Shown in pieces: positions 1-52,121 of a DNA stretch of 52,121 bases; positions within the stretch are counted from its first letter, which is position 1; every line of letters starts with the position of its first letter. The notes below the pieces were generated by a model. It was not told the origin of the DNA and ran no database searches. It saw only the letters and a program-made list of their open reading frames with translations. Both the position numbers and the translations under genes were made by a program. Source of the DNA: Acidimicrobiaceae bacterium (GTDB taxonomy: Bacteria; Actinomycetota; Acidimicrobiia; Acidimicrobiales; Aldehydirespiratoraceae). The DNA lies in NCBI GenBank assembly GCA_026710865.1, contig JAPOQG010000177.1, positions 1-52,121 on the forward strand, given 5' to 3'.

Positions 1-58
1 CGGACGCCACCAGCTCGAAGAACTCGATCCGGCCGCAAGTCCGTATCGCGAAGTCGCG

Positions 59-1303
59 TCAGCTGGGACGGGCTCCGTCGGCGGCTGACGTGTGGAGATC
101 CCAGCAGTCGAGGAGCAGGCCTTCGCGTTCGTCAACCACCCGCAGCATCTCGGCGAGTTCGAAGACCCTGCGCCCCGAGTCCGCGTCGATGGTCTCGGTG
201 AGGGCTCCGCGGTCCACCAGATCGGCCACGGCGCGCCTGATCGCCCTCGGGGAACGCTCTGTCGCCTCGCTGAGGAATGCCGTGGTGGCCGCCGGCATGG
301 TGGACATGCGCTCCAGGACTGCTGCCGCGGCTGAATGGGAGCGCAGCCCGAGTGCCGCCCATGACTGCTCCATGTGGTCGATGGCTTCGGCGACGACTTG
401 GGCGTAGCGACACGCAACAGCCACCGCATCGGCCACATAGTCGATGGTTGCGGATGCGGCCTGTGAGCGCTCCGGGTCGGACGCGTCGCCGACAAAGGTC
501 TGATAGGGCTGCAATGCCTGGTAGTAGTCGTCCTTGCGTGCCGCGATCGCTGCTGAGAGCGGCAGGGGGACGCTCGTACCCATATCGCGGCTCATCACGG
601 TGTGGATGAGCGCTCGCCCGACGCGCCCGTTCCCGTCGAGGAACGGGTGGATGGTCTCGAACTGCAGGTGGGCCAACGCTGCCTTCGCGATCGGGCTCCC
701 CCACACGGGCGCCGACACGTACCGCAGTGTGTCGTCGAGCAGGGGGCGCAAGCTCTCGGGCGGAGGGGGGACGAAATGCGCCTGCGCGGGGGTTCGCTGG
801 TGGCCGTGTCCCACCCAGTTCTGCTCGTCGCGCACGGCCCCCGACTCGAGCTGTTGGCTGGTGTTGGAGAACAGTCGCCGATGCATCTCCTCGACGTCGA
901 TAATCGTGACCGGCGCTCCGCGACGCTGCCCGACTGCGATCGCATGCGCGTTCAGCCGGACATTGCCGAGTGCCTGGCGGTCCAGTTCGGCCCGTGTGGG
1001 GCTGCGGACGGCCCGCAGCGACTCCAGCAGGCTCAACGACTTCAGCGTCGTGCGGATCCCCTCCACGTCGCTCGACGCGATGCCCTCAGCCCGGTTCAAG
1101 CACCATGCCAACGCCCGGGACTGCGGAGCGTCCAGCGTCCACGCTCGCAGCGAGTCTCCGGCGACGCCGATCCGCTCGATTGTCTGCGAGCCGGGGCTCG
1201 GAGCCCAACCCGCAAGCCGATGCGGCACGTAGGCGTCGTAGGGCTCGTTCACCTGCCTGGTCCCGCGCCAGTAGTTCCATGTCCGCCTCACGAGCCTGCC
1301 CAC
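59..1303 (-). CDS. Fic family protein (putative AMP-transferase) with C-terminal winged helix
   Basis: A 414-residue protein with the Fic core motif HPFLDGNGRVGR at about residues 219-230, where His219 is the expected catalytic base. The inhibitory-helix motif (S/T)xxxE(G/N) is present as SSDVEG near residues 77-82, so this is a class II Fic protein whose own N-terminal helix should block ATP positioning. Such enzymes usually transfer AMP from ATP to a target protein hydroxyl; the target cannot be read here. The last 80 or so residues look like a winged helix (ERSPRAIRRAVADL region), as in many Fic proteins of this size. The GTG start at 1303 lies 6 nt downstream of a TAGCCT box, which suggests a leaderless mRNA. 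An array of inverted repeats sits directly upstream. A stand-alone toxin role or a self-regulating modifier role are both possible. Confidence 0.9.
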   Translation of the reverse strand: MGRLVRRTWNYWRGTRQVNEPYDAYVPHRLAGWAPSPGSQTIERIGVAGDSLRAWTLDAPQSRALAWCLNRAEGIASSDVEGIRTTLKSLSLLESLRAVRSPTRAELDRQALGNVRLNAHAIAVGQRRGAPVTIIDVEEMHRRLFSNTSQQLESGAVRDEQNWVGHGHQRTPAQAHFVPPPPESLRPLLDDTLRYVSAPVWGSPIAKAALAHLQFETIHPFLDGNGRVGRALIHTVMSRDMGTSVPLPLSAAIAARKDDYYQALQPYQTFVGDASDPERSQAASATIDYVADAVAVACRYAQVVAEAIDHMEQSWAALGLRSHSAAAAVLERMSTMPAATTAFLSEATERSPRAIRRAVADLVDRGALTETIDADSGRRVFELAEMLRVVDEREGLLLDCWDLHTSAADGARPS

Positions 1304-1309
1304 AGCTCA

Positions 1310-1315
1310 AGGCTA
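1310..1315 (-). promoter_or_regulatory. Candidate -10 box of the Fic gene
   Basis: Reading the minus strand, TAGCCT is followed by 6 nt and the GTG start at 1303. The same TANNNT-N6-start layout recurs at six other genes in this window (one with N7), and there is no good Shine-Dalgarno sequence, so a leaderless transcript is likely. Confidence 0.5.
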
Positions 1316-1331
1316 GCGACATTACGGTCAT

Positions 1332-1444
1332 GCGGTTACTTCTTGGTCGGAACTGGCCGCGTCTGCCACCGGTGCGGCCAGTTCTGTGCTCGAAGTAGCC
1401 GCCAATGGTGGGATGCGGCCACTTCTCGCCACAGACTCGGCCGC
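1332..1444. promoter_or_regulatory. Three tandem inverted-repeat units, probable operator array upstream of fic
   Basis: Six 11-bp half-sites resembling GCGGCCAsTTC alternate in orientation. Unit 1: GCGGTTACTTC (1332-1342), 7 nt, GAACTGGCCGC (1350-1360). Unit 2: GCGGCCAGTTC (1374-1384), 7 nt, GAAGTAGCCGC (1392-1402). Unit 3: GCGGCCACTTC (1415-1425), 8 nt, GACTCGGCCGC (1434-1444, the most diverged). Units start 41-42 bp apart, about four helical turns, so bound dimers would lie on the same DNA face. Unit 1 covers the expected -35 region of the fic promoter. A repressor site, possibly for the winged helix of the Fic protein itself, is an inference. Confidence 0.7.
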
Positions 1445-1464
1445 TGAACAGCTCGCAGTGTGGG

Positions 1465-2724
1465 CTAGCCGCTGGAACTCTCGGCCGTCAGGGACTCGCG
1501 GTGGTATCCGGCGACGCGCTTGTAGCTGTCGGACAGGGCCGCCATCTCGGTGGTCGTGATCACGTCGGTGATGCGCTCGAAGGGCCGGTCTCCGGTGCGC
1601 TCGTGGACTGCCTTGAGGATCACGTCGGGGGGCGCCGACCGGCTGGCGTGCACCACTGCCGCGGTGGCTGACAGCCTCTGGTCCTCGTAGGCCTTCAAGG
1701 CCTCCGGGACCGATCCGCTCGACTGCAGGGCGTCGGCCAGGGCCCTCGCGTCCAGGATGGCCTGGCCCGCTCCGTTGGAGCCCCGGGGGTACATGGGGTG
1801 GGCGGCGTCGCCCAGCAGGGTCACCCGGCCGTGGGTCCATCTCGGCAGCGGGTCGCGGTCCACCATCGGATACTCCAGGATCTGCTCCGAGCCCCGGATC
1901 AGCCCGGCCACGTCGAGCCAGTCGAAGGTCCAGTCGGCGAAGACGTGGTGGAAGTCCTCGAGGCGGCCGGCCCGGTTCCAGTCCTGCTCGTTGAACTCGT
2001 CGGTCTGCACCTCCGCCACCCAGTTCACGAGCTGCCGGCCCCGGCTGTCGACGTTGTGGCGGATCGGGTAGATCACCATCTTGCCCACCGTCAGCCAGCC
2101 CGCCCTCAGGTAGGTGGACCCGCTGAGGAACGGCTCCCAGACGGTGGTGCCCCGCCACATGTTCACACCCGAGTAGACGGGCGGGCCCTCGTCACCGAAG
2201 AACTGGCGGCGCACAACCGAGTGGATCCCGTCGCAGCCGATGACGGCCGCCCCCCGCGCCGGCGCCAGGGACCGGCCGGTGCTGGAGTCGACGAAGTGGG
2301 CGGTCGCGCCGCGGCCGTCGGACTCGGTGCCGGTGCAGCGGTGCCCGGTCAGCACCCGCCCGGCGCCTCCGGCCACCCGGTCGACGTAGGCCCGGTACAG
2401 CACTTGCTGCAGGTCGCCCCGGTGGATCTGGAACTGGGGCCAGTCGTAGCCGGCGTAGCGGCCCACGGGCTCGGAGTAGACGAACTGCCCGAAGCGGTTG
2501 AAGAAGCAGGACTCCCTGGTGGTGACGGCCACCTCGCCGAGAGCGTCGGTCAGCCCGAGCAGGCCCAGTTCCCGGCTGGCATGGGGCAGCAGGCTGATGC
2601 CCACCCCGATGGGTTGGATCTGCGGCGCGGCCTCGTACACGCGGCAACTCATGCCGCGTTCGTGCAGCATGAGAGCCAGCGTGAGGCCGCCGATCCCGCC
2701 CCCGACGATGATCACATCGTCCAT
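1465..2724 (-). CDS. FAD-dependent monooxygenase (salicylate / 3-hydroxybenzoate hydroxylase family)
   Basis: A 419-residue group A flavoprotein monooxygenase. It has the N-terminal FAD GxGxxG motif (IIVGGGIGGLTLAL, residues 4-17), the DG motif (GCDGIHSVVR, mid-protein) and the GD motif (GDAAHPMYPRGSNGAGQA) that binds FAD and NAD(P)H. Family members usually hydroxylate an aromatic or heterocyclic ring using NAD(P)H and O2. It is the third gene of a minus-strand run after tdm and tmm, with only 52 nt separating it from tmm, so it is probably co-transcribed with trimethylamine genes. An aromatic substrate would be odd there; an N-methyl amine or a pathway-unrelated substrate cannot be excluded. 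Functional class is sure, substrate is not. Confidence 0.88.
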   Translation of the reverse strand: MDDVIIVGGGIGGLTLALMLHERGMSCRVYEAAPQIQPIGVGISLLPHASRELGLLGLTDALGEVAVTTRESCFFNRFGQFVYSEPVGRYAGYDWPQFQIHRGDLQQVLYRAYVDRVAGGAGRVLTGHRCTGTESDGRGATAHFVDSSTGRSLAPARGAAVIGCDGIHSVVRRQFFGDEGPPVYSGVNMWRGTTVWEPFLSGSTYLRAGWLTVGKMVIYPIRHNVDSRGRQLVNWVAEVQTDEFNEQDWNRAGRLEDFHHVFADWTFDWLDVAGLIRGSEQILEYPMVDRDPLPRWTHGRVTLLGDAAHPMYPRGSNGAGQAILDARALADALQSSGSVPEALKAYEDQRLSATAAVVHASRSAPPDVILKAVHERTGDRPFERITDVITTTEMAALSDSYKRVAGYHRESLTAESSSG

Positions 2725-2776
2725 GGCGGACCGGTGTCTGCGGCCGGCGGTGGCGGCTCTGGCGGTGGCCGTCCGG

Positions 2777-4120
2777 TCAGGCCGAGTCGGCCAGGTAGGA
2801 CTCCAGCGAGTCGTCGAGGGCGTCCTCCCACCGGGTGTGGTGGACGGGGGCCACCGTGCCCGTCAGCGGCGACGTGTGCCCGTGGTCGCGGTAGCCGATG
2901 ATCGACTGCTTCTTGTGCTTCTTCCAGTCGTAGAACATCTGGTTGACCAGGGGCGTGTTGAAGTCCGGGTAGTCGGTCTGGTCCACCAGGTCCTGGGTGT
3001 AGGCGCCCTGGAAGTCGATGCAGGCGTAGTCGTCTGCCAGCGCGTCCTCCTCGGCCTGGGCAGCCTCGATCCAGCGGGCCTGCTCGTCGGCGTCAGGCAG
3101 CTCGATGCGTCCCAGGATCACGTCGCGGGCGTACCAGGCCTGGGCGTCGAACATGTTGAACGTGTACCACTGGTCCTGCATCCCCAGGTAGAGGATCCGG
3201 TTCTCGGGCTGGAACACCACGCCGCGGTAGAGCATCGAGGTGGCCAGCCGGTTGGCGGTCACCAGGCGCAGCTCGTCGTCCATGAACGGGAAGTGGTGCA
3301 GGTACCCGGTGCAGGAGATGATGGCGTCCACCTCCGCGGTCGAGCCGTCGGCGAAGTGCACCGTCCGGCCGTCGACACGGGTGAGGATGGGCCTCTCGGT
3401 GATGCCTTCGGGCCAGTCGAAGCCCATGGGCCCGCTGCGCGACGTGCACACCACTGAGCGGGCCCCGTACTTCCAGAGCTGCGAGGCGACGTCCTCGGCC
3501 GAGTAGCTCGATCCGATGACCAGCACGTCGCGGTCGGCGAACTGCACCGCGTCGCGGAAGTCGTGGGCGTGCAGCAGCGTCCCGCCGAACGTCTCGTAGC
3601 CGGGGTAGTGGGGCATGTTGGGGATGGAGAAGTGTCCGGTGGACACCACCACGTAGTCGAAGTCCTCGCTGGTGTCGGCGTCTTCGGCCTGGTCGTGGGC
3701 GGTGACCGTGAAGCCGCTGCCGCCGGCCGAGCGGCTGACCCGCCGCACCGGATGGTTGAAGCGGATCCGGTCGCGGAAGCCGCTGCGCTCGGCCCGCCCG
3801 ATGATGTAGTCGTAGAGCACCTCGCGGGGCGGGAACGACGCGATCGGCTTGCCGAAGTGCTCCTCGAAGCTGTAGTCGGCGAACTCCAGGCACTCCTTGG
3901 GTCCGTTGGACCACAGGTACCGGTACATGCTGGCGTGGCAGGGCTCGCCGTGCTCGTCGAGCCCGGTGCGCCAGTCGTAGTTCCAGAGCCCGCCCCAGTC
4001 GGACTGCTTCTCGTAGCAGACGAGCTCGGTAGCCGCGGCCTCCGGCGAGGCGTCGCTGGAGAAGGCGTGCAACTGCGCCAGCCCGCACGGCCCGGCACCG
4101 ATGACAGCCACTCGCGTCAT
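2777..4120 (-). CDS. tmm: Trimethylamine monooxygenase (FMO family)
   Basis: A 447-residue flavin-containing monooxygenase that should oxidise trimethylamine to trimethylamine N-oxide with NADPH and O2 in the cytoplasm. Visible features: FAD motif GAGPCGL at residues 8-14, WSNGPKECLEFADYSFEEHF around residues 70-89 (a Tmm-subfamily signature), the FMO-type STGHFSIPNMP segment, NADPH motif VIGSSYSAEDVA around 200-212 containing the Tyr known to matter in Tmm, CTGYLHHFPF, and the C-terminal TGTVAPVHHTRWEDALDDS block typical of bacterial Tmm. I chose ATG 4120 because AGGGGGG lies about 8 nt upstream; a longer frame to 4174 lacks this site. The gene follows tdm in the same operon, 135 nt downstream. 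This is the strongest functional call in the left part of the window. Confidence 0.93.
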   Translation of the reverse strand: MTRVAVIGAGPCGLAQLHAFSSDASPEAAATELVCYEKQSDWGGLWNYDWRTGLDEHGEPCHASMYRYLWSNGPKECLEFADYSFEEHFGKPIASFPPREVLYDYIIGRAERSGFRDRIRFNHPVRRVSRSAGGSGFTVTAHDQAEDADTSEDFDYVVVSTGHFSIPNMPHYPGYETFGGTLLHAHDFRDAVQFADRDVLVIGSSYSAEDVASQLWKYGARSVVCTSRSGPMGFDWPEGITERPILTRVDGRTVHFADGSTAEVDAIISCTGYLHHFPFMDDELRLVTANRLATSMLYRGVVFQPENRILYLGMQDQWYTFNMFDAQAWYARDVILGRIELPDADEQARWIEAAQAEEDALADDYACIDFQGAYTQDLVDQTDYPDFNTPLVNQMFYDWKKHKKQSIIGYRDHGHTSPLTGTVAPVHHTRWEDALDDSLESYLADSA

Positions 4121-4255
4121 AGCAGAATCCCCCCTGTGGTTAGGTATATCTGTATCGAGAGTAAAACCTAGCACGACCTCTTGCCAAGGTGCAGAGCGAA
4201 ACTAGTCGCTATTCGAGCCCCTCGTCGAGAGCGGTCAGGACCAGCGTCGCGTTGC

Positions 4256-6646
4256 TCAGGCGATGCCGCGGGCCCGGGACTTGTCGGGGTCGTAGAACGG
4301 GTACCGGACCACCTCGGCCCCGATCCGCTTCTCGTGACCGTCCAGCTTGCCCACCTCGACGGCCGTGCCGACCTCGGCGTGCTCCACGGCCATCCGGCAC
4401 AGCGCGATGTTCTTGCGCAGGATGGGGGAGATGGTGGCGCTGGTGATGACGCCCACCTGGTTGCGCCCGGCGTACACGCCGTCGCCGTGGGCGGCGGGCT
4501 CGCCGCCGGACAACTCCAGCCCCACCAGCCGGCGCTGCGGGTTGTCACGGCGCTTCAGGAGGGCGTCGCGGCCGATGAAGTCGTCGGGCTTGGTCTTGAG
4601 CGGCACCGTGAAGCCGATCCCGGCCTCGAACGGGTCGGTCTGGTCGCAGAACTCGTGGCCGGCGAAGACCAGGCCGGCCTCGATGCGCAGCATGTCCAGC
4701 GCGGCCAGGCCCATCGGCACCAGCCCGTGGGCGGATCCGGCCTCGAAGACGGCGTCCCACACCGCTGGGGCGTCGGTCGGGTGGCAGAACACTTCGTAGC
4801 CGAGCTCGCCGGTGTATCCGGTGCGGGACACCACCAGCGGGATCCCGTCGAAGTCGCCGATGCGGGCGATGGTGAACCGGAACCATCCGAGCTCGGTGAT
4901 CGTCGGCTGGTCGGGCCGGGTCCAGACCACCTGCTCGAGGATCCGGCGGCTGTCGGGTCCCTGGACCTGGAGATTGTGGAGCTGCTCGGTGGAGCTGCGC
5001 ACCCAGGCCTTCAGCCCGAGCCGCTGAGCCTGCTCGCGCAGCCACACGCCGCTGTAGCCGAGCTGCCCGCCGATCCAGCGGAAGTTCTCGCGGCCGAGCC
5101 GGAACACGGTGCCGTCGTCGATCATGCCGCCGGTGTCGAGGCACATGGCCGTGTACGACACCTGGCCGTCGGCCAGCTTGCGGACGTTGCGGGTGACGCA
5201 GGTCTGCATCAGCAGCTCGGCGTCGGGCCCGGTCACCTCGTACTTGCGCAGCGGCGAGAGGTCGATGGCCGCCGCGGCCTGCCGGCAGGCCCAGTACTCC
5301 TCGATGGGGCCGTGCCCGGTATAGGAATCGGCCAGCCAGTAGCCGCAGTACTCGCTGAAGCTGCGGGTCAGCGCGGAGGTGCACCGATGGAACCCGGTCT
5401 CCTTCGTCAGCTGTGCTTCGGAGTCTGCGGTCATGCGGATCGCCGTCGCTTTCTTGAACCGGTTGGCCGCCGGGTACACCCGCACCGCGATGTCGGTGGG
5501 GTTCCAGGCGTTGGCCGCGTCGATGTCGTCGGGACACGAGGTCGACACGCAAACCAGGTCCTGCAGGGCGCGCAGCAGCACGTAGTCGCCGGGGCGCGAC
5601 CAGGGCTCGTCGAGGTGGATCTGGTTGGCGTCGTCCAGCTGGGTGTTGTAGAAGAAGTTGATGGCCTCCCAGCCCCGGCGGCCGGCCACGCCGTAGGGGT
5701 CGAGCACGCCGTTGATGTTCTCGGTGCAGTTGATGTGGCCGGGGTAGCCCATCTCCTCGTAGTAGCGGGCGTTGCAGGCGGTGTTGAACGTGTCGTGGCG
5801 GCCGACGGTGTCCTGGACCACCTCCACGAGGGGCTGCATCCTGGCGTTGTAGAACTTCGAGTACAGACCGGGAGCGGGACAGGTCGCGCCCATCAGCGTG
5901 CGGGTGATGGTGGCGTCGAGGCAGAGATCGGCGCCCGCTTCGAGGTCGGCCACCGCGAAGCACTGGAAGTCCGAGCACTGCCGGCCCTCCACGTCGACCA
6001 CCTGGAACCAGTCGCCCTTGGCCACCTCGTAGGCGCGGGCCGTGCTGTGCCGCACGATGAAGTCCTGGCTGGGATCGGCCAGCGGAGCCGGCAGCAGGGG
6101 CCTGCCTTCGTCGATGGCCGGATCGCGGCGGTGGACGTATGCGATCAGGTCGGTGGGGGGCGCGCCGCCATGGGCCGACATGGCCTCGCCCGGCGCGGCC
6201 ACCACGCAGGCAACGTCGGCGTGAGCCACCACGCGGGCACGGTTCCCCGGGGGCGTGTCGCTGTCGAGCAGCCTCAACGGGGTGGCCGCCCGCACTGACG
6301 TCAAGTCGATGCCGGCCCGCTCGAGGCCGGCCCGCACCCGGCGTGCGTCCTGCAGCCCCGCGGAGAGGATGCCCACCGCAGCCGGCTCGCCTGTCGATCC
6401 GAGGCTTCTGCCGTTCCCGTCGGCTCCGGCCGGGCGGAGCAGGGCCGGGTCGGATCGCCCGCCGGCGTCGAAGGCGACCAGTTCGCAGCGCTGGTGCCCT
6501 TCGGGGTCCACGACCTCCAGTTCGTCCCCCGCATCGAGCGCCAGCACGGTCGCGCCGCCTCCGGTCACCCGGTAGCGCTCCACGCCCGGGCCGAGCATCG
6601 TCAGACCGGGCACGAGGATCCCGGACTGCTCCGGCGCGCTCGTCAA
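4256..6646 (-). CDS. tdm: Trimethylamine N-oxide demethylase (DUF1989 plus GcvT-type tetrahydrofolate domain)
   Basis: A 796-residue two-part protein. The central part (about residues 195-395) is a DUF1989 domain with CSDFQC (224-229), FNTACNARYY, HINCTENIN and LVCVSTSCPDDIDAANAW. The C-terminal part (about 430-796) is a GcvT/DmdA-like aminomethyltransferase fold that binds tetrahydrofolate. This is the architecture of Tdm from Methylocella silvestris, which cleaves TMAO to dimethylamine and formaldehyde, with the folate domain capturing C1. Cys291, Cys307 and Cys371 are spaced 16 and 64 residues, equal to the zinc-ligand spacing I recall for that enzyme (Cys263, 279, 343). The start is a TTG at 6646, supported by GGGAGG 5 nt upstream. 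The neighbouring tmm supplies the substrate. It could be confused with DMSP demethylase, but the DUF1989 half rules that out. Confidence 0.93.
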   Translation of the reverse strand: MTSAPEQSGILVPGLTMLGPGVERYRVTGGGATVLALDAGDELEVVDPEGHQRCELVAFDAGGRSDPALLRPAGADGNGRSLGSTGEPAAVGILSAGLQDARRVRAGLERAGIDLTSVRAATPLRLLDSDTPPGNRARVVAHADVACVVAAPGEAMSAHGGAPPTDLIAYVHRRDPAIDEGRPLLPAPLADPSQDFIVRHSTARAYEVAKGDWFQVVDVEGRQCSDFQCFAVADLEAGADLCLDATITRTLMGATCPAPGLYSKFYNARMQPLVEVVQDTVGRHDTFNTACNARYYEEMGYPGHINCTENINGVLDPYGVAGRRGWEAINFFYNTQLDDANQIHLDEPWSRPGDYVLLRALQDLVCVSTSCPDDIDAANAWNPTDIAVRVYPAANRFKKATAIRMTADSEAQLTKETGFHRCTSALTRSFSEYCGYWLADSYTGHGPIEEYWACRQAAAAIDLSPLRKYEVTGPDAELLMQTCVTRNVRKLADGQVSYTAMCLDTGGMIDDGTVFRLGRENFRWIGGQLGYSGVWLREQAQRLGLKAWVRSSTEQLHNLQVQGPDSRRILEQVVWTRPDQPTITELGWFRFTIARIGDFDGIPLVVSRTGYTGELGYEVFCHPTDAPAVWDAVFEAGSAHGLVPMGLAALDMLRIEAGLVFAGHEFCDQTDPFEAGIGFTVPLKTKPDDFIGRDALLKRRDNPQRRLVGLELSGGEPAAHGDGVYAGRNQVGVITSATISPILRKNIALCRMAVEHAEVGTAVEVGKLDGHEKRIGAEVVRYPFYDPDKSRARGIA

Positions 6647-6913
6647 GGCCGCCTCCCAAAGAGGTGTTCTGCTCGTCCCGCCAGTCTCGCGGCGCCCGCC
6701 GGCGCCCGCAACCCGCTCTCGCGGGCATTCAGGCCACGGCGACGCGGTTCAGGAATCGGCGGCCTGGCGGCGCGACAGAGGTCCCGCCGCGTCCCGGTCG
6801 CCCCGTCGAGTCCGGCGGTGACCCGAGAGGGCGCACTCGCGCTCGCGCTCGAACGCCTCCAGAGCATGCCCGTCTCGCTGGAAGCGGCGGGCAGATCCTC
6901 GCAGACGCGCCGC

Positions 6914-6919
6914 TAGCGT
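6914..6919 (+). promoter_or_regulatory. Candidate -10 box of the 6926-7887 operon
   Basis: TAGCGT, then GGATCC, then ATG at 6926. No ribosome binding site is visible, so a leaderless transcript is likely. The 279 nt between here and the tdm start otherwise contain no supportable gene and presumably hold both divergent promoters. Confidence 0.55.
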
Positions 6920-6925
6920 GGATCC

Positions 6926-7345
6926 ATGACGTCCGAGGCTGCGGTGGACCTGCCGTTGGCGCCGGTTGCCGCACAGGCGTTCCAGTCGGTCGGCGCGGCC
7001 GTCCGAGAAGAGGCCGAGGCGACCGCGGCCGGATGGCTGGGGGACATGGTGGGCGGGTCGTGGCAGTACCAATGGTCGCGCCGGGGGCCTGGAGCGGTGG
7101 TGGCCGAGCCCCACACCGACCTTCCCTGTGTGGTCCTGTCCGGGGCTCGGGAGCTTCGCGGATGGTGGGTGCCGACCCTGTTCTTGATGGCCGGCCGGCG
7201 CGAGACCACCTGCTATTGGCAGTGGGCCACCTGCGGGGAGCGCCAGGCCCCGAAGGTGGGCGCCGCGGCGATCGAAGGGGTCGAATGGGTCATCGGGATG
7301 CTCATGTGCGTGGTCGAGAGTTCCATCAGAACCCACCCGGAGTGA
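6926..7345 (+). CDS. Hypothetical protein, first gene of a pair with a GHKL ATPase
   Basis: A 139-residue soluble protein I do not recognise. The N-terminal 40 residues are acidic and helical, followed by a Trp-rich central stretch (GGSWQYQWSRRGPG; RGWWVPTLF; TTCYWQWATCGE) and a helical C-terminus. There is no signal peptide or clear membrane segment. The ATG sits 6 nt after a TAGCGT box. The stop codon overlaps the GTG start of the downstream ATPase gene as GTGA, so the two are almost certainly co-translated and probably act together. The overlapping opposite-strand frame lacks any recognisable domain and has no comparable start context, so I prefer this strand. Possible roles are an antagonist, sensor or substrate of the ATPase; none can be proved from sequence. 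Confidence 0.7.
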   Translation: MTSEAAVDLPLAPVAAQAFQSVGAAVREEAEATAAGWLGDMVGGSWQYQWSRRGPGAVVAEPHTDLPCVVLSGARELRGWWVPTLFLMAGRRETTCYWQWATCGERQAPKVGAAAIEGVEWVIGMLMCVVESSIRTHPE

Positions 7346-7887
7346 GGAACAGACACCCCGTCAGCGACCGCCGCTCCGCAGGCTGGGCCGCCGAAGCAGC
7401 GGTGGATGAGCTGGAGCTGGCCCCCGGAGGTCTGCGGGACGCGCTGCGGCAGGCCGTGCGGGAAGCCGCCTACAACGTTGCCGACTGGGCCGGCGACGGT
7501 GAGGTCGCCTTGGAGAGGGCTGCCAGCGGCACTCAGATTGTGGTCTTGGACCGGGGACCGGGAATCCACGCCACGATGCGGGACACGTTCCCCGACCTGA
7601 CCGAGGAGGAAGTGGTGCTGCACGCCACACGGCCGGGCGTGTCGTCTACCGGGGAGCAGTTCCGGGGCTTCGGCCTGTGGTCGGCTGTCAGCGTTTCGGC
7701 GCACGGCGTCAGGGTCGTGTTGGAGACGGGCGGAGTGACTGTGCTGTTCCGAGACGGGACGGCGGTGCCGTGCTCCAAGAGCACGAGCCGGGCCGAGGGA
7801 GTCTCCCTCCGCTTCCAAGTGCTCGGCGGCGGGACACGGACCGCGACAGAGCCGGCGTCAGCGCCGGCGCCGGCCCAGGGGTCCTGA
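7342..7887 (+). CDS. GHKL-type ATP-binding protein (anti-sigma-factor-like histidine-kinase ATPase fold)
   Basis: A 181-residue protein with the three Bergerat-fold boxes: N box REAAYNVADWAG (about residues 41-52), G1 box VVLDRGPGIHATM (about 72-84) and a G2-like segment STGEQFRGFGLWSAVSV (about 108-124). It has no membrane segment, receiver or dimerisation domain, so it resembles the small RsbW/anti-sigma or regulatory ATPases rather than a sensor kinase. The GTG start at 7342 overlaps the stop of the preceding gene (GTGA), which indicates translational coupling. The last 30 nt overlap the 3' end of the convergent gene 7858-8274. Partner sigma or anti-anti-sigma factors are not seen in this window. 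Confidence 0.8.
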   Translation: MRNRHPVSDRRSAGWAAEAAVDELELAPGGLRDALRQAVREAAYNVADWAGDGEVALERAASGTQIVVLDRGPGIHATMRDTFPDLTEEEVVLHATRPGVSSTGEQFRGFGLWSAVSVSAHGVRVVLETGGVTVLFRDGTAVPCSKSTSRAEGVSLRFQVLGGGTRTATEPASAPAPAQGS

Positions 7888-8274
7888 CAGTCCTCGCCCG
7901 CCGGGCCCGCCTCCGGGGCCGTCTTCTGGTGCCGAGACGTTGGCGAACATCTCCCAGACCAGCAGCACACCGGCCACCAGGCAGGCTGGGACCGCCACCG
8001 CGAGGCCCCACGCCGGATCAGCGTCGCTGTTGAACAGCTCCCGGATCGCGACCGCGGCGGCGAAGCCGACCCCGATCCAGGCGGGTCGCCAGCCCACCTG
8101 CACGAGCCCGACGGTGATCAGGCACACAACCAGGACGATCTGTCCCGCGCTGGTGCTGGTGCCGGCCACCGTCTCGACACCGCCGGCGCCAGCGGTCGTA
8201 TGCCACGGCAGGAAGGCCGACAGGGCCGCGAGGGCTCCGAAGGCCTGGGCGATCCTCTTACGTGGGACCTTCAC
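7858..8274 (-). CDS. Small four-helix membrane protein
   Basis: A 138-residue integral membrane protein with four hydrophobic segments (roughly residues 9-24, 44-63, 68-85, 93-113) and a Gly/Arg-rich cytoplasmic tail. The first segment contains the FLPW motif common in small actinobacterial membrane proteins of unknown function. The GTG start at 8274 is preceded by TAGTAT-N6, suggesting a leaderless mRNA. The 3' end overlaps the GHKL gene on the other strand by 30 nt. No function can be assigned. Confidence 0.75.
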   Translation of the reverse strand: MKVPRKRIAQAFGALAALSAFLPWHTTAGAGGVETVAGTSTSAGQIVLVVCLITVGLVQVGWRPAWIGVGFAAAVAIRELFNSDADPAWGLAVAVPACLVAGVLLVWEMFANVSAPEDGPGGGPGGRGLSGPLGRRRR

Positions 8275-8280
8275 AGCCCG

Positions 8281-8286
8281 ATACTA
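8281..8286 (-). promoter_or_regulatory. Candidate -10 box of the 7858-8274 gene
   Basis: On the minus strand TAGTAT is followed by CGGGCT and the GTG start at 8274. The box overlaps one copy of the 12-bp direct repeat at 8283-8314. Confidence 0.5.
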
Positions 8287-8314
8287 GGGCCGCGCCACGG
8301 CCACTAGGGCCGCG
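8283..8314. repeat. Two perfect 12-bp direct repeats at a promoter
   Basis: ACTAGGGCCGCG occurs at 8283-8294 and again at 8303-8314, exactly 20 bp apart (about two helical turns). One copy overlaps the candidate -10 box of the membrane protein gene, so this may be an operator. It directly abuts the terminator hairpin at 8315-8367. Confidence 0.6.
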
Positions 8315-8367
8315 AATGCAGAAGCTGACGCCGCGTCGTGCATGACGACGCGGCGCCAGCCTGCATT
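8315..8367 (-). terminator. Long GC-rich hairpin ending the amt operon
   Basis: AATGCAG (8315-8321), a 2-nt AA bulge, then GCTGACGCCGCGTCGT (8324-8339) pairs with ACGACGCGGCGCCAGC (8345-8360) and CTGCATT (8361-8367) across a 5-nt loop. That is 23 paired positions with one G/A mismatch. It lies 20 nt past the last small gene of the minus-strand amt operon. There is no T run, as is common for high-GC actinobacterial terminators, and it could act in both directions. Confidence 0.75.
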
Positions 8368-8386
8368 GATTGGGGTGAGTCAGTCG

Positions 8387-8509
8387 TCAGAAGGCCTGGA
8401 TGGCGATGATCGTGAAGACGACCATGGCCAGGCAGATGACGACAATGGTCATCTCGATGCCCTTGTCGTGGCCCTGCTTGCCCTTGAGCTCAAACTGCTT
8501 GTTGGCCAT
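8387..8509 (-). CDS. 40-residue single-pass membrane protein, last gene of the amt operon
   Basis: A 40-residue protein: a charged N-terminus (ANKQFELKGKQGHDKG) followed by one C-terminal membrane helix (about residues 20-40). The start at 8509 is chosen because GGAGGG lies 6-7 nt upstream; an upstream extension in frame overlaps the neighbouring gene and is unlikely. It begins 1 nt after the stop of the 74-residue gene. Its position suggests an accessory or regulatory peptide for the ammonium channel, but no family is recognised. Confidence 0.72.
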   Translation of the reverse strand: MANKQFELKGKQGHDKGIEMTIVVICLAMVVFTIIAIQAF

Positions 8510-8510
8510 G

Positions 8511-8735
8511 TCAGCCCTCCGAGTTGTACTTGTCGGCGAGCCGGTCGGCCGCTGCGTTGAGGAGCTTGTCCTCACGGGCGGTGATCATCACGGCCATGAG
8601 CACCGAGATGGCGATGCCGATGATGGCCAAGACCACCGAGGCCGTGTTGCCGCCGGGCCCCCAGGTGAAGTACCCGGTGGTGCCGTCAGCTGCTTCCAGC
8701 GCGGCCTCCCAGCTGTCATATGGGAAGGTGTTCAT
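8511..8735 (-). CDS. 74-residue single-pass membrane protein in the amt operon
   Basis: A 74-residue protein with an aromatic, acidic N-terminal 28 residues (SWEAALEAADGTTGYFTWG), one membrane helix (about 30-52) and a charged C-terminal helix (AREDKLLNAAADRLADKYN). AGGAGG stands 5 nt before ATG 8735. The start overlaps the stop of the preceding 53-residue gene (ATGA), and the next gene begins 1 nt after its stop, so three tiny genes are translationally linked behind amt. Function unknown. Confidence 0.75.
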   Translation of the reverse strand: MNTFPYDSWEAALEAADGTTGYFTWGPGGNTASVVLAIIGIAISVLMAVMITAREDKLLNAAADRLADKYNSEG

Positions 8736-8893
8736 TCAGTCCTCCTGTTGGGTGAATGAGATCTGTCACTGCGTTGGTTGTGATGTTGCGCCTCTTGCTG
8801 AGCCCGCTTGCGCTTGCCCCAGTACCCGGCGGCGATGACCACCGCATACATGACGGCGACGGCGCCTGCGAACTGCAACCATGAGGCGGACAC
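8732..8893 (-). CDS. 53-residue single-pass membrane protein directly after amt
   Basis: A short gene starting with GTG at 8893, 6 nt after the amt stop codon, and ending in a TGA that overlaps the ATG of the next gene (ATGA). It encodes a membrane helix at about residues 5-24 (FAGAVAVMYAVVIAAGYW) followed by a strongly basic, Gln/His-rich tail (GKRKRAQQEAQHHNQRSDRS). The positive tail places the C-terminus in the cytoplasm. No separate ribosome binding site is obvious, so it probably depends on ribosomes finishing amt. It is easily missed by gene finders because of its size and GTG start. Confidence 0.65.
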   Translation of the reverse strand: MSASWLQFAGAVAVMYAVVIAAGYWGKRKRAQQEAQHHNQRSDRSHSPNRRTE

Positions 8894-8899
8894 CCGGCT

Positions 8900-10288
8900 C
8901 TAGCGGTTGGCGCCGTAGTCGCCCTGCAGGACTCCCGCAGAGACCACTTCGGTTCCGTCGGCCTCGATGATGGTCTCGTCGGCACGACCGTGCTCCGGGA
9001 AGAAGTCCATCCCGTACTCGGCCATGTCGAGACCCTCGAGCTCAACCTCGGGCGGCACCCTCAACAGGTTGAGCTTCTTGAGGATCCACGAGGCGATGTA
9101 GCCCGTGAAGAATGCCAGCGGTATCAGCGCGGTAGCTCCGACGAGCTGGCCCAGGAAGCTGGTCTCCACACCGGCCGGCCCGGTCGGGTATCCGGCTGCG
9201 AATATGCCGACGCATATCACCCCGAAGAAGCCCATCACGCCGTGGACGGTCACCGCTCCCACCGCATCGTCGATGCGGGCCTTCGTGTCGAACCAGTTGC
9301 CGACGTGGAAGGCGATCCCGGCCGAGAAGAAGGCGAGGATCAGGACCAGGTTCGGACTGTAGACGTCGGCCCCTGCCGAGACGGTCACAACGCCGGCGAG
9401 TCCTCCGGAGATGGTCCAGAAGGGATCTCCCCGCGAGAAGATGTAACCGCCGGCGAAGCCGCCCGCGAAGCCCATGGTGATGGTGTAGGTGATCGCCGAC
9501 AGCGTGGTCGGGTTGAAGTAGATGTTCGCCCATCCCGGAGTGGTGTCGGCCGTGATCGCCAAGCACGCGGCGTAGAACGCGTAGAACGCCGAGAAGATGA
9601 TCATCAGCCCCATCAGCGTCATGTGGACGTTGTGGGGTTTGAACGTTCTCGCGTTGCCTTCCGCGTCGTACCTCCCGAGCCTCGGCCCCAGGTTCAACAG
9701 CACGCCCAGTGCGAAGATGCCCGAGATGCCGTGGACCACGCCGGAGGCGGCGAAGTCGTGGTAGCCGAAGTGAACCGTCAACCAGCCTCCGTAGCTCCAG
9801 CCCCATGCCGCGGCCACGACCCACACCAGGCCGCCCATCAGGGCGGTCAGCCAGAGGTAGGCCGAGATGCGGATGCGCTCCAGCACTGCGCCCGACATGA
9901 TCGATCCGGTTGTCCAGGAGAACAGCACGAATGCCGCCCAGAACACGCCGGTGATGTTGTCGCCCAGGTTCGGTCCTGCGGAGCCGTCCCACGGGAGGCC
10001 GTAGCCGTCGCCGCAGAAGTAGAGCCCCTCAAGTCCGGCGGGGCTCGCCCCATTGGCTGACACCGTGAACTTGAGGCCCTCCTGCATGCAGAAGTACACG
10101 TACCACCCGAAGTAGTAGAACGTCGGCGTGACGACAGCAATCGTCATGATGTTCTTCATTGCCGTGGACATGATGTTCTTGCGCCGTGACACTCCGGCTT
10201 CATATGTCATGAAGCCCACGTGCAAGAACCACATGAGCGCGACAGTGAAGAAGTAGTAAGCCTCTGTGAACACAACAGCTGTGCTCAT
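8900..10288 (-). CDS. amt: Amt/MEP/Rh family ammonium transporter
   Basis: A 462-residue polytopic membrane protein of the ammonium channel family. The paired pore histidines are visible in VHGISGIFALG and in VTVHGVMGFFGV, and the family segments DDAVGAVTVHG and SWTTGSIMSGAVLERIRI are present. The N-terminus begins directly with a membrane helix (EAYYFFTVALMWFLHVGF) without a cleaved leader. The cytoplasmic tail ends EGLDMAEYGMDFFPEHG and further acidic residues. GGGGGTGA lies just upstream of ATG 10288. There is no glnK-like gene next to it; instead three tiny membrane genes follow. Given the nearby tmm/tdm genes, methylammonium or ammonium released from methylamines is a plausible cargo, but that is inference. 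Confidence 0.92.
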   Translation of the reverse strand: MSTAVVFTEAYYFFTVALMWFLHVGFMTYEAGVSRRKNIMSTAMKNIMTIAVVTPTFYYFGWYVYFCMQEGLKFTVSANGASPAGLEGLYFCGDGYGLPWDGSAGPNLGDNITGVFWAAFVLFSWTTGSIMSGAVLERIRISAYLWLTALMGGLVWVVAAAWGWSYGGWLTVHFGYHDFAASGVVHGISGIFALGVLLNLGPRLGRYDAEGNARTFKPHNVHMTLMGLMIIFSAFYAFYAACLAITADTTPGWANIYFNPTTLSAITYTITMGFAGGFAGGYIFSRGDPFWTISGGLAGVVTVSAGADVYSPNLVLILAFFSAGIAFHVGNWFDTKARIDDAVGAVTVHGVMGFFGVICVGIFAAGYPTGPAGVETSFLGQLVGATALIPLAFFTGYIASWILKKLNLLRVPPEVELEGLDMAEYGMDFFPEHGRADETIIEADGTEVVSAGVLQGDYGANR

Positions 10289-10453
10289 TGACTCACCCCC
10301 AATTCCTCTTGTCCGTTCCGACCGGTCAGGCCGGAATCCGCCAACAGTAGCACAGTCCGTGTCCCCGGTTCTCTTCGGGCCCCGCGCGGACTTTCCAGGC
10401 GTTCGCGATCCTTTCCTGAGGTTCGCGTTCGTCCGGCCTGGCCGCTCGGCCTC

Positions 10454-10867
10454 TCAGCCGTCGTCGGACTGGCTGATGTCGACCTGGCGGATCTGACCGG
10501 TCTTGGCGTCCACCCAGATCCCCGCGTGGTGAAGGAAGTCCTCGGAACTGCCCTCGGGGTCGGGGACGGTGAGCACCACGACCCACACTGGAGATGGCGG
10601 GAAGCCCTGGCGCAGCACTCTGGCCTCGACCCGGGCGGGCTCGAACCCATCCGGATGGACCGCGAGCGCGGTACGGGCCGCGGCGGTCGCCTCTGCCTCG
10701 GTTATGTCCACACCCTGGCAGCTCCCGGTCGCCAGGATCACCGCCAGCAGCACCCCGACTGCGATGAGCAGCTTGGTGCGTCCCGGCAGTCTGAGCAGCC
10801 GCACCAGGGGATTGGTCGGCCGCCCATCGGCCGGTTCAGGATCTCGCGGCGCGGGCGTCCACGGCAT
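10454..10867 (-). CDS. Membrane-anchored PepSY-like protein
   Basis: A 137-residue protein with a Pro-rich cytoplasmic start, one membrane helix (about residues 38-56, LLIAVGVLLAVILATGSC) and an extracytoplasmic domain that reads like a PepSY fold (helix EAEATAAARTAL, then strands ending AGIWVDAKTGQIRQVDIS). PepSY domains often bind or inhibit extracytoplasmic enzymes. ATG 10867 is supported by GGGAGG 8 nt upstream and overlaps the end region of the previous gene. It is the last gene of a three-gene run led by the XRE-cupin regulator. The following 165 nt up to amt hold no supportable gene. Confidence 0.65.
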   Translation of the reverse strand: MPWTPAPRDPEPADGRPTNPLVRLLRLPGRTKLLIAVGVLLAVILATGSCQGVDITEAEATAAARTALAVHPDGFEPARVEARVLRQGFPPSPVWVVVLTVPDPEGSSEDFLHHAGIWVDAKTGQIRQVDISQSDDG

Positions 10868-10869
10868 CG

Positions 10870-11097
10870 TCAGGCCTCCCGGGGCGGTCGGACCAGGAAG
10901 CGCAGGACGATGTATCCGACCACATGGGTGATGGCCACGAAGCTGATCCACCACAGCATCACCGTCAGGCGGTAGCCCCGCTCCCGGCACTCCCAGAACG
11001 TGAGTCCCACTGCCGCGGCCAGCATGATCCACAGAACGAGGTTGCTGCGGGCGCCCCCGGTCTCGCTGATCCAGTCGATGACGATCAGGAGTCCCAT
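10870..11097 (-). CDS. Small two-helix membrane protein
   Basis: A 75-residue membrane protein with hydrophobic segments at about residues 20-35 and 45-67 separated by a charged loop (WECRERGYR). It starts 4 nt after the XRE-cupin gene and its stop abuts the next gene, so the three are likely co-transcribed. No family recognised. Confidence 0.7.
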   Translation of the reverse strand: MGLLIVIDWISETGGARSNLVLWIMLAAAVGLTFWECRERGYRLTVMLWWISFVAITHVVGYIVLRFLVRPPREA

Positions 11098-11101
11098 GGC
11101 G

Positions 11102-11779
11102 TCATCCTCCGGCGGCGGTGCGCGGTTCGGTGGCCGGGTACACCTTGATGGAGATGAACCGTATAGGCAACTCGACCAGCTCGACAGGACCGTGGGCCAC
11201 CTCGCCGTGGATCTGCATGGTGTCGCCCGCGTTCAGGCGGTAGGCCGTGCCGCCGTAGCCGTAGTCGAGCGACCCCTCCAGCACATGCAGGAACTCGACG
11301 CCGGGATGCTGGTACAGCGGGAACACCCCGCCGGGCTCGGTGATGGTGGTGATCATCGGCTCGATTACTCGATTGGGGCCCCGCAGCGTGCCGAGGTCCT
11401 GGTAGAGCCGTCCCGGCCCGCCCCCCTGATGGTGGATCTCGTGGCCCTCGCCGGAGCGCACGATCACCAGGTCGTGCTCCTCGTCCAGGCCCCGGAACAG
11501 CGCAGTGACCGGCACGCGTGCCGTCGTCGCCAGCCGCACCAGCGTCGACAGGCTCGGTGCGCTCTGGCCGTGCTCGATCTTGGAGAGCATCCCCAGCGAG
11601 ATGTCGGCCTCCGCGGCGAACGTCGACATGGTCATGTTCATCGCCTGGCGCAACTCCCGGACCCGGCTCCCCACCACCCGGCACAGCTCCGCGGTGGTCA
11701 CCGGCGAGGCGAGGGCCTCGCTCAGGCGGCGATCGACAGGCTCGTCGCCTGCATCGGCGTCGGCGGCTATGGATGCCAT
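11102..11779 (-). CDS. XRE-type transcriptional regulator with C-terminal cupin
   Basis: A 225-residue regulator with a helix-turn-helix of the XRE type (about residues 36-92, including MSTFAAEADISLGMLSKIEHG) and a cupin ligand-binding domain (about 150-215, with QHPGVEFLHVLEGSLDYGYG and LNAGDTMQIHG). Such PuuR-like proteins usually repress a nearby catabolic operon and respond to its substrate. It is transcribed away from the VOC-cupin-hydantoinase-ligase genes across a 219-nt gap, which makes that operon the likely target. ATG 11779 is preceded by TAGTCT-N6, suggesting a leaderless transcript. Confidence 0.88.
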   Translation of the reverse strand: MASIAADADAGDEPVDRRLSEALASPVTTAELCRVVGSRVRELRQAMNMTMSTFAAEADISLGMLSKIEHGQSAPSLSTLVRLATTARVPVTALFRGLDEEHDLVIVRSGEGHEIHHQGGGPGRLYQDLGTLRGPNRVIEPMITTITEPGGVFPLYQHPGVEFLHVLEGSLDYGYGGTAYRLNAGDTMQIHGEVAHGPVELVELPIRFISIKVYPATEPRTAAGG

Positions 11780-11785
11780 CGACGA

Positions 11786-11791
11786 AGACTA
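11786..11791 (-). promoter_or_regulatory. Candidate -10 box of the XRE-cupin regulator gene
   Basis: Minus strand TAGTCT, then TCGTCG, then ATG at 11779. The 219-nt intergenic stretch 11780-11998 has no gene I can support and should contain the divergent operator region. Confidence 0.5.
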
Positions 11792-11998
11792 TTGCCACTG
11801 ATGGACAGTCCGCGGCGAACCGCGGCCTATTGAGGCCGGGCGGTGTCGCACGGGGCTGGTTCTCCACGAGTTCAACTGGTGCCCGGCGCGCCGGATCAAT
11901 TTGAGGCCGAGTCGACCGGAGGCCGAGCTTTGAAGCTTTGCGGTGTCGGACCTAGGGTTCAGTCGGCGCACGGACCCGGCCCCGGAGGAACAGGCGCA

Positions 11999-12472
11999 GT
12001 GATCTCAGGAATGAACCACGCTGTCCTGTATGTGCGCGACGCCCGCCGCCACCAGAGGTTCTACGCAGACGTGCTCGGCTTCACCACGGTGATCGACGGG
12101 CCCGGCGCCTACGTCTTCATGCGGGCCCCGCTCTCGGAGAACCACCACGACATCGTCTTCTTCTCGATCGGCGAGGAGGCGGGCGCCTCCCAGGCCGGCC
12201 GCAGCACGGTCGGCCTCTACCACATCGCCTGGGAGGTCGGCACCCTCGATGAGCTGGCCGAGATGCGCGAGCGGCTGGCCGCGGCCGGCGCGCTGGTAGG
12301 TCAGAGCGACCACGGACCCAACAAGAGCCTGTACGCCAAGGACCCCGACGGCCTGGAGTTCGAGGTCATGTGGCTGGTGCCCCCGCAGCACTGGGGAGAC
12401 GAGGAGCATCAAGCCATCATCCGCCCCCTCGACCTCGATGCCGACAGGGCACGGTTCGCGGCCCTCGGCTGA
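11999..12472 (+). CDS. VOC superfamily metalloenzyme (glyoxalase / extradiol dioxygenase fold)
   Basis: A 157-residue vicinal-oxygen-chelate protein. The expected metal ligands are visible: His7 in MNHAVLYV, His75 in GLYHIAWEV and Glu122 in DPDGLEFEVMW. The fold pattern and the phrase RRHQRFYADVLGF match catechol-2,3-dioxygenase-like members, though lyases, isomerases and resistance proteins share it. I chose GTG 11999 because GGAGGA lies about 9 nt upstream; a longer frame runs through non-coding-looking sequence, and ATG 12011 is an alternative. First gene of the plus-strand operon that continues to the acyl-CoA ligase. Confidence 0.85.
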   Translation: MISGMNHAVLYVRDARRHQRFYADVLGFTTVIDGPGAYVFMRAPLSENHHDIVFFSIGEEAGASQAGRSTVGLYHIAWEVGTLDELAEMRERLAAAGALVGQSDHGPNKSLYAKDPDGLEFEVMWLVPPQHWGDEEHQAIIRPLDLDADRARFAALG

Positions 12473-12547
12473 GCCGCCGGTCCCCACCCCGGGACGGAGG
12501 CCTCTCCGACACCCGACGATCTCGAGCAACGAGAAGGAGCACCGCTC

Positions 12548-12946
12548 ATGAGCATCGCCGAAGGACTCGGCAACCCGTACTGCTACTTCCTTGACGACGA
12601 CGCCTTCGTCGAGACGGCCCGTCCCGGCTTCAGGCACCGGGTCATCACCGGCGAGCACCTGCAGTTCTGCTTCTGGCGCATCGCCGGAGGGGCGGCGGGG
12701 TCGGTGCTCCACAACCACACCGAGAACGAGCAGCTCGGCATCATCATGAAGGGCAAGCTCGACTTCCGCATCGGCCCCGAGGGCGCCAACGACGAGCGCA
12801 TCGTGCTCAGCGAGGGGGACTCGTACCTGGCGCCCCGCTCGGTGTGGCACGGCGACTCGGTGTTCATTGGCGACGACACGTACGGGGAGTGCTGGATTCT
12901 CGACGTGTTCGCGCCGCCCCGGGCCGACCTGGCCACCACCGGCTGA
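12548..12946 (+). CDS. Cupin domain protein
   Basis: A 132-residue single-domain cupin. The first cupin motif is clear (VLHNHTENEQ with His55, His57, Glu61), and the second motif is RSVWHGD near residue 100. These residues normally bind Fe, Mn or Ni in small dioxygenases, isomerases or decarboxylases. AAGGAG stands about 9 nt before ATG 12548. It lies 12 nt before the hydantoinase A gene, so it probably acts on a substrate or product of that pathway. Confidence 0.85.
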   Translation: MSIAEGLGNPYCYFLDDDAFVETARPGFRHRVITGEHLQFCFWRIAGGAAGSVLHNHTENEQLGIIMKGKLDFRIGPEGANDERIVLSEGDSYLAPRSVWHGDSVFIGDDTYGECWILDVFAPPRADLATTG

Positions 12947-12958
12947 AGTCTGCTGCCC

Positions 12959-15046
12959 ATGGCCGACTGGCGGCTGGCTGTCGACATCGGGGGGACCTTC
13001 ACCGACGTCGTGCTGCTCGACGCCGAGTCGGGTCGAGTGGTGGTGGACAAGACGCTGACCACCCCGGGGGCGCCCCTCGAAGGGGTGCGCACCGGGGTGA
13101 CTGCGCTGCTGGCCAAGGCCGGCGTGGTCCCCACCGACATCACCGCGCCGATCGTGCACGCAACCACGCTGATCACGAACTCGCTGATCACCGGACGCAC
13201 AGGCCGGGCCGGGCTGGTCACCACCACCGGCTTCGGCGACACGCTGCTGATCCGCGACGAGCATCGCTATGACATGTACGACCTGCAGATCGAGTTCCCG
13301 GATCCTCCCATCGGTCGGGACCTCACCTTCGAGGTAGACGAGCGCACGTCGGCGACGGGCGCGGTGCTGGCCGAACCGGCCGACGCCGACCTCGACCGGC
13401 TGTGCTCGGAGCTCGCGGCGGCCGGGGTGGAGTCGGTGGCGGTGTGCCTGCTCAACTCCTACGTGAATCCGGCCAACGAGCAGGCGGTGGCGTCGCGCCT
13501 GCAAAGGGATCTGGGTGTTCCGGTGTGCATCTCGGCGGAGATATCGCCGCAGATCCGCGAGTACCCCCGCATGATCACCGCGGCCTGCAACGCGGCCACG
13601 ATGCCGGTCATCGGCCCCTACCTGGACGAGCTGCAGAAGTGGCTCTCGGCCGAGGGGTTCGGCGGGTCGGTGCTGATGATGCTGTCCAACGGCGGCGTGG
13701 TGTCGGCCGACGACGCGGCCCGGGGCCCGATCCGGCTGGTGGAGTCGGGACCGGCGGCGGGCGCGCTGGCCGGCAAGTGGTATGCCGACCGGCTCGGATC
13801 AGAGCGCCTGCTCTGCTTCGACATGGGCGGCACCACCGCCAAGGCCTGCCTGGTCACCGACGGCGAGCCGGCCCTCACCAACACCTTCGAGGTGGCCAGG
13901 ATCTACCGGTTCAAGAAGGGGTCCGGGTTCCCGGTGTCGGTGCCGTCGGTGGACCTGGTCGAGATCGGCGCGGGCGGGGGCTCGCTGGCCCGACTCGACC
14001 GGTTCGGCCTGCTGAAGGTGGGCCCGGAGTCCGCGGGCGCCGATCCGGGCCCGGCGTCATACGGCCGGGGCGGCACGACAGCCGCGGTGACCGACGCCGA
14101 CGTGGTGCTGGGCCTGCTCGACCCGGACGCCTTCCTGGGGGGCGACATGCCCCTCGACGGCGATGCGGCCACTGCCGCGGTGGCCGGCACCGCGGCCGGG
14201 CTCGGCCTGCCGGTGATGGACACCGCCGCCGGGATCTCCGAGGTGGTGGACCAGAACATGGCCGCCGCCGCCCGCATGCACGGCGTCGAGCAGGGCGTCG
14301 ACCTGCGCGGGGTCGCCATCCTGGCCTTCGGCGGCGCCGGACCGGTGCACGCCTGCGGTGTCGCCGACCTCCTGGAGAGCGACAGGATCATCTTCCCGCC
14401 GAACGCCAGTGTGCTGTCGGCGTTCGGGACGCTGGTGTCGCCGGTGCGGATCGATCTGGCCCGTTCCATGCCCCGGTTGTTGGGCAGCGTCGATCCCGAG
14501 GAGCGGGACGGGCTGCTGGAGGAGTTGCGCGGCGAGGGCCGCAGGGTGCTGCTGGCGGCCGGCGTGCCCGCAGCCGACGTGCGGTTCCGCTACGGGCTGG
14601 ACGCGCGCTACTCGGGGCAGGGCAACGAGATCACGGTGTGGCTGGGCTCGGGGGAGTCGTGGCCCGCCTCCGACTCCGAGGTGATCGAGGCCTTCGATGC
14701 GGAGTACCGGCGGATCTACGGGATGACCATTCCCGACGTGGAGGTGGAGGCGGTGACCTGGCGGCTCTCGGCCTATGCCGAGGAGTCCGCGGTGACGCCC
14801 GAAGTGGCCGCCGGCGCCGCGGGCGGTTCGGCGGAGCCGGTGTCGCATCGGCCCGCGGTCTTCCAGCGGGGGGCTGATCCGCTTGTGGTGCCGGTGTACC
14901 GGAGGCAGGATCTGAGCGTGGGAGCGGCGTTCGCGGGGCCGGCCATCGTGGAGGAGCGCGAGACCACCACCGTGATCCGCTCCGGGTGGCGGGCCGAGGT
15001 GGCGCCCGACGGCAGCCTCGTAGCCACCAGGAAATCGAGCGGATAG
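12959..15046 (+). CDS. hyuA: Hydantoinase/oxoprolinase family protein, A subunit
   Basis: A 695-residue ATP-dependent hydrolase or carboxylase subunit of the HyuA family. The N-terminal actin-like phosphate motif is DIGGTFTDVVLLD (residues 9-21) and the second is CFDMGGTTAKACLV (about 283-296); VHATTLITNSLITGR is also family-typical. Members include N-methylhydantoinase, 5-oxoprolinase, acetone and acetophenone carboxylases and caprolactamase, all of which couple ATP to opening of a lactam or activation of a carbonyl. The partner B subunit follows 9 nt downstream. Without a gamma subunit, a carboxylase of the acetone type is less likely than an amide-ring hydrolase. Confidence 0.9.
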   Translation: MADWRLAVDIGGTFTDVVLLDAESGRVVVDKTLTTPGAPLEGVRTGVTALLAKAGVVPTDITAPIVHATTLITNSLITGRTGRAGLVTTTGFGDTLLIRDEHRYDMYDLQIEFPDPPIGRDLTFEVDERTSATGAVLAEPADADLDRLCSELAAAGVESVAVCLLNSYVNPANEQAVASRLQRDLGVPVCISAEISPQIREYPRMITAACNAATMPVIGPYLDELQKWLSAEGFGGSVLMMLSNGGVVSADDAARGPIRLVESGPAAGALAGKWYADRLGSERLLCFDMGGTTAKACLVTDGEPALTNTFEVARIYRFKKGSGFPVSVPSVDLVEIGAGGGSLARLDRFGLLKVGPESAGADPGPASYGRGGTTAAVTDADVVLGLLDPDAFLGGDMPLDGDAATAAVAGTAAGLGLPVMDTAAGISEVVDQNMAAAARMHGVEQGVDLRGVAILAFGGAGPVHACGVADLLESDRIIFPPNASVLSAFGTLVSPVRIDLARSMPRLLGSVDPEERDGLLEELRGEGRRVLLAAGVPAADVRFRYGLDARYSGQGNEITVWLGSGESWPASDSEVIEAFDAEYRRIYGMTIPDVEVEAVTWRLSAYAEESAVTPEVAAGAAGGSAEPVSHRPAVFQRGADPLVVPVYRRQDLSVGAAFAGPAIVEERETTTVIRSGWRAEVAPDGSLVATRKSSG

Positions 15047-15055
15047 GAGCCGTTC

Positions 15056-16678
15056 ATGAGCAGCGCGGTCCGTGCCTTCGACCCTGTGGAACTGGAGATC
15101 CTGTGGCAGTCGTTGATCTCCACCGTGAACGAGCAGGCCCGGGCCCTGCAGCGGGCCGCGTTCAGCCCGATCGTGCGCGAGGCCGGCGACCTGGCCAACG
15201 CGGTGTTCGACCGCCGGGGGCGGATGGTGGCCCAGGCCGTCACCGGCACTCCCGGCCACATCAACAGCCTGGCTCTGGGTGCGGCCGCCATGCTCGAGGA
15301 GTACCCGGTGGACTCCCTGGTGCCCGGCGACGTGCTGATCACCAACGACCCCTACAAGACGGCTGGGCAGCTCCTCGACGTGACCGTTCTGGTGCCGGCC
15401 TGGCGCACGCCGGCGGCTGGCGGCCAGCCCCGGCTCATCGCCCTGTTCGGGTCGACCATCCACCACACCGACGTGGGCGGCTACGGCATCGGCGCCGGCG
15501 GCAGGGACTGCTTCGAGGAGGGGCTGTGGATCCCCATCTGCAAGCTGATGGCGGGCGACGGCGCCGGAGGCTCGCAGCGCAGTGGCGACGTCTGGAAGTT
15601 CATCCTCTCCAACGTCCGCCAACCCGATCACATGGCCGGCGACCTGCATGCCCAGATGGCGTCAGGCGAGGTGGGGGCCCAGCGGCTGGCCACGCTGTGC
15701 GACACCCACGGACTCGATGACATCGAGGGGCTGGCCGACGAGATCATCGAACGGTCCGAGGCGGCCACCCGGGCCACCATCCGCGAGCTCGACGCGGGCA
15801 CCCACGACGCGTCGGCCGTTCTGGACCTGGCCGACGGGAGCCGGGTCGACATCGTGTGCTCCATGACGGTGGATCCCGACGCCGGTGAGATCATCGTCGA
15901 CTACGAGGGCTCCAGCGATGCCAGCCCGTGGGGCATCAACGTGGTCCGCAACTACACCCACGCCTACACCACGTTCACGGTGCGCTCGGTCCTCAATCCC
16001 GACATCCCCAACAACCACGGCAGCCTGGCGCCCATCCGGATGCGGGCGCCTGAGGGATCGGTGGTGCACGCGGTGCCCCCGCAGCCGGGCACGGCCCGCC
16101 ACGTGGTCGGCATGTTCCTGCCCAACGCGCTGCTCAAGGCCCTGGCCCAGGTGAAGCCCGACGGTGCCATGGCCGAGGGCGCCGGCGCGGTGTGGACGAT
16201 GCAGGTCAACGGCCACCACGACGACGGAACTCCCTTCATCACCGCCATGTTCACCTACGCGGGCGGGGTGGGTGCCCGGGCCTCCAAGCCCGGACTCGAC
16301 GCCTGCTCGTACCCCACCGGGGTGTCGGCGGTGCCCATCGAGGTGGTCGAGGCCTCTGCTCCGGTGCGCTTCCTGCAGAAGGCGTTGCGGCCCGGCTCAG
16401 GCGGGGCGGGCGCGCAGCCCGGCGGCCTGGGCCAGGTGATCGAGTTCGAGGTGGACACCGACCGGCCCTGGCAGCTCAACGCGGTGACCAGCCGGTTGAC
16501 CGAACCGCCCCAGGGCATCTTCGGGGGCGAGCCGGGCGCTTCCGGGTCGTTCCAGGTGAACGGCGAGCCGGTCACCACCCAGACCCGCATCACGCTGCAG
16601 CCCGGCGACAGCGTGCGCCTGGAACTGCCCGGCGGTGGCGGATACGGCGAGCCGGCGGCAGATTCCTCCCTCCCCTAG
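15056..16678 (+). CDS. hyuB: Hydantoinase/oxoprolinase family protein, B subunit
   Basis: A 540-residue HyuB-type subunit, normal length for the family. Characteristic segments are GDVLITNDPYKTAGQLLDVT, IHHTDVGGYGIG (the metal-binding region), NYTHAYTTFTVRSVLNPDIP and the C-terminal glycine-rich PGGGGYGEP. It forms the second half of the ATP-dependent amidohydrolase with the gene upstream; GATAGGAG precedes ATG 15056. Cytoplasmic. Substrate cannot be read from sequence, but the cupin, VOC and acyl-CoA ligase neighbours suggest a nitrogen heterocycle is opened and the acid product activated. Confidence 0.9.
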   Translation: MSSAVRAFDPVELEILWQSLISTVNEQARALQRAAFSPIVREAGDLANAVFDRRGRMVAQAVTGTPGHINSLALGAAAMLEEYPVDSLVPGDVLITNDPYKTAGQLLDVTVLVPAWRTPAAGGQPRLIALFGSTIHHTDVGGYGIGAGGRDCFEEGLWIPICKLMAGDGAGGSQRSGDVWKFILSNVRQPDHMAGDLHAQMASGEVGAQRLATLCDTHGLDDIEGLADEIIERSEAATRATIRELDAGTHDASAVLDLADGSRVDIVCSMTVDPDAGEIIVDYEGSSDASPWGINVVRNYTHAYTTFTVRSVLNPDIPNNHGSLAPIRMRAPEGSVVHAVPPQPGTARHVVGMFLPNALLKALAQVKPDGAMAEGAGAVWTMQVNGHHDDGTPFITAMFTYAGGVGARASKPGLDACSYPTGVSAVPIEVVEASAPVRFLQKALRPGSGGAGAQPGGLGQVIEFEVDTDRPWQLNAVTSRLTEPPQGIFGGEPGASGSFQVNGEPVTTQTRITLQPGDSVRLELPGGGGYGEPAADSSLP

Positions 16679-16703
16679 ATTCTGTTCGAGCTTGTTGGTC
16701 GCT

Positions 16704-18284
16704 ATGGCCGGTGACCGCACACAGAATCACCCGGTGGGGGCTTGGGCCCGGCCCGTGCCGTTCGCCGCGGTGTGGGCCCGGGCCGTGGCCGGCCGGGCCG
16801 ATGAGGCGTTCCTGGTCTTCGAGACACCCGCGGGCTCGGTGGCCCGCTGGTCCTACGGCGACTTCGACGAGGTGGTGGACCGGGTGGCCGGCACGCTGGT
16901 CGCGCTGGGGGCAGGACCGGGCTCGGCCGTGCATCTCGCCCTGACCAACTCCCCGACCTTCATCGCGGTGTGGCTGGCCGCGAACCGCCTCGGAGCGTGG
17001 ATCGTGCCGTCGGACCCTATGGGCCGCACTCCCGAGCTTGCCGGTCACATCGAGCGCACCCGTCCTGCCGTCGGCCTGTGCGCGGGAGTCCGGGCCGGCA
17101 TCTACCGGGCCGCGGCCGCGGCGGCGGGGCGCCGGGACCTGCCCGTGATCGAGATCGACGAGGCCGACACCGCGCTGGGTCCCTTCGACGCCGAGCCCCT
17201 GGCTCCCTCGGAACGGCCCGAGCCGGGCTTGCGCGAACGGGCCGCGGTGATGTTCACCTCCGGCACGACCGGGCGCCCCAAGGGCGTGGAGGTGACCCAG
17301 GCCAACTACGCCTTCGCGGGCAAGGTCATGGCGGAGGCGGCCGGGCTCGCCCCCGACGACCGGCACCTGGTGGTGCTGCCGCTGTTCCACGCCAACGCGC
17401 AGTACTACTCGTTCGCGTCGGCCATCTGGACCGGTGCGAGCGTGGCCCTGATGCCGGCCTTCTCGGCGTCGGGGTTCCTGCCGGCCGTTGCCCGGCACTC
17501 GGCCACCTGCGCCAGCCTCTTCGCCGCGCCGATCCGCATGATCCTGGCCCGCGGCGGACCGGCCGAGGGGGCGCGGCTGCGCCATTGCTGGTACGCGCAG
17601 AACATCGCGGCCGACCAGTACTCCACGGTGGCGGGGTGGTTCGGCTGCCGGCCCCGCCAGCTCTACGGCATGACCGAGACCATCCCCGCGGTCCTCACCG
17701 ACGAGGCCGCCGACCCCCACCACGCCTCGATGGGCCGGGTCTCGCCGGGCTGCTCGGTGGATGTGCAGGACGCAGACGGGCATCCGGTCGAGCCCGGCAT
17801 GGTGGGCGAGGTGGTCGTGGGCGGCGAGCCCGGCATCACGCTGTTCGCCGGCTACCTCGACGCGCCCGACATCACCGCGGCCAGCTTCCGGGACGGCTGG
17901 TTCTGTACCGGCGACCGTGCGGTCCGCGACGACACCGGGCGCCACTACTTCGACGGTCGCCGCTCCGATGTTCTGAAGGTCTCCGGCGAGAACGTCTCGA
18001 TCGTGGAGGTCGAGTCCACCCTGTCGGAGCACCCCGCGGTACTGGAGGCCGCGGTGGTCGGCCGGCCCGACGAGATCCGCGACGAGGTGCCGGTGGCCTT
18101 CGTGGTGGCCGCCGACGCGTCGGCGCCTCCCTCGATCGACGAGTTGCATGCCTGGTGCGAGCAGCGCCTGGCCAAGGCCAAGCGCCCGGCCGGGATCACC
18201 TTGATCGACGAACTGCCCCGCACCAGCGTCGGCAAGATCCGCAAGTTCCTCCTGGCTGAGCAAGCCGCGGTCGAGAGCCGCTAG
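16704..18284 (+). CDS. AMP-forming acyl-CoA synthetase (class I adenylate-forming enzyme)
   Basis: A 526-residue ligase that should activate a carboxylic acid as acyl-AMP and then acyl-CoA. Core motifs: FTSGTTGRPKGVEVTQANY (about residues 196-214), YGMTET (A5), GWFCTGDRAV (A7), and the C-terminal RTSVGKIRK with the catalytic Lys (A10). It most resembles the crotonobetaine/carnitine-CoA ligase type. I chose ATG 16704, 25 nt after hyuB; a longer frame starts inside hyuB. The end overlaps the convergent gene 18281-18715 by 4 nt. As the last gene of the operon it probably feeds the acid released by the hydantoinase-like enzyme into CoA metabolism. Confidence 0.9.
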   Translation: MAGDRTQNHPVGAWARPVPFAAVWARAVAGRADEAFLVFETPAGSVARWSYGDFDEVVDRVAGTLVALGAGPGSAVHLALTNSPTFIAVWLAANRLGAWIVPSDPMGRTPELAGHIERTRPAVGLCAGVRAGIYRAAAAAAGRRDLPVIEIDEADTALGPFDAEPLAPSERPEPGLRERAAVMFTSGTTGRPKGVEVTQANYAFAGKVMAEAAGLAPDDRHLVVLPLFHANAQYYSFASAIWTGASVALMPAFSASGFLPAVARHSATCASLFAAPIRMILARGGPAEGARLRHCWYAQNIAADQYSTVAGWFGCRPRQLYGMTETIPAVLTDEAADPHHASMGRVSPGCSVDVQDADGHPVEPGMVGEVVVGGEPGITLFAGYLDAPDITAASFRDGWFCTGDRAVRDDTGRHYFDGRRSDVLKVSGENVSIVEVESTLSEHPAVLEAAVVGRPDEIRDEVPVAFVVAADASAPPSIDELHAWCEQRLAKAKRPAGITLIDELPRTSVGKIRKFLLAEQAAVESR

Positions 18285-18715
18285 ACGGCGGCGCGGCGCT
18301 CGGCTTCGTGGATGTACTCGAGGGTCTCGTGGATGAGGCGCTCGGTGTCTTCGATCAGCTCGCAGGACGCGCGGTAGAAGCAGGAACCATGCAAGGTCTC
18401 GCGAGCCACGTAGTAGTGGCTCATCGAGCGGCGGATGTCCTCGTCGTCCATACCCAGGCGCCGCAGCCCGCGGGTGGTGTCGGGCGCCCGCTCGGGCTCG
18501 TCGCCGGTGCGGGCCACGATGAGGCCGTCGCTGGCGCGCTTGGTGGCGCACCAGGCCTTCTCGGCGGCGTCCCTGATGTCGCCGGCGTCGAGGCGGGCCA
18601 GCGCGGCGGCGTGCATGGCGCGGGCGTCCGCGAACAACGCTGCGGACCGCTCGGCTGCCGCGCCGCCAGCGAGTGCCTGACCGGGCTCCGGGCCGCTCAT
18701 GCTTGGAGGTGTCAT
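18281..18715 (-). CDS. HEPN/PaREP1-like small helical protein, tandem copy 2
   Basis: A 144-residue, all-helical, soluble protein. The core RLDAGDIRDAAEKAWCATKR followed by ASDGLIVARTGDEP resembles PaREP1/HEPN-type proteins, where a helix with AxEKxWxA is typical; the family call is tentative. A later LHGSCFYRASCE segment and a helical tail (DTERLIHETLEYIHEAE) are shared with the paralogue 24 nt upstream. GAGGAG lies 8 nt before ATG 18715. It differs from the other copy mainly after residue 75, so the two may have separate targets. No nuclease RxxxxH motif is evident, so a toxin role is not supported. Confidence 0.65.
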   Translation of the reverse strand: MTPPSMSGPEPGQALAGGAAAERSAALFADARAMHAAALARLDAGDIRDAAEKAWCATKRASDGLIVARTGDEPERAPDTTRGLRRLGMDDEDIRRSMSHYYVARETLHGSCFYRASCELIEDTERLIHETLEYIHEAERRAAV

Positions 18716-19087
18716 CAGGTTGCTCCTCGCGCCCGGCGACTATTCCTGAGCCGCTGCCGTCGAAGGGGCGGCGAGGCCTTCGGCGTCGTCGACATAGTCG
18801 ATGGTCTCGTGGATGAGGCGTTCGGTGCGCTCGGTCGGCTCGCAGAATCCGAGGTAGAAGCAGTCGCCGTGCAACGCGTCCTTGACGATGTGGTACCGAT
18901 CGGCAAGGCGGCCGATGTCCTGATTGTCCAGGGCGAGACGGTTGAGTTCCCGTGTAGTGATAGGGGACTTTGCAGGCTCGTCGCCGGTGCGGGCCACAAT
19001 GAGGCCGTCGCTGGCGCGCTTGGTGGCGCACCAGGCCTTCTCGGCCGCGTCCCTGATGTCGTCGGCGTCCAGTCGGGCCAGCGCCGC
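18495..19087. repeat. Tandem duplication with a strongly conserved core, 480-bp period
   Basis: About 110 bp at 18495-18607 reappears at 18975-19087, offset by exactly 480 bp, with only a few substitutions, while the flanking coding sequence of the two paralogues has diverged far more. The core encodes the EKAWCATKRASDGLIVARTG segment of both proteins. The contrast suggests strong selection on this segment or local gene conversion after duplication. Confidence 0.85.
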
Positions 19088-19195
19088 GTCGTGAAGCGCG
19101 CGGGCGTCGGCGAACAGCGCGGCGGCCCGATCGGCTGCCGCGCCGCCGGCGGCCGGCTGCTCTGTGGTCATGTCGCTCGTGCCGGCTGTTGTCAT
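18740..19195 (-). CDS. HEPN/PaREP1-like small helical protein, tandem copy 1
   Basis: A 151-residue paralogue of the downstream gene, with the same helical core (ARLDADDIRDAAEKAWCATK) and a diverged second half (ALHGDCFYLGFCEPTERTERL). ATG 19195 is chosen because GAGGTGAG lies about 5 nt upstream; GTG 19204 and ATG 19171 are alternatives. It is the promoter-proximal member of a two-gene operon. Two Cys-containing positions (FYxxxC) are kept in both copies. Function unknown; PaREP1-like is my best but weak guess. Confidence 0.65.
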   Translation of the reverse strand: MTTAGTSDMTTEQPAAGGAAADRAAALFADARALHDAALARLDADDIRDAAEKAWCATKRASDGLIVARTGDEPAKSPITTRELNRLALDNQDIGRLADRYHIVKDALHGDCFYLGFCEPTERTERLIHETIDYVDDAEGLAAPSTAAAQE

Positions 19196-19282
19196 AGGGC
19201 TCACCTCGCTCTTCTGGGCTCTTCCGGATGAGCGTAACGGACGGCCAACGGCGATAACAACTGAATGTTATGAAAACATCTA
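19196..19282 (-). promoter_or_regulatory. AT-rich promoter/leader of the tandem HEPN-like genes
   Basis: Roughly 19250-19285 is strikingly AT-rich for this genome (AACTGAATGTTATGAAAACA), between two genes of the same strand, and leads into the ribosome binding site of 19195. It is the likely promoter. An exact -10 cannot be chosen with confidence. Confidence 0.35.
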
Positions 19283-22200
19283 TTATTCCTCAAAGCCGCG
19301 GTCGACGAGTGCGATGTTTGCAGCCCGGTGCAGGGCCCGGAGGAGCAGACCGCAGGCTGCCTCCACCTTCCACGCGTTGCCGGGCAGCGGGCTGGTGTCG
19401 TAGACCCACGCCCATGAGGCTTCTCTGAGCGCCTCGCCGTCGCGGAGGCTGGTCCCGGCGAGGCGCTTCTCGCTGCGTTCGGCCCGGTACGGCTTGGGCG
19501 CCACCGCGCCGAGCGACACTCGGGCGTCGGCGATGGTGATCCCGTCGCCGGCCAGGCCCAGCGACACCGCCGCCGAGCACACCGCGAAGTCGCCGGCATA
19601 GAGCCTCAGCTTCTCGAACGCGGCGGGACGGGCCCGCGCCGCCGAGGGCACCCTGACGTGCGTCAGCAGTTCGCCCTTGGCCAGGTCGGGCTCGCCCGGC
19701 CCCGCATAGAGCCCATCGATCGTCCTCCCGCGGGGCGGCTCGGATCCCGGCGGCACGCTGTGTGCCACTGCGTCGAGGGCCAGCAGCCCCGTGGCCAGGT
19801 CCGAGGGGGTGACGGCCTGGCAGCGGTGGGCGTCCATCACCGCGTGGTGGAACCGGTGGTCGCCGAGCACCGCGTAGCACGGGGCAGTCCACCCGCTGCG
19901 CTTGTAGCAACCGAAGCCGTTGCGGTAGAAGGCACAGCGCTTGTCCTGAAGCAGGTTGCCTCCCACCGTTGCCAGCTCCCGGATCTGGCTGGTGGCGAGG
20001 TCTTCCAGCAGTTCTGCCAGCATCCTGTCGCCGAGCGCCTCGTGCGGTCCGGCCACGAGGCGGCGGAGGTCCTCGAGGGTCGTGGCCGCGCCGATGCACA
20101 AGTCGCCGCCGGGTGCCTCGTCGAGTCGGCGCAGCTCGCGGATAGAGGTCGTGTCGACAAGGCGGACCGGCGCAGCGAGCCGCTGCTGCCGGGCCACCAG
20201 CAGATCGGTGCCTCCCGCCAGGTAGCCGGAACCCTGGGGGTCGGCGGCGCAGGCCTCGACGGCGGCCTGGGTGGTTGCGGGCTGCTCGATGGACTCGATC
20301 TCTGGCACGGGCACCAGCCCGCCTCGCCGGTGGCCGCGTTTGCGGGCCCGCCGGTCGAGGAGCTTGAAGAGGCCGCGCCCGTAGAGACTGCGAATCAGGC
20401 CGACCCAGGCCGTCTCCACGACCCCGGCACCGGACCGCGGCCTGCGCCGGGCTGTCCGAGCCGTCGACGTGTGGGGATTCAGGAGGGGCAGCAGCTTGTC
20501 GGGGGTGATGGGCACCTCCCGGATGCGCACGCCGGTGGCGTGGGCCACCGCGTTGGCCACCGCCGCGGGTGCGGGTACCACGCCTATCTCTCCGATGCCC
20601 TTGGCGCCGTAGGGCCCGGCCGGGTCGTGGCCGTCGAGCAGCGCTGCCCGGATGGGCGGCAGGTCCGAGGCCCGCGGCGCCCGGTAGTCCAGCAGGCTTG
20701 GATTGACCAGGCGGCCCTGCTCGTAGACCAGTTCCTCGCTGAGCGCGGCGCCGAGTCCCATGGCCATGGCTCCGACCGCCTGACCCTCGGCCGCGGCGGG
20801 GTTGAGCGCCGCGCCGGAGTCGTGCACGGTGACCGCGTCGATCACCTTGACCTGGCCGGTGGCGTAGTCGACCTCGACCTCGACCGCCTGCACGCAGAAG
20901 GAGTAAGCGGGCGAGAAATGGCCCAGGCCGTGCTCCTTGTCCATCTTGTCGACGTCGGTGAGATAGCTGCCCTCCACTCGTACACATCCGTCGGATGCCC
21001 CCTCGGTGAGAGCGACGAGATCGCCAATGGGCACGGCGTCGGCGCCGCGGCGAGCCTCACCCTCGACCAGGTGCACCTGGGCGGGGTCGGCGCCGAACTT
21101 CGTGGCCGCGGCGTCTCGCAGGGCCCGGGCTGCACCCCGGGCCGCGTCGGCGGCGGCGTGGCCGCTCCATACCGTGCCCCGCGACGACCACGCCCCCAGA
21201 TCCTGCGGGGCGTCGTGGCTGTCCATCATCGTGACGGAGACGTCGTCGAAGCCGATCCCCAACTCGTCGGCCGCTATCTGCCGCAGCAGCGTCGCCTGGC
21301 CGGTGCCGGCATCGGCGCCCGCGAAACACACCCGGGCGGTGCCGTCGCCGTGGACCTCCACTGCGGCCTCACTCAGCTCGGAGTGCTCGAATGCGTTGGC
21401 CCCCGACACGTGCACCGCGGCGGCCAGGCCCACGCCGCGCCCGTTGCCGCCCTGTGCCCGCTTGGCGTCCCAGCCGATCTCGGCGCAGGCCCGGCGGAGG
21501 CACTCGGCCAGGCGTGCCGATCCGAGCCGCCAGCCGGTGAGGGTCACATCACCGGGTCCGGGTGCGTTGAGCAGCCTCAGCTCCATCGGGTCCATGCCGA
21601 GCCGGTCGGCCAGCTCGTCGATCTGCGACTCCATCGCGAAGGTCATCTGGGGGTTGCCGTAGCCCCGGAACGAGGCGCCGGGCTGCTTGTTGGTGTAGAC
21701 GAGCGACACGGCCGTCTCGCAGCCGTCGAGCCGGTAGGGGCCCGCGGCCAGCATCGTGGCGTAGATCGCCACCGACGGCCCGGCGTGGTTGTAGGCGCCG
21801 TTGTCGACCGTCACGTAGCCGTCGCGGTGGGTGAGCGTGCCGTCGTGGCGGGCACCGGTCGCGATGTCCACCTTGAAGGCGTGGCGGACAGCGGTGGCCG
21901 CGAACTCCTCGTCCCGGTCGAGCACGAGCCGTACCGGGCGCTTCGCCCTCATGGCCAGCGCGGCCGCGATGACCTCGTGGCAGCCGGCCTTGGCCTTGGC
22001 TCCGAAACCGCCGCCCACAGCCACGGGGTGGGTGCGGACCTGCTCGGTGCGCAGGTCGAGCACGTGGGCGACCTCCTTGCGCACGAAGTAGGGCGCCTGG
22101 GTGGAGACCCACAGGTCGAGCCGCTCGCGGGTCGGATCCCAGCGGGCCACGACCGAGTGAGGCTCCAGGCACACATGGGCCGCGGGTGCATACGTGTAGG

Positions 22201-22723
22201 TGCCGCTGACCACGGCGCCAGCCTCCGACCGGGCGGTGTCGGGGTCGCCGTAGGCCCGCACCGTCTGGAGGGCCACATTGCCCTCGACGCCGTCGTGAAC
22301 GGTGGGCGCCTCGCGGGCCCGGGCCTGCCCGGTCGTGTAGACGCTGTCACGGGGCTTGTAGTCCACATCGATCAGGTCGAGGGCGGCGTCGGCGTCGGCT
22401 CGGGTGTGGGCCGCGACCGCGGCCACCTCCTCGCCGACGAATCGGACCCGGTCCCGAGCCAGCGCGAACCGGTCGCGGAACGGCTCCCCCAGATGCAGGT
22501 AGGCGTGGTCGGGGAGATCCTCCGCGGTGATCACCGCAACCACGCCGGAGTGGGCCTCGGCTCGGGCGGTGTCGATGCCTCGGATGTCCGCGCTCGGATG
22601 GGGGCTGCGCAGGATCCGGGCCTCGAGCATGCCGGGCAGCGTCACGTCGGTCGTGTAGACGGCCGTTCCCGAGGTCTTCTCGTTCCACTGGTCGGGCCGG
22701 ACGCGCTGCCCGAGAACCGTCAT
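19283..22723 (-). CDS. Fused molybdenum hydroxylase: Mo-cofactor large subunit joined to FAD subunit
   Basis: A 1146-residue xanthine-dehydrogenase-family protein that carries two usually separate subunits. Residues about 1-790 are the molybdopterin part: GTAVYTTDVTLPGMLEARIL, GGGFGAKAKAG, SFRGYGNPQMTF (XDH/HBCR type, not CO dehydrogenase), and GAKGIGEIGVVP with the catalytic Glu. Residues about 808-1146 are the FAD part (SGYLAGGTDLLV, ATVGGNLLQDKRC). The FAD part has Cys930, 939, 949 and 968 in the loop that holds an extra [4Fe-4S] cluster in 4-hydroxybenzoyl-CoA reductase, though the spacing differs. ATG 22723 overlaps the stop of the [2Fe-2S] gene (ATGA). Together they should hydroxylate a heterocycle or aldehyde, or reduce an aromatic thioester. 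Substrate unknown. Confidence 0.88.
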   Translation of the reverse strand: MTVLGQRVRPDQWNEKTSGTAVYTTDVTLPGMLEARILRSPHPSADIRGIDTARAEAHSGVVAVITAEDLPDHAYLHLGEPFRDRFALARDRVRFVGEEVAAVAAHTRADADAALDLIDVDYKPRDSVYTTGQARAREAPTVHDGVEGNVALQTVRAYGDPDTARSEAGAVVSGTYTYAPAAHVCLEPHSVVARWDPTRERLDLWVSTQAPYFVRKEVAHVLDLRTEQVRTHPVAVGGGFGAKAKAGCHEVIAAALAMRAKRPVRLVLDRDEEFAATAVRHAFKVDIATGARHDGTLTHRDGYVTVDNGAYNHAGPSVAIYATMLAAGPYRLDGCETAVSLVYTNKQPGASFRGYGNPQMTFAMESQIDELADRLGMDPMELRLLNAPGPGDVTLTGWRLGSARLAECLRRACAEIGWDAKRAQGGNGRGVGLAAAVHVSGANAFEHSELSEAAVEVHGDGTARVCFAGADAGTGQATLLRQIAADELGIGFDDVSVTMMDSHDAPQDLGAWSSRGTVWSGHAAADAARGAARALRDAAATKFGADPAQVHLVEGEARRGADAVPIGDLVALTEGASDGCVRVEGSYLTDVDKMDKEHGLGHFSPAYSFCVQAVEVEVDYATGQVKVIDAVTVHDSGAALNPAAAEGQAVGAMAMGLGAALSEELVYEQGRLVNPSLLDYRAPRASDLPPIRAALLDGHDPAGPYGAKGIGEIGVVPAPAAVANAVAHATGVRIREVPITPDKLLPLLNPHTSTARTARRRPRSGAGVVETAWVGLIRSLYGRGLFKLLDRRARKRGHRRGGLVPVPEIESIEQPATTQAAVEACAADPQGSGYLAGGTDLLVARQQRLAAPVRLVDTTSIRELRRLDEAPGGDLCIGAATTLEDLRRLVAGPHEALGDRMLAELLEDLATSQIRELATVGGNLLQDKRCAFYRNGFGCYKRSGWTAPCYAVLGDHRFHHAVMDAHRCQAVTPSDLATGLLALDAVAHSVPPGSEPPRGRTIDGLYAGPGEPDLAKGELLTHVRVPSAARARPAAFEKLRLYAGDFAVCSAAVSLGLAGDGITIADARVSLGAVAPKPYRAERSEKRLAGTSLRDGEALREASWAWVYDTSPLPGNAWKVEAACGLLLRALHRAANIALVDRGFEE

Positions 22724-23241
22724 CTCGGATCCTTCGTCACCCCGGTCAGTGGTCGCGCCCTCCCCAGTGACTCCGACTCCCGTTCGCCGGCTTCGGCCGC
22801 GGCGTCGGTCGTTGCCGCGATGATGCCGTTGTAGCCGGTGCAGCGGCAGAGGTTGCCGGCCAGGGCCCGGCGAACCGCTGCGTCGTCGGTCCCGTCGCCG
22901 TCGCCGCCGGCGATGAGCTGGTAGGCCCGCACTACCAGTCCGGGCGTGCAGTATCCGCACTGGAGGCCGCCGTGGTCGGCGAGAGCTTCCCGCAGGCGAG
23001 CGGCGCCGGCGGCGATGCCTTCGACGGTTCGCACCGGCTCGTCCACCCGAGCCGCCAGCACCAGGCACGACGGCACAGCCCGGTCGCCCACCAGCACGGT
23101 GCACGCTCCGCAGTCGCCCCGGCCGCAGGACTCCTTGGCACCGATGAGCCCCAAGTCGTCGCGCAGCACATCCAGGAGCCTGGTTGACGGGGCGGTGTCG
23201 AGCGTCGTCTGGGACTCGTTGACAACCAGGCGGACGATCAC
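22720..23241 (-). CDS. [2Fe-2S] small subunit of molybdenum hydroxylase
   Basis: A 173-residue electron-transfer subunit with both expected clusters: plant-ferredoxin type (ESCGRGDCGACTVLVGDRAV, about residues 38-57) and the C-terminal four-helix type (LQCGYCTPG and NLCRCTGYNGI). It passes electrons from the Mo centre to FAD in the fused partner encoded directly downstream with a 4-nt overlap. GTG 23241 is the only sensible start at the family-typical MxVRLxVN beginning. AGGAGG is 15 nt upstream, rather far, and TACAGT lies 8 nt before the start, so initiation may be leaderless. Confidence 0.92.
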   Translation of the reverse strand: MIVRLVVNESQTTLDTAPSTRLLDVLRDDLGLIGAKESCGRGDCGACTVLVGDRAVPSCLVLAARVDEPVRTVEGIAAGAARLREALADHGGLQCGYCTPGLVVRAYQLIAGGDGDGTDDAAVRRALAGNLCRCTGYNGIIAATTDAAAEAGERESESLGRARPLTGVTKDPR

Positions 23242-23401
23242 ACTCCGCGACTGTAACCTCCTGCGAGTGGTGGAGCCTGACCGCTAGCGTCTCGATGCGG
23301 TGAGTTCCGGGACCGGGCAGCCCGCGACGGCTTGAAGTCCGCCCTCGCTTGGCGCCGTTCCCGGTTCGACGAGTGACCTGCCGCCCGGGACGCGGCCCGA
23401 T

Positions 23402-24640
23402 TCAGCCGTCTTCGGCCGCCTCGGCGGCGAGGTAGCGCTCCATCAGCCACTCCGCGAGCTGCGAGCGGAAGAAGTCCTGCCGGCTCAGCGGCCCCTGGGG
23501 CGCGAAGCGCGACGCCATGCCCCGCTGGCTGGCCACCGCCACCGGCATGTCCTGGTCCCAGAAGTAGTCGAGCCCCCGCTTGTGCTGCTCCAAGAGCTGG
23601 TCGAACAGCTTCAGCTTGGCGGTGGACTCGGGGAACAGGAACCCCGACGTCATCATGGAGCGATCGGTCCCGGCAGGCTGCACCGCGGTCCAGTGGACCG
23701 AGTCGCTGTGGCAGCCGATCAGCAGGCTCGGCGCCACGTACAGGTACACGACGTTCCAGCGGTCCTCCTCGCCGAGGGTGGGGATGGGCGGGAACAGGGC
23801 CGACTGGGTGGGGTTCATGCCGCGGTCCTTGAAGCCGGTGCGTCCCCGGCCGCCGATGCCGATCGAGCCGGGCTCCATAGCGGGGAAGGTCCCCGCCAGC
23901 AGCGTCTCATTGCCGGTGTCGGCCTCGGAGAAGTCGTAGAGGGAGGCGTGCAGCCGCAGCGAGTGGTAGGCGTCCATGAAGTTCTCGGCGAAGATCTTCC
24001 AGTTGAAGGGCAACTCCAGGCGCTCGGGCTCGGTGGTGACCAGTTCGTCCATGCAGTAGACGGCCAGCATCTCGTCGAAGGCCGCCATCCTCGGGCCGAA
24101 CGGGACCGGATCACTGGCGAGCGAGCAGAACACGAAGCCCTGCCATTCCTCCACCGCCAGCTGGGGCAGGGAGATCTCGGAGCGCACGAAGCCGGGGCGC
24201 TGGTGCATCTCGGGCGCGCCGACCAGGCGCCCGTCGAGGTCGTAGGTCCACCAGTGGTAGGGGCACCGGAAGTTGCGGGCCGAGCCGCTGCACTCCGGGG
24301 GCTGGTCGAACCACTCCTCCTTGGGCCGTTCGGCCGGAGCGGTGATGCACATGGCCCGGTGCTGGCAGGTCGACGACATCACGTTGATCCGACCCTCGCG
24401 GTTGCGCACCACGATCACCGGCTCGGTGCCCAGCAGCGTGGCCGTGAAGTAGTCGCCCGGCTCGGGGATCTGGCTGGAGCGGCCCACGCACAGCCATTCG
24501 GTGTCGAAGACGGCCGCCTTCTCGAACCGGTAGAAGCCGGCGTCGGTGTAGCACGCCGGCGGCAGGCCGATGGCGACATCGACGGGCCGGGCCGCGGGCT
24601 CGATGTCCTTCAGCGGGACCGGGCTGCGTAGCGGAGCCAT
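23402..24640 (-). CDS. Rieske non-heme iron oxygenase, alpha subunit (first copy)
   Basis: A 412-residue ring-hydroxylating or demethylating oxygenase. The Rieske [2Fe-2S] ligands are CQHRAM and CPYHWW (about residues 92-130), and the mononuclear iron site is visible as FAENFMDAYHSLRLH with the following acidic residue. The short domain organisation resembles N-demethylases of quaternary amines and phenylpropionate-type dioxygenases. GGAGG stands 5 nt before ATG 24640. It lies 160 nt upstream of the molybdenum hydroxylase genes on the same strand, and is divergent from the BMP transporter. No reductase partner is adjacent. Confidence 0.9.
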   Translation of the reverse strand: MAPLRSPVPLKDIEPAARPVDVAIGLPPACYTDAGFYRFEKAAVFDTEWLCVGRSSQIPEPGDYFTATLLGTEPVIVVRNREGRINVMSSTCQHRAMCITAPAERPKEEWFDQPPECSGSARNFRCPYHWWTYDLDGRLVGAPEMHQRPGFVRSEISLPQLAVEEWQGFVFCSLASDPVPFGPRMAAFDEMLAVYCMDELVTTEPERLELPFNWKIFAENFMDAYHSLRLHASLYDFSEADTGNETLLAGTFPAMEPGSIGIGGRGRTGFKDRGMNPTQSALFPPIPTLGEEDRWNVVYLYVAPSLLIGCHSDSVHWTAVQPAGTDRSMMTSGFLFPESTAKLKLFDQLLEQHKRGLDYFWDQDMPVAVASQRGMASRFAPQGPLSRQDFFRSQLAEWLMERYLAAEAAEDG

Positions 24641-24832
24641 CCGCGCCTCCTAGAGGGATACGGGAGGCCACGCTAGCGCGCCGCCGACGGCTGCCGGAAG
24701 GCGGGTCCAGCATCTGCAGCGAACGACTCCGCCCGGGAGGACAGCAGACCGCTCACAGTGGTATGGTCGCGGCTGTATACAGGCCTGGCGGCCCAATCGC
24801 CGGGACGCAAGCGGTTCCACAATGGAGGGGAC

Positions 24833-26290
24833 ATGAGACGACACTCGTTCAGATGGCTCGCAGCGACAATCGCTGTCTTCGGGCTGGTGGCAGCGGCCTG
24901 CGGCGGTGATGACGAGCCGGCGACGACTGTGGCGCAGCCGGAAACCCCGGCCGAGCAGCCGGACACCGCAGCCGCACAGGCCGAGATCGACGCCGCGCAG
25001 GCGGCCGCGGACGAGGCCCGCGCTGCCGCGGAGGAAGCCGAGGCGAGACTGGCGGCGGCGCAGGAGGCCGCTGACGCGGCGAGCGCGGAGCAGCAGGCCG
25101 AGGCGCAGGCGGCGCTGGAAGCCGCTGAGGCTGAGGCTGAGGCGGCCCGGGCCGAGGCCGCTGAGGCGGCGGCAGAGGCTGAGGCGGCCCAGGCCCAGGC
25201 GGAGCAGGCCCAGGCCGAGGCGGCTGAGGCTGAGGCGGCGTTGGCCGCGGCGATTGCAGAGGGTGACATCGCCGATGAGGCAACCGTCGACATGGACACG
25301 AACGGCGACGGCAGGGTGATCCTCGGCGTGGCCGCCGCCGGTCCCCGCGACGACGGGGCCTACTATCAGGCGCTCGTCGACGCGGCCACCGAGATCGCTG
25401 AGGCCCAGGGCTGGGACGCTCCGATCATCATCGACAACATCGAGCCGGCCGTGGCCGACACCGAACTGGAGAACCTCGTGGCCCAGGGCGTCGACATCAT
25501 CGCGGTCGGAGCGGGCGAGATCGCCGATCCGCTTCCCGACCTGGTGGAGCGCTACCCGGACGTGTTCTGGTACTGCAACTGCGGCACCGGCTTTCCACAG
25601 ACTCCCGGGGTCGCCCTCAGCACCAACGACGGCGCCGAGATCGAGTACGTCGTCGGTGTCGCGGCGGGTCTGATCCTCCAGGAGCGCGGCGGCGACACCG
25701 CCTACATGATCGGCTGTTGCGAGCTCGGCTTCGAGGTCGAGACCGAGTTGGCGATGCGGCTGGGCATGAAGGCCGTGGACCCCAGCTACGACGTCGTGTA
25801 CACCCCGACGGGCAACTTCCCGTTCGACTTCGACAACGTGGCCGGGGCAACCGAGGCGTTCAACGTTGCCCTGGACGCGGGCATGGACCTCGTCTACCCG
25901 TATCTGGGCGGCGCCCACGAGCCCCTGGTCCAGCTGGCCAACGAGCACAAGATCCCGGTGACGAGCGCGGGCGCATCCGACGTGTGCGCGCGGACCGACC
26001 TGCACTGGGACATGGCCGCGCTGTTCGACGGCGGCGACTTCGCCCGGGCGGTGTTCCCGCTCATCGTGTCGGGTCAGTTCGAGGAGGGCAGCATCTACAA
26101 GTTCTCGGTCGGCCGGGATCCGGAGGTCGGCGCGCTGATCTGCGATCCCACGCCGGAGCAGAAGGAGCTGCTGGACCAGGCCCACGCCGACGTGCTGAAC
26201 GGCTACTGCCTGGCGGAATTCGACACCATCCGGGCCATCGCCTACGGCGGCCAGGACCTTGAGGCCCCGCTGGTCTGCTCGGACGCCTGA
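24833..26290 (+). CDS. BMP-family substrate-binding lipoprotein with long Ala/Glu coiled-coil spacer
   Basis: A 485-residue surface lipoprotein. The signal peptide ends in FGLVAAAC with Cys23 as lipidated residue. Residues about 46-142 are an Ala/Glu/Gln-rich uninterrupted helix or coiled coil (EAEAAEAEAALAAA type), followed by a calcium-loop-like DTNGDGRV (155-162), and then a BMP domain (VILGVAAAGPRDDGAYYQAL onward) as found in purine nucleoside receptors of the BmpA/Med family. The spacer is unusual and would lift the receptor tens of nanometres from the membrane if helical. GGAGGGG is 2-3 nt before ATG 24833. It is the first gene of the ABC transporter operon. Confidence 0.9.
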   Translation: MRRHSFRWLAATIAVFGLVAAACGGDDEPATTVAQPETPAEQPDTAAAQAEIDAAQAAADEARAAAEEAEARLAAAQEAADAASAEQQAEAQAALEAAEAEAEAARAEAAEAAAEAEAAQAQAEQAQAEAAEAEAALAAAIAEGDIADEATVDMDTNGDGRVILGVAAAGPRDDGAYYQALVDAATEIAEAQGWDAPIIIDNIEPAVADTELENLVAQGVDIIAVGAGEIADPLPDLVERYPDVFWYCNCGTGFPQTPGVALSTNDGAEIEYVVGVAAGLILQERGGDTAYMIGCCELGFEVETELAMRLGMKAVDPSYDVVYTPTGNFPFDFDNVAGATEAFNVALDAGMDLVYPYLGGAHEPLVQLANEHKIPVTSAGASDVCARTDLHWDMAALFDGGDFARAVFPLIVSGQFEEGSIYKFSVGRDPEVGALICDPTPEQKELLDQAHADVLNGYCLAEFDTIRAIAYGGQDLEAPLVCSDA

Positions 26291-26324
26291 GCGCTCGACA
26301 GGGGCAGTCGCACCCGGGACCGGT

Positions 26325-27962
26325 ATGGCTGATCGACGGACGGCGGGGACTGACGTTCCCGCCGTCCAGCTCACCTCGATCTCCAAGTCGTTCGGGGCCA
26401 TCGTGGCCTGCGATCGCGTCGATCTCACCCTTCACCGGGGCCGCATCCACGGCATCCTCGGAGAGAACGGCGCGGGCAAGTCCACGCTCATGAAGGTCCT
26501 CATCGGGTTGGTGCTCCCCGACCGGGGCACCATCGACGTGGACGGCGAGCGCTGCCAGATCCGTGATCCCCAGGACGCTGCGGGCCGTGGCATCGGCATG
26601 GTCCACCAGCACTTCAGCCTGGTGGAGCCGCTCACAGTGTGGGAGAACGTGATGCTGGGCGACACCGGCCCGTTCGACGCGACGGCCGCCCGCCGGCGGG
26701 TGGCTGAGATCAGCGAGCGCTACGGGCTCGGGGTGGACCCGGGTGCCAAGGTCGGCGACCTCTCCGCCGGGGTCCGCCAGCGGGTGGAGATCATCAAATG
26801 CCTGCGCCGCGATCCCAGCATCCTGATCTTCGACGAGCCGACCTCGGTGCTCACGCCGGGCGAGTCCGAGCGGCTCTTCGACGTGTTGCGCCTGGCCGTG
26901 CGGGAGGAGAACCGGGCGGTGGCCCTGGTGAGCCACAAGCTCGATGAGATCCTCCACGCCACCGACGAGGTGACCATCATGCGGGCCGGTGCCGTCGTGA
27001 AGCGGATGGAGACCGCCGACGCCGACGCGCCGTTGCTGGCCCGGGCGATGGTCGGCCGGGAGGTGTCGCTCCGGTCGGAGGCGTCGGCCCTGGGCCTCAT
27101 CGAGACGGTCGCGGAGAGCGCGGCCGACGGCGAGGACTCCCACCACGGCGAGCCTGAGGGCGTTGAGGATGACTCCGGGACGCGGGTGCCCGCGCTCCGC
27201 CTGCGCGACGTCGTGGCCCGCGGCCTCGACGGGCGGGTCTCGCTCGACGGCCTGAGCATCGACGTGTTCGACTCCCAGATCGTGGGCGTGGCCGGCGTGG
27301 AGGGCAACGGCCAGACTGCGCTGACCGACCTGCTGTCGAGTCTGTTGAGCGCGGAGGCGGGCGTCGTCGAGGTGGACGGCGTCGAGGTGCAACCCGGACG
27401 GCCTGGGGCGATGGCAGGCGCGGGCGTGGCTGTCATTCCCGAGGACCGGCACGCTTCCGGCTGCGTCCTCGACATGACCGTGGCCGAGAACCTGTTCCTG
27501 GTCGACATCGAACGGATCTCCAACCGCGGGATCTACGACCCGGCGGTGATGCGCCGGGACGCGGCCCGCCTCATCGAGGACTTCGAGATCCAGACGGCTG
27601 GTCCGGATGCTCCGTTCTGGTCGTTGTCGGGGGGCAACCAGCAGCGGGTCGTGCTCGCTCGGGAGTTGAGCTACTCGCCCAAAGTCCTGGTTGCGGCCCA
27701 GCCCACCCGCGGGCTCGATGTGGGCGCCATCGAGTGGATGACCGACCGCCTCCGCGAGGTGGCCGACAGCGGTGTGGGCGTGCTGCTCATCTCGAGCGAG
27801 CTGGAGGAGATCCTGCAACTCTCGGACCGCGTCGCAGTGCTGTTCCGGGGTCGGATCATCGGCGAGATGGACCGTGCCGATGTGGACCTCGAGGAGCTCG
27901 GCCTGCTGCTGGGAGGCGCCGGGGCCGCGGACGCCGCACAGGAAGCCGGGGTGTCGGCATGA
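26325..27962 (+). CDS. BMP-type ABC transporter ATPase with two nucleotide-binding domains
   Basis: A 545-residue ATPase of the sugar/nucleoside type with duplicated ABC domains. First domain: Walker A GILGENGAGKST, signature LSAGVRQRVEI, Walker B ILIFDEPTSVLTP. Second domain: degenerate Walker A GVEGNGQTAL and signature LSGGNQQRVVLAREL, as usual for this class. I chose ATG 26325, 34 nt after the receptor gene; a longer frame begins inside that gene. The stop overlaps the first permease (ATGA). It energises uptake of nucleosides or similar N-heterocycles. Confidence 0.92.
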   Translation: MADRRTAGTDVPAVQLTSISKSFGAIVACDRVDLTLHRGRIHGILGENGAGKSTLMKVLIGLVLPDRGTIDVDGERCQIRDPQDAAGRGIGMVHQHFSLVEPLTVWENVMLGDTGPFDATAARRRVAEISERYGLGVDPGAKVGDLSAGVRQRVEIIKCLRRDPSILIFDEPTSVLTPGESERLFDVLRLAVREENRAVALVSHKLDEILHATDEVTIMRAGAVVKRMETADADAPLLARAMVGREVSLRSEASALGLIETVAESAADGEDSHHGEPEGVEDDSGTRVPALRLRDVVARGLDGRVSLDGLSIDVFDSQIVGVAGVEGNGQTALTDLLSSLLSAEAGVVEVDGVEVQPGRPGAMAGAGVAVIPEDRHASGCVLDMTVAENLFLVDIERISNRGIYDPAVMRRDAARLIEDFEIQTAGPDAPFWSLSGGNQQRVVLARELSYSPKVLVAAQPTRGLDVGAIEWMTDRLREVADSGVGVLLISSELEEILQLSDRVAVLFRGRIIGEMDRADVDLEELGLLLGGAGAADAAQEAGVSA

Positions 27963-29125
27963 GCTCGCAGCAGCCGCAGCCGGCTGCCGAGGGCCCTGAG
28001 ACGGCGCCGACCGCATCGGCGGCAGCCCCGCCCGCGCCGTCGCGGCTGCGCGAGGCCGGCGAGGCCGCAGCCATGTACCTGGGTTGCATCGTCGCTGCCC
28101 TGATCGTGTCGGCGGTCATCGTGTGGGCCACCGGGGGATCTTGGCAGGCCGTGTTCTCTGCTCTGCTCGACGGAAGCCTGCGGGCCCCGGGACGCTGGGG
28201 CGAGACGATCGGCATCGCCATCCCCTTGGTGGTGGTGGCCCTGGGGACAGCCATCAACGGCCGAGCCGGCGTGGTCAACATCGGCCAGGAGGGCCAGGTG
28301 ATGATGGGCAGCGCCTTCGCTGCCTACGTCGGCGTGAACATGGGCGGCCCCGGCCCGGTCGTGATCGTGTGCCTGCTCATCGTGGGGGCCCTCGCCGGGG
28401 CGATGTGGGCCGGGATCGCCAGCTGGCTGCTGTACTGGCGGCGGGTGCCGGAGGTGCTCACCACGCTGCTGCTGATAACGGTGGCCTCCCAGGCGACCGG
28501 CTACGCGCTGAAGGTCGACTGGCTGCTGCTGGCCCCGTTCCGGGAGGATCGCTCGGTCCGCAACCAGGTGAGCGACCAGCTTCCCGGCGGCGTCCGGCTG
28601 CCCCGCATCGACATCTGGGGAAACGACTTCCCGATCAGCGCCATCGCGGTGGTGCTGATGGCGGTGATCGTGTTCCTGCTGTTCCGCCGCAGCGTGTGGG
28701 GCTTCCGCCTGAGAATGCTGGGTCGCAATCCCCGCACTGCGCAGCGGGCGGGAGTGTCCACCGTCAAGTATGGGACCACCGCCATGCTGATCTCCGGCGC
28801 GTGCGCGGGCGTGGCCGGAGCGATGATGCTCTCAGGCGGAGACTTCGGCAACTACCGGTTCACACCCGGCTTCGCCAACAACATCGGATGGGAGGGACTG
28901 CTGGTGGCCCTGGTGGCTCGCTCCCACCCCGTCGGCATCGTGATAGTGGCCTTCAGCTTCGCCGGGCTGCGGGCCGGCTCGGGCTTCCTGGCCGCCACCG
29001 GCGTGGAGCGCGAGATCTCCCAGGTGGTGCTGGCCCTGCTGGTGCTGGCCCTGCTGGTGCCGCCGGCCATCCTGTTCATCCGGCAGCGTCGCCGCGCCCT
29101 GTCGGCCACCAGGGACAGGACCTGA
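27959..29125 (+). CDS. BMP-type ABC transporter permease 1
   Basis: A 388-residue membrane protein of the BPD_transp_2 class. After a Pro/Ala-rich cytoplasmic start there are about nine or ten hydrophobic segments, with the family signature GRAGVVNIGQEGQVMMGSAF near residue 100, and LLVALVARSHPVGIVIVAF toward the end. It starts within the ATPase stop codon (ATGA), showing tight coupling. It pairs with the next gene to form the membrane channel. Confidence 0.92.
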   Translation: MSSQQPQPAAEGPETAPTASAAAPPAPSRLREAGEAAAMYLGCIVAALIVSAVIVWATGGSWQAVFSALLDGSLRAPGRWGETIGIAIPLVVVALGTAINGRAGVVNIGQEGQVMMGSAFAAYVGVNMGGPGPVVIVCLLIVGALAGAMWAGIASWLLYWRRVPEVLTTLLLITVASQATGYALKVDWLLLAPFREDRSVRNQVSDQLPGGVRLPRIDIWGNDFPISAIAVVLMAVIVFLLFRRSVWGFRLRMLGRNPRTAQRAGVSTVKYGTTAMLISGACAGVAGAMMLSGGDFGNYRFTPGFANNIGWEGLLVALVARSHPVGIVIVAFSFAGLRAGSGFLAATGVEREISQVVLALLVLALLVPPAILFIRQRRRALSATRDRT

Positions 29126-29128
29126 GCC

Positions 29129-30064
29129 GTGGGCGGCTTCCTCTCGGCGATAGGCGACGTGGTCACCAACGATGTGACCTACTCGGGCGCCATGCGGTTC
29201 GCCGCGCTGCTGGCCTTCGCAGCGATAGGCGAGACCATCGCGGAGAAGGCCGGAACTCTCAACATCTCGCTGGAGGGGATGGTGCTGGGAGGGGCCTTCG
29301 CGGGGGCGCTGGGCATGCACCTGACCGAGTCGGTCACCCTGGGACTGGTCTTCGCCACCGCCGTCGGCGTTGTCGTAGCGTCGGTGCAGGCCAACATGAG
29401 CCACCGCCTCACTGCCAACCAGTTCGTGGTCGGCCTGGCCCTCAACACGCTGGTGCTGGGCATTGCGAGCTTCCTCAACACCAGCATCCAGCCGGTGTCG
29501 AAGGCCGCCCACCGGTTCGAGATCAAGCCGCTGTCGGAGATCCCGCTGGTCGGCGACGCCTTCTTCAACCAGCCGTGGCCCCTCTACCTGGTGTACCCGA
29601 TGATCCCGGCCGCGTGGTGGCTGCTGTACCGCACCCGGTGGGGCCTCGAGGTGCGGGCCGTCGGGGAGAACCCCCAGGCGGCCGACGTGTCGGGCATCGA
29701 CGTGAACAAGCGCCGCCGCCAGTCCGTCTACATCGCCGGACTCACCTCGGGACTGGGCGGCGGCTATCTGGTGCTGGGCCAGATAGGGCGCTTCGAGGAC
29801 GCCATCGTGGGCGGCCAAGGGTTCATCGCCATCGCCGCGGTGATCTTCGGCGGATGGACCATGCGGGGCGTGATCGGCGGGTGCGTGCTGTTCGGCACGG
29901 TCAACTCGTTCCGGTTGACACTGCCCACCGTGGGCCACGAGCTCAACTCCGAGCTGCTGTCGGCCGCGCCGTTCGTGGTGACCATCGTCACGGTGACGTT
30001 CTTCGCCTACCGCACCCGCGAGCCCCGGGCGCTGGCCCAGCCCTTCGTCCGCGGCCTCACCTGA
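29129..30064 (+). CDS. BMP-type ABC transporter permease 2
   Basis: A 311-residue membrane protein with the permease signature EKAGTLNISLEGMVLGGAF (about residues 45-63) and GENPQAADVSGIDVNKRR, typical of the shorter nucleoside permease. The GTG start at 29129 is 3 nt after the stop of permease 1. GFIAIAAVIFGGWTMRGVIG is the conserved C-terminal helix. It completes a four-gene importer whose natural substrates in known relatives are purine nucleosides. Confidence 0.92.
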   Translation: MGGFLSAIGDVVTNDVTYSGAMRFAALLAFAAIGETIAEKAGTLNISLEGMVLGGAFAGALGMHLTESVTLGLVFATAVGVVVASVQANMSHRLTANQFVVGLALNTLVLGIASFLNTSIQPVSKAAHRFEIKPLSEIPLVGDAFFNQPWPLYLVYPMIPAAWWLLYRTRWGLEVRAVGENPQAADVSGIDVNKRRRQSVYIAGLTSGLGGGYLVLGQIGRFEDAIVGGQGFIAIAAVIFGGWTMRGVIGGCVLFGTVNSFRLTLPTVGHELNSELLSAAPFVVTIVTVTFFAYRTREPRALAQPFVRGLT

Positions 30065-30072
30065 CAGTGCGA

Positions 30073-31077
30073 ATGGGTGGCGCCGCATCCTCGGTTCCCA
30101 CCGTCGACATCAGCGGCGCGCTGGCCGGTGATCACGGCGCGGCGGACGCGGCCGCCCGGCAGATCGACGCGGCCTGCGTGAACAGCGGCTTCTTCGTCGC
30201 CGTCGGGCACGGCGTGGCGCCCGACCTGGTGGATGAGACCATGGCCATGGCCCGGGAGTTCTTCCGGCTCCCGTTCGAGGAGAAGTCGAAGGTGGCTCCG
30301 CCCAACTTCGAGGACTACCGCGGCTTCCTGGGCCTCGACACCACCTCGCTGGCCGCCACCCTGGGCGACAACGAGACCCCGCCGGACCTCTGTGAGTCGT
30401 TCAACGTGGGCCGTTTCGACGATCCCGAGATCCGGGCCCGGGCCTACGTCGCCGGCGCGGAGTCCACGTTCTGCCCCAATCGGTGGCCGGGCGAGCCGGC
30501 GGGGCTGCGGCCGCTGTTCGAGCACTACTACGCGGTGTTGGAGCGGCTGTGCATGCAGATGCTGCCGCTGTTCGCCCGAGCCCTGGACCTGCCCGACGGC
30601 TGGTTCGCCGACAAGGTGCAGGATCACACGGCCCTGCTGCTGTTCAACTGGTATCCGCCGGTGGCCGGCGAGTCCCGCCCCGCGCAGCTGCGGCGCGGCG
30701 CTCACACCGACTACGGAGCGTTCACCGTCGTGGCGGCCGAGCAGATTCCCGGCTTGCAGATCCGCTCGAACGGTGACTGGGCCGACGTGCCGATGGTGCC
30801 GGGCGGCTTCGTGGTGAATCTCGGCGACCTGATGGCCCGCTGGACCAACGATCGCTGGGTCTCGACCCTGCATCGGGTGGTCATCCCGCAGGGCGAGGAC
30901 CGGACCCGGGACCGGATGTCGGTGCCGTTCTTCTTCCAACCGTCGTACCGGGCGGTCATCGAGACCATCCCGACCACCATCACGCCGGAGCGTCCCGCCC
31001 GCTACGAGCCGGTGGTGTCCGGCGAGTGGATCGCGGCCAAGTCGGCGTCCATGCTCGAGGACGACGGGGATTCCTAG
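30073..31077 (+). CDS. 2-oxoglutarate/Fe(II) oxygenase of the isopenicillin N synthase family
   Basis: A 334-residue oxygenase with the N-terminal DIOX_N region (VPTVDISGAL; SGFFVAVGHGV) and the catalytic 2OG-FeII domain. The iron ligands are His and Asp in GAHTDYGAFTVV and the distal His in TLHRVV, followed by the 2OG-binding Arg in DRMSVPFFF. GTG 30067 is an alternative start, 6 nt earlier. It lies 8 nt after permease 2, so it is probably the enzyme that first modifies the imported compound, by hydroxylation, ring opening or demethylation. Relatives in bacteria and fungi act on xanthine-unrelated substrates too, so this stays open. Confidence 0.88.
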   Translation: MGGAASSVPTVDISGALAGDHGAADAAARQIDAACVNSGFFVAVGHGVAPDLVDETMAMAREFFRLPFEEKSKVAPPNFEDYRGFLGLDTTSLAATLGDNETPPDLCESFNVGRFDDPEIRARAYVAGAESTFCPNRWPGEPAGLRPLFEHYYAVLERLCMQMLPLFARALDLPDGWFADKVQDHTALLLFNWYPPVAGESRPAQLRRGAHTDYGAFTVVAAEQIPGLQIRSNGDWADVPMVPGGFVVNLGDLMARWTNDRWVSTLHRVVIPQGEDRTRDRMSVPFFFQPSYRAVIETIPTTITPERPARYEPVVSGEWIAAKSASMLEDDGDS

Positions 31078-31114
31078 CGAACGCGGGCGCTGGGCGGTCC
31101 TGCTGCTCGTCGCG

Positions 31115-31723
31115 GTGGTGATGGCGGTGGGCGCGCTCGGGGTCTTTGCGCTCGGCACCGCCGCCCTTCTCGATCTGGGGCCGTTCGCGGCCCCCGAGCC
31201 GCCCCGGGGGCTGGAGGTGGCCGACCGGCTGGAGGACTGCCGCGATGCCGGCCTCGATACGGGAGAGAGCTGCGATGCGGGCGCCGACATCGAGGCGATC
31301 AGGCTCCGGCGCCCCGATGCCGGCACGCTCTCGGTAGAGCTGGTGCTGACCGAGGCACCGGATCTCGGTCCTGACCTGGCATGGACGGCCGAGTTCTACG
31401 TCGAGGCCGCCAACTCGTTCACCGACGGCGGAGTGATCTGCGGTTTGACCAACGTCTCCGACGGCGGCAGGGCGGAGGGGGAGGCTCGGTCCTACGTCCT
31501 CGACCCGAACACAGTGCCGAGACAGGCGGCCGATGCCGGTGCCTGCGCGGGTCGCCTCGACGGATCCACGGCCCGCTTCACCGTGGACGTCGGCGGCCAG
31601 CCCGCCGGCGAGCAGTTCCGGCTGATCGGACTGGTCCGGCTCGAACATCCCGGTGATCCCGACCGGATCGGCTCCGAGGACGACTTCCTGGTCCGGGCGT
31701 CGCTGGCCGACCTTCGAGGCTGA
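31115..31723 (+). CDS. Secreted or membrane-anchored protein of unknown function
   Basis: A 202-residue protein with an N-terminal hydrophobic segment (VMAVGALGVFALGTAALL) and an extracytoplasmic domain rich in Asp and Gly, predicted to be beta-sheet, containing four cysteines (EDCRDAG, GESCDAG, GVICGL, GACAGR) that could form two disulfides. The true start may be slightly upstream, because the segment lacks a positive N-region here while the preceding in-frame codons read ERGRWAVLLLVAVV. No family recognised. It follows the 2OG oxygenase by 37 nt. Confidence 0.65.
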   Translation: MVMAVGALGVFALGTAALLDLGPFAAPEPPRGLEVADRLEDCRDAGLDTGESCDAGADIEAIRLRRPDAGTLSVELVLTEAPDLGPDLAWTAEFYVEAANSFTDGGVICGLTNVSDGGRAEGEARSYVLDPNTVPRQAADAGACAGRLDGSTARFTVDVGGQPAGEQFRLIGLVRLEHPGDPDRIGSEDDFLVRASLADLRG

Positions 31724-31742
31724 GCGCCTCGCGAGCGATGGC

Positions 31743-31748
31743 TATGGT
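31743..31748 (+). promoter_or_regulatory. Candidate -10 box of the esterase gene
   Basis: TATGGT is followed by 7 nt and ATG at 31756, matching the leaderless layout seen elsewhere in the window. If correct, ATG 31738 is too far upstream to be the start. Confidence 0.4.
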
Positions 31749-31755
31749 GCCACCG

Positions 31756-32673
31756 ATGGGTTTCGCGGAGCCGGCCCCGCACTTGAGTCCGGAGGCCCGG
31801 AAGTTCCTGACCAACTACCGGGTAGTCGGGGCGGAGCTGGACCTGGAGGACCTCGAAGCGGTGGCCGCGGCCCGCCGGGGGTCCCTGGCCGGGTGGGTCG
31901 CTCACAACGAGGGACTGGCGGGGCCGTGGGTCAGCCGGCCCGGCACCGTGGCCGGCGTGCCGGTGGTGGGCTTCGCGGTCGACGAGCCCGCTCTGGACGC
32001 CGATCGGGTGATCATGCACCTCCACGGGGGAGCGTTCGTGCTGGGCTCGCCGACCGCCAGCGCCGCGCTGGCGGTGGGCGTCGCCCAGCGCACGGGGTTG
32101 CCGGTCGTGTCGGTCGACTACCGCCTCGCCCCCGAGCATCCGTGCCCGGCCGCCACCGACGACATCGTGGACGTCTGCCGCGGGCTGTCGGAGTCCCGGC
32201 CGGTCGCCGCCATCTTCGGCGAGTCGGCCGGCGCCAACCTGAGCCTGGCCGCGGCGATCGCCCTGCGAGACGGCGGTGAGACGCTCCCGGCCCGATTGGG
32301 GCTGCTGTCACCGTGGGTCGACATGACCTGCTCGGGCGACACCTACCGCTCGCTGGCACCGGCCGATCCCGTGCTGGGACCCCTCGACCCGGTCGCCTTC
32401 GCCGCCGCCTACGCGGGCGCGGACACGGCCGATCCCAAGGCGTCGCCGCTCTTCGCCGAGCTGGCCGGGCTGCCCCCGGCGCTAATCCAGGCAGGCAGCC
32501 GCGAGGTCCTGCTGTCTGACTCCTGCCGGCTCGAGGACGCGCTGCGACGGGCCGGCGTGGATGTAGCGCTGCACGTCTGGGACGGCCTGTGGCACGGCTG
32601 GCAACTCCAGTACCGCGTCCCCGAAGCCGCCCGGGCCCTCGACGACCTCGCCGCCTTCCTCGTTACCCGGTGA
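31756..32673 (+). CDS. Alpha/beta hydrolase, hormone-sensitive-lipase family (family IV esterase)
   Basis: A 305-residue hydrolase with the oxyanion-hole motif HLHGGAFVLGS (about residues 87-97), the nucleophile elbow FGESAGANLSLA with Ser at about residue 158, and the C-terminal catalytic Asp and His in HVWDGLWHGW. Such enzymes cleave short-chain esters, carbamates or lactones. Start options are ATG 31738 and ATG 31756; I prefer the second because a TATGGT box sits 7 nt before it. It is flanked by the unknown secreted protein and a broken oxidoreductase gene, so no pathway link is evident. Confidence 0.88.
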   Translation: MGFAEPAPHLSPEARKFLTNYRVVGAELDLEDLEAVAAARRGSLAGWVAHNEGLAGPWVSRPGTVAGVPVVGFAVDEPALDADRVIMHLHGGAFVLGSPTASAALAVGVAQRTGLPVVSVDYRLAPEHPCPAATDDIVDVCRGLSESRPVAAIFGESAGANLSLAAAIALRDGGETLPARLGLLSPWVDMTCSGDTYRSLAPADPVLGPLDPVAFAAAYAGADTADPKASPLFAELAGLPPALIQAGSREVLLSDSCRLEDALRRAGVDVALHVWDGLWHGWQLQYRVPEAARALDDLAAFLVTR

Positions 32674-32721
32674 CCTCAGGGTCGCAGGTGCGGGCTTGGT
32701 TTCGGCAATAGATGGCGGGAG

Positions 32722-33219
32722 GTGGACGGCGAGATGATCGAGGTCGCCAACGCCGACAACTACCAGGTGCTGCTCGACTTCGGCGACGCCCGCTTCGCGG
32801 CGGTCACCACCGGCTTCACGATGCACGAGTACCGCTCGCCCGCCATCGAGCTGTACGGCTCCGGGGGTGTGGCCCAGATGCTGGGAGACGACTGGGCCCC
32901 GCAGGGATACGAGATCGTGCGGGCCGACTCGGCCGGCTGGACCACCTACTCCGAGGTCGACCCGACCTGGCCGTGGACCGCCGGCCTGCGCCACCTTGTC
33001 GATTGCGTGGCCGACGGTTCTGAGCTCCTGATCCGCCCCGAACACGCCTACCACTGCCTGGAAGTGATGGTCAAGGCACAGCTGGCGGCGGTCTCGGGCG
33101 AGACCCAGACCGTGTCGAGCACGGTCGACCCCCTGCCGTACGATCCTGGCACGATCTACGTCCAGCGCAGCGGCAAGGTGGGCCACGACCACCGCATCCG
33201 CCGCCACCGCGACGACTAG
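32722..33219 (+). pseudogene. Truncated Gfo/Idh/MocA oxidoreductase, C-terminal domain only
   Basis: About 165 residues matching only the C-terminal substrate domain of Gfo/Idh/MocA dehydrogenases (ADNYQVLLDFGDARFAAVTT, AIELYGSGGVAQMLGDDW, HLVDCVADGSELLIRPEHA). The N-terminal Rossmann NAD(P)-binding half, which should precede it by about 120-180 residues, is absent: the upstream 48 nt contain nothing similar and then the esterase ends. The fragment cannot be an active dehydrogenase. It sits at the left edge of the Gabija island and is best read as a remnant. Confidence 0.8.
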
Positions 33220-33241
33220 TGGTGTCGCGGGCGGCGATTCG

Positions 33242-35035
33242 TCAGTTCGATGCGTGCGATGCGGCTGGGTCTACCAGGCTCAGGAATTCAGATCGTTCAG
33301 TGTCCCGCAGGTTGTACCTGGTCAGTCTGGTCTCGGATCGGGTGAGCAACAGCGAGCGGGTCGGCCGTGAGACTGCGACATAGAAGGTACGTAGTTCGGC
33401 AGCGACTTGGTCCGCTGTGGTCGATCTGAAGTCGGGGATCTGGCCTTGGTTGCACGCCACTAGAGCCACGCACTTGAACTCCTGACCTTGTGCCTTGTGG
33501 ATGGTGAGCAAGCGAACGCCCGGATCTAGCCGGTCTCCTCTCTGGCATCGGGTGATGTGTTGCTTGAATTCTGCGAAGGACCTTGAACCGGTGGCTGTTC
33601 GGTCGACGAAGGACGCCCAAGCGTCCTTTAGTTGTCTGGCGTCGTCGGGCCAGTCCTGGTCTTCGATCTCAAGTCGATCTAGTTCTGAGATGAGTTGCTC
33701 AGGAGAGTCGATGTCGCAGATTTGCGTCAGCTTCGTGATGCCTAGGTCTGTGCTGCTCGCGAAGAGTCCGGCTACATCCGACCAGGCCTCAGGATCAGGG
33801 TGCTCACATAGCTGCGACAGACGACGGCGGATGGACAGATGGTTTGGGGCGCTTCGGAGGCCGATCAGTTCTACGATCGCCTGTCCAGAAGGACTGGTCA
33901 CCCACTCGTCGGGGGTGCTCGCCGATGCATGTGCGATGTCGAGCTTGTCGAGAGCTTCTCGGGTGGGGTTCAGCGCGGCAGCTGATCGACCGAGCACCGC
34001 CAGCTGCTCTGGATCGACTGAAGTGGACTCGCCCGGAGCGACGACGCAGTCCGCCAGTCCGTCGACCAGATGCCTTCGGATCCAGTCCGCGACTGCCTCG
34101 CCCTCGGCCTCCTCGCTGGGGTACTCGCCGATACGAATGTCGCCCTCGGCTTGAAACCGAACCGACAATTGTTCCGGCGGCTGGTCCAAGGCGTTGGCGA
34201 CTGCCTCCGCTGCTTCGGCGATGCGAACCGCCGATCTGTAATTCGTGTCGAGCTCGATCCGCTTGGCTCCGTAGTCCGTCTCGAACTCGGCCATGAGCGT
34301 GTGGTCGGCACCGGCGAAGCCGACAATCGACTGCCGCTCATCGCCGATCAGCACGGAGGAGATGTGATCGGTGTTCGGATATCCGATCACATCTGTGAGG
34401 AGCCTGTACTGAGCCCTCGTCAGGTTTTGCGCCTCATCGACAACGACATGTCGATAGAGGGCTTGATAGATGCGGTGCACGCTTGGAAGCTGCATTAGCT
34501 CGCTGGCCCGCTCGAGCATGGCTGGATAGTCGACGGCTCCTGCCTCTGCCAGCACCTGTCGCCACGAATCCACCTTCAGGTTGGTGATTCCTCTAGCGCG
34601 GTCCAGGTCGAGTTTGCGGAAGGTCTCTGCCGGATCGTCCAGCGGTCTACGACCCTCTCTTCTTAGCCACTCCGAGAGCAGTTCGTGTCGGTCCTCGAGC
34701 CGGGTGAGCACTTCGGGCTCGAGTGGCAACCCAATTCTGGTGCCGTGTTGGCGAAGGCAGCCAAGGGCGAAGCCGTGGATGGTGTCAGCGTCCACTCGCC
34801 GATGAAGGGCGCCAAGCCGGCTTGCCAACCGTCGGCTGAGCCCGTCGGCTGCTCGGACGGTGTACGACACCGCGAGCACTCGGAACTCCTCGCGCTCAGA
34901 CTCGATCAAGATGCGCTCAACCCTTCGAGCCACGACCTCCGTCTTGCCGGTGCCAGCCGACGCGACGATCGTGATGGCCCGCGCCCGACTTGCTACTGCC
35001 TCTTCCTGCTTGGCGCTGAGACGGAGGTCATCCAT
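33242..35035 (-). CDS. gajB: Gabija defence protein GajB, UvrD/PcrA-like helicase
   Basis: A 597-residue superfamily 1 helicase with Walker A IVASAGTGKTEVVARRVE near residue 25, motif II VVDEAQNLT, motif III-like LIGDERQSIVGFAGAD and the C-terminal UvrD motif GVRLLTIHKAQGQEFK, AVSRPTRSLLL. The partner OLD/TOPRIM gene directly upstream with an 8-nt overlap makes this the GajB subunit of the two-gene Gabija anti-phage system. ATG 35035 is supported by GGAGGG 8 nt upstream; a longer frame to 35113 lies inside gajA. Base composition is clearly lower in GC than neighbours (one sampled 60-nt line is 48 percent against 73 percent in the esterase), a sign of transfer. Confidence 0.88.
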   Translation of the reverse strand: MDDLRLSAKQEEAVASRARAITIVASAGTGKTEVVARRVERILIESEREEFRVLAVSYTVRAADGLSRRLASRLGALHRRVDADTIHGFALGCLRQHGTRIGLPLEPEVLTRLEDRHELLSEWLRREGRRPLDDPAETFRKLDLDRARGITNLKVDSWRQVLAEAGAVDYPAMLERASELMQLPSVHRIYQALYRHVVVDEAQNLTRAQYRLLTDVIGYPNTDHISSVLIGDERQSIVGFAGADHTLMAEFETDYGAKRIELDTNYRSAVRIAEAAEAVANALDQPPEQLSVRFQAEGDIRIGEYPSEEAEGEAVADWIRRHLVDGLADCVVAPGESTSVDPEQLAVLGRSAAALNPTREALDKLDIAHASASTPDEWVTSPSGQAIVELIGLRSAPNHLSIRRRLSQLCEHPDPEAWSDVAGLFASSTDLGITKLTQICDIDSPEQLISELDRLEIEDQDWPDDARQLKDAWASFVDRTATGSRSFAEFKQHITRCQRGDRLDPGVRLLTIHKAQGQEFKCVALVACNQGQIPDFRSTTADQVAAELRTFYVAVSRPTRSLLLTRSETRLTRYNLRDTERSEFLSLVDPAASHASN

Positions 35036-36830
35036 CGTTTCGCCCTCCGGGAGGCAGCATTTGATCGAGCCGGGCGACAAGTTGCTTGAGCGGCTCGGGC
35101 CACTCATCCGCACTCGTATGCCAAGGGTAGCGTTCGATCAGCTCAGCGGACAGGAGGCGGCCCATGGCTCCCTTGTGTTTCTTCATGAACTCAAGAAGGT
35201 CGTCTCCTTCCTTGTAGCCGAGGTGTCGGCACGCCGCCACGCACAGTTGCTGGTCGCAGTCGACGAACATCTGCTCGGTGGCGCCGTTCTGATCGCCATT
35301 CGGCGGCCTGGGAACCCAGATGATCCGTCCCTCGTCGCCAACTCCGTGGTCGCGATCAAGTCGTCTCGCGGCTTCACTGCCCGACTCGTCGGCGTCCGCA
35401 AACAGCAACCACGGCAGCCCTACCAACTCAGCGAACTTGACGACAGCTGTCGCATAAGGGGTCGCCATGCTGCCCGGATCTACGACGCACAGACCATGGG
35501 CTCTGGTTCCGAGGCTGTGGCGAATCAGCGGCGGGATGAGGGCGCGTTCGGTCGCCCCGTCACCTAACACCACGGCCGAAGCGAAGGCCACCTCTCCGAA
35601 AGGGCGTTCGACCATCCGACGTAGTCGCTCCATCTCCTCCAGGTGCATAGACGGCCGGCGAGCCCGGTGGTCGGAGCTGTCATCGGTTGGATGAAGGTCG
35701 ACGACACGGATTCCGGTGTCGCTCAAGCGCAGGATGCGAAGCGAACGGGGTTCCGTGACTGACACGAGATGAGCCGAGTGCGTACTCACAACCACCTGAC
35801 CTCGGATGTGATTCAGCAGTGACGGGAGCTCGAATTGAGCCTGTGGATGCAGATTCGCCTCGGGCTCTTCGATCAGGCTCACCGGATGGGGACGAAGAGC
35901 CGTTCCGTCGCGTCCCAGGCGTCGGTCGTAGAGAACGCCCTGCACCTGCAACGATGCGAGGCTGCGGGCACCGGCGCCATGGAACCGCATGGGCAGCGAT
36001 CCCGTTCCGGCATCGAGGTCCACCGACACCGATCTCGACAACTCTTCGAGGCGCAGTGGGAGCGGCCGCAAGCTCGGCGTTCCGAGGCCGTCGATCGACT
36101 CCCCCAGAGATTCGAGAGCAGTGTGAATGGCGCCCAGGGAACCGCTTGCGCCGACTACCCGGTCGTTCAGGCGGCCAAGAGCCTCCTCAAGTTGAGATCG
36201 AGCGTCCTCGTCCACTTCCAAGTCATCGAGCACTCGTTGAATTGATGAACCGCGGCGCGTGATCTCACTGGCCAGGTCTCGGCCGGTGTTGACAAGGTCT
36301 GCCGCCACGACCGAACGCTGCTCACGGTACGCAACTGACGGCGGGCTCGATTCCGACCAGGACTGCTTGCCGTGGTCGTAGGTCAACAGGTGGTACTCGC
36401 TCCGCGCTCCGTAGCCCTCACCGGAGGGGCAGATGCGTGTCCGCCAAGCGAACCTCTGTCGTTCTGGTGCCTCCGAGATCGTCTGCGGTGCCCGGAGTCG
36501 AGCGATGACGCGGTCATCGAAGATCTCATCGCCAGCCACCCCGGTGGAACCCGGTGACAGGTACACATCGATGACGGCGTCTTCCTGCGTGCCCACGGTC
36601 AGGTCGTCCTTGTTCGCGGGGACATGGCCCAGCGAGAGCGCCAGCGCCCGCATGATCCGAGACTTGCCAACGTTGTTCTGGCCGACAAGCACGGTTAGGT
36701 CCGGCTCTAGATCGACGCGGCACTCAACAATGCCGCGAAAGTTCTTGATTCTCACAGAACTGACGTATAGGGAGGCGAAGTCTCCTATATCGATCAGTGA
36801 TTGGGATTCGATTGCGGCTCTCTCAGCCAC
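35028..36830 (-). CDS. gajA: Gabija defence protein GajA, OLD-family ATPase with TOPRIM nuclease domain
   Basis: A 600-residue protein, close to the usual 580. The N-terminal ABC-type ATPase has Walker A LVGQNNVGKSRIM (about residues 48-60), Walker B LIEEPEANLHP and the His switch VVSTHSAHLVS. The C-terminal TOPRIM nuclease has LLFADADESG for the DxD metal site. The first TOPRIM motif reads VVLGDGATERALI, where most relatives have a Glu before the Gly; here it is Asp. In Gabija, GajA forms a tetramer that nicks specific DNA when nucleotide levels fall during phage replication, with GajB as partner. GTG 36830 has GAGGAGG about 6 nt upstream. The start overlaps the end of a truncated ROK reading frame. 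Confidence 0.88.
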   Translation of the reverse strand: MAERAAIESQSLIDIGDFASLYVSSVRIKNFRGIVECRVDLEPDLTVLVGQNNVGKSRIMRALALSLGHVPANKDDLTVGTQEDAVIDVYLSPGSTGVAGDEIFDDRVIARLRAPQTISEAPERQRFAWRTRICPSGEGYGARSEYHLLTYDHGKQSWSESSPPSVAYREQRSVVAADLVNTGRDLASEITRRGSSIQRVLDDLEVDEDARSQLEEALGRLNDRVVGASGSLGAIHTALESLGESIDGLGTPSLRPLPLRLEELSRSVSVDLDAGTGSLPMRFHGAGARSLASLQVQGVLYDRRLGRDGTALRPHPVSLIEEPEANLHPQAQFELPSLLNHIRGQVVVSTHSAHLVSVTEPRSLRILRLSDTGIRVVDLHPTDDSSDHRARRPSMHLEEMERLRRMVERPFGEVAFASAVVLGDGATERALIPPLIRHSLGTRAHGLCVVDPGSMATPYATAVVKFAELVGLPWLLFADADESGSEAARRLDRDHGVGDEGRIIWVPRPPNGDQNGATEQMFVDCDQQLCVAACRHLGYKEGDDLLEFMKKHKGAMGRLLSAELIERYPWHTSADEWPEPLKQLVARLDQMLPPGGRNDG

Positions 36831-37035
36831 CGGACCTCCTCGTGAAGTAGGCGCGCTTGCGCGCTTGCTGAGCCAGCCGGTCGACGAGTGCCAGCGTCGT
36901 CGCCGCGCTGCTGTCACCGTCACCCTCGCTCGGCGTGGCCACGGTTTGGGTGTCGCGGACTGCTCCATCCGGGTGGATGACCGCGCCGGCGATCTTGGTG
37001 CCGCCGACATCGACGCCTATGGCGGCCTCCGTCAC
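36823..37035 (-). pseudogene. Truncated ROK-family sugar kinase, N-terminal fragment
   Basis: A 70-residue frame starting with GTG 37035 that reads AAIGVDVGGTKIAGAVIHPD and then DTQTVATP, the first ATP-binding motif of ROK glucokinases, followed by a helical stretch (LALVDRLAQQA) and an abrupt unrelated basic tail ending over the gajA start. A complete ROK kinase has about 310 residues, so roughly 250 are missing. The break lies at about 36860, which marks the right boundary of the inserted Gabija genes. Its translation may now help ribosomes reach gajA, because its stop overlaps the gajA GTG. Confidence 0.75.
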
Positions 37036-37178
37036 GCTCTCAGAGGCCGAGCGAACAGACGGGACAACGCGGCCCGTGCGGCGCGAGGCCGTGGCCCGAG
37101 CGGTCCGTGAGCGCAGCGAACAAGAGCGGGAATGACACCGCCACAACGCGACAGACTCCCATCCATTTGCGGACGCCC

Positions 37179-37510
37179 TCAGCCGGGTTGGATGCCGATG
37201 TCGGCGGGGCTGGTCCAGCCGGGCCCTATCCCGCACAGCCCGACCGCCTCGCGGTTGCCAGCCGACAGGTAGGAGTGCGGGGTGCCCGGCGGCGAAGATC
37301 GTCGGGTTGTCCCGGGAGTGCCCGAACCGTCCTCCCGGCGGCATGGAGAACTCCAGCACGTGCAGCATCTGTGACGAGAGGTAGACGCGGTCGAGCACGA
37401 AGCCCGAGTCGGCGTCGCCCCAGATGTGGCGGGGTCCGGTCCGAGGCGGGGATAACCGTCGGGTGTTCGAACACCGGCCGTGGCGTCGGCCGCCTGGCTG
37501 TTTCGTTCAT
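37179..37510 (-). pseudogene. Frameshifted, shortened cupin gene remnant
   Basis: A decayed gene readable only by joining frames. It begins MNETARRPTPRPVFEHPTVI (ATG 37510), shifts to PRHIWGDADSGFVLDRVYLS, then LHVLEFSMPPGGRFGHSRDN and PTIFAA, and shifts again to HSYLSAGNREAVGLCGIGPG before a stop at 37179. The second block looks like the start of a cupin (PPGGRFGH with metal-ligand-like His). The expected second half of the barrel is missing. At least two frameshifts or small deletions are required, so it is not functional. It lies next to the ROK remnant, adding to the picture of a disrupted locus. Confidence 0.65.
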
Positions 37511-37572
37511 GGCCCAACAGATTGCCGTTGCAAGCCCTGCGCTGTCACTTCGGGGGTCCGGGGAGAACGCGG

Positions 37573-38565
37573 TCAGCGCCCGGTGGCGATGGCGACGACT
37601 TCGGTGAGCAGGTCGCGGTTGGCGTCCAGGCCCGGAGAGATGATGTTGACGAGGAAGGCGTCGAGACCGTGCTCGTCGATCAGGTGCTCCAGCTGGCGGC
37701 GGCACTCCGCTGGTGTGCCCGCGATCTGGTAGTCCGACACCAACTCGTCGGTCACGAGCTGGCCGACGGCGGCGGGTCCGCCCTCGGCGAAAGCCTGCTT
37801 GAGGCCGGCGATCTCGTCGTCGCTGAGGCCGAGGTTCTTGAGGATCCGGGGCGGGCTGTCCATGATGGCGTAGCCGTAGAGGTGCTTGGCCTCCTCGATC
37901 ATCTCGGGCTTGTACGCCAGCCGGTCGAGGTAGACCCTCATGAGCGGCGGGCTCGCACTGTTGCCGTGGGCCTCTTGGCGGGCCTGCTGGGCGAGGCCGA
38001 ACGCGTCGCCCAGGTCGGACTTGACCATCAGCACCAGCCCGTCGGCGCGGGCGCCGGCCAGGGCCAGCATCCTCTCGCCCCGGGCCGCGACCCACACCGG
38101 GATCGAATGGGTGCCGGTGGTGAGCTGGGCCCCCTCCAGCGACAGCCGCTGCCCCTGCCAGGTGACCGGCTCGCCCCGCCACAGCAGCCGCAGCGCCTCG
38201 ATGGTGTCGGCCATGAGCGCCAGAGGGGCCGACCGCTCGAGCCCCATCGGGTGCAGCACCATCGTGCCGCCCGCCACCAGCGTCACGAAGGCCCGGCCCC
38301 CGCTCATCTCGTCGATGGTGGCGATCGCGGCCGCGGTGGCGGCCGGGTGACGGGTGTAGGGGTTGGTGACCGCCCCCAGCCGGATGGTGCTGGTGACCCG
38401 GGCCGCCGCGCCCAGGACCGCGTACACGTCGAGCATCAGGCCCTCGTCGGCGACCATGCAGTACGAGTAGCCCAGCTCCTCGGCCAGCACGATGGTGTCG
38501 ACCAGTTCGGCCGACCCCATGGTCGGGACGATCTGAAGGCCCAGTGCGATGCCGTCCCCACTCAC
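37573..38565 (-). CDS. LLM-class F420-dependent flavin oxidoreductase, MER-like
   Basis: A 330-residue luciferase-like TIM barrel. The stretch IRLGAVTNPYTRHPAATAAA followed by IATIDEMSGGRAFVTLVAGG closely follows the pattern of F420-dependent methylene-tetrahydromethanopterin reductase (VTNPYxRSPAxTASAIATLD), including the region with the non-prolyl cis bond. GTG 38565 overlaps the SDR stop (GTGA), so the pair is co-translated. The protein should use reduced F420 (or FMNH2) to reduce a cofactor or substrate. Many LLM paralogues in actinobacteria have other substrates, so MER activity is only a hypothesis, though the Mch homologue 1.3 kb away makes it attractive. Confidence 0.85.
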   Translation of the reverse strand: MSGDGIALGLQIVPTMGSAELVDTIVLAEELGYSYCMVADEGLMLDVYAVLGAAARVTSTIRLGAVTNPYTRHPAATAAAIATIDEMSGGRAFVTLVAGGTMVLHPMGLERSAPLALMADTIEALRLLWRGEPVTWQGQRLSLEGAQLTTGTHSIPVWVAARGERMLALAGARADGLVLMVKSDLGDAFGLAQQARQEAHGNSASPPLMRVYLDRLAYKPEMIEEAKHLYGYAIMDSPPRILKNLGLSDDEIAGLKQAFAEGGPAAVGQLVTDELVSDYQIAGTPAECRRQLEHLIDEHGLDAFLVNIISPGLDANRDLLTEVVAIATGR

Positions 38566-39284
38566 GGCGGCGGATCCTGCCAGGGGTCGTGCACCGGGCG
38601 GATGACGACAGGAGCGATGTCGATGCGGCGATCGGTGCCGATCAGCTCGGCCACCAGCTCGCCCACGCCGGTCGCGGGCATCATGCGCTCGCGGACGCGG
38701 TTGGGCGCCTTCTGAACCCACAGCTCGGTGTCGATCTGGGCGGGGCACACGGTGATGACCCTGATGCCGCGGTCCCGTCCTTCTAGGCGCAGCACCTCGC
38801 CCAGGGCGTTGAGCCCGCCCTTCGACGCGGCGTAGGCCGCGTTGCCCTCGAAGGCCTGCACCGCGGCGATGCTGCTGATCAGCACGATCTGCCCCCCGGC
38901 CGCGGCCAGGGGTTCCCAACCGGCGCGGGTGAGGGCCATCACCGCCCCGAGGTTGATGTCCATGACGTGCTGCCAGTGGTCGGCGGTGACCTCGGCCGCG
39001 GCCGCCTTCTCGAATGTGCCCGCGCTGTGAACGATCACATCGAGCCGGCCGTGGGCGGCCACCGCCTCGGAGACGATCCGCTCGGGCTCGCCGGGCTCGG
39101 TCAAGTCCGCGGCCACCGCAGCAGCGGGTGAGCCCAGGCTCTCGGCGGCAGCCTGCAGCCGGTCCTCTCGCCGGCCGACGAGCACGCAGACGGCGCCCCG
39201 AGCCGACAGGGCGGCCGCGCAGGCCAGGCCGATGCCCGACCCTCCGCCGGTCACCACCGCCACCGGAGCAGGCCGCGCCTTCAC
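38562..39284 (-). CDS. Short-chain dehydrogenase/reductase
   Basis: A 240-residue classical SDR with the NAD(P) motif VVTGGGSGIGLA (residues 9-20), the VIVHSAG strand motif in place of NNAG, ISSIAA with the catalytic Ser and AAYAASKGG with Tyr and Lys. The C-terminus is short and Pro-rich (HDPWQDPPP). GTG 39284 is the likely start, 8 nt after the upstream gene ends. Translationally coupled to the MER-like flavoprotein. It would oxidise or reduce an alcohol/carbonyl; substrate unknown. Confidence 0.9.
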   Translation of the reverse strand: MKARPAPVAVVTGGGSGIGLACAAALSARGAVCVLVGRREDRLQAAAESLGSPAAAVAADLTEPGEPERIVSEAVAAHGRLDVIVHSAGTFEKAAAAEVTADHWQHVMDINLGAVMALTRAGWEPLAAAGGQIVLISSIAAVQAFEGNAAYAASKGGLNALGEVLRLEGRDRGIRVITVCPAQIDTELWVQKAPNRVRERMMPATGVGELVAELIGTDRRIDIAPVVIRPVHDPWQDPPP

Positions 39285-39292
39285 TCAAAGCC

Positions 39293-39703
39293 TCACTCTG
39301 CCGCGGTGTCGGGGGTGCCGATACCGAGGAAACCCTCAATACGCGCCAAGCGCTGACCGTTGGCAACCACTTCGTCCCGCAGTTCGCCGATCTCGTCGCG
39401 CAGTGTGGTCTCGGAACCGTTGATCTCGTCGCGCAGTGTGGTCTCGAGACCCTTGATCTCGGCCCGCACGTCGGCGATGTCGGCGCGCATGTCGGTCCGT
39501 AGGTTGTGGTCGCTTTGCTGCTCGTTCCAGATTATGGCGAGCACTCCGAGGACGATGACGAGCACCTGGGCGATGGGAATGAGTTGGGGGAAACGGCGCG
39601 ACGCGACGCCTGGCCCTGGCACTGCGGGCACGGCCGGGGCCATGGGATCGACCGCGGCTGCCGCGCTATCGCCCGGAACGCCGAGCGTCTCCGATGCCGC
39701 CAT
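39293..39703 (-). CDS. Single-pass membrane protein with repeated coiled coil
   Basis: A 136-residue protein with a Pro/Ala-rich N-terminus, one membrane helix (about residues 41-59, LIPIAQVLVIVLGVLAIIW) and a C-terminal coiled coil made of an 11-residue-like repeat (RADIADVRAEIKGLETTLRD, then INGSETTLRDEIGELRDEV). It resembles small CCDC90/DUF1640-like proteins. ATG 39703 is preceded by TAAGGT-N6, so it probably has its own leaderless promoter. A shorter protein of similar design lies at 47745-47945. Function unknown; a membrane-tethered oligomerisation module is all the sequence says. Confidence 0.72.
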   Translation of the reverse strand: MAASETLGVPGDSAAAAVDPMAPAVPAVPGPGVASRRFPQLIPIAQVLVIVLGVLAIIWNEQQSDHNLRTDMRADIADVRAEIKGLETTLRDEINGSETTLRDEIGELRDEVVANGQRLARIEGFLGIGTPDTAAE

Positions 39704-39709
39704 GCCGCC

Positions 39710-39715
39710 ACCTTA
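39710..39715 (-). promoter_or_regulatory. Candidate -10 box of the coiled-coil membrane gene
   Basis: Minus strand TAAGGT, then GGCGGC, then ATG 39703. The 39716-39775 stretch upstream is unusually AT-rich (CAATATGATGACATGCATC), as expected for a promoter. Confidence 0.5.
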
Positions 39716-39819
39716 CCATGCAGCGCTTTCAATGCGACTCAATATGATGACATGCATCTTCACCCCCAAGGCACGGCATCGTCGATGTGGCCGATCCGCA
39801 GGGTCGAGCACGTCCGGCG

Positions 39820-40779
39820 CTAGCCGAAGAACGATGCGGTCAGCACCTCGTGGTTGATGCGGCCTGCGCTGAAGGTGCGCCCGCTGGCCAGGTTGGTGAG
39901 ATGGATCTCGGCCGGGGAGTGCAGCTCTATGGGGATCTCGTAGAAGTCCCGTCCGGCGTCCTCGTAGATCTCGATGAAGGGCCGCCCGTAGGCGGAGCTG
40001 GCCGCCGACACCACCCGGTCGACGATCTCGGCGCACTGGGCGTCGTCGGCTTCGACGGTGACGTTGGAGATGCCTCCGTAGAGCAGGCTGTCGTTGATGC
40101 GGCCCATCGAGATCAGATCGTCGTCGACCAGGGGCGGCACCACCCCCAGGCCGTAGGCGTAGCGCAGCCCTCGAAGGTCCATGCCCTCCTCGGCCAGCCG
40201 GTGGAGGGACTGCTCCACGATGCGGGCCGCCACCTGCACCGCGGTGACCAGGCTGCGGTTGGGGGCGAAGAGCACATAGAGGTCGGCGGGATCGATCCGG
40301 CACGACGAAGCGATCACCTTGGCCATCTCGACCGGGATCGGGTCCGAGGTCTGGATGGCCACCACCGCCTCGTGGTGGTCGTCGCGGTAGTCGATCCACT
40401 CGAAGTAGTGGTCGAGGCTGTCACGGTTCAGGGCCCGGCCCGGCCCCGCCAGGATGGCGGCGTGCTCGGTGCCGGGGGCCTGAAGGCGCCATCCCGCGAT
40501 TTGGGACGCCACGCAGGCCTCGATGGGGTGGTCGATCATCACCCGCACCGCGGTCAGCATCCGCCCGTCGAGGTCGAAGGGCTCGTAGCTGACGATGCCG
40601 AGCCTGCCCAGACTGGCCACGGTGTAGAGCTGCGCGGCCCGCCAGCCCCCCTTGGCTTCCAGGCCCATGTCGATGACGGTGGTGCCGTTGCCCAGACGGT
40701 CCACGGTCACGCCCAGCGCGTCGGCCTCCTCGAGGATGACCCGCACTGTCTTCATGGCCTCACGGTTGATGCTGATCAT
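39820..40779 (-). CDS. mch: Homologue of methenyl-tetrahydromethanopterin cyclohydrolase
   Basis: A 319-residue protein that follows the Mch family from end to end, which is also its normal length. Matching blocks include SINREAMKTVRVIL at the N-terminus, VTVDRLGNGTTVIDMGLEAK, ASQIAGWRL, GPGRAL, DLYVLFAPNRSLVTAVQVAA, DDLISMGRINDSLLYGGISN, YGRPFIEIYEDAGRDFYEIP and the C-terminal GRTFSAGRINHEVLTASF. Mch interconverts methenyl- and formyl-tetrahydromethanopterin in methanogens and in methylotrophic bacteria using this cofactor. AGGAGG lies about 6 nt before ATG 40779. It is the third gene of an operon with a lipoyl protein and an SDR. Actinobacteria are not expected to make tetrahydromethanopterin, so it may act on another C1 carrier. 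Confidence 0.85.
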   Translation of the reverse strand: MISINREAMKTVRVILEEADALGVTVDRLGNGTTVIDMGLEAKGGWRAAQLYTVASLGRLGIVSYEPFDLDGRMLTAVRVMIDHPIEACVASQIAGWRLQAPGTEHAAILAGPGRALNRDSLDHYFEWIDYRDDHHEAVVAIQTSDPIPVEMAKVIASSCRIDPADLYVLFAPNRSLVTAVQVAARIVEQSLHRLAEEGMDLRGLRYAYGLGVVPPLVDDDLISMGRINDSLLYGGISNVTVEADDAQCAEIVDRVVSAASSAYGRPFIEIYEDAGRDFYEIPIELHSPAEIHLTNLASGRTFSAGRINHEVLTASFFG

Positions 40780-40812
40780 GGCTGCCTCCTGCCGGTCATG
40801 CCCGAAGCCTGA

Positions 40813-41589
40813 TCAGGCGGGTGTGGACTCGCGGGCGCCGAGAGCGGCGTCCACCGGGATGATGGCGCCGTTGATGTAGCTGGCCTCGGGCGATGCCGCG
40901 AAGAGGATGGCCGCGGTGATCTCCTCGGGACGACCGAAACGGCCTTCGGGGATGTGGCGCTGTATCGCGGTCTGTACGTCGGGGTCCCGCATCCCGGCCA
41001 GCAGCGCCTCGGTGGCGATGAGCCCGGGCGCCACCGCGTTCACTCGCACACCCTTGGGCCCCAGTTCCAGGGCCATGGCCCTGGTCAGGCCCTCTACCGC
41101 GCCCTTGGACGCTATGTAAGCGCAGCGGTTGGCCACCCCCAGACGGGCCAGGATGGAACTCAGGTGCACTATCGCGCCCCGACCCCGCTCGACCATGCCG
41201 ACCGCCACCTGCTGGCTGAGCTGCAACAGCCCCCGGACGTTCGCCTGCCAGACGGTGTCGAAGGCCTCCAGCGAGAGGTCGAACATGGACGACCGGTCGA
41301 TGAGGGCGGCGTTGTTGACCAGGATCGAGACCGGCCCCAGCGACTCCTCAACCTGCTGGGCCAGCCGGGCCACGTCGTCCTCGTCGCCGATGTCGGCTTG
41401 GAACACCTCGGCCGTCCCGCCCGCCTCGGTGATGGCCCCGAGAGTGACGGCTGCACCGTCGGCGTCGCTGCGGTAGTTCACCGCCACCCGGGCACCCTCC
41501 GCCGCGAAGGCCCGGGCCGTCGCCGCGCCGATTCCCCGCGACGAGCCCGTGACGATGACGGTCTCTCCTTCGAAGCGATCGGCTCTCAC
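40813..41589 (-). CDS. Short-chain dehydrogenase/reductase, FabG-like
   Basis: A 258-residue classical SDR: VIVTGSSRGIGAATA (about residues 11-25), ILVNNAAL, HLSSILARLG with the catalytic Ser, CAYIASKGAVEGL with Tyr and Lys, and a C-terminal YINGAIIPVDAAL typical of FabG-like reductases. The GTG start at 41589 overlaps the stop of the lipoyl gene (GTGA), and mch follows 33 nt downstream. Its pairing with a C1-carrier enzyme would allow a methylene-pterin dehydrogenase-like role, but the fold here is ordinary SDR, so a 3-oxoacyl reductase role is equally possible. Confidence 0.9.
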   Translation of the reverse strand: MRADRFEGETVIVTGSSRGIGAATARAFAAEGARVAVNYRSDADGAAVTLGAITEAGGTAEVFQADIGDEDDVARLAQQVEESLGPVSILVNNAALIDRSSMFDLSLEAFDTVWQANVRGLLQLSQQVAVGMVERGRGAIVHLSSILARLGVANRCAYIASKGAVEGLTRAMALELGPKGVRVNAVAPGLIATEALLAGMRDPDVQTAIQRHIPEGRFGRPEEITAAILFAASPEASYINGAIIPVDAALGARESTPA

Positions 41590-41861
41590 GACTGGCCCCC
41601 TCCGATGGCCGTAGCCTCGGCCTCGTTGCCGGCGATCACGGCCAGCACCGTGCCCACATCGACGGTCTCGTCCTCATCGACCAGGATCCGCGCGATCACG
41701 CCGGCGCACGGCGCTGCCAGTTCGTTCTCGACCTTCTCGGTCTCCACCTCCGCGATCACCTCGCCCTCCACCACATGGTCGCCCTCGTCGACGTACCAGG
41801 CCACCACCGTGCCGTCCTCCATCGTCAGGCCCCACTTGGGCAGGATCACATCGGTCGCCAT
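41586..41861 (-). CDS. Free-standing lipoyl-domain carrier protein
   Basis: A 91-residue protein consisting of one lipoyl/biotinyl domain. The swinging-arm hairpin is VETEKVENELAAPCAG with Lys43 as the modification site; the ETxKV context favours lipoate over biotin (which needs MKM). It looks like the N-terminal domain of a 2-oxoacid dehydrogenase E2 (VILPKWGLTMEDGTVVAW) but stops before any peripheral-subunit-binding or acyltransferase domain. GGAG is about 8 nt before ATG 41861. First gene of the lipoyl-SDR-mch operon. E1 alpha and beta are encoded 2 kb away; no E2 or E3 is in the window. Confidence 0.9.
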   Translation of the reverse strand: MATDVILPKWGLTMEDGTVVAWYVDEGDHVVEGEVIAEVETEKVENELAAPCAGVIARILVDEDETVDVGTVLAVIAGNEAEATAIGGGQS

Positions 41862-41948
41862 TCAACTCTCCTCGTGTCTAGGACGGGTAGGACTGTAGGT
41901 GCAGGTTCTCGGTTTTGAGTAATGGGGCTGCTCTGCGATGATCGCGCT

Positions 41949-43694
41949 ATGCAACCCGACGAGTCCAGCGGTTCGCGGCACGTCCGGTTCGAGCCTGACG
42001 ACAGGCCGTCCCTCGTGCTGTCGGTTGGACTCGGGCTTCAATTCGCGCTCCTCGCCATCGCGGGCATCGTGCTCACGCCGGCAATCGTCGTGCGGGCCGC
42101 CGGCGGTTCCGACTCGTACCTGACCTGGGCGGTCTTCGCGGCTGCGGCGGTCAGCGGCGTCAGCACCATCCTGCAGGCCGTCCGCGTCGGGCGCATCGGC
42201 GCGGGGTACCTGCTTCTCATGGGAACGTCGGGCGCGTTCATCGCGGTGTGCGTCGCGGCGCTCGTCGAGGGAGGCCCCGGTCTGCTCGCCACGTTGGTGG
42301 TGGCGTCCTCGCTGTTCCAGTTCCTGCTCGCCGCCAGGCTGTCGCTCCTCAGGCGACTGCTGACGCCCACCGTGGCCGGCGTGGTCATCATGCTGATCGC
42401 GGTGACGGTCATGCCGCTCGTATTCGACATGATCACATCCTCGCCGGAAGGCAGCGCCCACTGGAGCGCGCCGACCAGCACGCTCGCCACGATGCTCGTG
42501 ATCATCGGGATCGCGCTGAAATCCACCGGCAGTCTCCGCCTGTGGGCGCCGGTGATCGGCATCGTGGCCGGCTCGGTGGTGGCGTCGCTGTTCGGGCTGT
42601 ATGACACCGACCGGGTGGCCGAGGCCCCCTGGATCGGTCTGCCCAGCGGCGCGTGGCCCGGCTTCGACCTGTCGTTCGGCCCGGCCTTCTGGAGCCTGCT
42701 GCCCGCCTTCGTGCTGGTCACGGTCATCGGCGCCATCGAGACGATCGGCGACTCGGTGGCCATCCAGCGGGTGTCGTGGCGGCAGCCCCGGGCGGTGGAC
42801 CACCGGGTCGTGCAGGGAGCGGTGGCCGCGGACGGAACCGGAAACCTGCTGTCGGGACTCGCCGGCACACTTCCGAACACGACCTACTCCAGCAGCATCT
42901 CGATCACCGAGCTGACCGGCGTGGCCGCCCGCCGCGTCGGCGTCGCCATCGGTGTCTCGTTCATCGTCATGGCGTTCCTGCCGAAGGTGCTGGCCGTGGT
43001 GCTGGCCATACCCGACGCGGTCGTGGCGGCGTACATCGTGGTGCTGATCGCCCTGCTGTTCGTCGTGGGCATGAAGATCGTCGTCGACGAGGCCGCCGAC
43101 TACCGCAAGGGCGTGATCGCGGGTGTCGCCTTCTGGACCGGCGTCGGCTTCCAGAACAACCTGATATATCCGGAGAACCTGGACGGGTTCGCCGGCGGTC
43201 TGCTGGAGAACGGCATGACGTCGGGAGGTCTCGTGGCCATCGTCCTGACGCTGTTCACGGAGGTGACCCAATCCCGCCGCAGGCGACTGCGGGCCGCGCT
43301 GTCGATGTCGGAACTGCCGCGCATCCGGCAATTCCTGAACGAATTCGCGGCCCGCCACGGCTGGCAGGCATCCATGCTGCAACGGCTCGACGCGGTTGCC
43401 GAGGAGACGCTGCTCACGCTGATCGACACCGAGCGACTCGACGACGACGGCGACGGGCGCACGCTGCGCGTCACCGCCAGCAAGCAGGACGGCCAGGCAG
43501 TGCTCGAGTTCGTGTCCGCGTCCCGCGGGGAGAACATCGAGGACCGGCTGGCTGTTCTCGACGAGCCGAGCACGGATCGGCCCGCCGAGCGTGACATCTC
43601 GCTGCGGCTGCTCCAACATCACGCCTCTTCGGTGCTGCACCAGCAGTACCACGAGATCGAGATCGTGACGGTCCACGTCAGCGTTCCGGCCTAG
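41949..43694 (+). CDS. Nucleobase permease (NCS2/NAT family) fused to a GHKL-like C-terminal domain
   Basis: A 581-residue protein. Residues about 25-445 are a multi-helix xanthine/uracil permease with AIETIGDSVAIQRV and the NAT signature region GNLLSGLAGTLPNTTYSSS followed by ITELTGVAARRVG. Residues about 456-581 are a soluble cytoplasmic extension whose pattern (LPRIRQFLNEFAARHGW; LDAVAEETLLTLID; a beta strand RTLRVTAS) resembles RsbW-type GHKL ATPases, but the N-box Asn and the DxGxG box are degenerate. Ordinary NCS2 permeases stop near 430-460 residues, so this is a true fusion. ATG 41949 is chosen over an upstream start in the intergenic region. Divergent from the lipoyl operon across 87 nt. 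Purine or pyrimidine uptake with built-in regulation is the natural guess. Confidence 0.88.
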   Translation: MQPDESSGSRHVRFEPDDRPSLVLSVGLGLQFALLAIAGIVLTPAIVVRAAGGSDSYLTWAVFAAAAVSGVSTILQAVRVGRIGAGYLLLMGTSGAFIAVCVAALVEGGPGLLATLVVASSLFQFLLAARLSLLRRLLTPTVAGVVIMLIAVTVMPLVFDMITSSPEGSAHWSAPTSTLATMLVIIGIALKSTGSLRLWAPVIGIVAGSVVASLFGLYDTDRVAEAPWIGLPSGAWPGFDLSFGPAFWSLLPAFVLVTVIGAIETIGDSVAIQRVSWRQPRAVDHRVVQGAVAADGTGNLLSGLAGTLPNTTYSSSISITELTGVAARRVGVAIGVSFIVMAFLPKVLAVVLAIPDAVVAAYIVVLIALLFVVGMKIVVDEAADYRKGVIAGVAFWTGVGFQNNLIYPENLDGFAGGLLENGMTSGGLVAIVLTLFTEVTQSRRRRLRAALSMSELPRIRQFLNEFAARHGWQASMLQRLDAVAEETLLTLIDTERLDDDGDGRTLRVTASKQDGQAVLEFVSASRGENIEDRLAVLDEPSTDRPAERDISLRLLQHHASSVLHQQYHEIEIVTVHVSVPA

Positions 43695-43731
43695 AGGCCG
43701 AGCGGCACATAGCCCGCCCGGCGCGGTCGGG

Positions 43732-44778
43732 TCAGTACTGGGCGGCGGCGTTGATGGCGGCGGCGATGTCCTGGGTGCCGGGCAGGACCACGTCCTCCAG
43801 GGGAACCGAGAAGGGGATGGGGGTGTCGAGCCCGTCGACCCGCACCACCGGGCCCTTCAGGTCGGCGAAGCACTCCTCGCTGATGCGGGCGCTGAGCTCG
43901 GCGCCCAGCCCGCCGATGCGGGGCGCCTCGTTGGCCACCACCACCCGGCCGGTCTTGGCGGCCGCAGCCAGCACCGTGGCGGCGTCGTAGGGCCGGATCG
44001 TCCGGAGGTCCACGACTTCGACCGAGATGCCGGAGTCGGCCGCGGCCTGCTCGGCGGCCTCCAGCGCCATGGGCACCATGCGCATGGCCGCCACGACGGT
44101 GACATCGCTGCCCTCGCGGGCGATGGCGGCCTGGCCCAGAGGCGTGGTGTAGTACTCGGGGGGCACCTCGGCCCGGCTGCGGTACAGGGCCTTGTGCTCC
44201 AGGAACAGCACCGGGTCGTCGCTGTCGATCGAGGCCAGCAGCAGGCCCTTGGCGTCGACCGGGTTGGACGGGGCCACGATGACGATGCCGGGCACGTTCA
44301 GGAACCAGCCCTCCACGCTCTGGGAGTGGTGCGGCCCGCCGCCGAACCCGCCCCCGCAGGCGGTGCGGATCACCAGGGGCGCCTTGAACTGGCCGTCGAA
44401 CATGTAGTGCATCTTGGCCACGTTGTTGACGACCTGGTCGTAGCACTCGGCGATGAAGTCGGCGAACATGATCTCGGCCACCGGGCGCATGCCGACCATG
44501 GCCGCGCCCGCGCAGGTGCCGATGATGGCCGCCTCCGACAGCGGAGTGTCCCGCACCCGCTCTGGCCCGTACTTGGCCAGCAGGCCCTTGGTGACGCCGA
44601 AGTCGCCGCCCATCTCGGCGATGTCCTCGCCGATGACGAACATCTCGGCGTGCTTGGACATGGCCAGGTCCAGGGCGTTGTTGAGCGCCTGGGTGAAGCT
44701 GGCCTTGCGGACCCTGTCCCGGGGCTTGCGGGGCGTCCGCGCCGTCCGCTTGGGGGCTGCCGTGTCTGCGGCCGTCAT
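43732..44778 (-). CDS. 2-oxoacid (pyruvate/acetoin-type) dehydrogenase E1, beta subunit
   Basis: A 348-residue transketolase-like beta subunit. After a basic Pro/Arg-rich N-terminus (KRTARTPRKPRDRVRKASF) comes the standard fold: MFVIGEDIAEMGGDFGVTKG, RVRDTPLSEAAIIGTCAG, HHSQSVEGWFLNVPGI, and the C-terminal VEVVDLRTIRPYDAATVLA segment. ATG 44778 overlaps the stop of the alpha gene. It forms the alpha2beta2 thiamine-diphosphate decarboxylase that transfers an acyl group to a lipoyl protein. No E2 acyltransferase or E3 is next to it. The convergent permease gene ends 37 nt away. Confidence 0.92.
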   Translation of the reverse strand: MTAADTAAPKRTARTPRKPRDRVRKASFTQALNNALDLAMSKHAEMFVIGEDIAEMGGDFGVTKGLLAKYGPERVRDTPLSEAAIIGTCAGAAMVGMRPVAEIMFADFIAECYDQVVNNVAKMHYMFDGQFKAPLVIRTACGGGFGGGPHHSQSVEGWFLNVPGIVIVAPSNPVDAKGLLLASIDSDDPVLFLEHKALYRSRAEVPPEYYTTPLGQAAIAREGSDVTVVAAMRMVPMALEAAEQAAADSGISVEVVDLRTIRPYDAATVLAAAAKTGRVVVANEAPRIGGLGAELSARISEECFADLKGPVVRVDGLDTPIPFSVPLEDVVLPGTQDIAAAINAAAQY

Positions 44779-45752
44779 CGCGGGTCCACCTCCCAGCCGA
44801 CATAGACGTCTGCGGTCGCCTTGGCCGGGTCGGGCTCGGGGCTCTCGATGGCGAAGGCGATCCACTCGTCGATCAGGCCGGCCGCCTCCTTCTCGATGGC
44901 GTCGAGGTCGGCCCCGTCCACGCCCCGCCCGGCCAGGGCCTCGCCGGCCAGCATGATCGGGTCGCGCTCCTCCTTCCAGTACTTGACCTCCGCCTCGGGC
45001 CGGAACTCCCCGGCGAAGATCCCCTGCCAGCGCCAGGTCTTGAACTCCAGGAAGTACGGGCCCGCGCCGGAGCGGATGTGCTCGACGGCCTCTCCGACAA
45101 CGGTCCAGGCCTCGACGATGTCGTTGCCGTCGAGCTGGCGGGACTCGAAGCCGTAGCCCTGCACCATGTCGACGATGTCCGCGGAGGCATGACCGTCGCC
45201 GACCGGCATGGAGATGGCGTAGCCGTTGTTGACGCAGGCGTACAGGACGGGCAGATCCCAGATGGCCGCCATGTTGAGGCTCTCGTGGAACTCGCCCCGC
45301 CCGACGGTGCCGTCGCCGATGATGGCGCAGGCCACGTTGGGCCGGCCCCGCATCTTGGCCGCCAGGGCCACGCCCAGCACGGTGGCCATGTAGGAGCCCT
45401 CCACCGCGTTGTCCCCGAAGTTGCCGACGGCCGGGTCGGCCGAGTGCAGGCTGCCGCCCTTGCCGCCGCACACCCCGGTGGACTTGCCGAACAGTTCGGC
45501 CATGATCCGCTCGCCGTTGCCTCCGTGGCGATGCTGGGCCAGGGCGTTGATGCCGTGGCAGCGGTGGTCGGGAAAGAACGCGTCGGTGGCCTCGAGGTGC
45601 CAGGCCAGGGCGGCCTGGGTGGCCTCTTGGCCGAGCCCGGTGTGCAGCATCCCGGGCACGTTCCCCTTCTCGAACTCGCGTTCGAGTCCCTGCTCGAAGG
45701 CCCGTATCAGCCACATGTCGCGGTACAGGCCCAGCAGTGTCGACGTCTCCAC
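44775..45752 (-). CDS. 2-oxoacid (pyruvate/acetoin-type) dehydrogenase E1, alpha subunit
   Basis: A 325-residue thiamine-diphosphate-dependent subunit. The ThDP motif begins GDGTVGRGEFHESLNMAAIW and ends about 30 residues later in ACVNN; the phosphorylation-loop region and FFPDHRCHGINALAQ and GKGGSLH blocks are as in acetoin/pyruvate E1 alpha. GTG 45752 shares its first base with the last base of the upstream flavin-reductase stop codon, and the 3' end overlaps the beta gene by 4 nt. This tight packing shows one operon from the Rieske oxygenase through E1 beta. Confidence 0.92.
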   Translation of the reverse strand: METSTLLGLYRDMWLIRAFEQGLEREFEKGNVPGMLHTGLGQEATQAALAWHLEATDAFFPDHRCHGINALAQHRHGGNGERIMAELFGKSTGVCGGKGGSLHSADPAVGNFGDNAVEGSYMATVLGVALAAKMRGRPNVACAIIGDGTVGRGEFHESLNMAAIWDLPVLYACVNNGYAISMPVGDGHASADIVDMVQGYGFESRQLDGNDIVEAWTVVGEAVEHIRSGAGPYFLEFKTWRWQGIFAGEFRPEAEVKYWKEERDPIMLAGEALAGRGVDGADLDAIEKEAAGLIDEWIAFAIESPEPDPAKATADVYVGWEVDPR

Positions 45753-46426
45753 TACGGCTCCTTCCGGTTGTCGATGAACTCGGCCCACGGGGTGCGGGCC
45801 AGGTAGTAGGCGCCCTCGTCGGTGGTGCGCAGGAAGGTGCGCAGGCCGAGGCGGGCTATCGCGCCCAGGCGCACCGGGTCTATGCGGCCCTGCTCGTTGC
45901 AGATGGCCGAGTCGTAGGCCACCCACACCACCTCGCCGATCACCAGATGGACCTCCCCGAAGACCCGGTCCGGGGTCCCCAGGTCCACCACCTTGTGCAC
46001 CACGCACTCCAGGCGGGCCAGGGCCTCGCCGATGGCGGGCGAGCCCACCTTGGTGGCCGGCACCGGAGTCCACCCGGCGAGGTCGAACTCGTCGACCTCG
46101 CTCGGGGACTCCATGGCCACGGTCTCGATGTCGTCACGGAAGGCCTCGCTGGTGACGTTGACGACGAAGTCGCCGCTGGCCATGGCGTTGAGGTAGGTGT
46201 GCTTGAGCTGCCCGTCCTCGCGCAGCCCCATGGTGATGCCCAGCAGCATCGGGTCGCCGGTGATGGGCAGGTAGTAGCTCATGGGAGCGATGTTGGCGAT
46301 CCCGTCGGGGCTGCGGGTCGAGACCATGGCGATCGGCCGGGGCACGACCAGCTGCGACAGCATGAACTGGCGGTCCATGGGCTGGTTCTCGCAAGGGTCG
46401 AAGGTGATGGTGCGATCGGGGTCCAT
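45752..46426 (-). CDS. Flavin reductase-like FMN-binding split-barrel protein
   Basis: A 224-residue protein of the flavin reductase domain family. VVPRPIAMVSTRSPDGIANI and APMSYYLPITGDP form the FMN-binding part, and DFVVNVTSEAFRDD follows the usual pattern. It lies between the Rieske oxygenase (30 nt upstream) and E1 alpha (1-nt overlap). It could supply reduced flavin or electrons to the oxygenase, although classical Rieske systems use iron-sulfur flavoprotein reductases. Some relatives bind FMN without reductase activity. Confidence 0.88.
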   Translation of the reverse strand: MDPDRTITFDPCENQPMDRQFMLSQLVVPRPIAMVSTRSPDGIANIAPMSYYLPITGDPMLLGITMGLREDGQLKHTYLNAMASGDFVVNVTSEAFRDDIETVAMESPSEVDEFDLAGWTPVPATKVGSPAIGEALARLECVVHKVVDLGTPDRVFGEVHLVIGEVVWVAYDSAICNEQGRIDPVRLGAIARLGLRTFLRTTDEGAYYLARTPWAEFIDNRKEP

Positions 46427-46456
46427 GCTCGGGTTCTGCCTGCGGTCCGGCTGCGC

Positions 46457-47626
46457 TCAGGCTCCGTTGGACGGCCAGTCCCGGCGGTAGCGCCTCACCA
46501 GCCAGCGGTTGAACTGGACCAGCGTCTCCTCCTGCCAGGAGTAGCGGCCGCGGGGGGCCAGATGGGAGTTCAGCCCCACCTGGGTCATGGTGTCGGCGTG
46601 GATGTCCTGCACGTTGAAGTTGTTGACGCCGGCCTCGGCCGCCTCGAACAGGTAGTCGAACAATGGGTCCTGCAGGGCGGCGGGCTCCAGGCAGTAGCCG
46701 ATGTGGATGGTGATGTTGCCCGCGTCCTGGGGGCTGATGATGAAGTAGGCCACCTCGTCGGGAACGATGGCCAGGGTCAGGGTGGGGGGTATGAGCACGA
46801 AACCGCCCCGCTTGCGCTGCTCCTCGGTGAGGTTGGCGAACACCGGCAGCAGGCAGCGCTGGGTGGGATTGAACGAGCTGTCGATGTCGGTGAAGTGCTG
46901 GATGCGGCCGATGGCGCCGTCGTCGTCGTCCCAGGCGAGGAAGTCGTTCATGTGGCTGGGAGCGAACGTCTGCAGCGGCCCGTGGAGCCGGCTGGCGTGG
47001 TAGGGGTCGTTGAAGTTCTCCATCATGACCTTCCAGTTCCAGGGAAGGTCCGGGATCGTCTTGCCCTCGATGGTGGTTGTGGACTCCAGCCCGTAGTTGG
47101 TCAGCAGCTGGTCGATCTTGGTCATGGTCGGACCGAAGGCGCTGGCGTCGTGGTCGAAGTTGGCCATGATGAACCCCTGCCAGATCTCAACCTTGAGCTG
47201 GGGGAGCGGGTGCTCGGACTGGTCGAAGTCGACGGCCCGGTCCATGGCCGGGGTTCCGAGCAGCGTCCCGTCGAGCCCGTAGCTCCAGTGGTGATAGGGG
47301 CAGGTGAACCGGCGGCAGTTGCCCGATCCCTCGGCTATCACCATGCCCCGGTGCCGGCACACCGCGGACATGACCCGCAGCTCGCCGCCGGAGTCCCGGG
47401 CCGCGATGAGCGGCTCGCCCGCGATGGTGATGCAGCGGTAGTCGCCCGGCTCCTTCAACTGGTCGACGCGGCCCACGCAGAGCCATTCCCGCTGGAATAT
47501 GGCCCGCCGCTCGAACTCGTAGAACTCCGGCGACGTGTACAGCACCGGCGGCAACAGCCTGGCCTTGTCCACCGGCCCGACCGAGTCGTCGAAGCTGGCT
47601 AGGAGTTCGTCGGTCAGAACCGTCAT
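46457..47626 (-). CDS. Rieske non-heme iron oxygenase, alpha subunit (second copy)
   Basis: A 389-residue oxygenase with Rieske ligands CRHRGM and CPYHHW (about residues 87-112) and a mononuclear iron site in MENFNDPYHASRLHG. It is a relative of the 23402-24640 protein (shared FERRAIFQREWLCVGR-type opening) but with diverged C-terminus, so the substrates probably differ. Start ATG 47626 fits the family beginning; GGAG lies about 11 nt upstream. First gene of the operon that continues with flavin reductase and E1 alpha/beta. N- or O-demethylation or ring hydroxylation are possible reactions. Confidence 0.9.
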   Translation of the reverse strand: MTVLTDELLASFDDSVGPVDKARLLPPVLYTSPEFYEFERRAIFQREWLCVGRVDQLKEPGDYRCITIAGEPLIAARDSGGELRVMSAVCRHRGMVIAEGSGNCRRFTCPYHHWSYGLDGTLLGTPAMDRAVDFDQSEHPLPQLKVEIWQGFIMANFDHDASAFGPTMTKIDQLLTNYGLESTTTIEGKTIPDLPWNWKVMMENFNDPYHASRLHGPLQTFAPSHMNDFLAWDDDDGAIGRIQHFTDIDSSFNPTQRCLLPVFANLTEEQRKRGGFVLIPPTLTLAIVPDEVAYFIISPQDAGNITIHIGYCLEPAALQDPLFDYLFEAAEAGVNNFNVQDIHADTMTQVGLNSHLAPRGRYSWQEETLVQFNRWLVRRYRRDWPSNGA

Positions 47627-47744
47627 GGTTCGTGGTCTCCGGTAGGTCTGAGCGCGTGGGTGCGGTTCCTGGCGGAATCTAGTTCGCCGGCTCGGGCAGC
47701 CTCATATCGGGAGAGTCAGTCGACCCCGGCGCAGGAGCTCGCCC

Positions 47745-47945
47745 CTAGACGACGAGGGCGACGGTTACCAGTGCTCCTGCGAAGACGGCCACCATCATCA
47801 AGGCGACCCTCATCATCGTCTTGGTCAGATCCGCGATCTCCTTGTGGATCACGGCGATCAACCTGGATTCGAGCACCTGCAAGTCCTTGGTTGTGGCCAG
47901 CGTGTCCGTCGGCACGGCTGGCGGGGGCATGTCTGCGGCTGCCAT
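47745..47945 (-). CDS. Small coiled-coil, tail-anchored membrane protein
   Basis: A 66-residue protein: a short Pro-rich start, a coiled-coil stretch (TTKDLQVLESRLIAVIHKEI) and one C-terminal membrane helix (about residues 47-66, ALMMVAVFAGALVTVALVV). The start ATG 47945 is chosen for AAGGAG about 8 nt upstream; a longer frame exists but is weaker. It recalls the 39293-39703 protein in design with the order of helix and coil reversed. An inverted repeat lies upstream at 47983-48009. Function unknown. Confidence 0.65.
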   Translation of the reverse strand: MAAADMPPPAVPTDTLATTKDLQVLESRLIAVIHKEIADLTKTMMRVALMMVAVFAGALVTVALVV

Positions 47946-47982
47946 GGCACCACTCCTTCCAGACTCGGGTCCGAACTCCACC

Positions 47983-48009
47983 TATCATATGCCAGTCGTC
48001 CTTATGATA
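47983..48009. promoter_or_regulatory. Inverted repeat in an AT-rich promoter region
   Basis: TATCATA (47983-47989) and TATGATA (48003-48009) form a perfect 7-bp inverted repeat with a 13-nt spacer, in an AT-rich patch unlike the surrounding sequence. It lies 38 nt upstream of the small membrane gene on the minus strand, and TATGAT read on that strand could serve as an extended -10 box. A repressor site is plausible. Confidence 0.45.
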
Positions 48010-48071
48010 CACCACCAATGATTGAAATGTATTGCCGAATCACTGCTATGGGACTATCCGAGGTCGCACTC

Positions 48072-49673
48072 CTAGCGGATCGGCAGCGCTCCTTGGAGGC
48101 CTGTGCCGAGCTGCAGGCACAGGGCGTCGGCGTGGGGTGGCGCCACGATCTGAATGGCGGCCGGGCGGCCCTCGTCCTGGCCGACCGGCATCACCAGCGC
48201 GGGCTGTCCGGTCAGGTTGAACGGCAGGAATGATCGGGCGACCTTGTCGAGCCACAGACGGTCGCCGTCGTCGAAGAACGTGGCCGGGTCGGGTGCCGTG
48301 GTCGGCGTGGCTGCGGTCACCAGCACGTCCACCCGCTCGAACGCCGCGTCGATGTCGCTCTGTACCAGGCTGCGGGTTCGCAGCGCCTTCAGGTAGTCCG
48401 CGGCGCTGGTCCGGGCTCCGGCTGCCAGCCGGCCGGCCGCCGAGGGGGTGAACTCGTCGATGCGATTCATGTTTGCTGCGTGGTGGGCGGCGAACTCCAC
48501 CACGGTGATGACCCAGGCGGCGATCCCCGCCAGCTCCGCGCACCGGAACGGGACCGGCTCGATCGTGCAACCGAGCTCCTCCAGCCGGGCCAGCGCGCCG
48601 GACAGGGCCGCATCCACACCAGGCGAGCAGCCCGCGGCCAGCCATCCCTCGACCACTCCAACCCTCAGGCCATTGACCGATCCGGCCAGCCGGCCGTAGT
48701 CGGGCACACCCCGATCGGAGGTGTACGGATCGGCGCGGGATCCGCCTGCGATCACTCCCAGGACGAGCCCCAGATCCTCGACGGTGCGGGCCATGGGACC
48801 CACATGATCCAGCGTCCAGGACACGCCGAAGACGCCGTCGCGGGGCACACGCCCGAACGTCGGTTTGATCCCGGTGACCCCGCAGTAGGAGGCGGGGACC
48901 CGGATGGACCCGCCGGTGTCGCTGCCGAGCGCCACCGGGAACAGCCCGGCCGCCAGGCCCGCGGCCGACCCCGACGAGCTTCCCCCTGCCCACCGTCCCG
49001 GCGCGCCGGGGTTTGCCACCCCGTCGCCGGACTCGTCGCCGAAGGCGAACTCAGGGGTGGTGGTCTTGGCCAGGATCACCGCGCCGGACTCCCGCAGCCG
49101 GGCCACGACGGTGGCGTCCGACGCCGGGACGTGGCCGGCGAACAACGTTGATCCGGCCTCGGTGGCCAGCCCGCGGGTGTCGATTATGTCTTTCACCCCG
49201 ACGGGCACGCCCTCCAGTGGCCCGGCGTCTCCATTGCGCCACCGCTCGGCCGAGCGGGCGGCCTGATGGCGGGCGGTGCTGTCGACGGTCACGACCGCGC
49301 CGATGGCGTCGTCGGAGCGGTCGATGCGGGCCAGGCAGGCGTCGACCACCTCGACCGGGTCGAACGCCCCGTTCCGGTAGCCCCGAAGCAGCCCCGCCGC
49401 GCTCAGGCCGGCGAGGTCGTCGCCTGACCGGGCCAGTCCCTCGCTCGGCGACGCATCTGGCGCGGTTGCAGCGCCGGATGCGACTGCCGGCGGCACGGCG
49501 TGAGAGATCCAGCGATCACCGGCCGCGGGACCGGAAGTCTTGCCGAACGGCTCGCGGAGGGCTCGCAGCGTCTCGAGCTTGCCGCCCAGCGTGGCTTGGG
49601 CGGCGGCGGCCGCGGCCAGCATCCCCTCGGGGATCGGAGCGGCTCCGTTGGTGACAGTCCAATCGCCTACCAT
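48072..49673 (-). CDS. Amidase signature family hydrolase with N-terminal helical extension
   Basis: A 533-residue amidase with the Ser-cisSer-Lys triad: Lys161 in GVPVGVKDIIDTRG, the cis-Ser in AGGSSSGSAAG (about 229-239) and nucleophile Ser256 in GSDTGGSIRVPASYCGVTG. The first 75 residues are an extra helical region (IPEGMLAAAAAAQATLG) that recalls the small AtzG/DUF4089 partner of amidases such as AtzE, here possibly fused. Such enzymes hydrolyse amides, carbamates or biuret-like compounds. ATG 49673 is preceded by TACGTT-N6 (leaderless layout). It could complete the ring-opening chemistry of the hydantoinase operon, but is far from it. Confidence 0.9.
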   Translation of the reverse strand: MVGDWTVTNGAAPIPEGMLAAAAAAQATLGGKLETLRALREPFGKTSGPAAGDRWISHAVPPAVASGAATAPDASPSEGLARSGDDLAGLSAAGLLRGYRNGAFDPVEVVDACLARIDRSDDAIGAVVTVDSTARHQAARSAERWRNGDAGPLEGVPVGVKDIIDTRGLATEAGSTLFAGHVPASDATVVARLRESGAVILAKTTTPEFAFGDESGDGVANPGAPGRWAGGSSSGSAAGLAAGLFPVALGSDTGGSIRVPASYCGVTGIKPTFGRVPRDGVFGVSWTLDHVGPMARTVEDLGLVLGVIAGGSRADPYTSDRGVPDYGRLAGSVNGLRVGVVEGWLAAGCSPGVDAALSGALARLEELGCTIEPVPFRCAELAGIAAWVITVVEFAAHHAANMNRIDEFTPSAAGRLAAGARTSAADYLKALRTRSLVQSDIDAAFERVDVLVTAATPTTAPDPATFFDDGDRLWLDKVARSFLPFNLTGQPALVMPVGQDEGRPAAIQIVAPPHADALCLQLGTGLQGALPIR

Positions 49674-49679
49674 TGTCGA

Positions 49680-49685
49680 AACGTA
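49680..49685 (-). promoter_or_regulatory. Candidate -10 box of the amidase gene
   Basis: Minus strand TACGTT, then TCGACA, then ATG 49673. This marks a transcription start separate from the upstream phosphopantetheinyl transferase operon. Confidence 0.5.
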
Positions 49686-49733
49686 CCCAAATCGGCTCCG
49701 GCGCGCCGAGAGAGCGCGAGCTGGCGCGACGGA

Positions 49734-50504
49734 TCAGTCCCAGTCTCCTGGCGACCACACTCCGGGGAACACGTCGCCGAAGGAATCGAGGGGCTGGCAT
49801 CGCCTGTCCCTCTCGTAGGCGATCGCGGCCGCGAACTGATCGCTGCCGATGTTCTCGACTTGCCATGCCATATCGGGCATGTCGGGGAACCGGAAGACGC
49901 CGCGGCGGGAGCCGTTACGCATGGTGGCTGGAATCTCGAATCCGGAGACGTCCAGCGAGAGACCCATGCCGTGAGCCTTGCTCAGCGCCTCCTTCGTGGT
50001 CCACAGATCGAGGAACAGATGAAGCCGTCGATCTCGGGTGACCGCGTTGACTTCGGCTCTCTCGGATGGGCCGAGGACCGCCTCGACCAGCACATCGAGA
50101 TTGCGCTGCGGAACCCGCTCCTCGACATCGACTCCCACCCGTCGCCGGGGCGCGAGCGCGATCAGGCCGTGCTGGCCGCTGTGGCTGACGTTGAACTCGA
50201 CGGAGGTCTGGTGCCCATTGACCGTGGCGGAGGGCTTGCCGTGCTCGCCGGCGCCGAAGGCCAGATGCTGGTTGCGGCAGTTGAGCGCGCTGCTCAGCAG
50301 CGAGCGCAACGACGCGCGGCACAGAACGTATCGGCGCCGGGCCCCTGCATGCTGGAAGCGGCGGGCTCGGGCACGCTCATCGTCGTCGAGCCACTGCCAT
50401 GCAGCCTGCTCGTTGACTTCGCTGGGAACTAAATCGACCAGCGTGACGGAGACATTGTCGAGTTGTCTGTACGGTCGCCACCAGTTGCCGCGGCCAAGAG
50501 CCAC
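49734..50504 (-). CDS. 4'-phosphopantetheinyl transferase, Sfp type
   Basis: A 256-residue Sfp/AcpT-type enzyme that should move the 4'-phosphopantetheine arm of CoA onto a carrier-protein serine. Motifs: FNVSHSGQHGLIAL, RRRVGVDVEE with Asp126 and Glu128 as Mg ligands, and LWTTKEALSKAHGMGLSL with Trp168, Lys171 and Glu172. GTG 50504 is the first possible start; the true start may lie some codons inside. It follows the acyl carrier protein by 24 nt, which strongly suggests it activates that carrier and the polyketide synthase upstream. Confidence 0.92.
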   Translation of the reverse strand: MALGRGNWWRPYRQLDNVSVTLVDLVPSEVNEQAAWQWLDDDERARARRFQHAGARRRYVLCRASLRSLLSSALNCRNQHLAFGAGEHGKPSATVNGHQTSVEFNVSHSGQHGLIALAPRRRVGVDVEERVPQRNLDVLVEAVLGPSERAEVNAVTRDRRLHLFLDLWTTKEALSKAHGMGLSLDVSGFEIPATMRNGSRRGVFRFPDMPDMAWQVENIGSDQFAAAIAYERDRRCQPLDSFGDVFPGVWSPGDWD

Positions 50505-50528
50505 AGCGTTCGGCTCCGTTGAGGCCCT

Positions 50529-50774
50529 TCAGCCGGCGCGGGCTTCGAGGTACGCGATGAGATCGCTCGGCGTGAGCAACTCGGCGAACTCCTCAGCCGG
50601 AATGTCGATGCCGAACTCCTCGCAGACGAGCCTCCAGAACGCCACAATGTCAGCGGAACTGACTCCCGCGTCGATGATGCTGACACTATGGCTCACCGGC
50701 TGACCCTTATCCCTGCCCTCGATCTGCAGGTTCTCGTCTACAAGGGCTCGAATGCGGTCTTCGGTGGAGGACAT
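50529..50774 (-). CDS. Free-standing acyl/peptidyl carrier protein
   Basis: An 81-residue four-helix carrier protein. The attachment site is DAGVSS (residues 35-40), matching DxGxxS with Ser40 as the phosphopantetheine acceptor, and helix III/IV with EEFGIDIPAEEFAELLTPSD is typical. ATG 50774 has AAGGG about 11 nt upstream. It sits between the PhyH-type oxygenase and the phosphopantetheinyl transferase. A dedicated discrete carrier beside an Fe/2OG enzyme is the arrangement used for halogenation or hydroxylation of carrier-bound substrates. Confidence 0.88.
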   Translation of the reverse strand: MSSTEDRIRALVDENLQIEGRDKGQPVSHSVSIIDAGVSSADIVAFWRLVCEEFGIDIPAEEFAELLTPSDLIAYLEARAG

Positions 50775-50851
50775 CAGGCATCGCCCTTTCTCTTCTAGTT
50801 CACATGGGGGACTGACTATATGCGGAAGCATATGACGGCAGCGATATCTGG

Positions 50852-51859
50852 TCAAGCCTCGCGTGCCCTCTGGAGCAGCCTCCGGTCGCGGTCGCTGAAG
50901 TAGGCACACTCCGAGAGAAGGTCGCCGTTCTCCGCTCCGGCCTCGGCGATCTCAATGTGCTGCCGGGTGACCGGCTTGTAAGGGAAGAGTCCTTTCCCGT
51001 ACTGCTCGGCGGGGAACTCAAGGGCCCGCGCCCGGTCCAGGTCGTACCGCGAGGCCGCATCGACGAAGCGCAGCACGTACGCCGAACGACGCGACAGTTC
51101 CCCCTCGCCGAGCATGATGCTCCGGTGAGCGACCGTCTTGTCGAACAGGAGCACGTCACCGGGATCGAAATCGTCCTCCACCTGGTGGACCTCGAGAAGC
51201 TCGTCCATCACCGGGGAGTTCAGTATCTCCGCCCTGAGATCGCCGTAGTCTTGCACGCTTGTCCTTCTCCCGGACCGTTCCCTGGCCCGGAGCACTTCGA
51301 CGACCGCCAGGTCCGCCGAGTAGACGAATTGGCCCGACAGCACATGCCGGGGAACGTAGGCCATGCCGCCGCGCTGCCCGCTCGCATCTATGGGATGCAG
51401 CGGCGCCCAGAGCGTGCACCCGAACTCCTCGGCGAACTGGAAGCCGAAGCTCTGCACGCCGACATGCCACGGCAGCCCCTCGCTGGCGTTCTTCTCGACT
51501 TCGAAGGACAATTCGAACGTGAGAAAGAGATCGCGTCCCGTCAGTCCGGTCAGAGTCTGCCGAAAGAAGGGGCGCTCCAGCAGCTCGAAGATGTCAGTCT
51601 TGGCTGCTTCGAAGTCGTACTGCACCTTGCTGAACGGGGCGGCTCCGCGGGTGAACGCGTTGGTGGTGCTGCGGGTCAACTCGACGCCGACGCGATCTTG
51701 CAGCATGCCGACCACGGCACCGTTCAGGAATCCCTTCAGCTTTATGAAGCCGTAGCGCTGGAACTGCTCCTGCTGCTCGCCGGTGATGACGAACTCGCTG
51801 TCGAAGGGATGACCGGTCACGACGGGGCCCCGTTCTCCGGTGGTGTGGGCCAACGGCAT
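50852..51859 (-). CDS. PhyH-family Fe(II)/2-oxoglutarate enzyme with HxG in place of HxD (possible halogenase)
   Basis: A 335-residue phytanoyl-CoA dioxygenase-like protein. In this family the iron is held by His-x-Asp and a distal His. Here the first motif reads GLPWHVGVQSFG, i.e. His132-Val-Gly134: the codons are CAT GTC GGC, so Gly truly replaces Asp. The distal His245 (VAHRSIM) and the 2OG-binding Arg257/258 are kept, as is the GGMAYVP segment. Loss of the carboxylate opens a chloride site in Fe/2OG halogenases such as SyrB2 (HxA) and WelO5 (HxG). The gene is 29 nt downstream of a polyketide synthase gene and 77 nt upstream of a carrier protein. Halogenation is inference; a different acidic ligand or lost activity remain possible. 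Confidence 0.85.
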   Translation of the reverse strand: MPLAHTTGERGPVVTGHPFDSEFVITGEQQEQFQRYGFIKLKGFLNGAVVGMLQDRVGVELTRSTTNAFTRGAAPFSKVQYDFEAAKTDIFELLERPFFRQTLTGLTGRDLFLTFELSFEVEKNASEGLPWHVGVQSFGFQFAEEFGCTLWAPLHPIDASGQRGGMAYVPRHVLSGQFVYSADLAVVEVLRARERSGRRTSVQDYGDLRAEILNSPVMDELLEVHQVEDDFDPGDVLLFDKTVAHRSIMLGEGELSRRSAYVLRFVDAASRYDLDRARALEFPAEQYGKGLFPYKPVTRQHIEIAEAGAENGDLLSECAYFSDRDRRLLQRAREA

Positions 51860-51888
51860 CGTAACTCAGACGAGTCTGGCCGCCTCAG

Positions 51889-52121
51889 TCACTTTGGTTG
51901 CAGCGGTTGGACCCAGTGGCGACGCCGCTCGAACGGATAGCCCGGCACTGAGATGCGGTGCCGGATCTCGTCTGAGAACAGCTCGTGGAAGGGCACGTCG
52001 AGCCCGGCCTCGTAGTCGGCTGCGGCGTCTAGGGCTGCGTCGCGGCCGCCGGGAGATCCGACCGCCCTCGGTGCTTGCCTCCCGTCCGCCACCGCCTGCA
52101 GTCCCTCGCGCAGCGACTCGA
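51889..52121 (-). CDS. Polyketide synthase, C-terminal end (cut by window edge)
   Basis: The last 76 residues of a large protein whose frame is open to the window end. It ends DEIRHRISVPGYPFERRRHW followed by VQPLQPK, the typical linker after a ketosynthase or acyltransferase domain in modular synthases (consensus LPTYPFxRxRYW). The preceding stretch has helical EAGLDVPFHELF. Whether it belongs to a cis-AT or trans-AT system cannot be told from this piece. It is the first visible gene of the minus-strand cluster that includes the PhyH-type enzyme, carrier protein and phosphopantetheinyl transferase. Confidence 0.8.
   Translation of the reverse strand, partial: ESLREGLQAVADGRQAPRAVGSPGGRDAALDAAADYEAGLDVPFHELFSDEIRHRISVPGYPFERRRHWVQPLQPK

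Follow-up and report, generated by a model that had tools for sequence, protein, structure and literature searches.

In Fe(II)/2-oxoglutarate (2OG) halogenases, O2 and 2OG yield a haloferryl species; this takes a hydrogen from an sp3 carbon, to which the halide then rebounds. In SyrB2 and CytC3 the carboxylate ligand of the iron has been lost, and these enzymes work in a carrier-protein context. The CurA halogenase (CurA Hal, PDB 3nnf) of the curacin A pathway works on an ACP-bound substrate and has an HMG cassette beside it; we take it to be a domain of a polyketide synthase (PKS) polypeptide acting on HMG-ACP, with Arg247 and Arg241 as its 2OG-binding residues. BtnX of Dinoroseobacter shibae (PDB 9pv1 and 9q04) was deposited under the name 'Biotin halogenase BtnX | Phytanoyl-CoA dioxygenase'; the activity attributed to it here is that of the deposit name alone, and no paper on BtnX or on biotin halogenation was found in the open PMC literature. 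The 305 residues of BtnX printed in the alignment are identical to a D. shibae plasmid protein. At both the BtnX gene and a Pseudosulfitobacter homologue (L007:9992-12775, L006:9992-12774), a recombinase gene precedes, and genes for BioY, an ABC ATPase and EcfT follow.

The Sup polyketide cluster of sponge symbionts was reportedly described by Fieseler in 2007. In the available portion of PMC4245539, Sup clusters are presented as sponge-specific small PKS clusters whose proposed products are mid-chain-branched fatty acids, and Sup genes as dominating sponge PKS amplicons. A table of PMC3908369 names the permease of one sponge-symbiont Sup clone SupE, and a passage of PMC9426513 names hosts among Chloroflexota, Spirochaetota, Proteobacteria and Acidobacteriota. 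No description of a halogenase in Sup clusters was found in the open PMC literature: the word is absent from the available portions of PMC3908369 and PMC4245539, and is unlinked to SUP in that of PMC9426513.

In this work, we analysed a stretch of 52,121 nucleotides from an Acidimicrobiaceae bacterium (hereafter the window), which ends with its contig, C21. At 50852..51859 (- strand) a separate ORF with its own ATG start and stop encodes a candidate Fe(II)/2OG halogenase of 335 aa, placed by sequence in the BtnX/CurA Hal type. Compared over 320 codons with the gene of locus L002, whose product is 75 % identical, it gave dN 0.15 and dS 0.65 (NG86), with 58, 40 and 101 differences at codon positions 1, 2 and 3, respectively; such purifying selection argues for a real gene. 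An earlier note on this DNA had read an HxG iron motif at His132-Val-Gly134, with a retained distal His245 and 2OG arginine, and both readings hold. The codons of His132-Val133-Gly134 are CAT GTC GGC (51458..51466, -; coordinates counted from the ATG), and His132, His245 (51125..51127, -), Arg258 and Arg264 are invariant in the alignment (11/11 sequences). By its role in the family, His245 would be the distal iron ligand. The stretch from Arg264 to Arg258 (51068..51088, -) is predicted to bind 2OG, these arginines pairing with Arg247 and Arg241 of CurA Hal by residue count on the PDB-search alignment. Gly134 and Arg163 of the QRGG stretch (51371..51373, -) are kept in 10/11 sequences and replaced, jointly, only in L002; once L030 and L039 join the alignment, HVG is found in 12 of 13 relatives. 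A structure prediction from five sequences gave a mean pLDDT of 37, too low to be usable. A phage or virus origin of the gene was considered and rejected, as one scan of viral contigs gave no relative and a phage collection gave a single partial match (34 %).

In a single-sequence search of the PDB, the protein best matched 9pv1 (with 9q04; E 8.4e-113, query residues 14-329) followed by 3nnf (E 2.1e-26); the only further match was an unrelated protein (E 1.4). With a profile of the 11 sequences, BtnX (E 3.7e-158) and CurA Hal (E 5.7e-41) led again, hydroxylases and other PhyH-like proteins ranking behind them at E 1.3e-3 or weaker; among the 16 profile matches up to E 10, SyrB2 was absent and CytC3 appeared only at E 0.74. 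By these searches a SyrB2-like carrier halogenase was rejected, and so was the earlier note's proposal that halogenation could have arisen separately within PhyH, the sequence grouping with BtnX and CurA Hal. The label 'PhyH family' also proved too loose, Pfam PhyH (PF05721) scoring 14.1 bits against a gathering cut-off of 22; NCBIfam gave no match.

The window protein is 56 % identical to BtnX and shares with it HVG, the distal His, the 2OG Arg and QRGGMAYVP, its own clade having a longer C-terminal segment than BtnX. With CurA Hal it has in common PWHVG, also present in BtnX, the distal His, both 2OG arginines and RGGM; it is a stand-alone protein, whereas CurA Hal lies within a PKS, and a Pfam scan of 18 window stretches gave no HMG synthase. 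The BtnX gene and that of the window differ in setting as well, the former being on a plasmid beside biotin transporter genes and the latter beside a PKS. With a named halogenase as its nearest solved relative and the CurA halogenase as its second, both having PWHVG, the product of 50852..51859 is very probably a halogenase. Its family is already represented in the PDB, and its polyketide-cluster setting was not found described.

One scan of a genome collection returned four loci, i.e. L002 (75 %), L003 (64 %), L004 (61 %) and L005 (64 %). The gene was found in 2 of 41 relatives (host included), in 2 of 296 genomes of the class (the host and one weak match of 28 %), in 2 of 57 genomes of the L003 phylum and in 2 of 39 genomes of the L005 family, where one genome has two copies, L005 being the second. 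G303 and G328 were counted once, their proteins being identical and their contigs numbered alike. In a tree of 13 proteins rooted at the midpoint, BtnX and its neighbour were grouped as sister to these relatives (support 88/89, below the starred level), followed by the Dadabacterial proteins, which are 63 % and 67 % identical to BtnX, and then by those of Acidimicrobiia including L004 and L005. A more distant clade, carried on plasmids of Pantoea, Klebsiella and Acinetobacter beside a LysE exporter, is 40-44 % identical to the window protein.

Upstream of the candidate halogenase, 51889..52121 (-) holds the 3' end of a PKS gene (post-AT tail), truncated where the contig stops. These last 233 bases of the window encode 76 aa that a PKS model recognises weakly (E 1.6e-5), and match the C-termini of the PKSs of six relatives in the genus at 44-71 % (over 29 residues only for L036). 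Downstream are a discrete acyl carrier protein (ACP) with the serine motif GVSSAD (50529..50774, -; PF00550, E 1.7e-7) and a 4'-phosphopantetheinyl transferase (PPTase; 49734..50504, -; PF01648, E 2.8e-15), as the earlier note had described, the truncation of the PKS by the end of C21 being an added detail. An amidase (48072..49673, -), a Rieske oxygenase (46457..47626, -) and a flavin reductase (45752..46426, -) follow. Among the six genus clusters examined (L034-L038 and L040), the amidase is present in all six, the Rieske oxygenase at least partly in all six (four are truncated where the stretch or contig ends) and the flavin reductase in all three that reach that far (L034, L038 and L040). 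Past the flavin reductase, E1 alpha/beta dehydrogenase genes occupy 43732-45710, and an E1 alpha-like end adjoins the cluster in L040 too, as judged by eye; these genes could perhaps supply a starter unit. A second permease (41922-43691) shares its Pfam family with the permease of contig C312 and is 44 % identical to it.

Contig C312, from the same assembly, carries a hydrolase and this permease upstream of a PKS frame of 2977 aa that is cut inside its second KS at the contig end. The six relatives share the gene order permease-hydrolase-PKS-ACP-PPTase-(variable)-amidase-Rieske, with a flavin reductase next in the three stretches that reach it; the L035 permease lies just past its stretch (C46:15615-16739). 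Permease-hydrolase-PKS matches C312, and the genes from the ACP onward match the window. An overlap between the ends of C21 and C312 was sought and none was found; because of the synteny with the six genus relatives, we infer that the two contigs are neighbours and that the PKS body lies on C312. By Pfam, the L034 PKS is organised as KS-AT-DH-MT-ER-KR-ACP-KS. No second AT was seen in L034, the second AT of L029 has GHGTGE for GHSxGE, and a separate ACP follows. The second KS of this PKS (L029:1570-12063, L034:4300-13971) has the Cys motif and lacks HGTGT, reading HGPGS, HAAGS or HCVGS where the first KS has HGTGT.

This cluster is probably the Sup cluster of sponge symbionts, and is so called here because of its resemblance in having a permease of the kind named SupE and a small branched-chain PKS. 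The likeness was drawn from PKS architecture and synteny set against published descriptions. The genomes that carry the cluster are presumably of sponge origin. In the portions of the sources available, the points in common are a type I PKS of small size, for which branched saturated acyl chains are the proposed products, and, in one clone, the SupE permease; the hosts named in the PMC9426513 passage differ from the phyla in which the gene is found here (Acidimicrobiia and Dadabacteria).

Five of the seven halogenase loci in Acidimicrobiia and Dadabacteria, the window included, adjoin one PKS type, at three positions. The gene lies between PKS and ACP in the window; in L031, which is the L002 locus, it is flanked by a second Rieske gene and by the permease, from which it is divergent. 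It is divergent from the permease in L030 as well, and upstream of the PKS in L029 (i.e. L003) and L039. Contig ends truncate L031 and L039, whose ACP and PPTase fall outside the visible part. Four of these five loci have HxG, L002 having HVE. The polyketide context proposed earlier is thereby strengthened, since in two phyla related genes adjoin a PKS of this kind. At L004 and L005, no PKS was found in the 21 kb examined. Within the genus of the window, the PKS is present in 10 of 16 genomes and the gene in 2, both among those 10; in 25 other relatives the gene was found in none and a strong PKS match in none, with one weak PKS match (E 7.5e-5). Two of two within 10 of 16 is not significant taken alone (chance about 0.375), so that the weight rests on adjacency. 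The site between PKS and ACP is empty in all six genus clusters, with no halogenase match there or elsewhere in the stretch: from PKS stop to ACP start, the gap measures 53 bases in L034, 77 in L035, 81 in L036, 103 in L037 and L038 and 65 in L040, and in the window it is occupied by the gene of 1008 bases.

A second gap of the cluster differs from the relatives by a loss. Four of the six (L034, L035, L037 and L038) have a PhyH-type gene with intact HQD between PPTase and amidase. In L034 its product matches Pfam PhyH at E 6e-21; it is an Fe/2OG enzyme like the candidate halogenase, with which it aligns only locally, over 47 columns (E 0.001). L040 has nothing in this slot. In L036 the slot holds a Rieske alpha and beta ring-hydroxylase pair (L036:15380-17226), showing that it varies between oxygenase types. 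The PPTase of the window exceeds those of L034 and L040 in length, and its last residues, ..LDSFGDVFPGVWSPGDWD, are the end of the PhyH protein: the last 28 codons and the stop of the deleted hydroxylase gene now form the PPTase C-terminus (49734..49820, -). A PhyH search of the host genome retrieved this scar at 64 % identity over 28 residues (281-308 of the relatives' protein) and otherwise only matches of 28-36 %, which together indicate that the host lineage lost its hydroxylase by a deletion fusing the last codons to the PPTase gene. The hydroxylase was lost at one gap and the halogenase gained at another, and L040 and L036 lack the hydroxylase and yet have no halogenase; an exchange of one for the other is for these reasons only a suggestion.

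From the site as aligned with its relatives, Fe(II) would be held by His132 and His245 and 2OG by Arg258/Arg264; with Gly134 providing no ligand, chloride or bromide would take the third protein position. In the window enzyme, the haloferryl species would then abstract hydrogen from an unactivated sp3 carbon, to which the halide would rebound. A BtnX/CurA-type halogenase would have been recruited into a branched-acyl cluster, landing between PKS and discrete ACP, in a lineage that also deleted the PhyH hydroxylase gene just behind the PPTase. The most likely target would be the acyl product of the cluster or an intermediate, perhaps while on the discrete ACP. We favour, with moderate confidence, an action of the candidate halogenase in the pathway of the polyketide cluster, and about half of the weight given to this proposal falls on an ACP-bound chain as substrate. 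Several points weigh against the pathway. BtnX bears the name of a biotin halogenase, and the neighbours of its gene serve biotin transport and are not carrier proteins; L004 and L005, two of the seven loci, lie away from the PKS; L002, at the same PKS type, reads HVE; and the clusters of L031 and L039 are visible only in part.

As a sub-case of this action in the pathway, with which it shares part of its weight, the enzyme might halogenate a precursor or the free released product, the ACP serving the PKS only. BtnX is indeed named for a free small molecule, and the ACP-PPTase pair is present in 6/6 genus relatives that have no halogenase, which implies that the ACP has a job of its own. The position of the gene exactly between PKS and ACP in the window nonetheless speaks for a carrier-bound substrate, as does the ACP-bound substrate of CurA Hal, the next relative. 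Considered by itself, a free substrate is rather doubtful.

A BtnX-like halogenation of biotin, with the gene being in the cluster only incidentally and the halogenated biotin serving e.g. as an antimetabolite, is unlikely. The identity to BtnX, higher still in the Dadabacterial members, would fit such a role, and the stretches PWHVGVQSFG and GQRGGMAYVP are the same as in BtnX; being nearly identical in the LysE-linked clade too, these stretches are not biotin markers. L004 and L005 adjoin a nucleobase-type permease, with a biotin-dependent carboxylase near L005, and their genomes (G330 and G331) have no bioB above the cut-off. This permease adjacency is suggestive only, because 7 of 8 genomes contain 2-6 members of the SupE-type Pfam family (G355 contains none). 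Against biotin, the host genome (92.8 % complete) gave no BioY match and the 18 window stretches scanned with Pfam showed no biotin gene. Moreover, bioB is above the cut-off in four of the five gene-carrying genomes that bear the cluster (G000, G328, G329 and G355, not G331), so that an enzyme halogenating free biotin would meet the cell's own vitamin there; with bioB above the cut-off in 6/8 genomes examined, its distribution is not decisive, and neither is the lack of a BioY match. A biotin substrate would also leave unexplained the repeated place of the gene beside one PKS type in two phyla.

In L002 (L002:9992-10990), CAT GTA GAG encodes His-Val-Glu where the window has His-Val-Gly, and GQGGGM replaces GQRGGM, i.e. 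Arg163 has become Gly. The same protein occurs in L013, and the locus, seen again in L031, adjoins the same PKS type; the variant comes from one genome. If HVE is real, its sequence predicts that the L002 enzyme is a hydroxylase or a dead enzyme, the joint change of Gly134 and Arg163 suggesting that the halide site was given up there. That the window protein itself is a hydroxylase, a desaturase or an inactive protein that lost its carboxylate ligand is quite improbable: although HxG alone is no proof of halogenation and a relative as close as L002 has HVE, the two closest proteins of solved structure share the motif and are halogenases by name or by known activity, the sequence is under purifying selection, and Gly134 and Arg163 change together only in L002.

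A wider reading in which Sup-type polyketides come halogenated can be put forward only tentatively. It would join the presence of a BtnX-type gene at three cluster places in two phyla, reached by separate entries or moves, the loss of PhyH, and L002, whose HxE with arginine loss would be a natural change from halogenase to hydroxylase. That the cluster of these uncultured bacteria has a halogenase gene here, and in relatives an ordinary hydroxylase, suggests that its product can come in a halogenated form. If some Sup clusters do contain a halogenase, an isotope pattern or mass shift would offer a handle to find the product in sponge extracts, and a substrate class would be added to a halogenase family for which two PDB relatives, CurA and BtnX, were found. 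The HVG/HVE pair at 75 % identity is in addition a natural experiment on halogenase versus hydroxylase.

In the distant plasmid clade, a 41 %-identical HxG protein of a Klebsiella variicola plasmid (L009:6858-9598) is encoded between a BesC-like protein and a LysE exporter gene. The BesC similarity is weak (E 1.4e-6, far under the cut-off of that model), and the locus looks like one for amino-acid halogenation. A LysE gene also follows the HxG gene in L008 and L011, the L011 frame being shorter at its 5' end.
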